The notes under the pieces: generated by a model
The model's input: only the letters and a program-made list of their open reading frames with translations
Told to the model about the DNA's origin: nothing
Databases searched by the model: none
Source: Devosia sp. 66-14
Lineage (GTDB): Bacteria; Pseudomonadota; Alphaproteobacteria; Rhizobiales; Devosiaceae
Length of the DNA: 53,783 bases
Direction of reading: 5' to 3'
Assembly (NCBI GenBank): GCA_001899085.1
Contig: MKVB01000011.1
Span: forward strand, 43,055-96,837
Program-made: the position numbers and the translations under genes
In this document: positions 1 to 53,783 of the stretch, in pieces
Layout of the letters: every line of letters starts with the position of its first letter
Numbering within the stretch: position 1 is the stretch's first letter

Positions 1-2430
1 AACAGCGCCGGCCTCAGCGTCGTCAGCGACTGCCGGCCGCTCTTCGAGCCGCTCACCGAGCTCGAGACCTTTGCCTATCTGGGCGGCGACGGGCAGGAGG
101 CGACGCCCGATCTCACCGCAGCGACGACGCTGGTGCCGCTCAACTCGCCACTCCGGGTCGGGGTGACCCGCGGCCGCCATCCGGTGGCCGGGCGGGCGGT
201 GCGCTTCAGCCTCACCGAGGCCAATTCGGGTGCCAGCCTGGTGGTGCCGCCAGGCGGCTCGGAGATCGAACACGTGGCGACCGGCGCGGCCATGACCACG
301 CTGGTGCTGCGCACCGATGCGGACGGCGTGGCCGAGGCGGGCCTCAGCATTCCGGGGCTCGCGGGACAATATCACGTCATCGCCGAGCTGCTCGATTCCA
401 CCATCGTGGCCGGGGCCTCGGTCTCGCATCTGCCGATCGTGTTTACCGCCAGTGCCTCGGTCGCCGCTGCGGTGGCGTTCGACCCCGCCAATTGCGCGTA
501 TCAGGCGAGCGAGCGGATCGCGCCGGCGCCCTCGCGCACCGTGCAGGAGGCGATCGACCGGCTCTGCCCACGGGTCGAGCTGCAGATGGCCGGCGGCGAC
601 AGCCAGCTGCTCAGCAGCCAGCAGCAGTCGCTGCGGCCGCTACGCGTCGGGGTCTATTGGGGCAAGCAGCCGCTGGCGGGCGTGCCGGTGGATTTTGCGG
701 TATCCAGCGGCGATGCGACGATGAGCGCGCCGCAAGCGCTCACCAATGCCGAAGGCATCGCCGAGAGCTTCATCGACGCCGGCAGCAACACCACCGCGAA
801 TGGCGGGCTGGTCGAGATCACCGCGACAGTGGTGGGGACGCCAGCGCCCAACCCCGCGCCGCTGGTGTTCGGGGCGCGGTTCTTCAAATCCGATGGCGCC
901 GCCGGGCCGACTTGCAGCGTCACTATCGGGCCGGACGAGCTCAAGGCGGCCGGCACCACGCTGGCCAAGTTCGTCATCGAGCTGGTCAGCGCCGATCCCA
1001 AGCGGCGGGTGAGCATCACGCTGCTGCCCGGCAGCTACGGGCTGGAGCAAACGCTGGACCTGCGCCGCTGCCACAACCTCATCCTCGCCGGGTGCCGCGA
1101 CGGTGTTTGGCTCGAGCCGATGGAGGGCGACCCGCGCGCTTTCGAGCGCGGCCTGGTGATGGTGGCGGAAACGGAGAACCTGACGTTGCGTCGGCTGGGG
1201 CTGCTGCTGCCGAGCGGGGAGAGAGCGGGGCCGGCACAGGGCATATGGGTGATAAACTCGACCGATGTGCGGATCGAGGATTGCGAAATCCGCCTGCCCA
1301 AGCAGAGCAGTTTCCGCACCAGCCAGATCGGCATCCGGATCAGCGGCGATTGCCCGGATCTCAGGATCCTGGGCAACCGCATCGCCGGAGACGTGCCGAT
1401 CGATATCGGGGCGGACATCGGGCGAACCTTCGGCATCGTGGCCGGCGTCGACCGGCAGTTGGGTAACGAGAAGGCCGAGGCCGCTTCATTGACGGGTCTG
1501 GAGGTCAGCCGCAACGAATTGCAGCACTTGACCACGGCCATCTACCTGCGCGCCCTGCTCGGGCGGGTCCGCTGCGACGACAACCGGGTCATCGACTGCG
1601 AGAATGGCGTATTCATCGTCGCAGCGTCGGTGCTGGAGCGCGAGGTGCTGTTCGATGCCCTCGAGCGCGACGGGCGGGTCCCCGATGGTCGCCTGGTCCT
1701 CGCGGCATTCCAGGGCGCGCATCCGGCCCTGATGCAGAGTGTGCAGGAGATCCTGGCGGCCGCGCCGTTGCCGTCCGACGTCACGCTTTCCAACGCAGGA
1801 ACATTCGGGGAGCCGCGCATCGCGGCCCGCGCCCTGCAGGCCAGGGTGGCGGAGGCGAGAGCCCTCAACACCGCCTTGCGCGAAAGGTTCGACGCCGACC
1901 CGCCGCCCAGCCGCGAGACGCAGGAGCAACTGGTCGCGACGGTCGCGACGCTGCCGTCCCGGGATCGGCTGGAAGCGATGTTCAAGGCGCTGGCGGTGTC
2001 GAAGTTCCGCTTGTCGAACGACAGGTTCCCGACCGCGGCGACAGTGCGCGCCAGCGGCAACACTATCGAGACCCTGCCCAACGAGCGGGGCGAGACCGTG
2101 CAGGCGATCAACTCCAACCTGCTGATTTATCTCGATCAGTCCACAGCGCCGACCGTCACGGTTACCGGCAATACTATCAGGGGGCAGCGTCCGGCCTATC
2201 TGGTCTGGATCAAGGGCGGGTCGTACGGCAGCGTCACCGGTAACACGATCATCAATGTACCGGGCCAGATCAAGGACCCGTGGGGGCTCTACTACATGCT
2301 CAATGTCGAGCAGGTCCCCAGGATCGTCAGCATCGCCGGCAACGCCATTGCCGGTGCCGTGTCGGCACTGACGCCGCGGCAGGCAAACTCCGACGCCCAA
2401 AGCTGGCGCCACCTCAACAGCTATGTCTGA
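1..2430 (+). CDS. Ig-like / right-handed beta-helix protein, 5' end outside the window
   Basis: The frame is open from the first base, so the window holds the last 809 codons and the true start is upstream; a GTG at 133 is only an internal codon. Two similar Ig-like (invasin/Big_1-type) modules are visible near residues 50-150 and 205-295: each starts with LRVGV, then a G..P.AGV/R.V.F strand, then a T(D/N)A(D/E)G(V/I)AE turn. From about residue 300 the pattern changes to a right-handed parallel beta-helix with short N-rich turns (INSTDVRIEDC, ITGNTIRG-like, VTGNTI), as in pectate-lyase/NosD-type folds. No polysaccharide-lyase active site is recognisable. A surface or structural adhesin-like role is inference. 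The next gene follows after 24 nt with an AGGAGAG Shine-Dalgarno sequence, so the two are probably co-transcribed. Confidence 0.75.
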   Translation, partial: NSAGLSVVSDCRPLFEPLTELETFAYLGGDGQEATPDLTAATTLVPLNSPLRVGVTRGRHPVAGRAVRFSLTEANSGASLVVPPGGSEIEHVATGAAMTTLVLRTDADGVAEAGLSIPGLAGQYHVIAELLDSTIVAGASVSHLPIVFTASASVAAAVAFDPANCAYQASERIAPAPSRTVQEAIDRLCPRVELQMAGGDSQLLSSQQQSLRPLRVGVYWGKQPLAGVPVDFAVSSGDATMSAPQALTNAEGIAESFIDAGSNTTANGGLVEITATVVGTPAPNPAPLVFGARFFKSDGAAGPTCSVTIGPDELKAAGTTLAKFVIELVSADPKRRVSITLLPGSYGLEQTLDLRRCHNLILAGCRDGVWLEPMEGDPRAFERGLVMVAETENLTLRRLGLLLPSGERAGPAQGIWVINSTDVRIEDCEIRLPKQSSFRTSQIGIRISGDCPDLRILGNRIAGDVPIDIGADIGRTFGIVAGVDRQLGNEKAEAASLTGLEVSRNELQHLTTAIYLRALLGRVRCDDNRVIDCENGVFIVAASVLEREVLFDALERDGRVPDGRLVLAAFQGAHPALMQSVQEILAAAPLPSDVTLSNAGTFGEPRIAARALQARVAEARALNTALRERFDADPPPSRETQEQLVATVATLPSRDRLEAMFKALAVSKFRLSNDRFPTAATVRASGNTIETLPNERGETVQAINSNLLIYLDQSTAPTVTVTGNTIRGQRPAYLVWIKGGSYGSVTGNTIINVPGQIKDPWGLYYMLNVEQVPRIVSIAGNAIAGAVSALTPRQANSDAQSWRHLNSYV

Positions 2431-2454
2431 CCCCGATCCAAAGGAGAGCGACAC

Positions 2455-3351
2455 ATGTTCGACGACAAGCCCGAGGGACCCCGCTTCTTCATTCCGTATG
2501 CCGACCAGGACATCGCCCTCAAGGGGCGCCGCCCGATTGCCCAGCCGATGATCAGCTACCTCTGCGACGGCATCGAACACAGCGACTACCAGCCGGGAAC
2601 CGATATCGACATCCGGGTGTGGGTGGCCAATTTCGGCGAGTTCGGGCGGGGCATCGTCGATGTCTGGCTGATCCGGCCGAGCACCGGCCTCAGCATGGCT
2701 GGGCGCACCCCCATCATCGCCAACCTGCCGGTCAATGTCGGCCCGCCCGCTGACGATACGGTGCCCGAGACCATCAGGCATCGGGCGGAAGCGACGGACT
2801 GGACCACCATTTCGATCCCATCGGACGCCGACAATCACCAGTGCCTGATCGCCAGGGTTCGCAGTCGCCTCGACGAAATCCCGCCGCTGGACCGCGACCA
2901 GGCGCAGCCTGGCGTCAACCGGCATTGGGCCCAGGAAAACCTCAGCTATCAACCGGCGCAGGCCAAGGTGATCCATGCGATCGGCTTCGACGCCGGCAAC
3001 CCGATCGTCGAGTACCAGGATTTCGAGATCAAGGTCTCGCCGCCGGATGAGGGTGTCATCAAACGGCTGATTCAGCGGCTCGATCGCGGCACCTATGTCG
3101 ATCTCGACGTCGAGGTTTCGCTCGGCGAGCATCCGGAGGAACTGACTGGCAAGAACGCTCTGGTGCTCAGCCTCGAAGAGCAGCAGATCTACCCGCTGTT
3201 CCTCAACTTCATGTTGCACAGGGAGCTCGAGCCCAACACTTTCGGCGTGCTGCAGGTGCTGCAGCGCCGCATGCCCACGGAAAAGGAAAAGCCCGACGAC
3301 CCGGCGCTGATCATCGGTGGCATCGCGGTGGTGGTGCTGCCGCCGAAATGA
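2455..3351 (+). CDS. Hypothetical protein with CARDB/Ig-like beta-sandwich region
   Basis: This 298-aa protein has no signal peptide or membrane segment. Residues 45-140 (GTDIDIRVWVANFGEFGRG, then DVWLIRPSTG and later CLIARVRS) look like a CARDB/Ig-type beta-sandwich of the kind that describes 'non-overlapping' repeats in structural proteins. The C-terminal third (FEIKVSPPDEGVIKRLIQRL onward) is of unknown fold and ends VVVLPPK. An AGGAGAG ribosome site precedes the ATG. It sits 24 nt behind the beta-helix gene, so a joint function with that protein is likely, but I do not recognise the family. Confidence that it is a real gene is high; confidence in any function is low. Confidence 0.7.
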   Translation: MFDDKPEGPRFFIPYADQDIALKGRRPIAQPMISYLCDGIEHSDYQPGTDIDIRVWVANFGEFGRGIVDVWLIRPSTGLSMAGRTPIIANLPVNVGPPADDTVPETIRHRAEATDWTTISIPSDADNHQCLIARVRSRLDEIPPLDRDQAQPGVNRHWAQENLSYQPAQAKVIHAIGFDAGNPIVEYQDFEIKVSPPDEGVIKRLIQRLDRGTYVDLDVEVSLGEHPEELTGKNALVLSLEEQQIYPLFLNFMLHRELEPNTFGVLQVLQRRMPTEKEKPDDPALIIGGIAVVVLPPK

Positions 3352-3374
3352 GCTGACGAGACGCGGGCGGCGCT

Positions 3375-4790
3375 TCAGCGCCAGCGCTCGGGCTCCGAAG
3401 CCAGCAACTGCCCGAGCACCGTAAAGCTCGGCTCCTCCATCTGGGCGACGTTGAAGCGCATGAAGCCGGCGGCGGTCTGGGCGGCGCTGAAGGCGTTGCC
3501 GGGGGCCAGCACCATGCCGTGCGTCAGGGCGGCGCGGGCCAGTTCGGCGCTGTCGCGGCCATCGGGCAGCGTGCACCACAGAAACATGCCGGCGCGCGGC
3601 TCGATGGCGGGCACGATGCCCAACTCCTGCAGCCGATCGCCGACCGTGCGGCGGGCGCGCTCCAGCCGTTGCCGCAGCGCTTCGGCGTGGCGGTGGAAGC
3701 GGCCATCGCTCAGGACCGTGTAGACCAGATCCTCGTTCAGCCGGGCGCCGCCGAACATGGTGGCGATCTTCAGGTCAAGCAGCGGCTCGAGCCAGTCGCG
3801 TCGGGTGGCGATGAAGCCGCAGCGCACCGAGGCGGAAAGCGTCTTCGAGAAGCTGCCGATCTCGATCACCCGGTCGAGCCCGTCGAAGCCGGCGAGCCGC
3901 GGCGCCGGCGTGTGCTCGAAATCGGCGAAGATATCGTCCTCGATGATGGTGAGCCCGTGCTGCTCGGCGAGCTTCAGCACGCGATGGGCGGTGACCGGCG
4001 AGAGCGTCGCCCCGGTGGGATTGTGGACGGCCGAATTGGTGATGTAGAGGCGCGGGCGCTCGGCCGCGAGCGTTGCGGCGAAGGCCGTGAGGTCGGGACC
4101 ATCGGGGGTGTAGGGCACGCTCACCACCCGCACGCGGTGGGCGCGCAGCAGCGCCTGGAAGTTGAAATAGCAGGGATCGTCGACCAGCACGGTATCGCCC
4201 GGTTCGACGAGGAAGCGGCAGATCAGATCGATCGCCTGGGTGCCGCTTTCGGTGAGGATGATCTGGTCCGGCGCCGCCTCGACACCGCGCTCGCCGAGCC
4301 GGCGGCTGATCAGCTGGCGCAGCGGGGGCAGGCCGAGCGGCGCGCCGTAATTGGCCAGCGCCTCGATGCCGCCGCGCGATACGGTGCGCAGGGCGCGCCT
4401 GAGGCTCTGCTCGGCCATCCAGTCGGCCGGCAGCCAGCCGCAGCCGGGCTTGGGCACGGCATCGTCGGCCTCGAGCGACTGGCGCGACACCCAGAGCGGA
4501 TCGATGGCCCGGTCGCGCCGTGGTTCCACCGCCGAAAGCTGCATCGGGGCCAATTGCGGCGCGACGTAAAAGCCCGAGCCGGGGCGCGAGACGATGGCGC
4601 CGGCGGCCACCAGCCGGTTATAGGCCTCGACCACCGTCGATACCGACACGCCGGCCGAGCGAGCGAAGCCGCGCACCGAGGGCAGGCGCGCGCCGGCCAC
4701 CAGGCTGCGCGCCGCGATCCGCCCGGCAATGGTGGCCATTACCCGCTCGATCAGGCTCTGCGGTGCCGACTGTGCTGTGTTCGTGACCAT
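3375..4790 (-). CDS. MocR-type GntR regulator with aminotransferase-like domain
   Basis: A 471-aa member of the MocR family: an N-terminal GntR winged helix (residues ~11-78, LPSVRGFARSAGVSVSTV and a GSGFYV wing) is joined to a fold-type-I aminotransferase domain. The PLP lysine is in EIGSFSKTLSASVR (about K316). The family usually senses PLP or an amine and controls a neighbouring enzyme or transporter. The frame extends further upstream, but that stretch lies over the divergent EamA gene and has no GntR homology, so I start at the ATG at 4790 (MVTNTAQSAP). No ribosome site precedes this ATG; see the promoter entry. The divergent exporter is the natural target. Confidence 0.88.
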   Translation of the reverse strand: MVTNTAQSAPQSLIERVMATIAGRIAARSLVAGARLPSVRGFARSAGVSVSTVVEAYNRLVAAGAIVSRPGSGFYVAPQLAPMQLSAVEPRRDRAIDPLWVSRQSLEADDAVPKPGCGWLPADWMAEQSLRRALRTVSRGGIEALANYGAPLGLPPLRQLISRRLGERGVEAAPDQIILTESGTQAIDLICRFLVEPGDTVLVDDPCYFNFQALLRAHRVRVVSVPYTPDGPDLTAFAATLAAERPRLYITNSAVHNPTGATLSPVTAHRVLKLAEQHGLTIIEDDIFADFEHTPAPRLAGFDGLDRVIEIGSFSKTLSASVRCGFIATRRDWLEPLLDLKIATMFGGARLNEDLVYTVLSDGRFHRHAEALRQRLERARRTVGDRLQELGIVPAIEPRAGMFLWCTLPDGRDSAELARAALTHGMVLAPGNAFSAAQTAAGFMRFNVAQMEEPSFTVLGQLLASEPERWR

Positions 4791-4793
4791 AAC

Positions 4794-4821
4794 AGTATGC
4801 TCGAAGTGTACTGGACTGTAA
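4794..4821 (-). promoter_or_regulatory. Candidate promoter of the MocR gene, probably leaderless transcript
   Basis: On the minus strand TTACAG (4821-4816) and CATACT (4799-4794) are separated by 16 nt, or ATACTG by 17 nt. The -10-like box ends only 3 nt before the ATG at 4790, so initiation would fall at or next to the A of the ATG. This agrees with the lack of a Shine-Dalgarno sequence. The same 87-bp gap must also hold the EamA promoter and the regulator's own site; repeated ACTG/ACTGT elements occur between 4791 and 4826. Confidence 0.35.
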
Positions 4822-4877
4822 CTGGCGCGGCCGGCGTGGACAACCGATAAGGCGGCGGCAGAAAAACGAGGCGCGCC

Positions 4878-5741
4878 ATGGAACGGTCGACGAGCGGCTG
4901 GATCAACGGGTTGATCGGGGTGATCATCTTTTCGGGCTCGCTCCCGGCGACGCGTGTCGCGGTGCAGGCGTTCGACCCGGTGTTCCTGACGGTGGCCCGC
5001 GCCGGTATTGCCGGGCTGGTCGGCCTGGGGCTGCTGCTCGGCTTCCGGCAGAAGCGGCCGGCAGCGGGGGATCTGGGCTCGCTCGCCATCGTGGCGCTGG
5101 GTGTGGTGGTGGGCTTTCCGCTGCTCACGGCGCTGGCGCTGCAGCATCTCACCTCGGCACATTCCATCGTCTTCATCGGACTGCTACCGCTGGCGACGGC
5201 GATCTTCGGGGTGATCCGCGGCGGCGAACGGCCGAAGCCGGCCTTCTGGGCCTTCTCGCTCGCCGGCAGCCTCCTCGTCGCCGGCTTCGCGCTGGCGCAG
5301 GGCGGCACGGCCAGCCCGCTCGGCGACGGGCTGATGCTGGCAGCGATCATCGTGTGCGGGCTCGGCTATGCCGAGGGCGCAAAACTGTCGCGCCGGCTGG
5401 GCGGCTGGCAGGTGATCTCGTGGGCGCTGGTGCTGTCGCTGCCGCTGATGGCGGTGCTTTGTGTCGTCTACTGGCCGGCGTCGTTCGCCGCTGTCACCGC
5501 GCCGGCCTGGCTGAGCCTCGGCTATGTGGCGCTGTTCAGCATGCTGATCGGCTTCGTGTTCTGGTATCGCGGCCTGGCGCAGGGCGGCATCGCCGCGGTG
5601 GGGCAATTGCAGCTGCTGCAGCCGTTCTTCGGCCTGGCGCTGGCAGCGGGACTATTGGGCGAGGCGGTGACGCCGGCCATGCTGCTGATGACGGTGGCGG
5701 TGATCGGGTGCGTGGCGGGGGCGCGGCGGTTTGGGAGGTAG
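4878..5741 (+). CDS. EamA/DMT-family membrane transporter
   Basis: This 287-aa, strongly hydrophobic protein has about ten predicted membrane helices in two repeated five-helix EamA halves (residues ~8-135 and ~150-285). This is the usual size and shape of drug/metabolite exporters. Typical traits are LTVARAGIAGLVGLGL in helix 2 and QLQLLQPFFGLALAAGLLGE near the end. A GAGG ribosome site lies 7 nt before the ATG. It is divergent from a MocR regulator, a common pairing in which the regulator controls export of an amino-acid-like or amine compound. The substrate cannot be read from sequence. Confidence 0.85.
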   Translation: MERSTSGWINGLIGVIIFSGSLPATRVAVQAFDPVFLTVARAGIAGLVGLGLLLGFRQKRPAAGDLGSLAIVALGVVVGFPLLTALALQHLTSAHSIVFIGLLPLATAIFGVIRGGERPKPAFWAFSLAGSLLVAGFALAQGGTASPLGDGLMLAAIIVCGLGYAEGAKLSRRLGGWQVISWALVLSLPLMAVLCVVYWPASFAAVTAPAWLSLGYVALFSMLIGFVFWYRGLAQGGIAAVGQLQLLQPFFGLALAAGLLGEAVTPAMLLMTVAVIGCVAGARRFGR

Positions 5742-5749
5742 GGGCGGCG

Positions 5750-6283
5750 CTAGAAATCCCACTTGCAGCAGAACAGGCAGTAGCCCTCGGCATTCAGTCT
5801 GCCGTTCACATCAGTCGCGAAGGCGCGCAGTTCGTCCGGCGTCGGATTGGCCATGGCGAGCAGTTGTTTGCGATCCTCCCAGAGCTGCTGCTGGGTCGCA
5901 GTTGGGACCGTGGACAGCGCGCGTTCGAACAGCTCAGGGCTTTTGAACACGGCCAGTGTGGGCAGTGGGTCGCAGCAGCCGATCTTGCACTTCGGCATGA
6001 GGCTGGCTTCTACCGGGGGCGTGGCACTCTTGCCCCCCAGGCGCGCCGCGTCGCCGAGGCATTGCAGCCCCCCGTCCGGCAATCCGGATTTCACTCCGCC
6101 GACGCAGAGTGGGACCCGCAACTCGCCGGCAACGCAGCAGAACCGGGAGCCGCAGATCGGCGTGCAGTCGATGGCTTGCGACAGGGTGTCGAGCGTCATC
6201 GCCTCCTGGGCGACCGCACCGGCCGACCAGGCTGCGACGGCAAGCCATCCCACCATCAGGATGCGGCGGATCAGGGCGCGCAT
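5750..6283 (-). CDS. Secreted Cys-rich hypothetical protein
   Basis: A 177-aa protein with a clear signal peptide (MRALIRRILMVGWLAVAAWS, then AGAVAQEA as the likely cleavage region). The mature part has many cysteines, several paired or clustered (CTPICGSRFCC, CKIGCCDP, CLFCCKWDF at the C-terminus), suggesting disulfides or metal binding in the periplasm or outside the cell. Its ATG lies inside the end of the upstream phospholipase-C-like gene (13-nt overlap), so the two are translated from one mRNA and probably act together. I do not recognise a named family. Confidence 0.7.
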   Translation of the reverse strand: MRALIRRILMVGWLAVAAWSAGAVAQEAMTLDTLSQAIDCTPICGSRFCCVAGELRVPLCVGGVKSGLPDGGLQCLGDAARLGGKSATPPVEASLMPKCKIGCCDPLPTLAVFKSPELFERALSTVPTATQQQLWEDRKQLLAMANPTPDELRAFATDVNGRLNAEGYCLFCCKWDF

Positions 6284-8871
6284 CGCTTGTCCGAGCTGGC
6301 CGGCGTACCGTCATCGTTGGTGGCGAGCGGGAACGGATTGCTGTCGCAGGTGGGGAACAGGTAGTTCTCGGGGTTGAGCTCGGGCAAAGCCGATATGGCG
6401 CCGGCCAGGGGTTCCGGGAACAGCTTCAGGAACACCGCGTCGCGCAGCGCCGGCTGCTGGAAGATCTGCAAGCCCCGTCCCGCCCCATCAACCTCGCCAT
6501 AGCCGTAGTGGCGAAGCATCGGGTCTTCGGGCTGCGCGGCGGTACCCAGTCGGGGGTAGGGCAGTCCAAAGGCCTGCCACTGGTGATTGCCATCGATCGA
6601 GCGGAGCGCACCGAACAGGATCGAGTAGCGAGGGGTGTCGGGATAGAGGCTGTCCCACTGCTCGGAGCCGGTGGCGTCCCGCAGCAGGGCCCGCAACGCG
6701 GCAGGATCGAGCAAGCTGAGTTTGGCGAAGGTGATGGCGTGCTTGAGCGCCTTGAATGCCTGAGGATCGAGTGTGCCGTTGGCGACAGCGATGTCCTCGA
6801 CGACGAGATCGGACACCCTCGGGAACAGCAGCAATGGCTTGCCCGCTGCGTCCTCGCTGCTGGCGAAGGCCTCGTTGAGGTGGGCCTCGCTGGCGTTTTC
6901 CGGCCGCATCAGCAGCTCGATAAGGTCCTGTGTCGTCTCATCGGTGAGGGCGCCGATGATCTCCAGCGCACCATCTTCGACGACCCTGGTCAGTTCGGCG
7001 GTGATCCTGGCCTTGAGTTCTTCGATCTGTTCCACGAGGTCCGCCAACGGTTCAGGCAGCACATCCTGAAGCAGCGAAGACAGCTTCTCCTCGAGCTTCT
7101 GCAACTCGGTCTTGATGTCGCAGCCCCCTTCGCTGATCTGGTAGGGCACTGCGAGAAAAACCACGCCGTGGCACGACAGCCACTCGCCATAGAGCGACAA
7201 TGCATGGCTGTCCCCGACCAGCATGTTCTTACTCATCTGCAGCCCGGTCTCGATATAGGCGGTGCCCGCGCGGTCGATCCCCTTGGACCAGTTGTGGAAG
7301 AAGAACGACAGTACGTTGGCGTCGTCGACCGCCTGCTCGATCAGCTTGCGGATCGCAGCTTTGTCGACGAGTTGCTCGCGGAGGTTTTCCGCCTCGCGTT
7401 CGAGCGTCTCTACCGCCTGCCGAGCCTGGCGGGTGAGGTCCTCGGCGAGGGCGAGGGTTTCCTGCGCCCCGGCAAAGGCGGCATCGGCCGCAGCCTTGGA
7501 CGCGCGCAGCCCGGCGAGAGTGGTTTCGCGCGTCGCAATTTCCTGCAACGCCACGGCCTCGGCGGCAAGGGCGTTGGCCTCGGCAGTGACATTCTGCGTC
7601 AACTGGGCCTGGGCGTGCGCCACCTCGGCGTTGAGGTCGGCGATCTTGTTGGTCAGGTTGGTGAAGGCATCATTGACCTTCGAGATGCTCCTGCAGATCC
7701 ATTCGAGCGGGTTGGGGATCTCGATATCCGGCAGGTCAAAGCTGAAAGCGGCGTGCACGCTTTCGTCGGGGCGCAACTCGCGACCCAGATAGGCCCAACC
7801 GCAAATCTCCTCGGCAATATTGGCGGGGGTCTGGGCCAACTCGGCGCTCAGGTTGCCGACGCGGGTCTGCAGGTCGGCCAGGGTGTTGCTGGCGCTGTTG
7901 ATGGCGTCTCTCGCGGTGCTTGCTGCCGCCCTCTGAGTGTCAGCAACCGCTCGCGCCGTGGCGATGGCGTTTTCCTCGAGGCGCAAGGACTCCTGCACGT
8001 CGTCAGCCGCAGCCCTGGTTGCATCCAAGGCGCCGCGACCGGCTGACAGGCCCTGCTCCTGGATCCGCAGGGTCTCGCGCGCCACCTGCAACTGGGCCTC
8101 GCCAGTTGCCAGACGTGCCGTGAGATCGAGGCTTTCGGCAACGATGTCGGCGAGCAGCCCTCCGGCGAAGCCCTCGAGCTTCTCAGCGGCCTCGGTCACA
8201 TCGGCTACCGCCCGCCTGATCCTGTACATAGCGGCCAAGTGGGCGGCGTAGCCGGCGCTGGCGTACTGGTCGGCAACCGACGAGTCGTAGATCAGGCGAT
8301 CGCGCAGGAAGGTCGACGGGACCTGCAGTGCGTCGGCCTCCGGCATTCCCGGCGGCAGCAGTCCATCGATGTATTTTTCGAGGATGACGTGACGCAGTTC
8401 GACGCGCCGCTCGTCACCGAGGATGAAGATGTCGCCTGCATAGTTGTTCACGTAGGTGTGGGCGAACGCATCCTCTGCGGCATGGGTGACAAAACCGGCC
8501 GAGAAGGCGAGGTCGGGGCCGGCGGTGGCGGCGCTGTAGACCTGGCCCAGCCATTGATCGGTCTGCCAGCCCCCGGTAACTCCCGGATGTGTTGTCGTCT
8601 GTCCGGAGACAAGATCAGGATAAATGTCCGGGCCGAGGCTCCCCGAATAAAAATGGCCGGGATTGTCGCGGATCGAATGACAGAGCTCTTCGGTGATCGG
8701 ATAAGATTTACCGAGCAATTCCACGGCGCAGTCAAGCGTGACGTCGTCGACGATCTCCTGGCCTATCCATAGGTGAGTCTTCAGTCCGAATGCGGCGGCC
8801 GGCGCTGACATGACTGTCAGGATAATCAGTGTTGAACTAAAGGAAAGATGGAGAATTCGTCCACGTGGCAC
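6271..8871 (-). CDS. Secreted zinc-dependent phospholipase C/P1-nuclease-like protein with long coiled coils
   Basis: An 866-aa protein. It starts at GTG (8871), which has GGAGGA 5 nt upstream; the first internal ATG would cut into the signal peptide. After a signal segment ending near PAAAFG, residues 28-180 carry histidines and acidic residues in the zinc phospholipase C / P1 nuclease pattern: FGLKTHLWIG, GHFYSGSLGPDIYPD and FVTHAAEDAFAHTYVNNYAG. Residues ~215-345 and ~395-530 are Ala/Glu/Leu-rich coiled coils; a DUF-like C-terminal region follows. The fusion of this metal hydrolase core to very long coiled coils is unusual compared with the ~250-400 aa of classical enzymes. It is coupled to the Cys-rich protein downstream. 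Confidence 0.72.
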   Translation of the reverse strand: MPRGRILHLSFSSTLIILTVMSAPAAAFGLKTHLWIGQEIVDDVTLDCAVELLGKSYPITEELCHSIRDNPGHFYSGSLGPDIYPDLVSGQTTTHPGVTGGWQTDQWLGQVYSAATAGPDLAFSAGFVTHAAEDAFAHTYVNNYAGDIFILGDERRVELRHVILEKYIDGLLPPGMPEADALQVPSTFLRDRLIYDSSVADQYASAGYAAHLAAMYRIRRAVADVTEAAEKLEGFAGGLLADIVAESLDLTARLATGEAQLQVARETLRIQEQGLSAGRGALDATRAAADDVQESLRLEENAIATARAVADTQRAAASTARDAINSASNTLADLQTRVGNLSAELAQTPANIAEEICGWAYLGRELRPDESVHAAFSFDLPDIEIPNPLEWICRSISKVNDAFTNLTNKIADLNAEVAHAQAQLTQNVTAEANALAAEAVALQEIATRETTLAGLRASKAAADAAFAGAQETLALAEDLTRQARQAVETLEREAENLREQLVDKAAIRKLIEQAVDDANVLSFFFHNWSKGIDRAGTAYIETGLQMSKNMLVGDSHALSLYGEWLSCHGVVFLAVPYQISEGGCDIKTELQKLEEKLSSLLQDVLPEPLADLVEQIEELKARITAELTRVVEDGALEIIGALTDETTQDLIELLMRPENASEAHLNEAFASSEDAAGKPLLLFPRVSDLVVEDIAVANGTLDPQAFKALKHAITFAKLSLLDPAALRALLRDATGSEQWDSLYPDTPRYSILFGALRSIDGNHQWQAFGLPYPRLGTAAQPEDPMLRHYGYGEVDGAGRGLQIFQQPALRDAVFLKLFPEPLAGAISALPELNPENYLFPTCDSNPFPLATNDDGTPASSDKRCAP

Positions 8872-8913
8872 TGGAGTCCTCCGCCATCTGCCAACTGCAC
8901 TAATCCTATCAAC

Positions 8914-8962
8914 TACTAGCTATTACGGCGAAATCATCGACGTCAAGATGCGACAGCTAGTA
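8914..8962. repeat. Inverted repeat in the promoter region of the phospholipase-like gene
   Basis: TACTAGCT (8914-8921) and AGCTAGTA (8955-8962) form a perfect 8-bp inverted repeat with arm starts 41 bp (about four helical turns) apart, in the 215-bp AT-richer gap between the phospholipase-like gene and the sigma-factor operon. It could be a regulator site for the gene that starts at 8871. The evidence is the symmetry only. Confidence 0.3.
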
Positions 8963-9086
8963 CGAGTTCCAAGACTACTGCCCACTAGAAGTGAGTCCAG
9001 GCGTAAACGCTAGGCGTGCGTTTTCGGTATCCGCTGCGGTGGCCCAGGCGGAAACTGGCGATTTGCTTGCACGCGGCGGGTTGGCC

Positions 9087-10319
9087 TCACCCCCGCATCT
9101 TGCGCTCCAGCAGTCGCCGCTCCGCCTCGAGCCGGACCAGCGGCAGGGCGCGGGCATAGGCCGCCTGCGCTTCGGCTTGCCGCCCCAGCCGGTCGAGCAG
9201 GTCGGCGCGCGCCGCGTGGAGCGGCCAGTAGCCGTCGAGTGCGCCGCTGGCGGCCAGGGCATCGACCAGCTGCAGGGCCCGCTCGGGTCCATCGACCATC
9301 GATAGCGCGGCCGCCGCATTGAGTTCGACCACCGGGGTGGGGGCGAGGCGCAGCAGCACCTGGTAGAGCGCGGAAATCTGCGGCCAGTCGGTTGCGGCGA
9401 AGTTCGCGGCATCGGCATGCAGCGCCGCGATCGCCGCCTGCACGCCATAGGGGCCGATGCGGCGCGGTTGCCCCAGGGCGCGCTCGACCAGCGCCTTGCC
9501 TTCGGCGATGGCGGCGCGGTCCCAGCGGGTTCGATCCTGCTCTTCGAGCAGCAGCAACTCGCCGGCGCCGTCGCTCCGCCCGTCGAGCCGGGCGGCATGC
9601 AGCAGCATCAGGGCGAGGAGGCCGGCGATCTCAGGTTCGCCCGGCAGGAGCTGGTCGAGCAGCCGGCAAAGCCGGATCGCCTCGGCGCAGAGTTCGGGGC
9701 GGGTGGTTGCGGCGCCGGTGCTGGGGGCATAGCCCTCGGTGAATACCAGGTAGACCACCGCCAGCACGCCGGCGAGCCGCTCGGCGAGGTGCTCATGCGC
9801 CGGCACTTCATAGGGGATGGCGGCGTCGCGGATCTTGGCTTTGGCGCGCACCAGGCGCTGCGCCATGGTCTCCTCGCTGACGAGGAAGATGCTGGCCACG
9901 GCCGCCGTGCTCAGTCCGCACACGGTGCGCAGGGTCAGCGCCACCCGGGTTTCGAGCGCCAGCGCCGGGTGGCAGCAGGTGAAGATCAGCCGCAGCCGAT
10001 CGTCCTCGATCTCGTCGAGCTCGGCCTCCGGCCCGGCAATGGCGCCCTCGGCGGCCAGCGTCTTCAGCTTGCCGCGCAGCGTGACGCGGCGCCGGATGCG
10101 GTCGATGGCCTTGTGGCGGCCGGTATTGACCAGCCAGGCGCGCGGATTGTCGGGCAGCCCCATCTGCGGCCAGCGCTTGAGCGCCGCCTCGAAGGCATCC
10201 TGCGCGCCTTCCTCGGCCAGTTCGAAATCGCCGACGAGGCGGATGAGCGTGGCCAGCACGCGCCCCGCCTCGTGGCGATAGACCGCTTCGATGTCGGCTC
10301 GGTCGATCAGTGTGGTCAC
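9087..10319 (-). CDS. ECF42-type RNA polymerase sigma factor with long C-terminal extension
   Basis: A 410-aa protein, about twice the length of a minimal ECF sigma factor. Region 2 is at ~10-75 (EEGAQDAFEAALKRWPQ, NPRAWLVNTGRHKAIDRIRR) and region 4 at ~130-180 (ALTLRTVCGLSTAAVASIFL, SEETMAQRLVRAK). Residues ~190-410 form the helical, TPR-like extension typical of group ECF42; these sigma factors usually lack an anti-sigma factor and are encoded next to DGPF/YCII proteins, exactly as here. The start is GTG at 10319, directly after the TGA of the DGPF gene (no gap), so translation is coupled. Its targets outside the operon are unknown. Confidence 0.9.
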   Translation of the reverse strand: MTTLIDRADIEAVYRHEAGRVLATLIRLVGDFELAEEGAQDAFEAALKRWPQMGLPDNPRAWLVNTGRHKAIDRIRRRVTLRGKLKTLAAEGAIAGPEAELDEIEDDRLRLIFTCCHPALALETRVALTLRTVCGLSTAAVASIFLVSEETMAQRLVRAKAKIRDAAIPYEVPAHEHLAERLAGVLAVVYLVFTEGYAPSTGAATTRPELCAEAIRLCRLLDQLLPGEPEIAGLLALMLLHAARLDGRSDGAGELLLLEEQDRTRWDRAAIAEGKALVERALGQPRRIGPYGVQAAIAALHADAANFAATDWPQISALYQVLLRLAPTPVVELNAAAALSMVDGPERALQLVDALAASGALDGYWPLHAARADLLDRLGRQAEAQAAYARALPLVRLEAERRLLERKMRG

Positions 10320-10676
10320 TCAGTACTGGCGCGCCAGGCTGTCGATCGGCCGCACTTCCACCGCGCCGGCGCTGAACGGGATCTTGCCGGCGATCATCAG
10401 GGCTTCGTCGAGGTCCCTGGCCTCGATGATGTAATAGCCGCTGAGCTGCTCGCGGGTTTCGGCGAAGGGGCCGTCGGTGGTCAGCGATTTGCCGTCGCCG
10501 CGGCGGATGGTGGTGGCAGTGGCGGCAGGCTTCAGCTTGTCGCCGCCCTTGAGGTGGCCGCTCTTGACGATGTCCTGGGTGAAGCGGGCATAGGCCTCGC
10601 CCATGGCCTTGCCCTGTTCGGGCGTCGCCGAACCCATTGCCGCCTCGTCGCCATAGATCATCAGCAGGTACTGCAT
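10320..10676 (-). CDS. YCII/DGPF-domain protein, ECF42 partner
   Basis: A 118-aa protein that opens MQYLLMIYGDEAAM and carries the family signature DGPFAETREQLSGYY, followed by EARDLDEALMIAGKIPF. The ATG at 10676 has GGAG 6 nt upstream; an ATG 12 nt earlier has none. DGPF proteins are the conserved genomic partners of ECF42 sigma factors and are often the main target of that sigma factor; their biochemical role is not established. This gene is first in the two-gene operon, so autoregulation through the promoter upstream of 10676 is expected. Confidence 0.88.
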   Translation of the reverse strand: MQYLLMIYGDEAAMGSATPEQGKAMGEAYARFTQDIVKSGHLKGGDKLKPAATATTIRRGDGKSLTTDGPFAETREQLSGYYIIEARDLDEALMIAGKIPFSAGAVEVRPIDSLARQY

Positions 10677-10827
10677 GGTCGTCTCCATCTGTTGGCAGTT
10701 GCTACCGGCGATCGGTCGAACGGGGGAGAGCCGGGATCGACAGGCGGGTGCGAATTATTTCGCCGGCGATCCTAGCCGGTGCGGTCGGCCCGGCTCAAGG
10801 CCGCGGGGCGCCGGGGCCCGCCGACCC

Positions 10828-10858
10828 CATCAGCTTGATGTCAGGTGCCGATGCTATG
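10828..10858 (+). promoter_or_regulatory. Predicted OmpR-family operator/promoter, copy D
   Basis: CATCAGCTTGATGTCAGGTG (10828-10847) has two CAGSTT-like half-sites 11 bp apart. After 5 nt comes GCTATG (10853-10858) as a -10-like box. Three other copies with the same spacing occur at 16.9, 17.6 and 18.4 kb. This one points to the small membrane-protein gene at 10960, about 95 nt beyond the expected transcription start, and through it possibly to terC-dedA and the response-regulator/kinase pair. Confidence 0.6.
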
Positions 10859-10959
10859 GCTCGGGTTCCAAACCATGGAACGCCGATGAACCATACGTCC
10901 AGCAGGGCGCAGATGATTGCCGCGAGGCCCGGCCGCACTGCCGCGCCGGAGGCGAGGCG

Positions 10960-11376
10960 ATGAACATCGTCTGGTTCTTCATCGGCATGGCGGTGATCGG
11001 CGCGATCTGGGCCATTGCCGATGCCATGCTCGGTCGGCGGCGGCGCAGCCTCGTCGATGAGGCGCTGTTCGAGCGCCATGTGCGGGCGCTCGAGCCGGCG
11101 CTGGGCTGGGATGGCCCGCCGCTCGCCCTCAACGGCAGGCTGCGGCGCGCGGCGCGCCAGCATTGGAACCTGCTGCGCCGCTCGGCGCTTGCCGGCGCAC
11201 TGGTCGAGCCGCGGCCGCATCTGAGGCCGGTGAGCCGGGCCATCGTCGACCAGCTGCCGGCCAACCTCAAGGCCAACTGGCTGCTGCGTTCGTCGCAGGA
11301 GCAGGACGAGCTGTCGGAGCGGGCCTATCTGGCCGCCATCTCCCTCGCCATGGTCGAGGCCAGCGACGCCGAGTGA
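10960..11376 (+). CDS. Small single-span membrane protein of unknown function
   Basis: A 138-aa protein. Residues 1-24 (MNIVWFFIGMAVIGAIWAIA) form one N-terminal membrane helix; the rest is Arg- and Leu-rich and cytosolic by the positive-inside rule (MLGRRRRSLVDEALFERHVR follows the helix). The reading frame is open much further upstream, but the ATG at 10960 has GGAGG 7 nt before it and begins the hydrophobic segment. It lies behind predicted regulator site D and 255 bp ahead of terC, so it may head the envelope operon. No family is recognised. Confidence 0.65.
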   Translation: MNIVWFFIGMAVIGAIWAIADAMLGRRRRSLVDEALFERHVRALEPALGWDGPPLALNGRLRRAARQHWNLLRRSALAGALVEPRPHLRPVSRAIVDQLPANLKANWLLRSSQEQDELSERAYLAAISLAMVEASDAE

Positions 11377-11446
11377 TCCCCCCATCGCGGCGCCCAGCGC
11401 CCCGAAACCATCTGCCTGCCACCCCCTGACCAAGGAACCCAACGCC

Positions 11447-11635
11447 ATGCCTGACCCCAGTCGAAGTCCCGCCGAGGCCGGCAGCATTGCCTGCCGGCAC
11501 TCGGCAAACCGTTCTATCGGCGCGGCTGAGCTGCCCCCGCGAGGGCACGCCGCGCCCCCGGCGAGCCGTTGCCGACCGACGGCCGCCTCGCCCCTGACGC
11601 GGCCTTGCGTCATCGAGCCCGCGGCATCCAGATGA
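11447..11635 (+). CDS. Possible 62-aa leader ORF coupled to terC
   Basis: An ORF with AAGGA 10 nt before its ATG ends in TGA inside ATGA, where the ATG is the terC start at 11632. terC itself has no convincing Shine-Dalgarno sequence. The encoded peptide ([20 protein letters not shown] at its start) is Pro/Arg/Ala-rich and looks non-functional as a protein. It may exist only to bring ribosomes to terC through the stem-loop inside it. It could also be chance, since long open frames are common at this GC content. Confidence 0.35.
11471..11505 (+). promoter_or_regulatory. Strong stem-loop in the terC leader
   Basis: GCCGAG-GCCGGCAG (11471-11484) pairs with CTGCCGGC-A-CTCGGC (11491-11505): 14 base pairs with one bulged A and a 6-nt loop. 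It lies inside the possible leader ORF, 127 nt upstream of terC. TerC genes elsewhere can be under a manganese riboswitch (yybP-ykoY), but its conserved loop sequences are not present here, so this hairpin is unclassified. Confidence 0.4.
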
Positions 11636-13203
11636 TCTTTGAATGGATGTCCGACCCCGCCGCCTGGGCGGGCCTTGGGACGTTGATCCTGCTCGAGATC
11701 GTGCTCGGGATCGACAATCTGGTGTTCATCGCCATTCTCGCCGACAAGCTGCCCGAGCATCAGCGCAACCGCGCCCGGCTGATCGGGCTGTCGCTGGCGC
11801 TGCTCATGCGGCTGATGCTGCTCGCTTCGGTGGCATGGATCGTCACGCTGACGACGCCGCTGTTCAGCATTGTTGGCCTCAGCTTTTCCGGCCGCGACCT
11901 GATCCTCCTGTTCGGCGGCGCCTTCCTCCTCGCCAAGGGCACGATGGAGCTGCACGAGCGGCTCGAGGGGCGCGCCGAGCCCAAGCAGGGCAAGCTGGCG
12001 CACGCGGTGTTCTGGCAGGTGCTGGTGCAGATCGTGGTGCTCGATGCGGTGTTCTCGCTCGACAGCGTCATCACCGCGGTGGGGATGGTCGAGGACCTGT
12101 CGATCATGATGATCGCGGTGATCGTTGCCGTGCTCACCATGCTGGCGCTGTCCAAGCCGCTGATGGCCTTCGTTTCGAGGCACCCCACGGTGGTGATCCT
12201 CTGCCTCGGCTTTCTGATGATGATCGGCTTTTCGCTGGTGGTCGAAGGGTTCGGCTATCACCTGCCCAAGGGCTATCTCTATGCCGCGATCGGCTTTTCG
12301 GTGCTGATCGAGGCGTTCAACCAGGTGGCGCGCCGCAACCGCGAAAAGCTGCTCAGGACGTCGGACCTGAGGCAGCGCACCGCCGATGCGGTGCTGGCTT
12401 TGCTCGGCGGCCGGCGCGGCGAAGTGAGCCTCGGGGAAACCGCCGACGTCATCGTCGAAGAGGCCGCGACGAACGCGCTGTTCGCGCGCGAGGAAACCGC
12501 CATGATCCAGGGCGTGCTCGGCCTTGCCGACCGGCCGGTCATGTCGGTGATGACGCCGCGCCGCGAGATCGACTGGCTCGATATCGAGGATGATGCGGCC
12601 CGCCTCAGGGCCAAGATCCTCGAGATCGGGCACTCGCGCTTTCCCATCGGCCGCGGCAGCCTCGACGAACTGCTCGGCTTCGCGCTGGCCAAGGATCTGC
12701 TGCGCGACCTGCTCGATAGCGGCTCGATCGACCTCAACCGCTCGCTGAAGCAGCCGCTGATCGTTCATGAAAGCGCGAGCGTCCTGAAGCTGATCGAGCA
12801 GCTGCGCCGGCAGCCCATGCAGATGGCGGCGGTGGTCGACGAATATGGGGCGCTGCAGGGGCTGGCGACCCCCACCGATATTCTCGAGGCCATTGCCGGG
12901 GAGTTTCCCGACGAGGACGAGCCGCCGGTCGCGCCGGTCAGGGGCGAGGATGGGGCGTGGCGGCTCAGCGGGGCGATGGACGTGCGCGCTGCCTCGGTGC
13001 TGCTCGAGGTCGACCTGGTCGACGATGCCGATCGTTACACCACGCTTGCCGGCTTCGTGCTCTGGCAGCTCGACCACATCCCGAGCCGGGGCGAAGTGGT
13101 GGCCGCGGCGGGGCTGGCGTTCGAAGTCGAGGCGATCGAGGGCGCCCAGATCACCGAGCTCAAGGTCAGCCGGCCTGGCGGCGGCCCGGATGCGGAGCCC
13201 TGA
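11632..13203 (+). CDS. TerC-family membrane protein with CBS pair and CorC/HlyC domain
   Basis: A 523-aa protein of the YoaE/YegH layout. Residues 1-~235 are a TerC domain with seven or so membrane helices and the family's acidic motifs ([30 protein letters not shown]). Residues ~300-415 hold two CBS motifs ([46 protein letters not shown]), and ~425-515 the CorC/HlyC transporter-associated domain ([29 protein letters not shown]). TerC proteins are linked to metal (Mn) export and to metalation of secreted enzymes, and CBS/CorC parts suggest ligand control. It is followed by dedA after 5 nt, so the two form one transcript. Confidence 0.9.
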
Positions 13204-13208
13204 TCGGC

Positions 13209-13829
13209 ATGGATATCCTCAACGACTATGTGCTGCCGCTGGCGGCCTCGCCATGGATCTATGCCATCGCCTTCGTGCTGATCGCGGTGGATGGGTTCTT
13301 TCCGCCGTTCCCCAGCGAATCCGTGGTGGTGGCGCTGGCGGCGCTTTCGGCCTCCAACGGCGTGCCCGATATCGGGCCGCTGCTGGCGGTGGCCGCCGCC
13401 GGGGCGGTTGCCGGCGACACCGTCGCCTATCTCGGTGGCCGGGCGATCGGCCGCCGCCGGCTGCTGCAGCTGCGGTTCGCGCCGCTCGCCCGGCTGGTCG
13501 GCTGGGCCGAGGCGGGCCTTGCGGCGCGGCCGGGCACGCTGTTCCTCGCGGCGCGCTATATTCCGCTGGGCCGGTTCGGGGTGAACGTCACCGCCGGGGC
13601 GGTGGATTACCCGTTCCGGCGGTTCCTGCCCTGGTGCATCGCCGCCGGCGCCAGCTGGGCCGGCTATACGGTGCTGGTCGGCTTTGCCGCCGGCAAGTGG
13701 TTCGAACAGCAGCCGCTCCTCGGCATGGCGGTCGCCATCATCGTCGCCTTCGCCCTGGGCTGGCTGCTCGACCTGGCGATCGGACTGGTGCGGACCCGTT
13801 TCGGCCGGCGGCGGCATGAGGGGAAATAG
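13209..13829 (+). CDS. DedA-family (SNARE-associated/VTT) membrane protein
   Basis: A 206-aa protein with about five hydrophobic segments and the DedA signatures: GFFPPFPSESVVVALAAL near residue 30, GDTVAYLGGRAIGRR near 75, and RYIPLGRFGVNVTAGAVDYP then RFLPWCIAAGASWAGY near 115-150. DedA proteins support membrane integrity and resistance to cationic antimicrobial peptides, and some members (UptA type) return undecaprenyl phosphate to the inner leaflet. The start at 13209 is 5 nt after the terC stop; a longer upstream frame merely overlaps terC. The two-component genes follow, as in envelope-stress loci of other Gram-negative bacteria. Confidence 0.88.
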   Translation: MDILNDYVLPLAASPWIYAIAFVLIAVDGFFPPFPSESVVVALAALSASNGVPDIGPLLAVAAAGAVAGDTVAYLGGRAIGRRRLLQLRFAPLARLVGWAEAGLAARPGTLFLAARYIPLGRFGVNVTAGAVDYPFRRFLPWCIAAGASWAGYTVLVGFAAGKWFEQQPLLGMAVAIIVAFALGWLLDLAIGLVRTRFGRRRHEGK

Positions 13830-13862
13830 CGGGGCAGGGCGCTGCGGCGCCATCACAGACTT

Positions 13863-13905
13863 GCCGCGCCCGTGCCGCAGGGTCTCAATGCGGCGCGGGC
13901 GCGGC
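13863..13905 (+). promoter_or_regulatory. 17-bp stem-loop between dedA and the response regulator
   Basis: Bases 13863-13879 pair with 13889-13905 over 17 positions with a single T/G mismatch (a G-U pair in RNA) and a 9-nt loop. It ends 4 nt before the GGAGA ribosome site of the regulator gene. No T-run follows, so it is not a classical terminator; it could reduce read-through from terC-dedA, stabilise the upstream mRNA, or affect access to the regulator start. Confidence 0.5.
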
Positions 13906-13922
13906 CCGTTGGAGAGACAGAG

Positions 13923-14618
13923 TTGAGAATATTGCTGGTCGAAGACCACCGATCGCTGTCCGAGATGATCAAGGAGCATCTCGAACGGTCCGGGTTCGAT
14001 GTCGATGCGGTGTCGACCGCCGAGGACGCGATCCACTACTGGCGGTCGACCCGCTATGACGGCGTGGTGCTCGACCTGGGCCTGCCCGACGGCGATGGCA
14101 TGGGGGTGCTGGCGACCCTGGCGCGCGGCGAAAGCGAGCATGCCGTGCCGGTGGTGATCCTGACGGCGCGCGACGATCTCGACAGCCGGCTGCGCGGCCT
14201 CAACGGCGGCGCCGACGATTACCTCACCAAGCCCTTCGACATGCTCGAGCTCGAGGCGCGGCTGCGCGTCATCATGCGCCGCCCCGGCCTGCGCAAGGCC
14301 AATGTCGTCAGCTTCGGCGACCTGACCTATGACGTTGCCAGCTGGGAGGCTAAGGCCGGCGAGCGCAGCATCGACCTCGCCAAGAAGGAGTTCGCGCTGC
14401 TTGAGGAGCTGATGCGGGCGGCGCCCGGCATCGTGGTCAAGGATCGGCTGGAGGACCGGGTCTATGCGTTCGAACCGGTGACGGCGAACGCCATCGAGGC
14501 CATCGTCTACCGGGTGCGCCGCAAGCTCGCCGCCGCCGGCTCGACGGTGAGGGTGGAGACGGTGCGCGGCATCGGCTACCGCATGGTGCTGGGGGCCGAC
14601 GATGCGGTGGTTCGCTAG
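13923..14618 (+). CDS. OmpR-family response regulator
   Basis: A 231-aa protein with a receiver domain (residues 1-115: acidic E7/D8 in LLVEDHRS, phospho-acceptor D51 in VVLDLGLPDGDG, K103 in YLTKPFD) and an OmpR-type winged helix (~128-228, SIDLAKKEFALLEELM, ETVRGIGYRM). It resembles the QseB/PmrA/BasR branch. I place the start at TTG 13923, with GGAGA 8 nt upstream, because the receiver fold begins LRILLVEDH; the open frame 17 codons upstream runs through the stem-loop. The kinase gene overlaps its end by 17 nt. It is the best candidate to bind the four 11-bp-period direct repeats in this region. Confidence 0.9.
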   Translation: MRILLVEDHRSLSEMIKEHLERSGFDVDAVSTAEDAIHYWRSTRYDGVVLDLGLPDGDGMGVLATLARGESEHAVPVVILTARDDLDSRLRGLNGGADDYLTKPFDMLELEARLRVIMRRPGLRKANVVSFGDLTYDVASWEAKAGERSIDLAKKEFALLEELMRAAPGIVVKDRLEDRVYAFEPVTANAIEAIVYRVRRKLAAAGSTVRVETVRGIGYRMVLGADDAVVR

Positions 14619-15962
14619 CCTGCGCAGCCGGCTGATGCTGGTGATGGCGGTGGTGTTCGCGCTCGGCGTGGGCAACGTGATGATCTACCTGCTCGATCTC
14701 GACAAGGATATCCGCGCCCATGTGCTGAACGAGCAGATCGACACGCTGCTGGCCCGGGCGCCCGGCGCGGCGGAGGGCGAGGGGCTCGACGAGTTGCCGC
14801 TGTCGTTCTCGGAATCGAGCTGGCGCTATTCGCTCTACAGCGCCGACGGCAAGCTGCTCGGCGTGCAGCCGCAAGGCAGCGAGCCGCTGGCTTTCATGGT
14901 GCCGCGCGCCCCGCCGCCGTTGGCTGCCGACGTGATGGATGCGCGCCAGCTCAAGGATGGCAGCGTGCTGGTGGTGCGGCGCAACGCCTGGGGCGAGTGC
15001 GAAGAACTGTGCCAGATCATGCGGGGGCGGGTGGCGGGCTCGACCGCGGCGCTCACCGTGCTCGGCATCATCTCGATCGTCGCCATGGCAGCGCTCGCCG
15101 GCTGGATGCTGAGTTCGGTGCGGCGGGCCGCGGCGCTGGCCGGAACCTCGGCCGGGATCACCCCGATCGCCGCATCCCGATCGGCGAGCTGCCGACCGAG
15201 ATCGTGCCGCTGGCGCGCGCCGCCAACGATGCTTTCGACCGGCTGGCCGGCGCCTATGAGAGCGAGCGGCGCTTCACCGCCGATGCGGCGCATGAGCTCA
15301 GGACGCCGCTCGCCGTGCTCGACCTCAGGCTGCAGAAGGCGCGGCGCTCCGGCGCGCCCGAATGGGATGCGATTGCCGGCGACATGCGGCAGATGCAGCA
15401 TCTGGTGGATCAGCTGCTGGCGCTGGCGCGGGCCGAGCAGGCCGACCTCTCCACCGAACTCGCCGCGCCGGTCTCGGCGGCACGGCTGGTGCGCGAGGCG
15501 GTGGCGGATATGCTGCCGGCCTATGAAGCGGCGCAGCGAGCGATCGAGATCGATGTCGAGGAGGGGCTGGCGGTGCCGGCGGGCCGCGACCTGCTGCGCC
15601 AGGCGCTGCGGAACCTGCTCGACAATGCCATCCGCCATGGCCGTGGCACCACCCGGGTGGTGGTGCGCAAAGCCGGCAGCGGCATGGTCGAGATCAGCGT
15701 CGGCGACGAGGGGCCGGCGGTCAGCCCGGCGGCCGCCGAACTGCTGTTCGACCGGTTCCGCAAGGGGCGGCAGCACTCGACGGGCTCGGGGCTCGGCCTC
15801 GCCATCGTGCGCAGCATCTGCCGCCGGCTGGGCGGCGATACGCAGGCCGGCAGCGGGCCGGGATTTTCGGTGGTGCTGCTGCTTCCCGCCGCCGCTCAGC
15901 CCGGCGACAGCACGCCGACCCAGAGCAGCGCCAGCAGCAGCAGCCCGAGCGCCACGCGATAG
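14602..15962 (+). pseudogene. Sensor histidine kinase, frameshifted in the HAMP region
   Basis: Reading from ATG 14602 gives an N-terminal membrane helix, a ~115-residue periplasmic domain and a second helix (LTVLGIISIVAMAALAGWML). After ...AGTSAGI the frame turns to nonsense. One frame over, the protein resumes as RRIPIGELPTEIVPLARA, then the HisKA motif (DAAHELRTPLAVLDLRLQ), the N box (NLLDNAIRHG) and the G box (GSGLGLAIVRSI), ending at TAG 15962. Adding one C to the CCCC run at 15161-15164 gives ITPDRRIPIGELP and a continuous 453-aa kinase. As written the sensor and the catalytic half are separated. It overlaps uppP on the other strand by 67 nt. Error in the sequence is as likely as true loss. 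Confidence 0.82.
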
Positions 15963-16723
15963 CAGACGAAGGGCAGGAACGAGATGCGCGAGATGAGGCG
16001 CATGAAGCCCACGATGACGAAATAGCCGGTGAGGAAGGCGGTGAGCGTCGCCACCACGGTCGGCGCCAGCGCCGCCCGCTGCGGATCGCCCCAGGATTTG
16101 GCGAGCTGGTAGAGACCGGAGCCGAACACCGCCGGCACCGCGAGGAGGAACGAGAAGCGCGCCGCCGCCGGCCGGCCGAAGCCGAGAAACAGCGCGCCGG
16201 TAATGGTGGCGCCGGAGCGCGACACGCCGGGGATCAGCGCCAGCGCCTGGGCAAAGCCGAGGGCAATGCCGCTGCGCCAGCCCAGCCGATCGAGCGTCAG
16301 CGCCTTGCTGCCGATGCGGTCGGCCAGCGCCAGCACGAGGCCGAAGCCGATCAGCATGGCGGCGGTGAGGTAGAGGTCGCGCAGCACCGTTTCGATGGCG
16401 CCCTGCAGCGCCAGCCCCAGCACCACGATGGGGAGCGAGCCGATGGCGACGATCCAGCCGAGACGGGCGCTGGCCCCATCGTAGCCGGGCCGGCGCAGCA
16501 GCTGCGCCAGTACGGCCCTCAGCATGGCGATCAGGTCGCGGCGGAAATGCACCAGCACCGCCAGCTCGGTGCCGATCTGGACGATGGCGGTGAAGGCGGC
16601 GCCCGGGTCGCTGCCCGAGGGCAGGACCTGGCCGAGGATGCGCAGGTGGGCGCTCGACGACACCGGCAGGAACTCGGTCAGCCCCTGCACCAATCCCAAC
16701 AGGGCCGCTTCCCAGATCTGCAT
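15896..16723 (-). CDS. uppP: Undecaprenyl-diphosphatase (UppP/BacA)
   Basis: A 275-aa, eight-helix membrane protein with both UppP signatures: GLTEFLPVSSSAHL near residue 10 and PGVSRSGATI near 165. It removes a phosphate from undecaprenyl diphosphate on the outer face of the inner membrane, recycling the lipid carrier for peptidoglycan, O-antigen and exopolysaccharide synthesis, and overproduction gives bacitracin resistance. The start at 16723 has GGGGGAGG ahead of it; the frame extends upstream only as non-coding sequence. Predicted operator copy A lies about 180 bp upstream and points towards this gene. Confidence 0.95.
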   Translation of the reverse strand: MQIWEAALLGLVQGLTEFLPVSSSAHLRILGQVLPSGSDPGAAFTAIVQIGTELAVLVHFRRDLIAMLRAVLAQLLRRPGYDGASARLGWIVAIGSLPIVVLGLALQGAIETVLRDLYLTAAMLIGFGLVLALADRIGSKALTLDRLGWRSGIALGFAQALALIPGVSRSGATITGALFLGFGRPAAARFSFLLAVPAVFGSGLYQLAKSWGDPQRAALAPTVVATLTAFLTGYFVIVGFMRLISRISFLPFVCYRVALGLLLLALLWVGVLSPG

Positions 16724-16895
16724 GCGGTTCCTCCCCCGGCGAGGCTGTTGCCTCGTCTGTTCCCCTTGCGTCGTCGCGGGCGCGATCGCTGCAGCGCCGT
16801 GAACGAGACGCCGAGGGTTTGTTCCTGCTGCGCCAGAGCCGGCGCAGCCTGCGGGTCCCTGCTGCCACAGGGGCAGGCTGCGCCGTTGCCCGCGT

Positions 16896-16926
16896 GCTAG
16901 CGCATCAAGCTGATGCGAACCTGATG
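16896..16926 (-). promoter_or_regulatory. Predicted OmpR-family operator/promoter, copy A (towards uppP)
   Basis: On the minus strand CATCAGGTTCGCATCAGCTT occupies 16926-16907, followed after 5 nt by GCTAGC (16901-16896). The orientation predicts leftward transcription into uppP with a ~165-nt leader. It is the main recognisable element in the 334-bp gap 16724-17057; apart from this site and the two gene starts I see nothing in that gap. Confidence 0.6.
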
Positions 16927-17057
16927 GCCGGCAATGGCGGCCGCGCCGGCTCACGGGATGGTTCGCATTTGCATCGAATTGTCGTCGCTGGCCCAAGCCT
17001 ATGGCAAAGCCGGGTGGGGTTGTTTCGTCGGGCAGGAACAGCCCCGCGAGGACCGGC

Positions 17058-17576
17058 ATGCGCCACTCTCTTCCCCTTGCCGCCGCGATGATGGTGGCGA
17101 TCTTCGGCAGTGTCGGCCCCGCCACGGCAGAGGCCGCCGGCGTCAAGGTGCCGCTGGGCTTCCGGATGATGTGCCTCAAGACCCCGGAGGAGTGCCTCGG
17201 TGGCGGCGCCAGCCATGTCGAGGCCACCGCCGAGGTGATGGCGACGCTGAAGCGGGTGAATTCGCACGTCAACCGGGCGATCACGCCGGAAGCCGGCGGG
17301 CCGGTGATCTGGCGCGTCGGGGTGTCCGCCGGCGATTGCGACGAATATGCCGCCACCAAGCGGAACCTGCTGATCCGCGCCGGCATCCCGCCCAGCGCCA
17401 TCCGCTTCGCCTATGTCAAGGCGCGCGGCGAGGGGCACGCCATCGTGGTGGTGAAGACCGACCGGGGCGATTTCGTGCTCGACAACCTGCATCGCTCGGT
17501 CCGCCCGCTGGCGCAGACCGGCTACCGCATCATCTCGATGTCGGGCGCCGACCCCAAAGCCTGGAGCGCCGGCTGA
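17058..17576 (+). CDS. Secreted BTLCP-type transglutaminase-like cysteine proteinase
   Basis: A 172-aa protein. The ATG at 17058 begins a signal peptide (MRHSLPLAAAMMVAIFGSVG, cleavage near ATAEAAG); an upstream in-frame ATG would bury it. The mature part matches bacterial transglutaminase-like cysteine proteinases (PF06035, related to LapG): catalytic Cys in SAGDCDEYAATKRNLLIRAG (C94), His in EGHAIVVVKTDRGDF (H127) and Asp in VLDNLH (D142). These are periplasmic and in the LapG branch cleave surface adhesins, but no LapD or LapA partner is in the window, so the substrate is open. Its neighbours are uppP (divergent) and the pyrophosphatase. Confidence 0.85.
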   Translation: MRHSLPLAAAMMVAIFGSVGPATAEAAGVKVPLGFRMMCLKTPEECLGGGASHVEATAEVMATLKRVNSHVNRAITPEAGGPVIWRVGVSAGDCDEYAATKRNLLIRAGIPPSAIRFAYVKARGEGHAIVVVKTDRGDFVLDNLHRSVRPLAQTGYRIISMSGADPKAWSAG

Positions 17577-17620
17577 CCGAGCGTCGCGCGCCCGGGGGCA
17601 TCGGCGCCGTCGCGACCGCT

Positions 17621-17651
17621 CATCAGGTTGCCGTCAGCTTGCCCTGCTAGA
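17621..17651 (+). promoter_or_regulatory. Predicted OmpR-family operator/promoter, copy B
   Basis: CATCAGGTTGCCGTCAGCTT (17621-17640) is followed after 5 nt by GCTAGA (17646-17651). It differs from copy C at one position in 20. It directs rightward transcription into the secreted pyrophosphatase, with a leader of about 143 nt that contains a GCGCGC hairpin flanked by GTTGAG/CTCAAC. Confidence 0.65.
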
Positions 17652-17800
17652 TGATCGGCATCCGCCGTGCCCGGCTCCGGCTTCGGCTCAGCTACTGTCG
17701 CAATAGCTTCATCGTCCAGACATCAGCGTTTCACCAAGTTGAGATAAGATTGAGCGCGCCCCTGCGCGCAAAAACTCAACTCATCAAGGATGATACCTGA

Positions 17801-18399
17801 ATGCGAAGACTGGCTATTGCTGGCCTATTGTTTTTTTCGTTTGCCGCCACCGGCGCGGCGCAGGCGGAATATACCTCGCCATTTGCTTTCCCTCAGCCGG
17901 AGGACAGCAGTCAATTCTATACCGTGGTGGAAATTCCGCAGGGCAGTTTCACCAAATACGAGATCGACGCCGACACCGGCCATATCATCGTCGATCGCTA
18001 TCAGTCGATGCCGGTGGTCTATCCGGCCAATTACGGCTCGATCCCGTCGTCGCTGGGCGGTGATGGCGATCCGCTCGACGCGCTGGTGTTCTCGCGCGAA
18101 CCGATCATCCCGGGGCGATGATTCTGGTGCGCGCCATTGGCGTGCTGCACATGATCGATGGCGGCGAAGCCGACGACAAGATCGTCGCCGTGCCGGTGTC
18201 GGAGGTCGATCCGACCTATGACGACATCCGCTCGATCGATGACCTGCCGGCGATCGAGCGCCAGCGCGTCGAGGCCTTCTTCCGCGTCTACAAGCAGTTG
18301 CCCGAGGGACGGAAGGTGGTCGAGCTGAACGGCTTCAGCGGGGTCAACGAGGCGCAAACCCTGGTGTCGGACGCCATCGCCGCCTACCGCGCCAGGTAG
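17801..18399 (+). pseudogene. Secreted inorganic pyrophosphatase, frameshifted
   Basis: The first frame (17801-18121, 106 aa) has a signal peptide ([20 protein letters not shown], then QAEYTS) and the family I pyrophosphatase core: [29 protein letters not shown] with the D-G-D-P-L-D metal site. It stops just after REPIIPG. The remainder (from 18118, 93 aa) resumes in the next frame: [20 protein letters not shown], then DLPAIERQRVEAFF. Adding one G to the GGGG run at 18112-18115 gives [13 protein letters not shown] and a complete 199-aa enzyme. It would hydrolyse PPi in the periplasm. Predicted operator copy B lies upstream. As written neither half should be active, though the ATGA junction would let both be made. 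Confidence 0.85.
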
Positions 18400-18404
18400 A
18401 GGCC

Positions 18405-18435
18405 CATCAGGTTGGCGTCAGCTTCGGCATGTAGG
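18405..18435 (+). promoter_or_regulatory. Predicted OmpR-family operator/promoter, copy C
   Basis: CATCAGGTTGGCGTCAGCTT (18405-18424) begins 6 nt after the pyrophosphatase stop. After 5 nt TGTAGG (18430-18435) stands where the other copies have GCTAG or GCTAT. It points to the 100-aa gene at 18558, giving a leader of about 116 nt. Confidence 0.6.
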
Positions 18436-18557
18436 CTTGCGTCAACGGGCGGCGCGCGCGGGCGGGGCCCCGAACTCGAACTGCAGCGCGGCACACCCGG
18501 GCAGGCCGTCGATGGTTGCGCATCGGCGGCCTGCACCCCGTCGCGATGGAGGTTTCC

Positions 18558-18860
18558 ATGCCAGACTATGACGACATGGTTCCCGCCTTCGAAGCGGCCG
18601 TCGCCGCGCTGCGCGAGACCTATGGCAGCAGCCTCGCCCTGCTCGAGATCGAGATGACGGTCGAGCGCACCTCGGTGCAGATCGAGGTGACGCTGGCGCC
18701 CAAGGGCGGCGAGCCGGTGCCGCACACGGTCAAGATGGGCTCGTTCACCGCGACGCGCCTGCCCGAGCGGCTGGCCTATCTCAAGGCGGCGATGGACCAT
18801 ATCGCGCGCCTGATCGACGAGACGCTGGTGCACCAGGGCGCCGCGCCGCGCCAGACCTGA
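18558..18860 (+). CDS. Small hypothetical protein behind operator copy C
   Basis: A 100-aa protein with GGAGG 5 nt before the ATG. The sequence is acidic at the start (MPDYDDMVPAFEAAVAALRE), with regular beta-strand alternation in the middle (TVERTSVQIEVTLAPKGG) and a helix at the end (AYLKAAMDHIARLIDETLVH). There is no signal peptide or membrane segment. I recognise no family. The only clue to its role is the upstream site shared with uppP and the pyrophosphatase. Confidence 0.7.
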   Translation: MPDYDDMVPAFEAAVAALRETYGSSLALLEIEMTVERTSVQIEVTLAPKGGEPVPHTVKMGSFTATRLPERLAYLKAAMDHIARLIDETLVHQGAAPRQT

Positions 18861-18923
18861 GCCGAAGAGGCGGCGCAACGACCGCCGATCGGCTCGGAGG
18901 CGCCGAGGTTCACGGCCGGGATC

Positions 18924-19193
18924 TCATCCAGGCTGGAAGCGGACCGAGAGATCGATGCGTGAGCGCCGCACGACGCGGCAACTGAGCGTCTCTCCCGGCT
19001 GCATTTCGAGATCGAACGTGGTCGGCACATCGGCCGCCCGGTTGACGCGTAAGGTCGCTCCGGCACGCGAGCCGTTATGGACCTCGCAGGACAGTCCGGC
19101 TGCCGGGTCATCAAGGATGATCCGGGCTCGATGAACCTGTCGCTTCGCGGAGAACCAGGCTTCTGTCATTGGCAGGTCAGTTCCTTCTGGCAT
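18924..19193 (-). CDS. PilZ-like domain protein
   Basis: An 89-aa protein. The spacing of RQVHRARIILDDPAAGLSC, EVHNGSRAGATLRV and GETLSCRVVRRSRIDLSVRF matches short alphaproteobacterial PilZ-fold proteins, with the N/D-x-S-x-x-G motif as NGSRAG. The canonical RxxxR of c-di-GMP binders is not clear, so ligand binding is uncertain. The start is uncertain: ATG 19193 or ATG 19169 (MTEAWFSAKR). The frame is open further upstream, but without matching content. Confidence 0.5.
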   Translation of the reverse strand: MPEGTDLPMTEAWFSAKRQVHRARIILDDPAAGLSCEVHNGSRAGATLRVNRAADVPTTFDLEMQPGETLSCRVVRRSRIDLSVRFQPG

Positions 19194-19443
19194 GAGCCCG
19201 GACGATCGGGGTGGAGGGTGGGGCGCTCGAACCCGCCGCGAATGCAAACCGGGCGGCAGGGCGGCTAGCGGAGTTGGGAACGCGATGCCGCCCGGTTTGG
19301 TCGCGCCTTGCGGCACGGTCCGCGCGGCCTTTCGAGCCTCGAGGACGTCCTGCCCTAGCAGACGCATGCTGACGCTCGACTGAGCCCGGATCTCAGCGAA
19401 ATTACAGCTTCGAGGAAAGCTGCGTTGAGCTTCCCGAAATGAA

Positions 19444-19475
19444 GGCGCGGCGCGGACTTTCGCCCGCGCCGCGCC
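19444..19475 (-). terminator. Stem-loop downstream of the DUF1236-like gene
   Basis: GGCGCGGCGCGG (19444-19455) and its exact complement (19464-19475) make a 12-bp GC-only stem with an 8-nt loop, 39 bp beyond the stop at 19515. On the minus strand it is followed by CTTCATTTC, a weak T-rich stretch. It is the only notable element in the 321-bp gap 19194-19514, apart from the upstream region of the PilZ-like gene. Confidence 0.6.
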
Positions 19476-19514
19476 AATCGCATGCCATTTGCTCAGAGGT
19501 CAGTCGCCCTCGGG

Positions 19515-19937
19515 TCAGTTCGCGGCGGCGACGACGATGCCGGGCGAATAGACCACCGTGCGACCTTCGAGCTCGACGAAGTAGAGACGGTCGTTGGTGT
19601 AGAAATAGGCATGGCCCGGGTCACCATCGATGACATGGAGCTCGATGGTATCGGGGACCGCATAGCCCACATCGATATCGCCCTGGATCACCACCGGTTC
19701 GGTCGGATTGAGGCGTGCATAATCGACCGAGGTATCGGCCACGGCGCTGGCGCCGATCACGGCGCCCGTAAAGCCGCCGATGACCGCACCGATCGGGCCG
19801 AACACCAGACCCCCGGCAATGGCGCCGCTGACGCCGCCGGCAGTACCGCCGACGGCAACGCCGGCATCGGTCTGCGCCAGGACGGAACCGCTGCCAAGGG
19901 TGAACACGGCCAGCGTGGCGAGGATGAGTTTCTTCAT
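19515..19937 (-). CDS. Secreted DUF1236-like protein with glycine-zipper segment
   Basis: A 140-aa protein starting at ATG 19937 with AAGGA 9 nt upstream. The signal peptide is MKKLILATLAVFTLGSGSVL, cleaved near AQTDAG. Residues ~25-65 are a Gly/Ala-rich zipper (GGTAGGVSGAIAGGLVFGP). The C-terminal half (DPGHAYFYTNDRLYFVELEG) ends in VVYSPGIV, as in DUF1236 proteins common in Hyphomicrobiales. These are small envelope proteins of unknown function. A stem-loop lies after the stop codon. Confidence 0.7.
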   Translation of the reverse strand: MKKLILATLAVFTLGSGSVLAQTDAGVAVGGTAGGVSGAIAGGLVFGPIGAVIGGFTGAVIGASAVADTSVDYARLNPTEPVVIQGDIDVGYAVPDTIELHVIDGDPGHAYFYTNDRLYFVELEGRTVVYSPGIVVAAAN

Positions 19938-20066
19938 TTCGGGGAATCCTTCTTCTTCTTGTTTTCTCCGTAGCCAGAGGGGAAGTCCCGAGCCGGACAT
20001 CGGTTCCATCGCAGGGCCGGTTGGGGGGGCGATCGGGCCGCCCCGGGCGACCGCCGCCGCCCGCCG

Positions 20067-21926
20067 TCAGCCTTGCCCGCCGGCCCGGTGCATGGCGGCA
20101 TAGCGACCGCCGGCGGCGATCAGTTCGGCATGGGTGCCGTGCTCGACCACGCTGCCGCCCTCGATCATCACCACGCGATGCGCCCGCTCGATCGCCGATG
20201 CCCGATGCGCCACCACCAGCACGGCGCGATCGGCGGCAATCCGGTCGATCGCATCGAGAATGCCTTCCTCACGCTCGGCATCGAGATGCGAGGTGGCCTC
20301 GTCGAGGACGAGCAGCGGCCGATCGCGCAGCACGGCGCGGGCGATGGCGATGCGCTGCCGTTCACCGCCGGAAAAGCGCTTGCCGCGCTGCCCCACCATG
20401 GTGTCGAGCCCATCGGGCAGTTGCCGCAGCAGCTCGCCGAGGCCCGCCTCATGCAGCGCATCGACGAGCCGGTCGTCGGTGGCGTGCTCGAGGCCATAGC
20501 TCAGGTTGTCGCGCAGCGGCGCATCCCTCAGATAGACATCCTGGCTCACCAGCGAGACGAAGCGCCAGGCATCCTCCTCGGTCAGTTCCGCCGTGTCGAT
20601 GCCGGCGAGCCGCACCGTTCCGGCCGACGGCCGTATCGAGCCGCAGGCGAGGCTGATGAGGGTCGATTTGCCCGAGCCCGAATGGCCGGCGATCGCCACG
20701 GTTTCACCGCGGCGCACGGCGAACGAGATGTCGCCGAGGATGCGCGCAGGCTGCTCGGCGCCACCGCCGCCATCGGCCTCGTCCAGCCGGGTCAGCGGCA
20801 CGCCGGAGAGAAACCCGCTCATGCCCGAGCTGGCGCCGGCGACGTCGGAGAGGGTCTTTACCGCCACTGCCTGCCGCCCCGGATAGGTGTAGCCCACCTG
20901 CTCGAACACCAGCACCTCATCGTTGACCACCGGCTCGGGCGGGCGCGCCGCGGCGGCCACCGTCTCGAGCCCGGTATTGGGCGAGTGCAGCACCGCCTCG
21001 ACGCGATCGAGCCCCATACCGGCGCGGATCAGCGGGTAGCGCTGGCCGACGACTTCGCCGAGCGGCTGGCGCACCAGGCCGACGAAGAACAGCGCCGACA
21101 CCACGCTGCCGATCGAGATCTGCCCGGCCGAAGCCAGCAGCACGCCGATGCCGAGGAACAGCACGGTGATCAGGTCGAAGCACAGCCGATAGGCGACGCT
21201 GATCACGGCGCGCCAGTTGTCCATGCGGGCCGCCAGCGCCACCGACTGGTCGGCGAGCCCGGCGAAGCGGCGCTCCTCGGCAGCGGTGGCGCGCGCCTGC
21301 CGCACGAGGCTCACCGCGTCGCCGCTGGTGGTGCTTTCGATCTGGCTGGCGACCGCCGCGTTGATCTCGTAGGACGCCTTGATGGTGGCGTTGATGCGGC
21401 CCTCGGCAAAGCGCACCGCGACGAGCGCCAGCGGCACAAGGACGAAGGCCGCGAGGAACCAGACATTGATCGTTCCGAGGGCAATCGCCACGGCGGCGAG
21501 CCCGACCCAGCCATGCACCGTGGCCAGCGGCACGGTGGTGAACAGCGGGTCGACCATGCGCATGTCATTGGTCAGCCGGCTGTTCAGCACGCCGGGGTTG
21601 ATCGTGGTGTAGCTGAGCAGCGGCATGCGCAGCAGCTCGGCATAAAGCCGCCGCGCCAGCTGCCAGGACAGGCCGTAGCCGAGCCGCGCGCCGAGCGTGT
21701 TGGCCAGCACTTCGGCCAGCGCCGCGCCGATGGCGAAAGCGGCGACGAGGCCGAGCAGCGGCAGGAGCGCGACCAGCCCGGCGCCATGCAGCGCCGCATC
21801 GATGATGCGTCCGAGCAGCAGCGGCACGCCGACCGGCAGGCCGGCCGCCAGCGCCGTGCACAGCACGATCGGCAGCACCTTGATCCAATCGACCGCAAGG
21901 CCGAGCCGCATCACCCGCTTGAACAT
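20067..21926 (-). CDS. ABC exporter, fused membrane and ATPase domains
   Basis: A 619-aa half-transporter. Residues ~1-310 form a six-helix ABC exporter membrane domain (VLPIVLCTALAAGLPVGVPL and following). The nucleotide-binding domain has Walker A GHSGSGKSTL, signature FSGGERQRIAIARAVL, Walker B PLLVLDEATSHLD and switch His in VVAHRAS. It would work as a homodimer exporting a lipid, peptide or drug. I start at ATG 21926 (MFKRVMRLGL); a 32-codon longer frame begins at 22022 but adds only hydrophilic sequence. About 30 residues before Walker A are an odd insertion (SDVAGASSGMSGFLSG...). No substrate is indicated. Confidence 0.87.
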   Translation of the reverse strand: MFKRVMRLGLAVDWIKVLPIVLCTALAAGLPVGVPLLLGRIIDAALHGAGLVALLPLLGLVAAFAIGAALAEVLANTLGARLGYGLSWQLARRLYAELLRMPLLSYTTINPGVLNSRLTNDMRMVDPLFTTVPLATVHGWVGLAAVAIALGTINVWFLAAFVLVPLALVAVRFAEGRINATIKASYEINAAVASQIESTTSGDAVSLVRQARATAAEERRFAGLADQSVALAARMDNWRAVISVAYRLCFDLITVLFLGIGVLLASAGQISIGSVVSALFFVGLVRQPLGEVVGQRYPLIRAGMGLDRVEAVLHSPNTGLETVAAAARPPEPVVNDEVLVFEQVGYTYPGRQAVAVKTLSDVAGASSGMSGFLSGVPLTRLDEADGGGGAEQPARILGDISFAVRRGETVAIAGHSGSGKSTLISLACGSIRPSAGTVRLAGIDTAELTEEDAWRFVSLVSQDVYLRDAPLRDNLSYGLEHATDDRLVDALHEAGLGELLRQLPDGLDTMVGQRGKRFSGGERQRIAIARAVLRDRPLLVLDEATSHLDAEREEGILDAIDRIAADRAVLVVAHRASAIERAHRVVMIEGGSVVEHGTHAELIAAGGRYAAMHRAGGQG

Positions 21927-22123
21927 GATGGCCGCCACTCCCCATTGGCGGTGACCATCGGTACACGCCCGCCCGGCCGGCGCAACGCATTCCTCCGCAG
22001 CGGGGGCCTTCGGATCGCCCATGGCGTGCGGGGAGTGCTTACGTGCTCGCCGCGCCTTGTGCGGCCCCGAGAAACTGCTAGGTTCCTCTAACGGCGGACC
22101 ATAACCAAGACTGGAGCTTGGGA

Positions 22124-22531
22124 ATGGTTGGATATTGGACGCAGTTTTCCGCCGTGTTTCTCACAGCCCTGCTGGCCGCCCCCGCCTTCGCCGCGGGCAT
22201 TGCCGTGCGCCAGCTGCCGGATACGCCGCCCGCCGAGCAGATGTCGCGCGCCGACCTGCTGGCGCAGAAGGGCTATTACCCGCAATCCTGCGCCGAGCGC
22301 AGCGTGTGTATCTTCACCGGGCCGGGCGGCGAAGTCTGGGTGTGGGAGGGCTATGCCCGCGCCATGCTGATGCAAGGCAAGACCCTGTTGTTCAAGGGCC
22401 GCTGCCAGAGCGCCTGCTACCTCGCCTATCTCGAGGCGGTCCGCTTCGACGCCGGCGGCACGCCCGGCCGCGTCGAAGTGGCGCCCGGCACGGTGTTCTA
22501 CAAACACAAGCCCTACCTGCTGCGCCAATGA
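22124..22531 (+). CDS. Secreted small protein resembling ClpP-like periplasmic proteins
   Basis: A 135-aa protein with GGAG 7 nt before the ATG. The signal peptide runs to about APAFAAG. The mature part has CAERSVCIFTGPGG, then FKGRCQSACYLAYLEAV and VAPGTVFYKHKP. The C-x-S-A-C segment followed by a V-x-P-G-x-x-F-x-x-H strand recalls COG3904-type periplasmic ClpP-like proteins, in which the Ser lies in a CASAC motif. The protein is too short for a full ClpP fold, so this is a resemblance only. It overlaps the next small gene by 4 nt. Confidence 0.6.
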   Translation: MVGYWTQFSAVFLTALLAAPAFAAGIAVRQLPDTPPAEQMSRADLLAQKGYYPQSCAERSVCIFTGPGGEVWVWEGYARAMLMQGKTLLFKGRCQSACYLAYLEAVRFDAGGTPGRVEVAPGTVFYKHKPYLLRQ

Positions 22532-22653
22532 AACACGTCTGGGCCAGAGTAGCCGACCAACTGGACCGCGTCCCCTCCCGCTGGGGCCTGCCGCTGCTGG
22601 TGCTGGCGGGGGTGGTGCTGTGGGTGGTGGTGTTGAAGTTGATGCAGATTTAG
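22528..22653 (+). CDS. 41-aa single-span membrane protein
   Basis: The ATG at 22528 overlaps the stop of the preceding gene as ATGA. The product starts MKHVWARVADQLDRVPSRWG, followed by a membrane helix (LPLLVLAGVVLWVVVLKLMQ) that reaches the C-terminus. The translational coupling and the clear amphipathic-plus-helix layout make this a believable small protein, too short for most gene callers. Its function is unknown; it may be a membrane partner for the preceding secreted protein. Confidence 0.5.
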   Translation: MKHVWARVADQLDRVPSRWGLPLLVLAGVVLWVVVLKLMQI

Positions 22654-22795
22654 GGGCGGGCTCGGCGGCGGTCGTCCGGCTCTACCGCGACATGCGACAG
22701 CTCCTGGCGAGCGGGTCGACGATCTCGACCGATATCGGGCCTCCAGCCTCCAGATGACAACAAAGACGTCGTCGCCACAGGCTCGGTTGCAGATT

Positions 22796-23584
22796 TCAGG
22801 AAGGTGATCGGTCGCGATGCCAGAACTGGCCGATTTTGGACGTGTTCTTCAACACAAGGGCGCCCAAACCGCCGATCTCATTACTTCGTAGCGCACGTAG
22901 ATCTTCTGAGGATTTTGCGATTATGTTCCGGATGGATCGGTTGCTCGTCCCGCCCACCTTCATCTTCACGAAGAGCTTGTCGAGATACCTTACTCCGTCC
23001 GCGATACGTGGGAGCGTCCGAAGGATAAAGTCGTAATCAGCCGCAATCCGATAGCTGCAATCGAAGCCACCGAAACGTTCATAGACCGAACGCCGAAGGT
23101 ACAGCGTGGGGTGGGGAGGCATCCAGCCCTGCCTCAGCTTTGGGAGGGCAAACTCACCGCTGTGCCAGTACCGGATGGTCTTGTGCGGCGGCTCGCGCGT
23201 TTCATAAACAAGGTTGCCGTACACTGCCAAGACTGCAGGATCGCGGAACTCCCGAGCAATACTCTCCAGCACATCGGGCGCGCCCAGCACGTCGTCAGAG
23301 TGCAGGATACCCACAACGTCACCGGTAGCGTTGGCGATGCCCTTGTTCAGTGCGTCGAAGAGTCCATCGTCCGGTTCGGTCAGCGCCACCCGATTAGCAA
23401 AGGCATCGGACTTCACGAGCTTCATCGTGTTGTCGCTGCTGCCTCCGTCGATCACGAGGTGCTCCAAGTTCGTGTAAGTCTGCTCCGCGAGCGACTCCAG
23501 CGTGGCGGGCAGGGTCGCGCTCGAGTTAAACGTCGCCGTTATCAGGGAGATTTTCGGGCCGGGATCCGATGACGAGCCGTTCAT
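22796..23584 (-). CDS. Glycosyltransferase family 2
   Basis: A 262-aa GT-A enzyme: ISLITATFNSSATLPATLES opens the nucleotide-binding fold, IDGGSSDNTM is the second strand, and GILHSDDVLG contains the metal-binding DD. It resembles WcaA-like transferases that extend exopolysaccharide repeat units. It is the last gene of the minus-strand exopolysaccharide cluster, and its ATG overlaps the wecB stop by 4 nt (ATGA). Sugar donor and acceptor cannot be read from the sequence, although wecB next to it suggests ManNAc may be in the repeat unit. Its base composition is more AT-rich than the flanks. Confidence 0.85.
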   Translation of the reverse strand: MNGSSSDPGPKISLITATFNSSATLPATLESLAEQTYTNLEHLVIDGGSSDNTMKLVKSDAFANRVALTEPDDGLFDALNKGIANATGDVVGILHSDDVLGAPDVLESIAREFRDPAVLAVYGNLVYETREPPHKTIRYWHSGEFALPKLRQGWMPPHPTLYLRRSVYERFGGFDCSYRIAADYDFILRTLPRIADGVRYLDKLFVKMKVGGTSNRSIRNIIAKSSEDLRALRSNEIGGLGALVLKNTSKIGQFWHRDRSPS

Positions 23585-24723
23585 ACGGAAAACTCCTCAA
23601 TGGCGCGGCCAACTAGTATCGCGGCTATGCGGCGCGATGCCTGGCCGTCCCCATAGGGGTTGACGCGGTGGCTAACGGAAGCGCCTAGCCTGCTTGTGTG
23701 AAACACCCTTCCGACGCGTTCAACGATGGTCCGCCTAGCCGTGCCGACGAGTTCGACAGTGCCTGCAGCGACTGCTTCGGGCCGCTCGGTGACGTTGCGT
23801 GTGACAAACACGGGCTTACCGAGTGAAGGAGCCTCCTCCTGAATTCCACCACTGTCCGTTAGTATCGCGTGGCTTCGCTTCATCAGGTAGACGAAGGGCA
23901 GATACTGTAGCGGGTCCACAAGGTGGATGTGCGGCACGCCCGAAAGCATTTCCCTAACGGGCCCCTGGACATTTGGGTTGGGATGGATCGGATAGACCAC
24001 CTGCATTGGATAGGCCCGCGCGAGGTCCAGAATAGCGGAGCAGATCTCGCGCAGTGGGGGGCCGAAGTTCTCACGTCGATGGCCAGTGACCAGCAACAGT
24101 GGCCGCCCTGAGTCCAGATAGGAGAAGCTGGCGGCAAGGCTGCTCGTAAGGGCAGGGTCGTTGTCCAACCGCTCGGCGACCATCAGCAGGGCGTCTATCA
24201 CCGTATTGCCTGTCAGGTGTACGGCGTCAGCTCGAGCCCCTTCGCGCAATAGGTTGTCGCGCGTACCGGCCGTTGGTGCGTAATACTGATCAGCTATGAC
24301 GTCGATTATCCGGCGATTTATCTCCTCCGGCCACGGTTGAAGCGGGTCGCCTGATCTCAAGCCGGCCTCAACGTGCCCCACCCGTATCTGCTTGTAGAAG
24401 GCTGCCAGCGAGGCCGCGGCAGCTGTAGCCGTGTCCCCGTGCACCAGAACCCGATCGGGGACAAAGTCGTCAAGGACGCGTGACAGCCCCTCCAGCACCA
24501 TGGCGGTGATCTGTTCGAGGCTCTGTGCATTGGTCATGACGTCGAGATCGTACTCAGGCGTCACAGCAAACAGGTCCAAGACTTGGTCCAGCATCTCCCG
24601 ATGCTGTGCGGTGACGCAGACGCGAACCTCCAGGGCAGCCTCAGCCAGGAGTGCCTTCACCAAAGGCAGCATCTTGATCGCTTCCGGACGAGTTCCAAAG
24701 ACGACCAGGATCTTTTTCCGCAT
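23581..24723 (-). CDS. wecB: UDP-N-acetylglucosamine 2-epimerase (non-hydrolysing)
   Basis: A 380-aa protein with the full WecB pattern: KILVVFGTRPEAIKMLPLVK, VHGDTATAAAASLAAFYK, HVEAGLRSGDPLQPWPEE, TGHRRENFG and TDSGGIQEEAPSLGKPV. It interconverts UDP-GlcNAc and UDP-ManNAc, supplying ManNAc for a polysaccharide. The start is ATG 24723; the codon before it is GTG. A 196-bp gap with a tandem repeat separates it from the upstream transferase, so it may have its own promoter. Confidence 0.93.
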   Translation of the reverse strand: MRKKILVVFGTRPEAIKMLPLVKALLAEAALEVRVCVTAQHREMLDQVLDLFAVTPEYDLDVMTNAQSLEQITAMVLEGLSRVLDDFVPDRVLVHGDTATAAAASLAAFYKQIRVGHVEAGLRSGDPLQPWPEEINRRIIDVIADQYYAPTAGTRDNLLREGARADAVHLTGNTVIDALLMVAERLDNDPALTSSLAASFSYLDSGRPLLLVTGHRRENFGPPLREICSAILDLARAYPMQVVYPIHPNPNVQGPVREMLSGVPHIHLVDPLQYLPFVYLMKRSHAILTDSGGIQEEAPSLGKPVFVTRNVTERPEAVAAGTVELVGTARRTIVERVGRVFHTSRLGASVSHRVNPYGDGQASRRIAAILVGRAIEEFSV

Positions 24724-24774
24724 CACCCCAAAGCCTTTGGACTTGTTTCTGGTCTGTTTTCGACACCACGGTGC

Positions 24775-24806
24775 CGCATCGGGTATTCAGCGCATCGGGT
24801 ATTCAG
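24775..24806. repeat. Perfect tandem duplication of 16 bp
   Basis: CGCATCGGGTATTCAG occurs twice head to tail (24775-24790 and 24791-24806) in the 196-bp gap upstream of wecB. It is the only gap of that size inside the transferase part of the cluster. The duplication may be recent, or two binding sites. Confidence 0.85.
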
Positions 24807-24919
24807 ATTGATGGCCAAGACGCGCATCGAGCTGAGGACGGTCGAGAGTGGGCAGTCAGCCCAACCGACAGCGGCCGCAAATTTCAATAGGTGATGGCGA
24901 CGATAGATCATAAATGCCT

Positions 24920-26080
24920 TCAGAACGACAACAGCGCTCGCGCCGCGTCCACCCTGCCGCGGTATCCTGCCATGTCGCTGGCATAGGATCGAACGAGCCT
25001 GCGCCACTCCCTCCCGGTTGCTCTGGAAAGGACGTCGGCTTCCAGTATCTTCTCCCGGAACGCGAGGACGCCGGCTTCTAGTGGCAGGTCCCAGCCGACG
25101 CCAGCATGCTCGAGGTTGCGCCACGGGGTACGATCCGAAACCAAGACCGGCGTACCCGCCGCGAGTGACTCTGCGATGACGTGACCATAGTTCTCGCCTC
25201 GCGTGGGAAAGAGAAAGAGGTCGCTGGCGGCAAACACACGAGGCACTTCCTCATGGGATATGCTTCCCATAAACGTAACGTCCACCTGTTCCGGCAGCTC
25301 GGCTATCTTCTGGAGGCATTGCTGATGAAGCTGGTGATCTTGGATCGGCCCGTAAATCTGAAACCGAACAGGAATTGTTATCGACTTTAGTATCTCGATA
25401 GCAAAATCGACGTTCTTCTTGGCGGTGACTCTCGACACAAAGCAGATGCGGAGCGGGTCCCCGGCCTGGCGTGGCAGATAATCCGCTTCGCTTACAATAC
25501 CAGCAGGATCCGGAATGTTCATGGCGAGGCGAACATCGCCGGCGCGCAAGCCTATGGCGGATCGGATCTCTGCGGCGTCGTACTCGGTTGAAGCCTCCCA
25601 TGTAACGCCGCCATAGAGTCTGATTGCCCTGGCCGCCGCGATGTATGGGCGCTTCTTCCAACGCTTAAGCGCGAGAGCCGCTGGGGAGAATTCGCCGCGC
25701 GGGGCTACCACGCATGGCTTGTTTCCGTAGCCGAGTAACCGCCGAGCCAGCAGCGGCTTTATTGTAAAGTCGGGGCTGAAGAAGCTGTTTAGGTATAGCA
25801 CGTCGTGGGGTACGGTCTTCATGATACTCCAGATGTCCCGGAGTCCTCGATCTGAGGGCGGCAGATATAAGACTTCGGCCTTGCCGACCTTCTTCCACCC
25901 CTCAGGCCCCGTGGCGATTTCGTAAGGTTCGTCATCGCCGTCGTCTCGATCGGCAGTGACTATGAGAAACCGAAATTCATCGCCCAGAGCCTCAACCATA
26001 TTTGAGATGGAGCGGATTGGGCCGCCGCCCTTGAAACCAGGCAGATAGGTTTGAATGAAGGTGAGCACAGTTGTGGGCAA
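24920..26080 (-). CDS. Glycosyltransferase family 4 (GT-B)
   Basis: A 386-aa GT-B enzyme: FIQTYLPGFKGGGPIRSISN near the N-terminus (acceptor side, with the GGG loop), VAPRGEFSPAALALKRWKK in the middle, ICFVSRVTAKKNVDFAIEIL at the start of the donor domain and the E-x7-E motif in GENYGHVIAESLAAGTPVL. It starts at TTG 26080, directly after the TAA of the polymerase gene, with GGAGG 5 nt before it. It would add a sugar to the exopolysaccharide repeat unit on the cytosolic face of the membrane. The donor is unknown. Confidence 0.85.
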   Translation of the reverse strand: MPTTVLTFIQTYLPGFKGGGPIRSISNMVEALGDEFRFLIVTADRDDGDDEPYEIATGPEGWKKVGKAEVLYLPPSDRGLRDIWSIMKTVPHDVLYLNSFFSPDFTIKPLLARRLLGYGNKPCVVAPRGEFSPAALALKRWKKRPYIAAARAIRLYGGVTWEASTEYDAAEIRSAIGLRAGDVRLAMNIPDPAGIVSEADYLPRQAGDPLRICFVSRVTAKKNVDFAIEILKSITIPVRFQIYGPIQDHQLHQQCLQKIAELPEQVDVTFMGSISHEEVPRVFAASDLFLFPTRGENYGHVIAESLAAGTPVLVSDRTPWRNLEHAGVGWDLPLEAGVLAFREKILEADVLSRATGREWRRLVRSYASDMAGYRGRVDAARALLSF

Positions 26081-27403
26081 TTAGGCCTCCTTCCCAGGGT
26101 ACTGGGACGGCAGCGCGCGCCAAATGGAGCCTTTGGTGCGATAGATCGAAACGCCTAGGAATAAATAGAAGGCCAGGAACTCATTCACTACCGAGGGAAG
26201 AAGGGACGCAATTCCCCCGCGATTCAAATTATAGAAGAACAAGATTGCAACATACGTGAATAAAGTAGTCATGTTTGGAACGCGTTCGCATAGTCGGCAA
26301 AAGAATGCTGCTACCATGCCGATGACTATGGCGTGCAAGAAGAAAAATGTATCGCCAAAAAGGTAAATTGACTCCGCGAGTAGGCCTGGCAGCAGGACGT
26401 AGAAATTTGGATCGGATACGCCTCGGCCGAGAACGATTGTTGACATGTCGTAGTTGACGCGGGCAACGTCGATGCCGCCCTTCAGAAAGCCGGGAATTGG
26501 TAGCGTCAGTATCCACGCAAGGTATCGTCCTAAGTCTGCATGTTGCGCGCTATCTATTAGCGGCATGCCGGCGCGGATCAGAAACGTGAACTCTGATTCA
26601 ATTACTCTATAAGCGGCTCCTGTTAAGTCGATGTTCTCAAGGCTAACGCCAAGCCGCAGCATGGAGTAAGCATAGAACCCCGTGGCCGCGATTGGGGCGA
26701 CGGCAACAGCGCCCAGTGTGAGGAGCCATCGAAACGACCGATGCTCCGTCCACAAAACGATAAAAACAAACGTAGTATCGAAAAATATCTCACTTCTGCC
26801 AATGTACGATTGGTCGACGTAGCGCAAATAGTCAATTAAGGCTAGAACGCTAATCAGTCTTAGCGGTTTTCTTCTAAGACCAAAAAGTGCGACGTAGTAG
26901 AAAGGTGTAAATAGAGTGGTGATGTAGTGGACTAGAGAAAAATCGACACTGCGGTCAATGCTGAGTTGACCAGAAAACCACAACCGCATGTCAGGGGCGG
27001 GTGGCGAAATAAGAAGATGTAGGCGGAAATCTGGAAATAGCAGCGCCGATATATTCAGGCAGATAAAGAACGCAATGAAGTACTGTGAGACGGGTCCCTG
27101 ACTAATGGCGGAAATCTGAGGCGAAGCGTATTTTTCGACGGCTCGGCCGAGGCTGGAAAAGACCGTTAGGCCCACCGCAAAGCCGAAGATGACGCACGCG
27201 GAGAACACAACATAGCAAAACAAAAGAAACGGAGGTGTGTTGACATCTGCGGTGGCAATGCCGCTGTAAAGAAAAAATCCTGAAAGAAGCAGTAACAGTA
27301 TCAGTTTCTGGTTTGTTGTTTTGGACAAAGAAGCGCCAACCAGGAAGAAGCTGGCGAAGGCTAAGAGCAGAAGCGCGAGTTTCTCTGGATCGATGTCAGT
27401 CAT
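26081..27403 (-). CDS. Putative polysaccharide polymerase (Wzy-like)
   Basis: A 440-aa protein with about ten to twelve membrane helices and a larger non-membrane loop in the second half (MSTIVLGRGVSDPNFYVLLP), as in Wzy polymerases. Members of this group share little sequence, so the call rests on topology, size and position between transferases and next to a flippase. It is visibly AT-richer than the genome around it and uses many AT-ending codons, the usual sign of exchange in a polysaccharide core. It overlaps the upstream transferase by 8 nt and abuts the next gene. Confidence 0.65.
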   Translation of the reverse strand: MTDIDPEKLALLLLAFASFFLVGASLSKTTNQKLILLLLLSGFFLYSGIATADVNTPPFLLFCYVVFSACVIFGFAVGLTVFSSLGRAVEKYASPQISAISQGPVSQYFIAFFICLNISALLFPDFRLHLLISPPAPDMRLWFSGQLSIDRSVDFSLVHYITTLFTPFYYVALFGLRRKPLRLISVLALIDYLRYVDQSYIGRSEIFFDTTFVFIVLWTEHRSFRWLLTLGAVAVAPIAATGFYAYSMLRLGVSLENIDLTGAAYRVIESEFTFLIRAGMPLIDSAQHADLGRYLAWILTLPIPGFLKGGIDVARVNYDMSTIVLGRGVSDPNFYVLLPGLLAESIYLFGDTFFFLHAIVIGMVAAFFCRLCERVPNMTTLFTYVAILFFYNLNRGGIASLLPSVVNEFLAFYLFLGVSIYRTKGSIWRALPSQYPGKEA

Positions 27404-28529
27404 TTTGCGAAAGGTGAGGGGCGAGCGCGTGCATCAGGCGGGTGCGTTCGGTCTCGGCGGTATTTGCCGCGAGGAACGGTGCGTGCCACCGCTTCAACTC
27501 TACCGAGTTCCGTGCCACCAACTGGATGGCAGCGGCAATGCCCTCACCGTCGAGATCGCGGCTAAGAAGCGTACCGAACGGGTGTTCCCCGAGTAGCTTT
27601 TGCAGTGTGGGCTGATCGCTTGAGACGATCGGCAGGCCCGCTTGTGCGTACTCGAACAGTTTGTTCGGTGCACAGTAGACGTTGTTCAGGCCAGCATAGG
27701 GATACGTGACGATTCCGATATCGGCCAGAGATGTCAGAGCAGCGAGCATATCATTGGGGACGCGTCCGAGCGTCGCGAAGCGGCCAGTCGCGGTGTGCCT
27801 GGCAGCCAACTGTGCGAGCCTCCCTGCATCGGGACCTGTTCCTGCTACAACCATGCGGTAGCTGTCAGGCAGGTGATCCAATGCAGCTACGAACCGGGCG
27901 ATTCCTCGGCTTAGTGCTATGTCACCTTGGTAGATCAAAATGGTTTCGGTCGCCGTCCTGCGCGCCATTGTCGGGAAGCTGTGCAGTGCCTTGCCGAGTG
28001 CTTCGTCGTCAATGTGCGGCATTGGTGGAATGTTGCGCATATGCGTCGGGGGGGTGCGCAAGCGGTAGTGTCTCAGCATCCGTTCTGCCCGCTCCGCGTT
28101 CGCTGCAACCACGAGGTCGGCGCGGGGTGCTGCAAGGCGTTCGAGCAAGTACCAGAAGCGGTCGCGAGGCGACATAACTCGGGCAGGTTCGGGGATGATG
28201 AGTTCGTACGCATCGTAGACCAGTTTCGCTCCCGCTATCCTTGCGGCTGCCAGCCCTGGCAGCGTCGCGAAGAAGTTCTGTGCGAAAACGATATGCGGTC
28301 GCCATCGCCATGCCTGGACTAGGACTGCCTGCCACAGCGCTAGATGGCGACGGAGTTTCCCCCAACTCTCCTTTATTGCGACCCGGTAGTGTACGAACGC
28401 GGGATCAGCCAGATCTTCCGTAGATGAGGCGCTGGTACTCACCAAAAGCACTTCTCCTAGAGAGCGCGCAATTTCGGCCATGCGTTTGGCGCGACCGTCG
28501 AAGCTGATGTCGCCAAACAGTACGATCAT
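27396..28529 (-). CDS. Glycosyltransferase family 4 (GT-B)
   Basis: A 377-aa enzyme from ATG 28529 (MIVLFGDISFDGRAKRMAEI); a GTG 12 codons earlier is possible but overlaps the flippase. The donor-binding half has ILIYQGDIALSRGIARFVAA, MVVAGTGPDAGRLAQL and the terminal motif CAPNKLFEYAQAGLPIVSSD. VYDAYELIIPEPARVM in the N-terminal half is like that of other membrane-associated family 4 transferases. It is expected to extend the lipid-linked repeat unit. Neighbours are wzx-like upstream (19 nt) and wzy-like downstream (8-nt overlap). Confidence 0.83.
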   Translation of the reverse strand: MIVLFGDISFDGRAKRMAEIARSLGEVLLVSTSASSTEDLADPAFVHYRVAIKESWGKLRRHLALWQAVLVQAWRWRPHIVFAQNFFATLPGLAAARIAGAKLVYDAYELIIPEPARVMSPRDRFWYLLERLAAPRADLVVAANAERAERMLRHYRLRTPPTHMRNIPPMPHIDDEALGKALHSFPTMARRTATETILIYQGDIALSRGIARFVAALDHLPDSYRMVVAGTGPDAGRLAQLAARHTATGRFATLGRVPNDMLAALTSLADIGIVTYPYAGLNNVYCAPNKLFEYAQAGLPIVSSDQPTLQKLLGEHPFGTLLSRDLDGEGIAAAIQLVARNSVELKRWHAPFLAANTAETERTRLMHALAPHLSQND

Positions 28530-28548
28530 CACTTTGCGGCCAGCCAAC

Positions 28549-29865
28549 CTACATACTCCCGGCACGGGGGAGGCGACCGAACGCAGAAAGGTCGCGACCG
28601 TACACTTTTCGTATCCAGATCACGCTTCCGAAATTTACCAGCAACTGGCCAGTGGTCGCGGCTATGGCCGCGCCAGTCATACCGTAGATAGGAATGAGTA
28701 CCAGGGCGAGCAGGGCGCTCAGGGCCGCGGTCCCGAGTGTGATGACTGCTGCGACTCCAGCTCGCCCCATCATGCTCAGTGCCAGGCCGGCAAAACCAAC
28801 CGTCGCGTAGGCAATCTTACCCAGCGCCAGAATGGACATCGAGTCGGCCGCAGGTCGAAACTCCTTTCCGAAAACCAGCGTCAGGAAGTCGGCGCCGAAA
28901 GCGGTCAGCGCAAGGGCGAGTGGTAGGACGATCAGTGTCGCTGCCCGATGGCTCAGCACCAAGACACGCTGAAGGTTTGAGAGGTCTGCGCGCGCGTGCA
29001 GCCCGGCGATCTGCGGAGCGATTACGATAGAGATGGCGATGAGCGCAACGGTCAGGCCATCAGTCACCTGCACCGCCACTCTGAAGTAGCCAACCTCCGA
29101 TTGGGGGGCGAGTGCGCCCAGTAGGATGATGTTGATCTGATTGTTCAGGACCTGCGCGCCAGAGAGCAGCAGGAAGGGAAAGCTTTGACGCACCCACTGG
29201 GTTCGGTGCATTGCTGCGGCTGCTTTGCGAACGGCTGGACCTGTCTGTGCCACCAGGGTCCAGATCCCAACGACGAGCGCAAGCAGAGATGCGCCAATCT
29301 GCATTGAGAGCGCCATCTCGGCTGTCAATTTTGCCTGCGAAAGCGTCAAAATCGCCAGGCCTGAAAGAAGCAATGTTGGGCGGATCAGCTGTTCGGGCAC
29401 CTGAGATAGCACCGGATGGCCCAATCCCTGCAAGGCTCCGGCACTCACGGAAGCCAACGCAAATAGCGGCACCAACGAAACCCCTAAGATGACGACCGTG
29501 TCGTGTCCCTGACCCAGGCCAGGCGCCAGCACAGGCAGCAGTGCTGCTCCAGCGACTGCGATGGTCAACGACAGCAACAACGTCATCTGCATCGAGCCGA
29601 CTAACAGCCCTTTGATCTGAGGCACGGCAGTTTCTGCCCGATATACCGCGATCTGCCGAACAAGAAACGCAGGGAAGCCGAATTGTGCGGAGATTGCGAG
29701 AAGCTGAGCCAAGGCGATCGCGTACGCGTAAAGTCCCAAAGACTCTGGGCCGAGCAGACGCGCCAGTATGACGCCGACGGCGAACTGGAGTGCGATGTAT
29801 GAAGCTCGGATCGCGGCCGAGCCGGCACCTCCTCGCAACAACCTTGCTCGCAGGCCGGAGTTCAT
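28549..29865 (-). CDS. Polysaccharide flippase (Wzx/MATE-like)
   Basis: A 438-aa membrane protein with twelve or so helices. The start has the flippase pattern GGAGSAAIRASYIALQFAVG, then ARLLGPESLGLYAYAIALAQ. The product would move the undecaprenyl-linked repeat unit to the periplasmic side for Wzy. I start at ATG 29865 (MNSGLRARLL); a longer frame to 29958 exists but its extra residues are hydrophilic and overlap the upstream gene. It lies between the initiating transferase and a family 4 transferase. Confidence 0.85.
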   Translation of the reverse strand: MNSGLRARLLRGGAGSAAIRASYIALQFAVGVILARLLGPESLGLYAYAIALAQLLAISAQFGFPAFLVRQIAVYRAETAVPQIKGLLVGSMQMTLLLSLTIAVAGAALLPVLAPGLGQGHDTVVILGVSLVPLFALASVSAGALQGLGHPVLSQVPEQLIRPTLLLSGLAILTLSQAKLTAEMALSMQIGASLLALVVGIWTLVAQTGPAVRKAAAAMHRTQWVRQSFPFLLLSGAQVLNNQINIILLGALAPQSEVGYFRVAVQVTDGLTVALIAISIVIAPQIAGLHARADLSNLQRVLVLSHRAATLIVLPLALALTAFGADFLTLVFGKEFRPAADSMSILALGKIAYATVGFAGLALSMMGRAGVAAVITLGTAALSALLALVLIPIYGMTGAAIAATTGQLLVNFGSVIWIRKVYGRDLSAFGRLPRAGSM

Positions 29866-29944
29866 ACCGACTGTTACTGCGGCCGAGTCACTCAAAGCGA
29901 GACAGACCGGTCGCCGGGCGGCAGGTGGCTTTGCATGTCCACGC

Positions 29945-31267
29945 TCACCTCGACCCAAACCCCGACACCATGATCGCCACCGTTCGGAAGGCGATCAGCA
30001 CATCCAGCCACGGGGAAAAATTCTTGATGTAGTAGAAGTCGTAGTGGAGCTTGTCGCGGATCTGGTCGACCTCAGTGACGTGGCCCTGGTTGATCTGGGC
30101 CCAGCCGCTGATGCCGGGGCGGACGATGTGGCGGTAGCGGTAGAAGGACAGCTCCTTTTCGTACCATTGCGCCAGGGGCACGGCCTCGGGGCGGGGGCCG
30201 ATCCAGCTCATCTCGCCGCGCAGGATGTTGATCAGCTGCGGCAGCTCGTCGATGCGGGTGCGGCGCAGGAAGCGGCCGAGCCGGGTGATGCGCTCGTCAT
30301 CCCTCCGGGTAATCGCCTGCTGGCGGCGGTCGCCGGAGACTTCGCTGTCAGCGTGCATGGTGCGGAACTTCACGACCTGGAACGGCCGGCCGCGGAAGCC
30401 GATGCGGGTCTGGCGGAAGATGGCCGGGCCCGGTGACTCCATGCGGATGACGAGGCCGACCAGCAGCAGAGCCGGGAACAGCAGCACCAGCGCCACCAGC
30501 GCCAGGATCCAGTCCACGCCCTGCTTGATCTTGAGATAGAGCGCGTCGGGGTTGATCGAGCCGAGCGTGTTTTCCGACAGGTGCGTGATCTCGAGCCGGC
30601 CGGTGAGCGATTCCCGGATCTGCTTGACGTGGAAGATGCGGATGCCGGCGAGGGCGCAATCGGCGATGAAGCGCTCCCAGCGCGGATCGAGATCCTGCCG
30701 GAGGTCGACGATCAGGCCGTTGAGGCGGCCCTTGGGCAGGGTGGGGGCGTCGAGCGGCAGCCACTCGACTTCACGGATGGCGGCGAGCGTATCGACCTCG
30801 CCGCCCGGAACGATGGCCAGGCGCACGGTGCGATAGCGGCGGTTGAGCGCGTGGGCGACAAACACCCAGACGATGGTGAGGGCGAAGCTGGTGGGGAACA
30901 GGTAGCGATTATACTCGACGCGCAGCATCAGGAGGGCCGCCAGCACCAGCAGGAAACTGACCAGCAGGGCCGGCACGCAATAGATGCTCTCCTCGACGCC
31001 GGGCAGCCGCGCCAGCTGCCTGAGCCCGATCAGGCCCAGCGTGATGGCGATGGTGGTGGCGACGATGGTGGTGATCTGTTCGGGCAGCAGCCAGCCGTCA
31101 AGATCGGCGCCCCAGCGCAAGGTCACCGGCACGAGCACGCCGAACAGCAGCGCGCCGGCGATCTGGACGCGGGTGCGCCCGAGCCGGCTCAACAGCCAGT
31201 GCGGAGGCCACAGGCCCCCCAGGTTCTCTCCCTGAATTTCCGCAGATTTTGCCGCATCCTGCGTCAT
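29945..31267 (-). CDS. Initiating sugar-phosphate transferase (WcaJ/exopolysaccharide type)
   Basis: A 440-aa polyprenyl-phosphate hexose-1-phosphate transferase. There are about five N-terminal helices, a soluble middle part (residues ~150-240), then the catalytic domain (PF02397) with IKQGVDWILALVALVLLFPA, GRPFQVVKFRTMHADSE, TRIDELPQLINILRGEMSW, IGPRPEA and RPGISGWAQINQG. It loads the first sugar onto undecaprenyl phosphate, the carrier recycled by UppP and DedA elsewhere in this window. The 207-bp gap upstream holds a TTGACA hexamer (31344-31339, minus strand), suggesting a separate promoter. Confidence 0.93.
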   Translation of the reverse strand: MTQDAAKSAEIQGENLGGLWPPHWLLSRLGRTRVQIAGALLFGVLVPVTLRWGADLDGWLLPEQITTIVATTIAITLGLIGLRQLARLPGVEESIYCVPALLVSFLLVLAALLMLRVEYNRYLFPTSFALTIVWVFVAHALNRRYRTVRLAIVPGGEVDTLAAIREVEWLPLDAPTLPKGRLNGLIVDLRQDLDPRWERFIADCALAGIRIFHVKQIRESLTGRLEITHLSENTLGSINPDALYLKIKQGVDWILALVALVLLFPALLLVGLVIRMESPGPAIFRQTRIGFRGRPFQVVKFRTMHADSEVSGDRRQQAITRRDDERITRLGRFLRRTRIDELPQLINILRGEMSWIGPRPEAVPLAQWYEKELSFYRYRHIVRPGISGWAQINQGHVTEVDQIRDKLHYDFYYIKNFSPWLDVLIAFRTVAIMVSGFGSR

Positions 31268-31474
31268 TCATCAGTATCCCCTCAATGGAGCAGTTCCAAG
31301 GCTCGCAATTAGTTAACGCTGCTCTTGTTACGAGAAAGTGTCAAATAGATATAGGTCGAACAAATTGCCGTTGTTGCTTGCCAAGACGATCGCATCTTTC
31401 AGGGTAAGCTTGTCTTTGCTGCGGGCGGCGGCGGGTAGACGAGAATGGAGTGCGGGAGCGCCGGGCGGTTCAAC

Positions 31475-33610
31475 TCATGACGCGGTATAGTATCCGGCGT
31501 ATTTGCCGGAGTAGGCGGACTTGGAAATCTCCTGCTGGTTGAGAACGGCGAGGATTTCTGTTTCCGGTTTCTTGGCGCCCTGGAGCAATGCGACGGCGTG
31601 ACGAACATCGTGCTGGGAGGTGCTGGCCCAGCGAACTACGAACACAATCGAATCGGCGTGCTTGGCAAGATACAGCCCATCAACCACCGGGCCGACGGGC
31701 GGAGTATCAAGTACAATAATATCAAAGGTGGAACGCGCCGCACTAATGAGTCGGGCGAAGGTGGTGCTGGAAAGCAGCGAATCTGTGGCGATATCGCTGC
31801 GGCGGGCGCCGAGCACGACCTGGGCCCCGCTCTCATCATCGACAGTCATGATGGAGGGCAGCGCATCCTCTTTGACCGCATGGTTGAGGTATTCGAGCAG
31901 GCCGGTGGATGGCTCGAGGCCCAACTGGCGATGGATGCTGGGTTTTCTGAGGTCGCAGTCGATCAGCAGGGTGCGGTGGCCGGCCAGCGCATAGGCGCGG
32001 GTGATCGAGAGGGCGAGGGTGGATTTGCCTTCGCTGGGCGAGGCGGACGAGACCATGATGACGATGCCGCCTTCCGGCCGGCTGGCCCCGCTGCGCTGCA
32101 GCGCCTGGTCGACGCCGACGCGGATGCGCCGCACCGACTCGGCAAAGATCGAGAGCGGACTAGACACCATGTGTTCGCCGATGCCGCCTTCGCCGGACCC
32201 GGCCCGCGCCTCCTTCTGCCGGGGCACCGCCGAAATCACCGGGGCGCGCAGGAACGAGTGCAACTGGGCCTCGCTGGTGAAGCCGCCGACGAAGTTCTCC
32301 CTGAGGAAGGCGAGGCCGATACCGAGCCCGAGCGCGGCGAGGCCGGCCAGCGTCAGGATCTGGCGCGGGTTGGGGAAGGACGGCTCGGAGGGCGGCAGCG
32401 TCTGCGAGACGACGCGGCTGTCGGCCACCTGCAGATAGGCCTGGGCCTCGAGCTCGCGCAGGCGCGACAGCAGCGTCTGGTACTGGGTGCGGGCGATCTC
32501 GGCGTTCTGCTGCAGCTCATAGATGTTGGTCAGCACCTCGGGCGGCAGGTCGGTCGACAGGATGCTGGTGCGCAGCTGGGTGCGCACGTCGGAGGCCTGC
32601 GTCTGGTAGGCGGAGACGCGCTGCCGCATGGTGGTCAGCTCTTCGGTGGTCGAGCTTTCGAGCTGGCTGTCGAGCTTGGCGACTTCGGCGCGCAGGTCGA
32701 TCGACTGCTGGGAATCGGCGACGGTGTCGGCAAGGCTGTTCACCAGCTGCTGGCGCTGTGCGGCAAGCGCGCTCACCGCTTCGGAGCCGAGATTGGCCGA
32801 TACCGCTGCCCAGTCGCGCTGTTCGAGGCCGCGCTGAACCAGTTCGGCGAGGGCGGCGTCGCGGGCCCGATTGCCGCCGATATCCTTGAGCTGGGCGCGG
32901 AGCGCGGCGAGATCGGTGCGGCCGGTCTCGGCGGTGATCGCGTCGATATTGTCTTCGATGAACTTGTCGAAGGCGCCTTCCGATTGCGAGACGGCGGTGC
33001 TGGCGCCGGCAATGCGGCCCTGGATGATGTCGCGCGAGGCCAGGGTGGAGCGGATCTTGGCGTCGAGCTGCACCTTGATATAGGCGGCGGCGACGGCATT
33101 GGCGATCCGTGCGGCGGTCGCCGGGTCGGGGGAGCGGGCCTGAATGGCCAGCATGAAGGTGAGGCCGCGGCGCTGCACGGTGATGTTCTCGCGCAGCTTG
33201 GCCATGACGCTCTGCAGCGCCTCGTTGCCGGTGGGGAGCTCCGGCTCGGCGGCGCGGAAGAAGCTCAGCACCACATCGCGCAGCCCCAGGCGCACCCCGA
33301 ATTCGGGGTCATTGACGAGGTTTTCGTCCTCGATGGTCTGCAGCAGGGTGGCTTCCGAGCGCGCCAGCTCCACTTCGCTGTCGACGCGGGCGCTCTCGCC
33401 CGACCCGCCGCCCATCTGGGCATTGGGATCGAGCAGGTCCTTGCGGCTGGGGTCGACCAGCACCAGGGTGCTGGCGGTATAGATCGGCTTCAAGGTGAAA
33501 ACGGCGGCCGTCGCCACCACCAGCACCGCCAGAACGGTAATCGCAATCAGTCGAGCTTGCCGGCGCAGCAACCCCAGGATGCTGCGAAGATCGAAACCTT
33601 GGTCGTTCAT
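31475..33610 (-). CDS. Exopolysaccharide chain-length/tyrosine autokinase (ExoP/Wzc type)
   Basis: A 711-aa co-polymerase. An N-terminal Wzz domain is bounded by helices at ~20-40 and ~412-432, with a long coiled-coil periplasmic arm between them, and a cytosolic BY-kinase domain follows: Walker A SASPSEGKST (to T531), Walker A' TLLIDCDLRKPS, Walker B DIIVLDTPPVGP. The C-terminus has the tyrosine cluster SAYSGKYAGYY (Y700, Y704, Y707, Y708) that is autophosphorylated in this family. It controls chain length together with Wzy and an export channel. No Wza-type channel gene is in the window. A separate dephosphorylating enzyme may be the PPP phosphatase next door. Confidence 0.92.
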   Translation of the reverse strand: MNDQGFDLRSILGLLRRQARLIAITVLAVLVVATAAVFTLKPIYTASTLVLVDPSRKDLLDPNAQMGGGSGESARVDSEVELARSEATLLQTIEDENLVNDPEFGVRLGLRDVVLSFFRAAEPELPTGNEALQSVMAKLRENITVQRRGLTFMLAIQARSPDPATAARIANAVAAAYIKVQLDAKIRSTLASRDIIQGRIAGASTAVSQSEGAFDKFIEDNIDAITAETGRTDLAALRAQLKDIGGNRARDAALAELVQRGLEQRDWAAVSANLGSEAVSALAAQRQQLVNSLADTVADSQQSIDLRAEVAKLDSQLESSTTEELTTMRQRVSAYQTQASDVRTQLRTSILSTDLPPEVLTNIYELQQNAEIARTQYQTLLSRLRELEAQAYLQVADSRVVSQTLPPSEPSFPNPRQILTLAGLAALGLGIGLAFLRENFVGGFTSEAQLHSFLRAPVISAVPRQKEARAGSGEGGIGEHMVSSPLSIFAESVRRIRVGVDQALQRSGASRPEGGIVIMVSSASPSEGKSTLALSITRAYALAGHRTLLIDCDLRKPSIHRQLGLEPSTGLLEYLNHAVKEDALPSIMTVDDESGAQVVLGARRSDIATDSLLSSTTFARLISAARSTFDIIVLDTPPVGPVVDGLYLAKHADSIVFVVRWASTSQHDVRHAVALLQGAKKPETEILAVLNQQEISKSAYSGKYAGYYTAS

Positions 33611-33699
33611 AAAGATTCAAGCACCAATTGCTGCCACCCTCTCGGCCCCGGCCGGTGACTTTGGCGGATAGTGAAATAGCGAGGCCGCCGCTAATGCGC

Positions 33700-34506
33700 T
33701 TAACGTGCACCTTGAATGCGCGCCTGCACCGAAAAGGACTGTGGCTGATTCTCTCGGCTCAGGCGAACTGCTGACAATCGTCCGGAAAGATACGCGCCAG
33801 TATCGACCGAAATGCGGTGATCGCCGAAGACTACGTCGGGGGTGGGGGTGTGGCCATGCACCACCAGCTTTTGAAATTCAGCGTAACCCATTGCCGGCTC
33901 GTTACGAATCCAGAGCAGGTCATCGGGCTGCTGTTGTTCGACCGGGGTGCCGGGACGCAGGCCCGCATGCACGAAAACATAGTGCGGCGTGGCAAAAAGC
34001 AGCGGCAGACGCTTGAGAAAATCGCTGTGTTCGGCCGGAATATGGCTGTGGATCAGGGCGCGGAGGGCGGTGCGCGAGGCGGTGGTGAGGGCGGTTTCGG
34101 AAATGCCGTAGGAGAGCAGCGTCTCGATGCCGCCGAACCCCAGCCAGGAGGATTTGCGCGAGGGCTGCTCGAGAAACCGCAGCATGGCGGCCTCGTGGTT
34201 GCCGGCGATGCAGATCCGCTGCACGCCCGACGGCAATGGCGCCAGCAGGTGATCGAGTACCCCGGCCGAATGCGGGCCGCGATCGACATAGTCGCCCAGC
34301 ATGACGAACCAGGTGCTCCCCGGCCGCCCGGCTGCGTCCTCGAGCAGCGTGTCCTCCAGCCGGCGCAGCAGGTCGAGGCAGCCATGCACGTCGCCGATGG
34401 CGTAGATGGTGTGGGGCTCTTCGGTCGCCGTCAGCATCTGGCCATCCGGCGCCGGCGGCGGCGGGCGCGAGAACCGGGCGAGCAGCTGGTGCAGCAGGCT
34501 AGGCAT
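33700..34506 (-). CDS. PPP-family metallophosphoesterase (serine/threonine phosphatase-like)
   Basis: A 268-aa enzyme with all PPP metal motifs: YAIGDVHGCLDLL, MLGDYVDRGPHSAGV, CIAGNHEAAML, YVFVHAGLRPGTP and KLVVHGHTPTPD. Bacterial relatives dephosphorylate phosphoproteins or dinucleoside tetraphosphates. It overlaps the preceding ligase-like gene by 8 nt and precedes the BY-kinase gene by 89 bp, so it may regulate exopolysaccharide assembly by reversing phosphorylation. The classical partner of Wzc is a low-molecular-weight tyrosine phosphatase, which is not seen here. Confidence 0.88.
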   Translation of the reverse strand: MPSLLHQLLARFSRPPPPAPDGQMLTATEEPHTIYAIGDVHGCLDLLRRLEDTLLEDAAGRPGSTWFVMLGDYVDRGPHSAGVLDHLLAPLPSGVQRICIAGNHEAAMLRFLEQPSRKSSWLGFGGIETLLSYGISETALTTASRTALRALIHSHIPAEHSDFLKRLPLLFATPHYVFVHAGLRPGTPVEQQQPDDLLWIRNEPAMGYAEFQKLVVHGHTPTPDVVFGDHRISVDTGAYLSGRLSAVRLSRENQPQSFSVQARIQGAR

Positions 34507-35893
34507 GTTCCTGCCGCCGGTCGGCGGCCCCCAGGCTGGCGCCGATGGCGAGAAAGACGACCGCCACGAAGATGAAGGCCACGGCCTCGATCTCGAGGCT
34601 GAAATCGACGATCGAGTGCACCGCCGCGACGACGATCACCCCGATCGCCGCGAGGCAGAGGCCGCTGAGGCGCGAGGCCAGCAGGCGGATGGCCGCGGCC
34701 AGCACGATCAGCAGCGGCAGGCTGCCGAACAGGAAGCCGAATTCCGCCCACAGCGCCAGGTAGGTCGAGTGCGCCTTGTTCCACACCACGTCGGGGCTCA
34801 CCGGCAGCTGGTGGAACAGCGGGAAGGTACCTTCGAACGTGCCGCCGCCATAGCCGACCAGCGGGCTCGACAGGATCATCTGCCAGACCTGGCGATAAAG
34901 GTCGGTCCGCACGTCGCCGGCGGTCTCGAGCGAGCCGACGCGCTCGAGCAGGCCGCCGCCATTGAAAACCAGCATGCCGATGGTGCCGATCAGCAGCCCG
35001 GCCAGCACGCCCAGCCAGATGCCGGTGCCGAGGCGGCGGCCCACCAGCGCCAGCAGCGTCACCGACAGGGTGCCGACGAGGCCGGCGACAAAGCCCATGC
35101 GCGACTGGGTGGCGATGAGCGCCGTGCCGATGACGAACAGCCCGCCGGCAATCAGCACGATGGCGGCGAGCCGACGGTGGCGCTGCCGCCGGCTGTCGCT
35201 GCGCTCGAGCTGCCCGATGGCCAGCGCCACGCCGATGGCGAGGCCGTAGGCGAGGTAGGTGGCATAGCTGTTCCGGTTGACGAACGGCCCGGTGGCCACC
35301 GGCCCCGAGCCGGGGCTGGGCAGGCCGAGCAGGTTGCTCAGTTGCCCCTGCAGCACGATGCCGAGCAGGCCATAGGCGACGATGATCGCGAAGATTGCGC
35401 CGAGCACCCGGTCGGCGCGCGAGCCGCGATAGCCGACCTGCAGGAACAACAGGGCACAGAGCCCATAGGTCGCGAACTGCAGCAGCGTCAGGCTCGTCGT
35501 CGCCGGATCGAGGCTGAGGCTGGCCGAGGGGAGCACGAGCCCGCGCGGCAAGGTCTGCAGCGGCTGGTAGCCGAGGCTGCCCAGCGGCAGGATCTGCGCC
35601 ACGGCGAAGGCCAGCAGCAGCACGAACGGGATGGTCAGTTCCGGCACGCGCCAGGGGCTGATGCGCAACGCGCTGCGCCTGAGGCGCAGCGACATGAAAT
35701 AGACGAGGCCGACAATCCCCAGCAACAGGCCCCACATCGCCCAGAAGGCCGGCCGGTTGCTGCCCAGGGGCAGCGGCGACAGCCCGATGACCAGCAGCAG
35801 CACCCAGCCCAGCCGGTCATTGGCATTGCCGCGGTCGGTCGGCACGGAATGCCGCAGCGCGCGCCGCGCGGCTTGGTCGGGCAGGGCAGTCAC
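34499..35893 (-). CDS. O-antigen ligase/polymerase-like membrane protein
   Basis: A 464-aa protein with about twelve membrane helices, and the Wzy_C/O-antigen ligase region in the second half: GPFVNRNSYATYLAYGLAIG, IATQSRMGFVAGLVGTL and VWNKAHSTYLALWAEFGFLF (an H at the start of a helix after a large periplasmic loop). This family joins or polymerises sugar chains on the periplasmic face. The start is taken as GTG 35893, 20 nt after the stop of the upstream gene; the frame runs further as a shadow of that gene. With the other polymerase-like protein, the cluster has two candidates for the polymerase or ligase job. Confidence 0.82.
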   Translation of the reverse strand: MTALPDQAARRALRHSVPTDRGNANDRLGWVLLLVIGLSPLPLGSNRPAFWAMWGLLLGIVGLVYFMSLRLRRSALRISPWRVPELTIPFVLLLAFAVAQILPLGSLGYQPLQTLPRGLVLPSASLSLDPATTSLTLLQFATYGLCALLFLQVGYRGSRADRVLGAIFAIIVAYGLLGIVLQGQLSNLLGLPSPGSGPVATGPFVNRNSYATYLAYGLAIGVALAIGQLERSDSRRQRHRRLAAIVLIAGGLFVIGTALIATQSRMGFVAGLVGTLSVTLLALVGRRLGTGIWLGVLAGLLIGTIGMLVFNGGGLLERVGSLETAGDVRTDLYRQVWQMILSSPLVGYGGGTFEGTFPLFHQLPVSPDVVWNKAHSTYLALWAEFGFLFGSLPLLIVLAAAIRLLASRLSGLCLAAIGVIVVAAVHSIVDFSLEIEAVAFIFVAVVFLAIGASLGAADRRQEHA

Positions 35894-35913
35894 GTCCTGG
35901 GGTGCTCCTGTGC

Positions 35914-36621
35914 TCAGGGGGTGGCGGCCGCGACCGGGCGGCGCGCGGCGATCTCGCTGCGCAGCGCGGCGAGGAAGCGCTTCTGCTGTTCGACCGGCAG
36001 GGTTTCGACGATCGCGGTAATGCGCTCGCGAAAGCTCTCGATGGCGGCGTAGCGGCGGGCGATCACCCGGATGCCGCGCTGGCTGCCGACCAGCAGCGCC
36101 AGGTCGGCTGCATGGCCTTCGAGCCCGGCGGGCCGGATCTGGTCCAGGTGGTCCTCGGCCAGCTTGACGCGCAACTCCGCCAGCCACTGCTCGGTCGGCG
36201 CCAGGGCGCGCGATGTGGCGAGGGCCGCGTTCATGGCCTCGGGGTCGGCGCGCTCGGCGGCCAGCAGCGCTTCGACATAATAGGCATAGGCATAGGTCGG
36301 CGATTGCGCGGCGAAACGGGCGGCGGCATCGCCGCAGGTCGAGAGCGCCGCGTCGCGCCGCGAGGTCGGCAGCGTCAGCCCGACGAGCGAACTGGCGACG
36401 GTGACGCAATCGTCGAGCACCAGGTCGTGCGCCGGCCGCGACAGGCCGGGGTGGAGCCGGCCCTCGGCCAGCACCTCGATCCGCTGGGCGATCCCCTTGC
36501 CGGCGAACAGGTAGGGGCTTGATTCGGCGAACAGCGCATAGGCCGATCCGGCCACGACGAGCAGGCAAGTGAAGGAAAGCAGCAACAGCGAGGCGGCGCC
36601 GTGCAGGCGTCGAGCCGTCAT
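35914..36621 (-). CDS. Membrane-anchored protein of the exopolysaccharide cluster
   Basis: A 235-aa protein. Residues ~8-30 (GAASLLLLSFTCLLVVAGSA) make an uncleaved membrane anchor or signal segment; the rest is helical and Ala/Leu/Arg-rich, with TPR-like pairs (YAYAYYVEALLAAERADPEA, MNAALATSRALAPTEQWLAE). It is the first gene of the minus-strand cluster and precedes the ligase-like gene by 20 nt. I recognise no named family; a scaffold role in the periplasm is inferred. Confidence 0.7.
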   Translation of the reverse strand: MTARRLHGAASLLLLSFTCLLVVAGSAYALFAESSPYLFAGKGIAQRIEVLAEGRLHPGLSRPAHDLVLDDCVTVASSLVGLTLPTSRRDAALSTCGDAAARFAAQSPTYAYAYYVEALLAAERADPEAMNAALATSRALAPTEQWLAELRVKLAEDHLDQIRPAGLEGHAADLALLVGSQRGIRVIARRYAAIESFRERITAIVETLPVEQQKRFLAALRSEIAARRPVAAATP

Positions 36622-36804
36622 TGTCGCGCCCCCGGCAGACCGGCGTTACACGGCGAAACCTGCCGGGATTCAAGCAACGAGACGTGGTTAAGCTTGCTAA
36701 TTCTGCCTGCTCCGGCCCCTCGCCACGAGAGTCGCCTTGTACTGCCAACATTGACCGCGACGGTCAGCGTGCAGTACCTTGCGCCATCCTGCGGAGATAT
36801 TGTT

Positions 36805-37224
36805 ATGCGAAACATACTTGGAACGCTTGCCGTCGCTAGCATGGTGACATTTGGCGCGATAGCCCCCGTAGGCGCCCAGAGCGTCGTCACCAGCATGTCG
36901 ATCGAAGACATCAAGGCCAGCTGCCACGCCGATGGCGAGGATGAGGCGTGCCTCGCCGCCGTCCAGTCCTACATTGCCGATATCAAGGCCGCCGGCTTGC
37001 CGGCCGACCAGACCGACGCGCTGCTGGCGCAACTGGTGGTCGAGCTCGGCTCGGTCGCCTCGAGCCTGCCGCCCGAGGCCCGCGCCCGCGTCGCCAACGC
37101 CATCGGCGTCATCGCCAATGAAATTTCCGATACCGGTCTCGCCGCCCGCCTGCAGGTGGCTGCCGCCAACGTCCAGGCCGGCATCGACGTGGCCAGGGGC
37201 GACGTCGCGGCCAGCCCCGCCTGA
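36805..37224 (+). CDS. Small secreted hypothetical protein
   Basis: A 139-aa protein from ATG 36805 (GGAGA 7 nt upstream) with signal peptide MRNILGTLAVASMVTFGAIA and cleavage near PVGAQS. The mature chain is helical with two cysteines (IKASCHADGEDEACLAAVQS) that could bridge, followed by Ala-rich helices with LLAQLVVELGSVASSLPPEA. The frame is open upstream to 36601, but this start has the ribosome site and signal. It is divergent from the exopolysaccharide cluster, so the 183-bp gap must carry both promoters. No family recognised. Confidence 0.68.
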   Translation: MRNILGTLAVASMVTFGAIAPVGAQSVVTSMSIEDIKASCHADGEDEACLAAVQSYIADIKAAGLPADQTDALLAQLVVELGSVASSLPPEARARVANAIGVIANEISDTGLAARLQVAAANVQAGIDVARGDVAASPA

Positions 37225-37336
37225 GGGTTTTCGGACCAGCGATCCAGGCGGCAGCTTGGGGCGACGCCACGCGGTGTCGTCCTCGTCTGCCATTGCGGGG
37301 TGCCGGCCCGAAAGGCCAGCCGGCCGCAGAGCCGCC

Positions 37337-38524
37337 TCACGCCTCGCCGTAAATCGGCAGATGCTCGGTTCCGGTCAGCAGTTGCACCGCTTCGCGCACC
37401 GCCAGTTGTGAGGCGCCGAGCACGGTGCCGCGCGCCGGCAACTGGCTGGTCGTCACTTCGGTCTGCCAGGTGAGTTCGGCGATGACATCGCGGACCAGCG
37501 GCAGCAGCAGCTCGTTCTGGCCGACGCCGCCGCCCATGACGATGAGGCCGGGATCGAAAATGCTGACCACCGAGGCGGCGATGCGGCCGATGTCGATGGC
37601 GTGGGTTTCGACGTGGCGGCGGGCGGCTTTCGAGCCGTTGGCGGCCAGCTCGAACAGCTCGCGCGCCGTCTGGGGCGGGGCGCCGCGGTCGGTCCAATCG
37701 TTGCCGACGCGCTGCATCAGCGCGTGCGAGCCGAGGTAATCCTCGAGGCCGCTGCGCTGCGGCGCGCTGGTTGCCGACCAGGGGAACGGCAGGCGGGCGA
37801 CTTCGCCGGCGGCGCCGTTGGCGCCACGCAGCAGTCGGCCGTCATGCACGAGGCCAAGGCCCAGCTTCACGCCGACCTGCAGGTAGGCGAAGGAGCGCCG
37901 GCCCTGGGCGCCGCCGCGATCGAGCTCGGCAATGGTGGCGCAGTTGACGTTGTTCTCGAACACCACGGATGCGTCGCCGAACTCGCCGATCGCGTCGCGG
38001 ACGACATCGAGGTCGGCGCGATAGGCGAGCTCGGGGCGGTTTTTCGAGACGATCACCGGCACGGCCACCGAGACGGCGCGGAGCGGGCCGTGTGCGCTGG
38101 TGTTCTGGCGCAGCCGCTTGAGGATGGTGCGGATCGCCTTGCCGGTCTCGGCATTGAGGTGCACGGCCTCGGCGGAGGGCGTCTGCTCGATCTCGGCCAG
38201 CACGGTGCCATCGAGCGTCTGGGCCAGGGCGCGCACCTGCGTTGCGCCGGCATCGACGCCGATGACATAGCCGGCTTCGCGCCCGAGGCCATAGACCGTG
38301 GCCTTGCGGCCGCTGGCGCCCTGGGTCGTGCCGACCGGCTCGACGAGGCCGAGATCGCTGAGCTCGAGGATGGCCGCCGACATGGTGGGCTTGGAGAAAT
38401 CCAGCAGGCTCCCCAGCATCGGGCGGGTGCTGCGACCGAGCAGGATGATGCGCCGGAACACCGCGCGGGCGCTTTCGGTCAACGGAGCAGGGGGCGTGGT
38501 GAAAGCGACGTTCAAGACCGACAC
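37337..38524 (-). CDS. ROK-family transcriptional regulator
   Basis: A 395-aa protein: an N-terminal winged helix (~18-85, RRIILLGRSTRPMLGSLLDF, KPTMSAAILELSDLGLV) and a ROK sugar-kinase-like domain (VIGVDAGATQVRALAQTLDG; LGLGLVHDGRLLRGANGAAG; FDPGLIVMGGGVGQNELL). The nucleotide-site motif is DAGAT rather than DxGGT. The ROK zinc motif (CxCGxxGC) is absent at its usual place, where PQRSGLEDYLG stands, so a non-catalytic sensor is likely. It probably represses the adjacent SIS and ABC genes through the paired sites near 39.8 kb. The start is GTG 38524. Confidence 0.9.
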   Translation of the reverse strand: MSVLNVAFTTPPAPLTESARAVFRRIILLGRSTRPMLGSLLDFSKPTMSAAILELSDLGLVEPVGTTQGASGRKATVYGLGREAGYVIGVDAGATQVRALAQTLDGTVLAEIEQTPSAEAVHLNAETGKAIRTILKRLRQNTSAHGPLRAVSVAVPVIVSKNRPELAYRADLDVVRDAIGEFGDASVVFENNVNCATIAELDRGGAQGRRSFAYLQVGVKLGLGLVHDGRLLRGANGAAGEVARLPFPWSATSAPQRSGLEDYLGSHALMQRVGNDWTDRGAPPQTARELFELAANGSKAARRHVETHAIDIGRIAASVVSIFDPGLIVMGGGVGQNELLLPLVRDVIAELTWQTEVTTSQLPARGTVLGASQLAVREAVQLLTGTEHLPIYGEA

Positions 38525-38670
38525 ACCGTCAGCAAAGCGAGTTGGATAAGTCTAGTCCGTTCAGTGTTGTCATGTCACGAACGGCGGTTGGGGCAGAAGG
38601 GATTTGGGTGGCGGAGTAACAGGAACTGGGGGCAGGGGGTGACGCACGGCCGGCAACACGTGCCGGTTTG

Positions 38671-38693
38671 CCTTCTCCCGCAAGGGGAGAAGG
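38671..38693. repeat. Short palindromic repeat, single-hairpin copy
   Basis: CCTTCTCCC and GGGAGAAGG enclose GCAAG. The same 23-bp unit forms both ends of the larger element at 45033-45190. Here it follows the SIS gene stop by 22 nt, so it may end that transcript. It is preceded by a CCGGCA/TGCCGG hairpin at ~38651-38667. Confidence 0.85.
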
Positions 38694-38715
38694 CACTCGC
38701 TGCGCTGTCGGTGGA

Positions 38716-39726
38716 TCACGCCACCTCAGGCAGTTTCGTATCCGTCTGCCGATAGCGGAACACGCAGACCGGCAGGCCGGCGGCTTCGGCGAGGTCGGCG
38801 ATGATCAGCTGGGTGGGCAGTGCTGCGAGGATGGCGGTGGCGAGGCCGTTGCTGGTCGCGGGGATGCGGATCACCACCAGGTTGTCGCGTTCGGCGACGT
38901 CGTTGCTGGTGATCAGCACCGTGGCGATGCCGAAGCCGGCGAGATCGGCCGCCAGCTGCACTTCCCGGCCATCGCCATAGACGATGACACCGGTGCCGGG
39001 ATCGTTAGGCTCCATCGGGCCGTGGAGGAAGTTGAGGGTGTCCCAGTTCTGCGCGGGGACGCGTACCGCTTCGCGCAGCAACAGCGCGGCGTAACCCGCC
39101 GTCCCGTAGGCGACATTGGCGCCGACGCAATCGAGCGCCCGCTTGCCGGCGAGGAGCTTCCCGGCCCGCGCTACCGCTGTGGTGGTGGAAGCCCGTGTTG
39201 CTTCCAGCAGATCGCCGATCGTCGTCCAGTCAAAGCCCGAGGGGGTGCCGACGCGTTCGGCGATCAGCGCCAGCGCCAGGAGCGAACCCATATAGCTGGT
39301 GGTGTTGGGGCCGCTGTCGATGCCGCTGCCGGTGCCGATCATCTGGCCGACCGAGTCCTGCATCGGGGTATCGGCCGCCTGGGCGATGCCGAAGGTCACG
39401 GCCCTGGGGCGGAGCGCGGTGGCCCTCGCCGGCTCGACGCTGCGGCCGGAGGCGGAGACGGCGATATAGGCATCGGCCGCGTCGACGGCGGCATCATAGA
39501 GCTCGCCACCGGCGAGCGCGATGGCGCGGCGGCCCTGGGCGCGCAGCTGCGCGGCGCCGGCAATGCCGGCATAGAGGCTGGCGCCGATGCCGATCAGCCC
39601 GATGGTGCCGGTTCCGAGCGCCGTCAGATCGGCCGCGTCGAGCGCCTTGCCGGTGGTGCCGAGGGCATTGCGCAACGCTTGCGGTTCCAGGTCGATTGCG
39701 TCGCGGAAGGGCACGCGTGCCGGCAT
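38716..39726 (-). CDS. SIS-domain phosphosugar isomerase/deaminase-like protein
   Basis: A 336-aa protein with two SIS domains, like the isomerase half of GlmS and AgaS-type enzymes. Visible motifs are GLIGIGASLYAGIAGAAQLR (~residue 40), YIAVSASGRSVEPARATALR (phosphosugar loop) and VPAQNWDTLNFLHGPMEPND in the second half. The start is ATG 39726, with GGAG 6 nt upstream; an ATG 12 nt earlier lacks one. It is divergent from a sugar ABC operon that ends in a sugar kinase, suggesting that it deaminates or isomerises the phosphorylated amino sugar. Confidence 0.85.
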   Translation of the reverse strand: MPARVPFRDAIDLEPQALRNALGTTGKALDAADLTALGTGTIGLIGIGASLYAGIAGAAQLRAQGRRAIALAGGELYDAAVDAADAYIAVSASGRSVEPARATALRPRAVTFGIAQAADTPMQDSVGQMIGTGSGIDSGPNTTSYMGSLLALALIAERVGTPSGFDWTTIGDLLEATRASTTTAVARAGKLLAGKRALDCVGANVAYGTAGYAALLLREAVRVPAQNWDTLNFLHGPMEPNDPGTGVIVYGDGREVQLAADLAGFGIATVLITSNDVAERDNLVVIRIPATSNGLATAILAALPTQLIIADLAEAAGLPVCVFRYRQTDTKLPEVA

Positions 39727-39795
39727 CGTCGTCTCCATGAATGGGCTTGGCAGAGGGCGCCCCATAGCTCGGGGATCGCGCCAGATGGGGCTGCA

Positions 39796-39813
39796 TTAGT
39801 ATATCAGCCTTAC
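39796..39813 (+). promoter_or_regulatory. Candidate ROK operator, copy 1
   Basis: The 18-mer TTAGTATATCAGCCTTAC matches copy 2 at 12 of 18 positions, including TTAGT at one end and CCT-AC at the other. It is 70 bp upstream of the SIS gene start, where it can affect that promoter. Confidence 0.4.
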
Positions 39814-39831
39814 TTTCTGGCAAGCGCAAAT

Positions 39832-39892
39832 TTAGGAAGGATCGCGCGTCGATGGGGTTGATCGATCCGTTTTATTAGTTAACCTTCCTAAC
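39832..39892 (+). promoter_or_regulatory. Candidate ROK operator, copy 2, with spaced 9-bp inverted repeat
   Basis: TTAGTTAACCTTCCTAAC lies at 39875-39892, 54 bp before the SBP start. Its right end (CCTTCCTAA, 39883-39891) is also the exact complement of TTAGGAAGG at 39832-39840, so arms five turns apart could be bridged by a regulator. The surrounding 219-bp divergent gap is AT-rich and must hold both promoters. Confidence 0.45.
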
Positions 39893-39945
39893 CGCCAACT
39901 CTGGAGGGGCGCGAGGCGCCGCAGGGTCACGGCACAGGAGGTATC

Positions 39946-41220
39946 ATGAAGACGACCAAAGCTTTTCGGGCTGCCCTGACGGCAGCGAGCGCCTTGATCG
40001 CCGTCGGGTTCGCCGGCGCGGCGATGGCCGAGGATGTGACGCTGGAATACTGGGTGTATTCCGACTTCGCCCAGGGCGACGCGCTCGCCATGCAGCAGGA
40101 GTTCATCAAGGAATTCACCGACGCGCACCCGGGCGTGAAGATCAATATCAGCGGCAAGGGCGATGACGACCTGACGGCCGGGCAGGTGGCGGGCGCCGCC
40201 AGCGGCACGGTTCCCGATGTCTACATGAACGCCCAGTCGGTCGGCGCGCAGCTGGTCGATGTCGGCGCCATGGCCAATATCTACACTCAGTTCATGGCGC
40301 TGCCCGAAGAACAGCGCGCCCAGTTCGACGCGGATGCGCTGGCAAGCTGCATGCCCAAGCCCGACGAGCTGTATTGCCTGCCCTATACTGGGTTCGGCTC
40401 GCTCCTGTTCCGCAATCTCACCGTGCTCGAGAAGGCCGGCATCGACCCAGCGACGCCGCCGGCCACCTGGGCGGAATGGTTCGAGCAGATGCAGAAGGTC
40501 AAGGCCGCCGGCATGTATGCCATCCCGGACGAGACGCTGGTGTTCAACTCGATCGCCGAGATCTACGCCACCACCGGCGGCACCGACAGCTGGGGCTTCG
40601 ACTGGGCCAACCGCAAGACGCGGATCGATGAAGCCACCATGACCACGGTGCTGCAGAAATTCGTCGACATGGTGCCGCTCAATACCGGCACCAGCCGCAA
40701 CGACCAGGCCACCAAGGACCTGTTCATCTCCAACCAGCTGGCCTTTCACACCATCGGCCCGTGGGTGAACCCCACCTATGACGAAGCGGCCAAGGCCAGC
40801 GGGCTGAAATATGATTTCGTGCTGATTCCGGGCGACACGGCCGGCAAGACCGGCGGCATCCGCAGCTACGAGATCGTCGCCGTGGCGCCGGGCAAGAACC
40901 AGGAAGTCGCCTTCCAGTTCGCCGCCTTCATCACCGAGAAGGCGCAGATGGCGCGCTGGGCCAAGCTGCTCGCCCGCTACAATGCCAATGCCGCGGCGAT
41001 GGCCGACCCCGATGTCTCGGCCCTGCCGCTGATCAAGGTGTCGGTGGATGCCGCGCATGGCGCGATGGAAGTGGCGGCGCCGTACTTCGTCGGTTCGATC
41101 CCCAGCTGCTACAACTCGACGGTGATCGATTTCGCCTCGGCCACCGCGGATGGCGAGTATACGCCGGCCGAAGGCGCCAAGGAGATGATCGCCGCCCTCA
41201 ACGAGTGCATGGCGCAATAA
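39946..41220 (+). CDS. Sugar ABC transporter substrate-binding protein (family 1)
   Basis: A 424-aa protein with a signal peptide ending AGAAMA before EDVTLEYWVY, a strong GGAGG site 5 nt before the ATG, and the bilobal family 1 binding fold (DLTAGQVAGAASGTVPDVYM; LYCLPYTGFGSLLFRNLTVL; AFHTIGPWVNPTYDEAAKAS). It delivers the sugar to the two permeases encoded next. It is the first gene after the ROK-type sites. A stem-loop follows its stop codon, as often seen where the binding protein must be made in excess. Confidence 0.9.
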   Translation: MKTTKAFRAALTAASALIAVGFAGAAMAEDVTLEYWVYSDFAQGDALAMQQEFIKEFTDAHPGVKINISGKGDDDLTAGQVAGAASGTVPDVYMNAQSVGAQLVDVGAMANIYTQFMALPEEQRAQFDADALASCMPKPDELYCLPYTGFGSLLFRNLTVLEKAGIDPATPPATWAEWFEQMQKVKAAGMYAIPDETLVFNSIAEIYATTGGTDSWGFDWANRKTRIDEATMTTVLQKFVDMVPLNTGTSRNDQATKDLFISNQLAFHTIGPWVNPTYDEAAKASGLKYDFVLIPGDTAGKTGGIRSYEIVAVAPGKNQEVAFQFAAFITEKAQMARWAKLLARYNANAAAMADPDVSALPLIKVSVDAAHGAMEVAAPYFVGSIPSCYNSTVIDFASATADGEYTPAEGAKEMIAALNECMAQ

Positions 41221-41239
41221 GCCACACGTGATGCTTCGC

Positions 41240-41267
41240 GCCGCGGCTGGCCCAGGTCAGCCGCGGC
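41240..41267 (+). promoter_or_regulatory. Stem-loop between binding-protein and permease genes
   Basis: GCCGCGGCTG (41240-41249) pairs perfectly with CAGCCGCGGC (41258-41267) around an 8-nt loop, 20 nt after the SBP stop and 16 nt before the permease ATG. No T-run follows. Such stems stabilise the upstream mRNA and lower expression of the permeases. Confidence 0.6.
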
Positions 41268-41283
41268 CCATCGGGGGCCGTCC

Positions 41284-42171
41284 ATGCCGTTTCGCCGCTA
41301 CCTGCCGCACTACCTGATGATCGCGCCGTTCATGGTGCTGTTCGCGGTGTTCTTTCTCTATCCGATCCTCAGCGGCCTCTATTACAGCTTCCACGATTGG
41401 AACGGCGTGCGGGTGCCCGAGTTCGTCGGCACCGACAATTATTCGAAGATCCTCGCCTCGCGCGATTTCTCCCGCGCCATGGGAAACCTCTTCGCCTACA
41501 TCGCCATCACCGTGCCGCTCGGCATCCTCGTGGCGCTTGGCCTGGCGCTCCTGGTCGACAGCTTTACCGGCCGCTGGTCGAATTTCTTCCGCAACGCCTA
41601 TTTCATGCCGGTGGTGCTGCCGGCCTTCCTCGCCGCCACCATCTGGCGCTGGATCTACGCCCCGAACTTCGGGCTGCTGAACATCGTGCTCGGCTGGTTC
41701 GGCATCCCGTCGGTCAACTTCCTCAACGATACCGGCACCATGCTCTACGCGCTGATCGCGGTGGATATCTGGGTGTCGGCCGGCTTCAACATGGTCATCG
41801 TCCTGGCGGGCCTCAAAAACATTCCCACCGAACTCTACGAGGCGGCGCGGCTCGATGGCGCGAGCAAGCGCCAGCAATTGTTCCACATCACCATCCCGAT
41901 GCTGTGGCCGGTGCTGTTCTTCGTGCTCACCTACGGGCTGATCTCGGCCATGCAGGTGTTCGACAAGCCGTGGCTCCTGACCGGCTCGTCCTTCACGTCC
42001 TACGGCGGGCGGCGCAACGCGCTGCTGTTCCCGGTCATGGACATGATGGGGCGGGCCTTTGGCGGGGTGAAGTTCGGCGAAGCCGCCGCCTATGGGTTCC
42101 TGCTCACCATCGCCATCATTGTCGTCACCGGCGTGATGTTTGGCCTGCGCGCCTGGAGTGAACGCCGATGA
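41284..42171 (+). CDS. Sugar ABC transporter permease (MalF-like)
   Basis: A 295-aa protein with six membrane helices and the EAA loop ([20 protein letters not shown], followed by TIPML), which contacts the ATPase. It starts MPFRRYLPHYLMIAPFMVLF, typical of the UgpA/MalF side of carbohydrate importers. Its stop overlaps the next permease start by 4 nt. It forms the channel with the next gene product; sugar specificity lies mostly in the binding protein. Confidence 0.9.
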   Translation: MPFRRYLPHYLMIAPFMVLFAVFFLYPILSGLYYSFHDWNGVRVPEFVGTDNYSKILASRDFSRAMGNLFAYIAITVPLGILVALGLALLVDSFTGRWSNFFRNAYFMPVVLPAFLAATIWRWIYAPNFGLLNIVLGWFGIPSVNFLNDTGTMLYALIAVDIWVSAGFNMVIVLAGLKNIPTELYEAARLDGASKRQQLFHITIPMLWPVLFFVLTYGLISAMQVFDKPWLLTGSSFTSYGGRRNALLFPVMDMMGRAFGGVKFGEAAAYGFLLTIAIIVVTGVMFGLRAWSERR

Positions 42172-43019
42172 GCACGATGCGCAAGCTGCGCCGCTTCACC
42201 GTGTGGACGGCGCTCAAATGGGTCTTCGCGATCGCCATCGCACTGGTCGCGGTGTTTCCGATCTGGTGGATGCTGAACGTGGTGTTCGCCCAGGCGGGCG
42301 AGCCGGTGTCGCTCAACCCGCGGCTGTGGCCGACCTCGTTCAGCGCCGGCATCGACAAGATCAGCACGATCTTTGCCCAGACCGGGTATCTGAGGGCCTA
42401 CGGCGTCTCGATCCTCTACGCGCTGCTCACCATTGCCGGCGTGCTGCTGGTCGGCTCGCTCGCGGCGTTCGAGTTCTCGCTGTTCGAGTTTCCCGGCCGC
42501 AAGATCCTGTTCGGCGTGGTGCTGCTGGCGCTGATGGTGCCGACCGCGGTCACCATCATCCCGACCTATGTGCTGGTGTCGCGGCTCGGCTGGCTCAACA
42601 CCATGGAAGGGCTGGTGGTGCCGGGGCTCGCCTCCGCGTTCGGCCTGTTCATGCTGGTGCAGTTCATGCGCGCCATCCCCAAGGACATGATCGAGGCGGC
42701 GCGGCTCGATGGGGCAGGGCACTTCCAGATCTACTGGCACGTGGTGCTGCCGCTCTGTCGCAACGCCCTGGTGACGCTTGCCATCCTCACCTTCATCCAG
42801 ACCTGGGGCAATTACATGTGGCCGCTGATCGTGGGCACCAAGGAAGAGCTCTACACCGTGGGGCAGGTGGTGGGCTTGTTCAACTCGCCGCTGTCGCACC
42901 ACACGGTCGATACGGTGATGACGGCGAACCTCCTCGCGGCCGTGCCGCCGCTGATCTTCTTCCTCATTTTCCAGCGCCAGATCGTCCAGGGCATCGCCAT
43001 GTCGGGCAGCAAGGGCTGA
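42168..43019 (+). CDS. Sugar ABC transporter permease (MalG-like)
   Basis: A 283-aa, six-helix partner of the preceding permease with its own EAA loop ([20 protein letters not shown], followed by VLPL). The C-terminus [20 protein letters not shown], then KG, is typical of MalG/UgpE proteins. Translation is coupled by ATGA to the upstream gene, and the ATPase gene follows after 10 nt with AAGGAG. Confidence 0.9.
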
Positions 43020-43029
43020 AGGAGCAATT

Positions 43030-44121
43030 ATGGCCTTCCTCGATATTTCCGCGGTCTCGAAATCCTTCGGCTCGGTCAGCATCCTCCGGGACGTCGACCT
43101 CTCGATCGAACAGGGCGAGTTCGTGGTGTTCGTCGGCCCCTCGGGTTGCGGCAAATCCACCCTGCTGCGCATGATCTCCGGCCTCGAGGAGATCAGCGCC
43201 GGCACCATCTCGATCGAAGGCGAGGTGATGAACGAGGTCGAGCCGGCCGATCGCGGCGCGGCGATGGTGTTCCAGTCCTATGCGCTCTACCCGCATATGA
43301 CGACGTTCCAGAACGTCTCGTTCGGCCTCAGGATGGCGCACAAGGCGCGCGATTTCATCGCCGCCCGGGTCAATGAAGCGGCAACCATCCTGCAGCTCGA
43401 AAAGCTGCTGGAGCGGAAACCCGGGCAGCTCTCGGGCGGACAGAAGCAGCGCGTCGCCATCGGCCGGGCGATCGTGCGCGAGCCCCGGGTGTTCCTGTTC
43501 GATGAGCCGCTGTCGAACCTCGATGCGGAATTGCGCGTGCAGATGCGGGCCGAGCTGACCGAACTCCACAAGCGGCTCGGCACCACGATGATCTACGTGA
43601 CGCATGACCAGATCGAGGCGATGACGCTGGCCGACAAGATGGTGGTGATGGCCGGCGGCCTGATCCAGCAGGCCGGGCCGCCCCTGACCCTTTACGACGA
43701 CCCCGACAACCAGTTCGTCGCCGGGTTCGTGGGTTCGCCCAAGATGAACTTTCTGCCGGCGCAACTGGCCTCGGCCGACGCCGGCTCGGTCAGGCTGACG
43801 AGCCTCGGCCAGTCGGCAGAGATCAGTCTGCCGATCGGCGGTGTCGGCGGCGGCGCCCGCGCGGTGACGCTGGGGGTTCGCCCCGAGCATCTGACGATCG
43901 GCGCCGACGGCGAGCTCGATGGCCGGGTCACCCTGGTCGAAGAACTGGGGGCCGAAAGTTTCGTCCACCTGACGGTGAGCGATGGAACGGCCGTCATCGT
44001 CCGGGCGCGACGCGATGCGGCGCGGACCGGCAGCACGGTACGCCTCAGGATCGACCCGAGCCGGGCCCTGCTGTTCGAACGCGATGGGTTGCGGGTCCGC
44101 GGGAGCGCCGGCCGGCAATGA
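43030..44121 (+). CDS. Sugar ABC transporter ATP-binding protein (UgpC/MsmK-like)
   Basis: A 363-aa ATPase: Walker [12 protein letters not shown]-loop [10 protein letters not shown], signature [14 protein letters not shown], Walker [13 protein letters not shown] and switch THDQIEAM. Residues ~240-355 form the TOBE/OB regulatory domain ([10 protein letters not shown]). These ATPases are often shared between several sugar importers in alphaproteobacteria, so this one could also power permeases encoded elsewhere. The kinase gene overlaps its stop by 4 nt (ATGA). Confidence 0.93.
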
Positions 44122-45029
44122 GTTCTCTCGGTTCTGCACCGGCTGCGCTGTCGATCGGCATCGATATCGGCGGCACCAAGACGCACCTGCGGGCGCTGCC
44201 CGATGGTGGTGGCGAGGGGCGCGACCTGATCGTGACGAGCGCCAGCTGGCGCCAGCGCGACTGGGACGAAGATGCCGAGGGTCTGCTGGCGCTGGTCGGC
44301 CGGTTGACCGGGGGAGCGCCGGTCGGCGCCATCGGCATCGGGGCGCATGGCTGTGACGACGCCGAGGAGTGCAAGGCGCTCGAAACCGCCGTCGCGGCGC
44401 GCACCAGCGCCAGGGTGGCGGTGGTCAACGATGCCGAACTGATGCCGCTGGCGCTGGGTTTTCCGGGGCAGATCGGCGTCGTCGCCGGCACCGGCTCGAT
44501 CGCGGTGTGCCGCCCCGCGCCCGACCGCATGCTGCTGGCCGGCGGCTGGGGCTGGATCGTCGGCGACGAGGGCAGCGCCGCGGCGCTGGTGCGCCAGGCG
44601 GTACGGGCGGTGGCGCTGCATTTCGACCGCGGCGGCGATGCCACGGAGCCGCTCGCTGCGGCCATCCTCGCCTCGCTCGAGGTCAAAGCCATTCCGCGGC
44701 TCGGCAGCACGCTGGGGCAGCTGCGGTCGGCGGCCGAGGTTGGCGTTCACGCTGTGGCGGTGTTCGCCGCCGCCGAGCGCGGCTCGCTGCTCGCCAACCA
44801 GGTGATCCGCGAAGGCGGCCGCATGCTGGCCGAACTGGCGGCTTTGCTCGACGCGCGCGGCGCCGGGGCCAGCCATGTGGTGGCCGGCGGCAGCGTGATC
44901 GTCGAGCAGCCGAGTTTGTGGGCGGCGTTCGTCGCCGGCCTTGGCGAGACTGCCGGGCACCTGACGCCGCATTTGTTCACCGGCAAGCCGGTGGAAGGGG
45001 CTTGTGCGCTGGCGCGGTTGCAGCGGTAG
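44118..45029 (+). CDS. BadF/BadG-type sugar kinase (N-acetylglucosamine kinase-like)
   Basis: A 303-aa ASKHA-fold protein with phosphate-1 motif [16 protein letters not shown], phosphate-2 [10 protein letters not shown] and adenosine region [17 protein letters not shown], as in eukaryotic-type N-acetylglucosamine kinases of the BadF/BadG family. It would phosphorylate the sugar brought in by the ABC system, before the SIS enzyme acts. Neither nagA nor nagB is in the window, so the sugar may be GlcNAc, a chitooligosaccharide or another amino sugar. It is the last gene of the operon. Confidence 0.85.
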
Positions 45030-45032
45030 TTG

Positions 45033-45190
45033 CCTTCTCCCCTTGCGGGAGAAGGTGCCCGAAGGGCGGATGAGGGGTATCTCTCCGCGCACTCCTGTCG
45101 TTCCTCGCTTCGCTCGGACCGCGCTACACTTTGTTTCGCGATACCCCTCATCCGGCGCTGCGCGCCACCTTCTCCCGCAAGGGGAGAAGG
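45033..45190. repeat. Nested palindromic intergenic element (158 bp)
   Basis: Bases 45033-45057 and 45166-45190 are exact 25-bp inverted repeats, each itself a small hairpin (CTTCTCCC...GGGAGAAG). Inside them, 45068-45080 (GGATGAGGGGTAT) and 45141-45153 are an exact 13-bp inverted pair. No coding potential is visible in the middle. The layout is that of short non-autonomous palindromic elements widespread in Hyphomicrobiales. It lies between the kinase and dehydratase stop codons (convergent) and would also form a terminator for both. Confidence 0.9.
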
Positions 45191-45224
45191 CAAGGGGTGC
45201 GTATCGCCGCGTAAGCTGCAGTCC

Positions 45225-46400
45225 TCACCAGTTGGCAATCCGCCCATCTGCCAGCACCGACTCCGTCGCCGGGATCACTTCCTGCTTGAACGGGTAGCGG
45301 GCGGCGGCCTGCTCGTCGATTTCGATGCCGAGGCCGGGTGCGTCGGGGATCGGCCAGGCGCCGTTGACGAGATTCAGCGGGTAGGTGGCACAGATTTCCT
45401 CGAACCAGGGGACGATGCCGACGGCTTCTTCCTGGATGACGAAATTGGTGGTGGCGGCGTCGAATTGCAGCGCCACGGCGCCGGCCACCGGGCCCATCGG
45501 GTTGTGCGGGCACACCCCCATATGCGCCGCCTCGGCAATCGCCGCGATCTTGCGGCCGCCGGTAAAGCCCATGCAATGGGCGAGGTCGGGCTGGATATAG
45601 GCGACGGCGCGGGTCTGGGCCACTTCGAGGAATTCGCGCGGGGTGAACAGCCGCTCGCCGGTGGCGAGCGGGCAATCGACCCGTCGGGCGATATCGGCCA
45701 TCGCCGCGGTATCGCCGGGCTGGATCACTTCCTCGCAGAACAGCGGTTTGATCGGCTCGATCGCCTTGATGTAGGCGATGGCGGCATCGAGCGAATCCGG
45801 GCGGCCGTGGAAATCGGTCATGATCTCGACGCCGTCGCCGACCCGCTCGCGCACCGCGGCGGCGAGCTTCTCGACATGGCGGACGGCGGGCAGGGGCGCG
45901 TCGTACCCGGTATAGGGGACGAAGCCGAGCTTGATGGCGTCGTAGCCCATCTCGACGGTTTCCTGCACCGCATCGCAGAAGCGAGAGATATCGGTGTTGG
46001 GGACGCGGGCCGAGGCATCGCCGCGCTTCAGATGGGTATAAACCCGCACGTGATCGCGCACCCGGCCACCCAGCAGCTGCCACACCGGCACGCCGAGCGC
46101 CTTGCCCTTGATGTCCCACAGCGCCTGCTCGATGCCCGAAACGGCGGTGAGGCCGATCGAGCCGAGCGGCCAGAAGCTGAAGCGGGTCATGGTGTTGACC
46201 AGGTGCTCGATGCGCAGCGGATCCTCGCCGATGAGGAAGGGCGCGAGATCGTCGATGGTGCCTTTCACCGCCCGGGTCTTCCACTCGAGCGTCGCCTCGC
46301 CCCAGCCCCAGAGGCCTGGCTGATCGGTCAGCACCTTCACGAAGATCCAGTTGCGGTGGATGGCGTTGACGACGACGGTTTCGATGCCGGTGATTTTCAT
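45225..46400 (-). CDS. Enolase-superfamily sugar-acid dehydratase (mandelate racemase family)
   Basis: A 391-aa protein with the capping domain at ~1-120 and the barrel after it. Likely metal ligands and catalytic residues are D196 and H198 in IMTDFHGR, E223/E224 in CEEVIQPG, E249 in TGERLFTPRE and H299 in VCPHNPMGP. The D-x-H arrangement fits the mannonate/galactonate dehydratase branch. It would dehydrate an acid sugar to a 2-keto-3-deoxy acid. Start at ATG 46400 (MKITGIETVV); the longer open frame is the shadow of the neighbouring gene. The paralogue, a GntR regulator and a binding protein follow. Confidence 0.88.
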   Translation of the reverse strand: MKITGIETVVVNAIHRNWIFVKVLTDQPGLWGWGEATLEWKTRAVKGTIDDLAPFLIGEDPLRIEHLVNTMTRFSFWPLGSIGLTAVSGIEQALWDIKGKALGVPVWQLLGGRVRDHVRVYTHLKRGDASARVPNTDISRFCDAVQETVEMGYDAIKLGFVPYTGYDAPLPAVRHVEKLAAAVRERVGDGVEIMTDFHGRPDSLDAAIAYIKAIEPIKPLFCEEVIQPGDTAAMADIARRVDCPLATGERLFTPREFLEVAQTRAVAYIQPDLAHCMGFTGGRKIAAIAEAAHMGVCPHNPMGPVAGAVALQFDAATTNFVIQEEAVGIVPWFEEICATYPLNLVNGAWPIPDAPGLGIEIDEQAAARYPFKQEVIPATESVLADGRIANW

Positions 46401-46424
46401 TGGTTTCTCCCATGGGGGCGCACT

Positions 46425-46475
46425 GGCCTCTCCTTGATCCTCCCCCGCCACGCGGGGGAGGATCAAGGAGAGGCC
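46425..46475. repeat. Perfect 24-bp hairpin between the two dehydratase genes
   Basis: Bases 46425-46448 and 46452-46475 are exact complements with a 3-nt CAC loop (arms start GGCCTCTCCTTGATCC). At 24 bp without mismatch this is longer than an ordinary terminator. It starts 11 nt after the stop of the 46487 gene on the minus strand and 24 nt before the start of the next gene. It is probably a copy of a second palindromic repeat family. Confidence 0.85.
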
Positions 46476-46486
46476 GGCGTTTCCGG

Positions 46487-47635
46487 CTAAGCCGTCCTGA
46501 TTTCGTTCGCTTCGAGATAGTCTCGGTTCATCTCGATGCCGAGACCTGGCACGCGGGGCAGCTTCAGCGTGCCGTTGGAGTTGTCGAGCCGGGTGTGCAT
46601 CAGTTCGTTGTAGCCAGAGAGGTCCCAGCGCGAGGTCTCGAGCCGGTAGAAATTGGGCACCGTCATCATCACATGGGCGCCGGCCAGCACGTTGATCGGC
46701 CCGCCCGCATCGTGCGGCGAGATCGGCACGTAATAGCCTTCGGCGAGGATGGCGATCTTCTTCATTTCGGTGATGCCGCCGGTCCAGGTGACATCGGGCA
46801 TGATGTAGTCGGCGAGCTTCTGCTCGAGGATGGGCACGAAATCCCATTTGGTGTGGGCGCGCTCACCGACCGAAATGGCGGCGTTCACCTTCTCGCGCAC
46901 CTGCTGCAGGGCGCCATAGCTCTCGGGCGGCACCGGCTCCTCGAACCAGTCGATCTGGCCGGCTTCCTCGAGCGAACGACAGAGCCGGATGGCGGTGGGC
47001 ACGTCGAAGCGGCCATGCGCGTCGATCAGGATTTCGACCCCGGGGCCGGCGGTCCGGCGGATCAGGGCGGTCAGATCGGCGGCCTTTTTTTCGTCGGCGC
47101 GCGACAGCATGCCGTCGAGATAGCCATCGCGGCGCTCGCGGTCGCCCTGGTAGGGGAAGGGGTCGAATTTCAGCGCGGTGTGGCCGGAATTGACGATGTC
47201 GGTGATCTCGGCGACCACGGCGGCATCGGAGGTGAACTTCGACTGGTCGGGGTGGGTGTAGAGCGAGATCTCGTCGCGCACCGCGCCGCCGAGCAGCTCA
47301 TAGACCGGCAGCCCCAGCACTTTGCCGCGGATATCCCACAAGGCGATGTCGATGGCGCTGACGCATTCGCAGGCGGCGCCGCGGCTGCCCATATAGGTGA
47401 AGCTGCGGAACAGCTTGTGCCACAGCCGCTCGATGCGGCTGGGGTCCTCGCCCTCGATCTGGCCGCTCACCTGCTTGAGGATGGCGGCAAGCGCCCGGTT
47501 GGCGATCTTGGTGGTCGAGGTGATCTCGCCCCAGCCCGAAATGCCTTCGTCGGTGGTCACTTCGACAAACAGGTATTCGCCCCAATAGGAGCTGCTGGCC
47601 TTGACCAGCCAGGGCCGCACTCCGGTGATCTTCAT
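46487..47635 (-). CDS. Enolase-superfamily sugar-acid dehydratase, second paralogue
   Basis: A 382-aa mandelate-racemase-family protein beginning MKITGVRPWLVKASSSYWGE. Active-site candidates are D205 and H207 in ILIDAHGRFDV, E232/E233 in WFEEPVPPE, E258 in VGERAHTKWDF and H308 in PISPHDAGGP. It shares the D-x-H signature with the next gene but the two differ through most of their length, so they probably act on different epimers of a hexonate or on related acids. The hairpin at 46425-46475 lies between them. Confidence 0.87.
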   Translation of the reverse strand: MKITGVRPWLVKASSSYWGEYLFVEVTTDEGISGWGEITSTTKIANRALAAILKQVSGQIEGEDPSRIERLWHKLFRSFTYMGSRGAACECVSAIDIALWDIRGKVLGLPVYELLGGAVRDEISLYTHPDQSKFTSDAAVVAEITDIVNSGHTALKFDPFPYQGDRERRDGYLDGMLSRADEKKAADLTALIRRTAGPGVEILIDAHGRFDVPTAIRLCRSLEEAGQIDWFEEPVPPESYGALQQVREKVNAAISVGERAHTKWDFVPILEQKLADYIMPDVTWTGGITEMKKIAILAEGYYVPISPHDAGGPINVLAGAHVMMTVPNFYRLETSRWDLSGYNELMHTRLDNSNGTLKLPRVPGLGIEMNRDYLEANEIRTA

Positions 47636-47682
47636 GTGATGGCTCCCTCAAACCATGGCGCGGATGCCGCGCAACAACTGCC

Positions 47683-48384
47683 TCAGCCGGCGCGCGCCGC
47701 CCGTGAAGCACGCATCTGTTCGAGCACGTGCCGGCCGGCGCCATCGACATGCGCGGCAATCAGGCTGGCGGCCTTGTCGGCATCGCCGATCCTGACCAGC
47801 CGGATCAGTTCGCGATGTTCGCGCATCACCTGCGCCTGGCGCACCAGGGTGTACTGGTAGCGCCGGGCCACCGCGCGCAGCACCTCGCGATGCTTCCACC
47901 AGAGCTCGGCGGCGAGGTGGTTGTAGTGGCGCTCGTACATGACGTTGTGGAACTGGGTGTCGAGTTCGCCGTGCAGCACCTGGTCGCTGAAGTTGTTGGC
48001 CTCGATCTGATCCTGGATCCGCTCGAGCGCGGCGATGTCGACCGATGTCGCCATGCCGACGAACCAGCGCACCATCGACGGTTCGATCAGCACGCCGATC
48101 TCGTAGGTGTCGCGGACGAAATCCTGGTCGATCGGGCGGACCCGGGCACTCTTGTTGTGGACGATCAGCACGAAGCCCTGCGAGCGCAGCAACTGCAGCG
48201 CTTCGCGCACGGCATTGGCGGGGGCCCGGTGCCGCTCCGACAGCTCGGCGACCACGAGGCGCGAATTGGCCTCGAGGCGGCCCGAGATGATGTCGTCGCG
48301 GATCAGCTCGTAGACGGCGGCGCCTTCCTCGGACACGCCGGTCGGATCGATGCCCACAGGCGGCCGGGCCTTGAACGCACTCAT
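47683..48384 (-). CDS. GntR/FCD-family transcriptional regulator
   Basis: A 233-aa regulator: winged helix ~20-90 (YELIRDDIISGRLEANSRL, NAVREALQLLRSQGFV) and an all-helical FCD domain ~100-225 with metal/ligand histidines (GELDTQFHNVMYERHYNHLA; VREHRELIRLV pattern; AAHVDGAGRHVLEQMR). Such regulators sense sugar acids. Start ATG 48384 (MSAFKARPPVG) with GGGGGA upstream; an ATG 30 nt earlier lacks a ribosome site. It is divergent from the binding-protein gene and upstream of the two dehydratases. Confidence 0.88.
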   Translation of the reverse strand: MSAFKARPPVGIDPTGVSEEGAAVYELIRDDIISGRLEANSRLVVAELSERHRAPANAVREALQLLRSQGFVLIVHNKSARVRPIDQDFVRDTYEIGVLIEPSMVRWFVGMATSVDIAALERIQDQIEANNFSDQVLHGELDTQFHNVMYERHYNHLAAELWWKHREVLRAVARRYQYTLVRQAQVMREHRELIRLVRIGDADKAASLIAAHVDGAGRHVLEQMRASRAARAG

Positions 48385-48461
48385 CTCTGCCGATCCCCCA
48401 GACGCTGCCGACATCAGTAGTTTTGCCGGTTTCGCGCCGGATTTCCAGAGAGCTGACTCAG

Positions 48462-48507
48462 ATTTTGCAAAATTCTGGTTGTCTGTGCCGAAATCCTGGC
48501 GCTACTC
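48462..48507 (+). promoter_or_regulatory. Candidate GntR operator and binding-protein promoter
   Basis: ATTTTGCAAAAT (48462-48473) is a perfect 12-bp palindrome, flanked by AG and TCT that extend it imperfectly. Five nt later TTGTCT (48479-48484), then 17 nt and CTACTC (48502-48507), make a weak promoter for the SBP gene. The site sits between the divergent regulator and SBP genes, the usual place for control by the adjacent GntR protein. Confidence 0.5.
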
Positions 48508-48585
48508 TACGCAACCGGCCCGTTGCCGGACAGGCATTCTCGACTGGCGCGAGGGGCGCCCGTCGCGGATGGAGGGAGGAAATCA

Positions 48586-50067
48586 ATGTCAGAACACGGA
48601 CTTGGCAGTGCGCTTGTGCGCGGCACGCTGTCGGCTGCGCTGGTCACGGGCCTCACGGCCTCGACGGCGCTCGGCGCCGGCATCGACATCAGCAAGTGGT
48701 CGCCCGACTATGTGCGCTCGATCGCCGGTACCGAGACCTTCGATACGGTCGGTCACTGCAACTCGGTGACGCCGACCGACTACAAGGGCAAGCTGACCTT
48801 CTGGTACCAGGGGATCTTCGAAGCCGATCCGCAGATCATGCGCGACAATTACCGCGATTTCTTCGCGGCGTTCCGCGCCACCTATCCGGGGATCGAGCTC
48901 GTCGAGCAGGGCATCACCTATAACGAGCTGCTCGACAAGTTCCGCACCGCGCTGCTCGGCAATTCGGCGCCGATGACCATCCGCCTGCAGATCCTTGGCG
49001 GCACCGAGTTCGCCGCCAAGGGCTATCTCGAGGAGCTGAAGCCCGAGGATGTCGGCTACCAGCCCGACGATTTCTGGCCCGGCGCGATGAAGGCGGTGAC
49101 CTGGGACGGCAAGGTCTACGGCATTCCCACCAATAACGAGACCATGGCGTTCATCTGGAATGCCGACATCTTCAAGCGGGCCGGGCTCGACCCGGACAAT
49201 CCGCCCGCCACCTGGGACGACGTGGTCAGCTATTCCAAGCAGATCCACGACAAGCTGGGGATCGCCGGCTATGGGCTGGTCGCCAAGCAGAATGCCGGCA
49301 ACACGCCCTACCGCTACATGCCGCAGCTCTGGGGCTATGGCGGCGGGGTGTTCGACGAGGCCGACCCGAACCCGACCTATGGCGAGGTGCGGCTCGACAG
49401 CCCCGAGAGCATCCGCTCGCTGCAGGCCTCATACGACATGTATGTGCGCGACAAATCGGTGCCGGTCTCGGCGCTCACCAACACGCAGGGCGAAAATCAG
49501 GCGCCGTTCATTTCGGGCCAGCTGGGGATGATGATCTCGCACCCCTCCGAATATGCGCGGATGGTCGAACTCGCCGGCGCCGCCACCGGTTCGGACAAGG
49601 CGGTGGCCGATACCGTACTCGAGAACATGCGCTACGGGCTGATCCCCACCGGGCCGGACGGCAAGCGCGCCGTGGTGTTCGGCGGCTCCAACATCCACAT
49701 CGTCAAGTCGGAATATGTGGAGGGCGGCAAGGTCGACGAGCCGGCAGCCAAGGCGCTGATCTGCATGTGGACCAGCCCGGAATGGTCGCTGAAGCTGGCC
49801 TGGGCCGGCTCCAACCCGGGCAATGTCAACGGTTTCAAGACCGAGTGGATGAAAGAGCGGCTCGATACCATCAAGTTCCTCGACGTCACCACTTCGATGC
49901 TGCCCAACGGCATCCCGTTCCCGGCGCTGCCGGAAGCGCCCGAGATCATGAACATCATCGTCCCCGACATGATGCAGAACGCGCTCACCGGCTCGATGAC
50001 GGTGGAACAGGCCGCCAAGGACGCAGCCGAAAAGGTGCGGAAGATCCACGGCGGCGGCGGGCTCTAG
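48586..50067 (+). CDS. ABC substrate-binding protein (family 1), without permeases
   Basis: A 493-aa binding protein with a GGAGGGAGG site before ATG 48586 and a signal peptide ending near STALGAG. The mature part follows the family 1 pattern (KGKLTFWYQGIFEADPQIMR; VYGIPTNNETMAFIWNADIF; AKQNAGNTPYRYMPQLWGYG). At ~460 residues after cleavage it is larger than the usual 390-420. It is followed by a hairpin and then by an opposing gene, so no permease or ATPase is encoded with it. The substrate is probably the acid sugar handled by the adjacent dehydratases. Confidence 0.87.
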   Translation: MSEHGLGSALVRGTLSAALVTGLTASTALGAGIDISKWSPDYVRSIAGTETFDTVGHCNSVTPTDYKGKLTFWYQGIFEADPQIMRDNYRDFFAAFRATYPGIELVEQGITYNELLDKFRTALLGNSAPMTIRLQILGGTEFAAKGYLEELKPEDVGYQPDDFWPGAMKAVTWDGKVYGIPTNNETMAFIWNADIFKRAGLDPDNPPATWDDVVSYSKQIHDKLGIAGYGLVAKQNAGNTPYRYMPQLWGYGGGVFDEADPNPTYGEVRLDSPESIRSLQASYDMYVRDKSVPVSALTNTQGENQAPFISGQLGMMISHPSEYARMVELAGAATGSDKAVADTVLENMRYGLIPTGPDGKRAVVFGGSNIHIVKSEYVEGGKVDEPAAKALICMWTSPEWSLKLAWAGSNPGNVNGFKTEWMKERLDTIKFLDVTTSMLPNGIPFPALPEAPEIMNIIVPDMMQNALTGSMTVEQAAKDAAEKVRKIHGGGGL

Positions 50068-50074
50068 CACAAGG

Positions 50075-50102
50075 TGGGGCCGGGCGTCGCAGCCCGGCCC
50101 CA
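50075..50102. terminator. Hairpin between convergent genes
   Basis: TGGGGCCGGGC (50075-50085) and GCCCGGCCCCA (50092-50102) form an 11-bp stem with a 6-nt loop. It begins 7 nt after the SBP stop and lies 50 nt from the end of the opposing kinase gene. No T-run follows on either strand, so it may serve as a Rho-assisted or bidirectional terminator. Confidence 0.6.
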
Positions 50103-50152
50103 ACCACAACCCCGCAATGCGGGCCCGGGCGCAGAGGCTCGGGGCCGCGGCG

Positions 50153-52198
50153 CTAGCGGCCGACCAGCGCCAGGTTGATCTGTTCGGCCAGCTGGTGCTG
50201 CTCATAGGGCTTGCCCAGCCGCGCCACGTCGAGCTTCACGTCTCCCGGGAGCTCGGCGTAGCCGCTGGCCAGGATGACCGGCAGGTCGGGCCGCAGCGAG
50301 CGGGCGGCGAGGATGAGCTCGGCGCCGGACATTTTCGGCATCGAGAAGTCGGTGATCATCAGGTCGATGGTGGCGCCGCCGCGAATGATTTCCAGCGCGT
50401 CGGGCCCCGAGTTCGCCTCGATGACCGAGTGGCCCAGGTCTTCCACCATGGCGACGGTGCTCATGGCGATAAGAACGTCGTCATCGACGACGAGGATTGA
50501 CGAGCGTCCGGCCGGCGCGGCCCCGCTGGCCGTGCTCTGCTCGATTTCCACGGGTTCGACTCCATCGGTTTGGGCGGCGGGAAGCAGCATGGTTGCGGTG
50601 GTGCCTCTGTCGGGGGCGCTCACCAGCCGGAATGCTCCGCCCAGCTGCAGGGCAAGGCCGTGGATCATCGACAGGCCGAGCCCGGTTCCCTTGCCCACTC
50701 CCTTGGTCGAGAAGAACGGCTCGACGGCGCGCCGCAGCGTTTCGGCGTCCATGCCCTTGCCGGTGTCGGTCACCGCGAGGCCGAGATAGCGGCCGGGCGC
50801 CAGGTCGGGGTCGCTGCCATCGATGGTCACGTCGCTCACATCGATGCTGATGGTGCCGCCATCGGGCATCGCGTCGCGCGCATTCACCACCAGGTTCAGC
50901 AAAGCCAGCTCGATCTGGTTGGCGTCGACAATGGCCACGGCCGACCCGGCGGTGGAGCCGATGACGATATCGACGCCGGCTCCCGCCGATTGCCGCATCA
51001 ATGGGCTCAGGCCCTCGGCCAGCTCGCGCAGGTCCACTTTCTTGACTTCGAGTTCCTGGCGGCGGGCGAAGGCCAGCAGGCGCTGGGTGAGGGAGGCGCC
51101 GCGCCGTGCCCCCTCGAGCGCCCCTTCGATCAGCCGCACCGCCCGCTCATCATTGGCGACATGCCGGCGCAGCACTTCGAGATTGCCCAGCACGGCCATC
51201 AGCAGGTTGTTGAAGTCGTGCGCCACGCCGCCGGTGAGCTGACCGATGGCTTCCACCTTCTGTGCCTGGATCAGCAGCTCTTCGGCCTTCTCGCGCTGCT
51301 GCATGGCGAGGATGGCGCGCTCATGCGCGTCCTCGAGCGCGGCGGTGCGTTCGACGACACGTTGCTCGAGGCTTTCATTGACCGACACGAGCTGCTGCTC
51401 GAAAGTCTTGCGCGCGGTAATGTCGGAGGAGACGCCGACCATTTTCGAGGGTTTGCCGGCAGCATCGACAATCAGGCGCCCGTGGATCTCCGCCCAATGG
51501 GCGGTGCCGTCGGGCCACAGGGTGCGATACTCGATCTCGTAGTCGTCGCCCGATTGGATGGTGTGGTTGACCGCCGCCTGCATGCGGTCGCGATCCCGCG
51601 GATCAATGGTGGCAAGCAGCTGGGGATAGCCGAACAGGTCGCCGGGGGCTCGGCCGAATCCTGCCTTGCAGGTCGCCGACGCATCGAGCGCCATGGTCGC
51701 GAGGTCGAGTTCCCAGGTGCCGAGATTGCCGGCCAGCAGGGCGGTTCTGAGCCGTTCCTGGCTTTCGGCCAGTTCCAGCATACGGCTGCGGGCATCATAT
51801 TGGCGCTGCCGCGCGCCGATGGCGGCCTTGACGATGCTGGTGAAGGTGGTGGGATGAAACGGGCGCTCGAGAAAGGTGACGTTGCCCAGCAGTTCCAGCA
51901 GGCGCGCGGCCTGGGGGTTGCGTTCGGGGCCGCCCCCGGCATGTGACAGCACCACGATGGGCAGGTCGGACCATGCCGGCTGGCGCTTCAGCCACTGGTC
52001 GAACCCCCTGAGGTCGGTGGTCGCCAGCTCTTCCTGGGTGATGAGCACCATGCTCACGTCATCGCCGAGCGCCGCGACGAGGGCGTCGACGCCCGACACC
52101 GCCCGGGCGCCGAACCCGGCGCTTTCGAGCATGGAGGTGGCGACGGCGGCATCCCGGCCACGCGGCGTCAGGACAAGCGCAAAGCTGGCTTGGGTCAC
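50153..52198 (-). CDS. Hybrid PAS histidine kinase with N-terminal pseudo-receiver and C-terminal receiver
   Basis: A 681-aa cytosolic protein. Residues 1-125 fold like a receiver, but the acceptor strand reads VSMVLITQEELAT with no Asp, so it is a pseudo-receiver. Residues ~150-262 are a PAS domain (TLWPDGTAHWAEIHGRLIVD, VGVSSDITARK), ~265-315 a coiled coil, then HisKA with H327 in GGVAHDFNNLLMAVLGNLE, the ATPase (NLVVNARDAMPDGG; GTGLGLSMIHGL), and a real receiver at ~560-680 (D617 in LMITDFSMP, K664 in RLGKPYE). It starts at GTG 52198, overlapping the KaiC-like stop by GTGA, so both are made together. Confidence 0.88.
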   Translation of the reverse strand: MTQASFALVLTPRGRDAAVATSMLESAGFGARAVSGVDALVAALGDDVSMVLITQEELATTDLRGFDQWLKRQPAWSDLPIVVLSHAGGGPERNPQAARLLELLGNVTFLERPFHPTTFTSIVKAAIGARQRQYDARSRMLELAESQERLRTALLAGNLGTWELDLATMALDASATCKAGFGRAPGDLFGYPQLLATIDPRDRDRMQAAVNHTIQSGDDYEIEYRTLWPDGTAHWAEIHGRLIVDAAGKPSKMVGVSSDITARKTFEQQLVSVNESLEQRVVERTAALEDAHERAILAMQQREKAEELLIQAQKVEAIGQLTGGVAHDFNNLLMAVLGNLEVLRRHVANDERAVRLIEGALEGARRGASLTQRLLAFARRQELEVKKVDLRELAEGLSPLMRQSAGAGVDIVIGSTAGSAVAIVDANQIELALLNLVVNARDAMPDGGTISIDVSDVTIDGSDPDLAPGRYLGLAVTDTGKGMDAETLRRAVEPFFSTKGVGKGTGLGLSMIHGLALQLGGAFRLVSAPDRGTTATMLLPAAQTDGVEPVEIEQSTASGAAPAGRSSILVVDDDVLIAMSTVAMVEDLGHSVIEANSGPDALEIIRGGATIDLMITDFSMPKMSGAELILAARSLRPDLPVILASGYAELPGDVKLDVARLGKPYEQHQLAEQINLALVGR

Positions 52199-53691
52199 GG
52201 CGTTGCAGAACCGATCTTGGCTGAGTTGCCGACAAAAGTGGGGATCCCGCGCAGCACGCCCTGGAACTCATCGAGCGGCTTGCCGACGACGAGGCCACCG
52301 GTACCCATCCAGAACTCGCGGATGGTGTCTTCGTGGCCGCTAGTGCGCTTCTTGATGATCGAGATGGCGCGCCGCACCTTGCCCACCGCCTCGAAGTAGC
52401 GGAGCAGGATGACGGTGTCGGCGAGGTAGGTTACGTCCACTGGAGATTTCATGTCACCGACCAATCCATGCTGCGCGATGGTCAGGAACGTCGATGCCCC
52501 CTGTCGGTTCAGATATTGCAGCAATTCGTGAATGTGCAGGACGAGCGCATTCTCCTCCGGCATCGCCGCCTGGTAGCCGTTGAGGCTGTCGATCAGCACG
52601 GTCTTGGCGCCCAGCGTATCCACCGCCCGGCGGACACGATGCGCGAACTCACCCGGTGACAGCTCGGCCGCGTCGACCTGTTCGAGGTGCAGCGATCCGC
52701 TGTCGATCATCGCCTGCAGGTCGAAGCCGAGGACCTTCATGCGATCGAAAAGCAGGCCGAGTTCCTCATCGAAGATGAAGGCCACGGCCTTGTCGCCGCG
52801 CGCAATCGCGGCCGCCACGAACTGGAATGCCACCGTGCTCTTGCCGGTGCCGGCCGGCCCGATGATCAGGGAGCTCGAACCGGCCTCGATGCCGCCGCCG
52901 AGCAGCGCATCGAGTTCGGTCGAGCCGCTGGTCAGCCGCCGGCGCTCGAAGCCGGTCTTGTGTTCGGCCGAAACGAGCCGCGGGAACACCTGCAGTCCGC
53001 CGGTCTGGATGGTGAAATCGTGGAAGCCGCCGCGAAAGCGCTGGGCGCGATACTTGACCACTTTCAGCCGGCGACGGTCGGCGCCGTAATCGGGGGTGTT
53101 CTCCTCGAGCCGGATCACCCCGTGGGCGACGCTGTGAACCGTCTTGTCGGTCGCGTCCGAGGTCAGGTCGTCGAGCAGCAGCACGGTTGCGCCGTTGCGG
53201 GCGAAGTAATGCTTCAACGCCAGGATCTGGCGACGATAGCGCAGCGAGCTTTGCGCGAGGAGGCGGATCTCGGAGAGGCTGTCCAGCACCACGCGCTGCG
53301 GCTTGACGCTCTCGACCTGCTCGAAAATGGCTTTGGTGGCTTCGCCCAGTTCGAGATCGGACGAATAGAGCAGCGTCTGGGTCTGGTCGGTGCTCAGCAG
53401 GGTTTCGGGAGGCACCAGCTCGAACACCTTGATCAGCGGGCCCATGCTCCAGCCATGCGAGGCGGCGCCCATGCGCAGCTCACTTTCGGTCTCGGACAGC
53501 GTTATGTAGAGGCCGGTCTCGCCGGCCCGCTCGCCCTCGAGCAGGAATTGCAGGGCGACCGTGGTCTTGCCGGTGCCGGGGGTCCCTTCGAGCAGGAACA
53601 GGTGGCCCACCGTGAGGCCGCCCGCGGTGATGTCATCCAGTCCGGGAATGCCAAGCCTGGCTTTTTGAACGGCTTTCGCGCCATCATTCAT
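52195..53691 (-). CDS. KaiC-like double-domain RecA ATPase
   Basis: A 498-aa protein with two KaiC/RecA domains. CI has Walker A GTPGTGKT (36-43) and catalytic-Glu region LYITLSETES. CII has Walker A GPAGTGKS (278-285) and FIFDEELG at the catalytic Glu position. The CII end reads PVDVTYLADTVILLRYFE; aligned to cyanobacterial KaiC the phospho-sites S431/T432 correspond to T421/Y422 here. TITD-like geometry is therefore only partly kept. No kaiA or kaiB is in the window. It heads an operon with the hybrid kinase. In non-cyanobacterial species such pairs act in stress or timing control rather than a true clock. Upstream bases 53692-53783 hold the promoter, otherwise nothing. Confidence 0.9.
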   Translation of the reverse strand: MNDGAKAVQKARLGIPGLDDITAGGLTVGHLFLLEGTPGTGKTTVALQFLLEGERAGETGLYITLSETESELRMGAASHGWSMGPLIKVFELVPPETLLSTDQTQTLLYSSDLELGEATKAIFEQVESVKPQRVVLDSLSEIRLLAQSSLRYRRQILALKHYFARNGATVLLLDDLTSDATDKTVHSVAHGVIRLEENTPDYGADRRRLKVVKYRAQRFRGGFHDFTIQTGGLQVFPRLVSAEHKTGFERRRLTSGSTELDALLGGGIEAGSSSLIIGPAGTGKSTVAFQFVAAAIARGDKAVAFIFDEELGLLFDRMKVLGFDLQAMIDSGSLHLEQVDAAELSPGEFAHRVRRAVDTLGAKTVLIDSLNGYQAAMPEENALVLHIHELLQYLNRQGASTFLTIAQHGLVGDMKSPVDVTYLADTVILLRYFEAVGKVRRAISIIKKRTSGHEDTIREFWMGTGGLVVGKPLDEFQGVLRGIPTFVGNSAKIGSATP

Positions 53692-53783
53692 TATCGTTGC
53701 TCGGGTTGTGAGTGAGGAGGCTGGTGTGTCTGGGGATCGCCAGCTGCATGCAATGACGCCGATCCTGCGGCGGGAGGGAAAGT

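Follow-up and report, generated by a model that had tools for sequence, protein, structure and literature searches.

Four copies of a direct repeat in the 53,783-nt stretch of Devosia sp. 66-14 DNA analyzed here (the window) raise the question of whether they act as operators and, if so, which regulator binds them. The candidate sites are CATCAGCTTGATGTCAGGTG (site 1; 10828..10847, plus strand), ahead of a run of genes for a membrane protein, TerC, DedA, a response regulator and a sensor kinase; CATCAGGTTCGCATCAGCTT (site 2; 16907..16926, minus strand), ahead of uppP; CATCAGGTTGCCGTCAGCTT (site 3; 17621..17640, plus strand), ahead of a pyrophosphatase frame; and CATCAGGTTGGCGTCAGCTT (site 4; 18405..18424, plus strand), ahead of a gene for a 100-aa protein. 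Coordinates and strands of all four 20-mers, as reported in an initial annotation, were confirmed in the window sequence. In each site, TCAG half-sites form a direct repeat with an 11-bp period, the geometry of OmpR/PhoB-type operators. The 5-nt gap that had been noted between each 20-mer and a -10-like hexamer was also found at every site. While this spacing stood, the element itself is better read as starting with the TA that occurs 7 nt past the site in all four cases. The likely -10 elements, read from the sequence, are then TATGGC (10855..10860, plus strand; 7 nt after site 1), TAGCAC (16894..16899, minus strand; site 2), TAGATG (17648..17653, plus strand; site 3), and TAGGCT (18432..18437, plus strand; site 4).

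With up to two mismatches allowed, the pattern CATCAGNTTNNNNTCAGNT matched the window four times, each time exactly (shuffled sequences: mean 0.46, largest count 3). A whole-genome scan (5,719,967 bases) with CATCAGSTTNNNRTCAGSTK at the same tolerance yielded eight matches, comprising the four window sites without mismatches and four others with two mismatches each, while the reversed control pattern matched once. No other match in the 5.7 Mb had fewer than two mismatches. This count is post hoc, because the four window sites themselves served to define the pattern. Less circular evidence comes from a scan of 61 genomes, from loci in Azospirillum, from comparison with a second genome (G014), and from a matrix based on sites in other genomes.

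Pfam analysis supported the gene identities initially proposed, with the correction that the kinase and pyrophosphatase frames are each broken by a frame change in this assembly (near 15150 and 18118, respectively). Site 1 precedes plus-strand genes for a small, family-less membrane protein (10960..11376; no Pfam or NCBIfam match), a TerC + CBS + CorC_HlyC membrane protein (11632..13203; Pfam), a DedA family protein with a VTT domain (13209..13830; Pfam), a response regulator of the PmrA/TctD/QseB type (13923..14618; Pfam, structural relatives, NCBIfam), which is the proposed binder, and a sensor kinase (HisKA + HATPase, 14602..15912; Pfam), which is a single open frame in G014. The gene behind site 2, uppP (15899..16723, minus strand; Pfam, NCBIfam), encodes an undecaprenyl-diphosphate phosphatase of the BacA family. 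On the plus strand, the pyrophosphatase frame (17801..18399; Pfam) consists of two pieces (17801-18121 and 18118-18399), and the 100-aa protein (18558..18860) is family-less, without Pfam or NCBIfam match. A transglutaminase-like cysteine peptidase gene (Peptidase_C93, 17001..17576, plus strand; Pfam) is faced by no site, and no TCAG-N7-TCAG occurs directly before the regulator gene at 13923. Counted from an assumed transcription start 7 nt past the -10 element, gene starts lie at approximately 93, 164, 141, and 114 nt for sites 1 to 4, in agreement with the 95-165 nt originally estimated. The accompanying claim that all sites are intergenic holds for site 1 only if its gene starts at 10960, as favored by comparison with G014, because the surrounding frame stays open from 10675 to 11376.

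The regulator encoded at 13923..14618 matched PF00072 (92.6 bits) and PF00486 (61.1 bits), both over cut-off, which identified it as a response regulator of the OmpR/PhoB superfamily. Solved relatives, of which BasR/PmrA ranked second, and curated profile scores indicated the PmrA/TctD/QseB type, with QseB/PreA and TctD in the same subfamily by profile score. Scores nevertheless remained below the cut-offs of the equivalog profiles for PmrA (174.2 versus 330 bits), TctD (168 versus 337 bits), QseB (154.1 versus 345 bits), and PhoB (150.4 versus 296.2 bits). The PmrA half-site is TTAAG, and the PhoB box is an 11-bp direct repeat about one turn above the -10 element. The window sites share the repeat geometry of the PhoB box but not its half-site sequence; their TCAG half-site also differs from that of PmrA, whose target genes are different from those in the window. 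According to PMC4660055, PmrA/BasR (PmrAB), a member of the same superfamily, binds two half-sites as a head-to-tail dimer, with the -35 element at half-1, as in the PmrA-bound pbgP promoter, and base contacts are made by Asn188 and Asn196 of its recognition helix. In an alignment, this pair is only half kept in the window regulator (recognition helix TANAIEAIVYRVRRKL), which has Asn at 188 and Arg at 196. No described operator for this regulator subclade was found in the accessible open-licence literature, and the motif letters were absent from the accessible text of PMC12864828 and PMC8224329 on UzcR of Caulobacter, which was considered as a possible owner of the operator.

Close copies of the regulator were rare. 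Among 136 family genomes, they were found only in this genome (100%) and in G014 (93%), the next match being at 44%. A sample of 397 genomes from the order contained no regulator match above 46% among matches at E <= 1e-52, and 385 genomes from the class gave no further match at E <= 1e-58. When genome contigs were searched with the regulator, identities among the matches listed were 33-43%; at least 80 loci in this range served solely as an outgroup. Exact motif matches among the 61 genomes scanned likewise occurred only in this genome (four) and G014 (two). G014 retains sites 1 and 4, each with a single changed spacer base, whereas the sequence just upstream differs. The footprint at site 1 is not sharply bounded, because the sequence downstream of it is also conserved. 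The uppP and pyrophosphatase blocks are present in this genome and absent from G014.

On Azospirillum plasmids that carry a 62% ortholog of the regulator, the regulator-kinase pair, uppP and dedA are all kept. One TCAG-N7-TCAG faces uppP and another dedA, with no further exact copy in 20.7 kb; simulated 180-nt spacers contained two in 2 of 100,000 cases. The site at the Azospirillum uppP scored just 11.7 with the matrix from other genomes. Conservation of the sites ahead of target genes in relatives, as the initial annotation would predict, was thus observed at the same two genes in G014 and at uppP and dedA in Azospirillum. Presence of the sites tracked with that of the regulator; in all of seven uppP-homolog loci that lack this regulator nearby, none was found near uppP. 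Of 12 plasmid records with a uppP homolog, the two from Azospirillum and six of the 10 others (all except H13, H16, H17, and H18) were inspected.

The TCAG repeat was also found in the upstream regions of related regulators, with N7 spacing in 19 of 100 and with every other spacing from 1 to 15 in 0-5 (shuffles: mean 0.8, largest 4); 60 further regulator regions were hand-picked for diversity from the family-genome match list. A matrix built from 26 sites that adjoin related regulators of other genomes ranked the four window sites 1-4, with scores of 26.3 for sites 3 and 4 (tied), 18.6 for site 1, and 17.2 for site 2, followed by 10.1 for the next window match. In 40 random windows, the same matrix gave a mean of 10.4 and a maximum of 18.8, near which sites 1 and 2 lie. 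A doubtful fifth site, TCAG-N7-TCAG at 19369..19383 (minus strand), was absent from the nine best matrix matches in the window; it stands ahead of a weak PilZ match that scores below the Pfam cut-off.

Of 17 regulators of other genomes with the recognition helix ESN[AT][VI]EV[YH][VI]SRLR, 15 adjoin an operator nearly identical to that of the window (consensus CTTCAGGTTGCTGTCAGCTT), with half-site spacing as in the window sites and, on the regulator-facing side, the same distance to the -10 element. Of the 12 outside sites that face a regulator, 7 had TA at exactly +7, as opposed to none of the 14 divergent ones. The window sites, ranked 1-4 by this subclade's matrix, combine TCAG-N7-TCAG with TA at +7 toward the gene, as in this subclade, whereas the helix of the window regulator does not fit ESN..EV..SRLR. 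Other differences are that in the subclade, unlike in the window, the regulator promoter mostly carries a pair of divergent sites, and that its neighboring genes are of other kinds (L155-L157, 12.5 kb each, lie beside DUF2271- and PepSY-type genes). Because it also serves this wider, commoner regulator subclade, the operator type represents a known geometry, here with TCAG as the half-site, rather than an isolated operator.

These similarities bear on an alternative that we consider unlikely, in which the window operators belong to a related QseB-type regulator elsewhere in the genome, with or without the local one. Two ESN-related regulators, C2:830079 and C6:258455 (66 and 58% to the L016 regulator), are encoded in this genome and could bind or share the window sites, given the nearly identical operators beside their counterparts. 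However, their own upstream regions contain no exact TCAG-N7-TCAG, only variants whose first half-site reads TAAG (scores 12.8 and 14.3), while exact sites co-occur with the local regulator in G014 and such sites lie beside its ortholog in Azospirillum. Moreover, all four window sites have A immediately ahead of their first TCAG, whereas 23 of the 26 outside sites have T at this position.

It appears distinctly unlikely that the sites serve repression, or binding of the unphosphorylated regulator, instead of activation. No computed result separates activation from repression, and a basal promoter could use the -10 letters; however, the half-sites cover the -35 region, as in activation by PmrA and PhoB (PMC4660055), and the poor -10 match would fit a requirement for an activator. 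It is very improbable that the repeats are non-regulatory gene-insertion scars or a mobile repeat. Absence of the uppP and pyrophosphatase blocks from G014, and the position of sites 3 and 4 on either side of the pyrophosphatase block, would be in line with that origin. It is disfavored because, on comparison by eye, the four sites have only the 20-mer and the -10 region in common and their flanks differ, and because the rest of the genome has no near-exact copies. G014, moreover, has sites 1 and 4 yet neither block, and the motif is found in regulator promoters of other genomes. Chance similarity is scarcely credible: taken singly, sites 1 and 2 score close to the best random windows, but the four together are top-ranked by the matrix from other genomes, and G014 and Azospirillum have such sites as well.

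The four sites are most probably operators of the local two-component system, at which the regulator encoded at 13923..14618 would bind and co-activate envelope genes. Operators of the OmpR superfamily with their regulator among them, as the initial annotation proposed, remain the best reading, with which both the relatives' sites and the matrix from other genomes agree. Two TCAG half-sites with an 11-bp period would accommodate a head-to-tail regulator dimer. In place of a -35 element, the promoter would have the upstream half-site, together with a -10 element whose TA lies 7 nt past the site, as described for PmrA and PhoB. In its phosphorylated state, the regulator would jointly switch on uppP, the pyrophosphatase, the 100-aa protein and its own operon, which would comprise the genes for the membrane protein, TerC-CBS, DedA, regulator, and kinase. 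The signal may be envelope stress.

UppP/BacA and DedA-family proteins perform the two steps of undecaprenyl phosphate recycling. The task of the system is therefore likely to be increased recycling of this lipid carrier under envelope stress, provided that the DedA protein encoded here would act on undecaprenyl phosphate. The sites, together with their recurrence beside related regulators in other bacteria, suggest a small regulated set that aids recycling of the wall-building lipid carrier. Its likely role is to control undecaprenyl-phosphate recycling (UppP, DedA) jointly with other envelope genes. A regulon with UppP and DedA would offer a direct, testable case of control of this recycling. 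As a practical handle, the 20-bp matrix plus -10 element should find targets of the regulator subclade.

Among the regulators compared, Arg at position 196 went with TCAG in 19 of 118 cases and with TTAA in none, Asn with TCAG in 0 of 17 and with TTAA in three of 17, and other residues with TCAG in five and TTAA in two of 50 (Fisher 0.0006, ignoring relatedness and base composition). A link between this residue and the half-site sequence is only a lead. It is conceivable, as a tentative wider view, that the locus is a rare, horizontally moving two-component cassette for undecaprenyl-phosphate recycling, in which UppP, DedA, and a TerC-type protein would be co-induced by one regulator, target genes would join or leave, each with its own operator copy, and a change from Asn to Arg at position 196 within the PmrA/QseB group would go with a change from TTAA to TCAG in the half-site.

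A search with the sensor domain in the 385 class genomes returned none besides the window's own kinase, and 299 phylum genomes yielded two weak matches, L150 and L151. At both of these loci, a TCAG-N7-TCAG was observed right at the start of the regulator gene (52 and 49%, respectively).

The initial annotation had proposed four copies of an 11-bp-period direct repeat, and all four 20-mers were located with that period: site 1 at 10828-10847 (plus strand), site 2 at 16926-16907 (minus strand), site 3 at 17621-17640 (plus strand) and site 4 at 18405-18424 (plus strand). Their consensus, CATCAGSTT-NNN-RTCAGSTK, is a direct repeat of the form TCAG-N7-TCAG. Across the 5.72-Mb genome, this consensus yielded four exact matches, which were sites 1-4, none with one mismatch and four with two, while a control pattern gave one match in the same scan. 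The four sites are real, and their reading as an operator set is well supported. A fifth, weaker TCAG-N7-TCAG (19369, minus strand) precedes a weak PilZ match; its standing as a site is doubtful. In the same genome but outside the window, three consecutive TCAG half-sites with 11-bp period occur at C3:292329 (L233, ~1490-1520).

Pfam domains in genes around the sites were TerC, CBS and CorC_HlyC; VTT (DedA); Response_reg and Trans_reg_C; HisKA and HATPase; BacA (UppP); Peptidase_C93; and Pyrophosphatase. Profile searches matched no family for the first membrane protein or the 100-aa protein. Frame changes, from real loss or assembly error, interrupt the pyrophosphatase (18110-18125) and the kinase (15100-15200); in the family relative G014 the kinase is a single open frame. 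Upstream of site 1, a sigma-70-like protein with DUF6596 adjoins a YCII-domain protein (9087-10688), a common ECF pairing.

Upstream regions of related regulators were fetched and, in the near set (n = 100), TCAG-Nk-TCAG occurred in 19 regions with k = 7 and in 0-5 with every other k from 1 to 15 (shuffle control: mean 0.8, maximum 4). The N7 form was enriched beside regulators with an ESN..EV..SRLR recognition helix (15/17, versus 4/83 others); two ESN-type regulators of the Devosia genome, outside this count, lack an exact copy upstream. A matrix was built from 26 sites beside related regulators, leaving out those of the window, G014 and Azospirillum. Sites 1-4 filled its ranks 1-4 in the window (26.3, 26.3, 18.6 and 17.2; next 10.1), a test independent for rank and other positions but not for the core letters, because the window had prompted the choice of TCAG-N7-TCAG. 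Peaks in 40 random windows averaged 10.4 (highest 18.8), and two G014 and two Azospirillum sites ranked first in their own loci.

Among 136 family genomes, one close ortholog of the local regulator (13923-14618) was found, in G014 (93%; next best 44%). Matches reached 46% at most in the order sample (397 genomes, E <= 1e-52), and in the class sample (385 genomes, E <= 1e-58) the window's own was the sole match. Exact sites among 61 relatives were confined to the Devosia genome (4) and G014 (2), with 1-mismatch matches in 16 more. The initial annotation had named upstream conservation in relatives as one test, and the part of it covered by G014 and Azospirillum supports the reading. G014 keeps sites 1 and 4, each with one altered spacer base; the immediately upstream sequence differs at both, and that downstream of site 1 is largely conserved. 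G014 lacks the block of uppP and site 2 and that of the pyrophosphatase and site 3. Two plasmids of Azospirillum argentinense carry a 62% regulator ortholog, followed by its kinase, a uppP in convergent orientation and a dedA. The only two exact TCAG-N7-TCAG copies in 20.7 kb lie in a 180-nt spacer, one facing uppP and the other dedA; 2/100,000 simulated spacers held two. In strain MTCC4035, uppP (L144, 12052-12821) appears as two tblastn pieces absent from the listed annotation, and it is whole in strain Az39. Conserved TCAG-N7-TCAG copies also stand right at the starts of 52% and 49% identical regulators from another family of the phylum (L150, 7512; L151, 7046).

Homologs of uppP (56-62% identity) in G084, Novosphingobium, Shinella, Sphingomonas, Paracoccus, Microbacterium and Deinococcus lie at loci without a close regulator copy, and TCAG-N7-TCAG was found near uppP in 0/7 of them; the sole exact copy, in Paracoccus, lies 2.1 kb off within another gene. 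For the six of these loci that are plasmid records, the search covered the plasmid and found no close regulator on it. By these comparisons, the predicted sites accompany the regulator rather than the genes. On Novosphingobium plasmid pP6W1 (L245, 3239-14343), uppP, dedA and the TerC-CBS gene are grouped next to another two-component pair, with a 36% regulator, and to transposition genes, which suggests a travelling gene set whose regulator may vary. The adjoining integrase, Mu-type transposase and TniB genes hint that this envelope cassette is mobile.

Of the candidate binders of the four sites, the local regulator is the likeliest. Two related regulators encoded elsewhere in the genome are rival candidates, but both their upstream regions bear TAAG variants in the first half-site, in one case with TA at +7. 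For the window sites, TA lies exactly 7 nt past the site in 4/4; it does so in 7/12 regulator-facing outside sites (<= 1/12 at each remaining offset, 0-16) and in 0/14 divergent ones. Given this spacing, the first half-site would cover the -35 region. PMC4660055 describes the same coverage for PhoB and for PmrA bound at pbgP. In the operator set the geometry is known, the half-site a variant and the target set unusual.

BacA/UppP removes a phosphate group from undecaprenyl diphosphate, and proteins of the DedA family act as flippases for undecaprenyl phosphate (PMC12826051); joint control of uppP and dedA would raise carrier recycling. The substrate of the window DedA is inferred, because its match to the UptA equivalog is weak (19.9 against 250). 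Promoters of the ESN-helix regulators, which are of the QseB type, mostly carry two divergent TCAG-N7-TCAG sites. In L155, L156 and L157 (12.5 kb each), such regulators adjoin DUF2271-type and large PepSY-type genes (by Pfam in L155 only), a type of cluster linked to extracytosolic iron reduction in PMC8238504. The kinase sensor domain holds a C-x3-C motif (CEELC) in common with Azospirillum.
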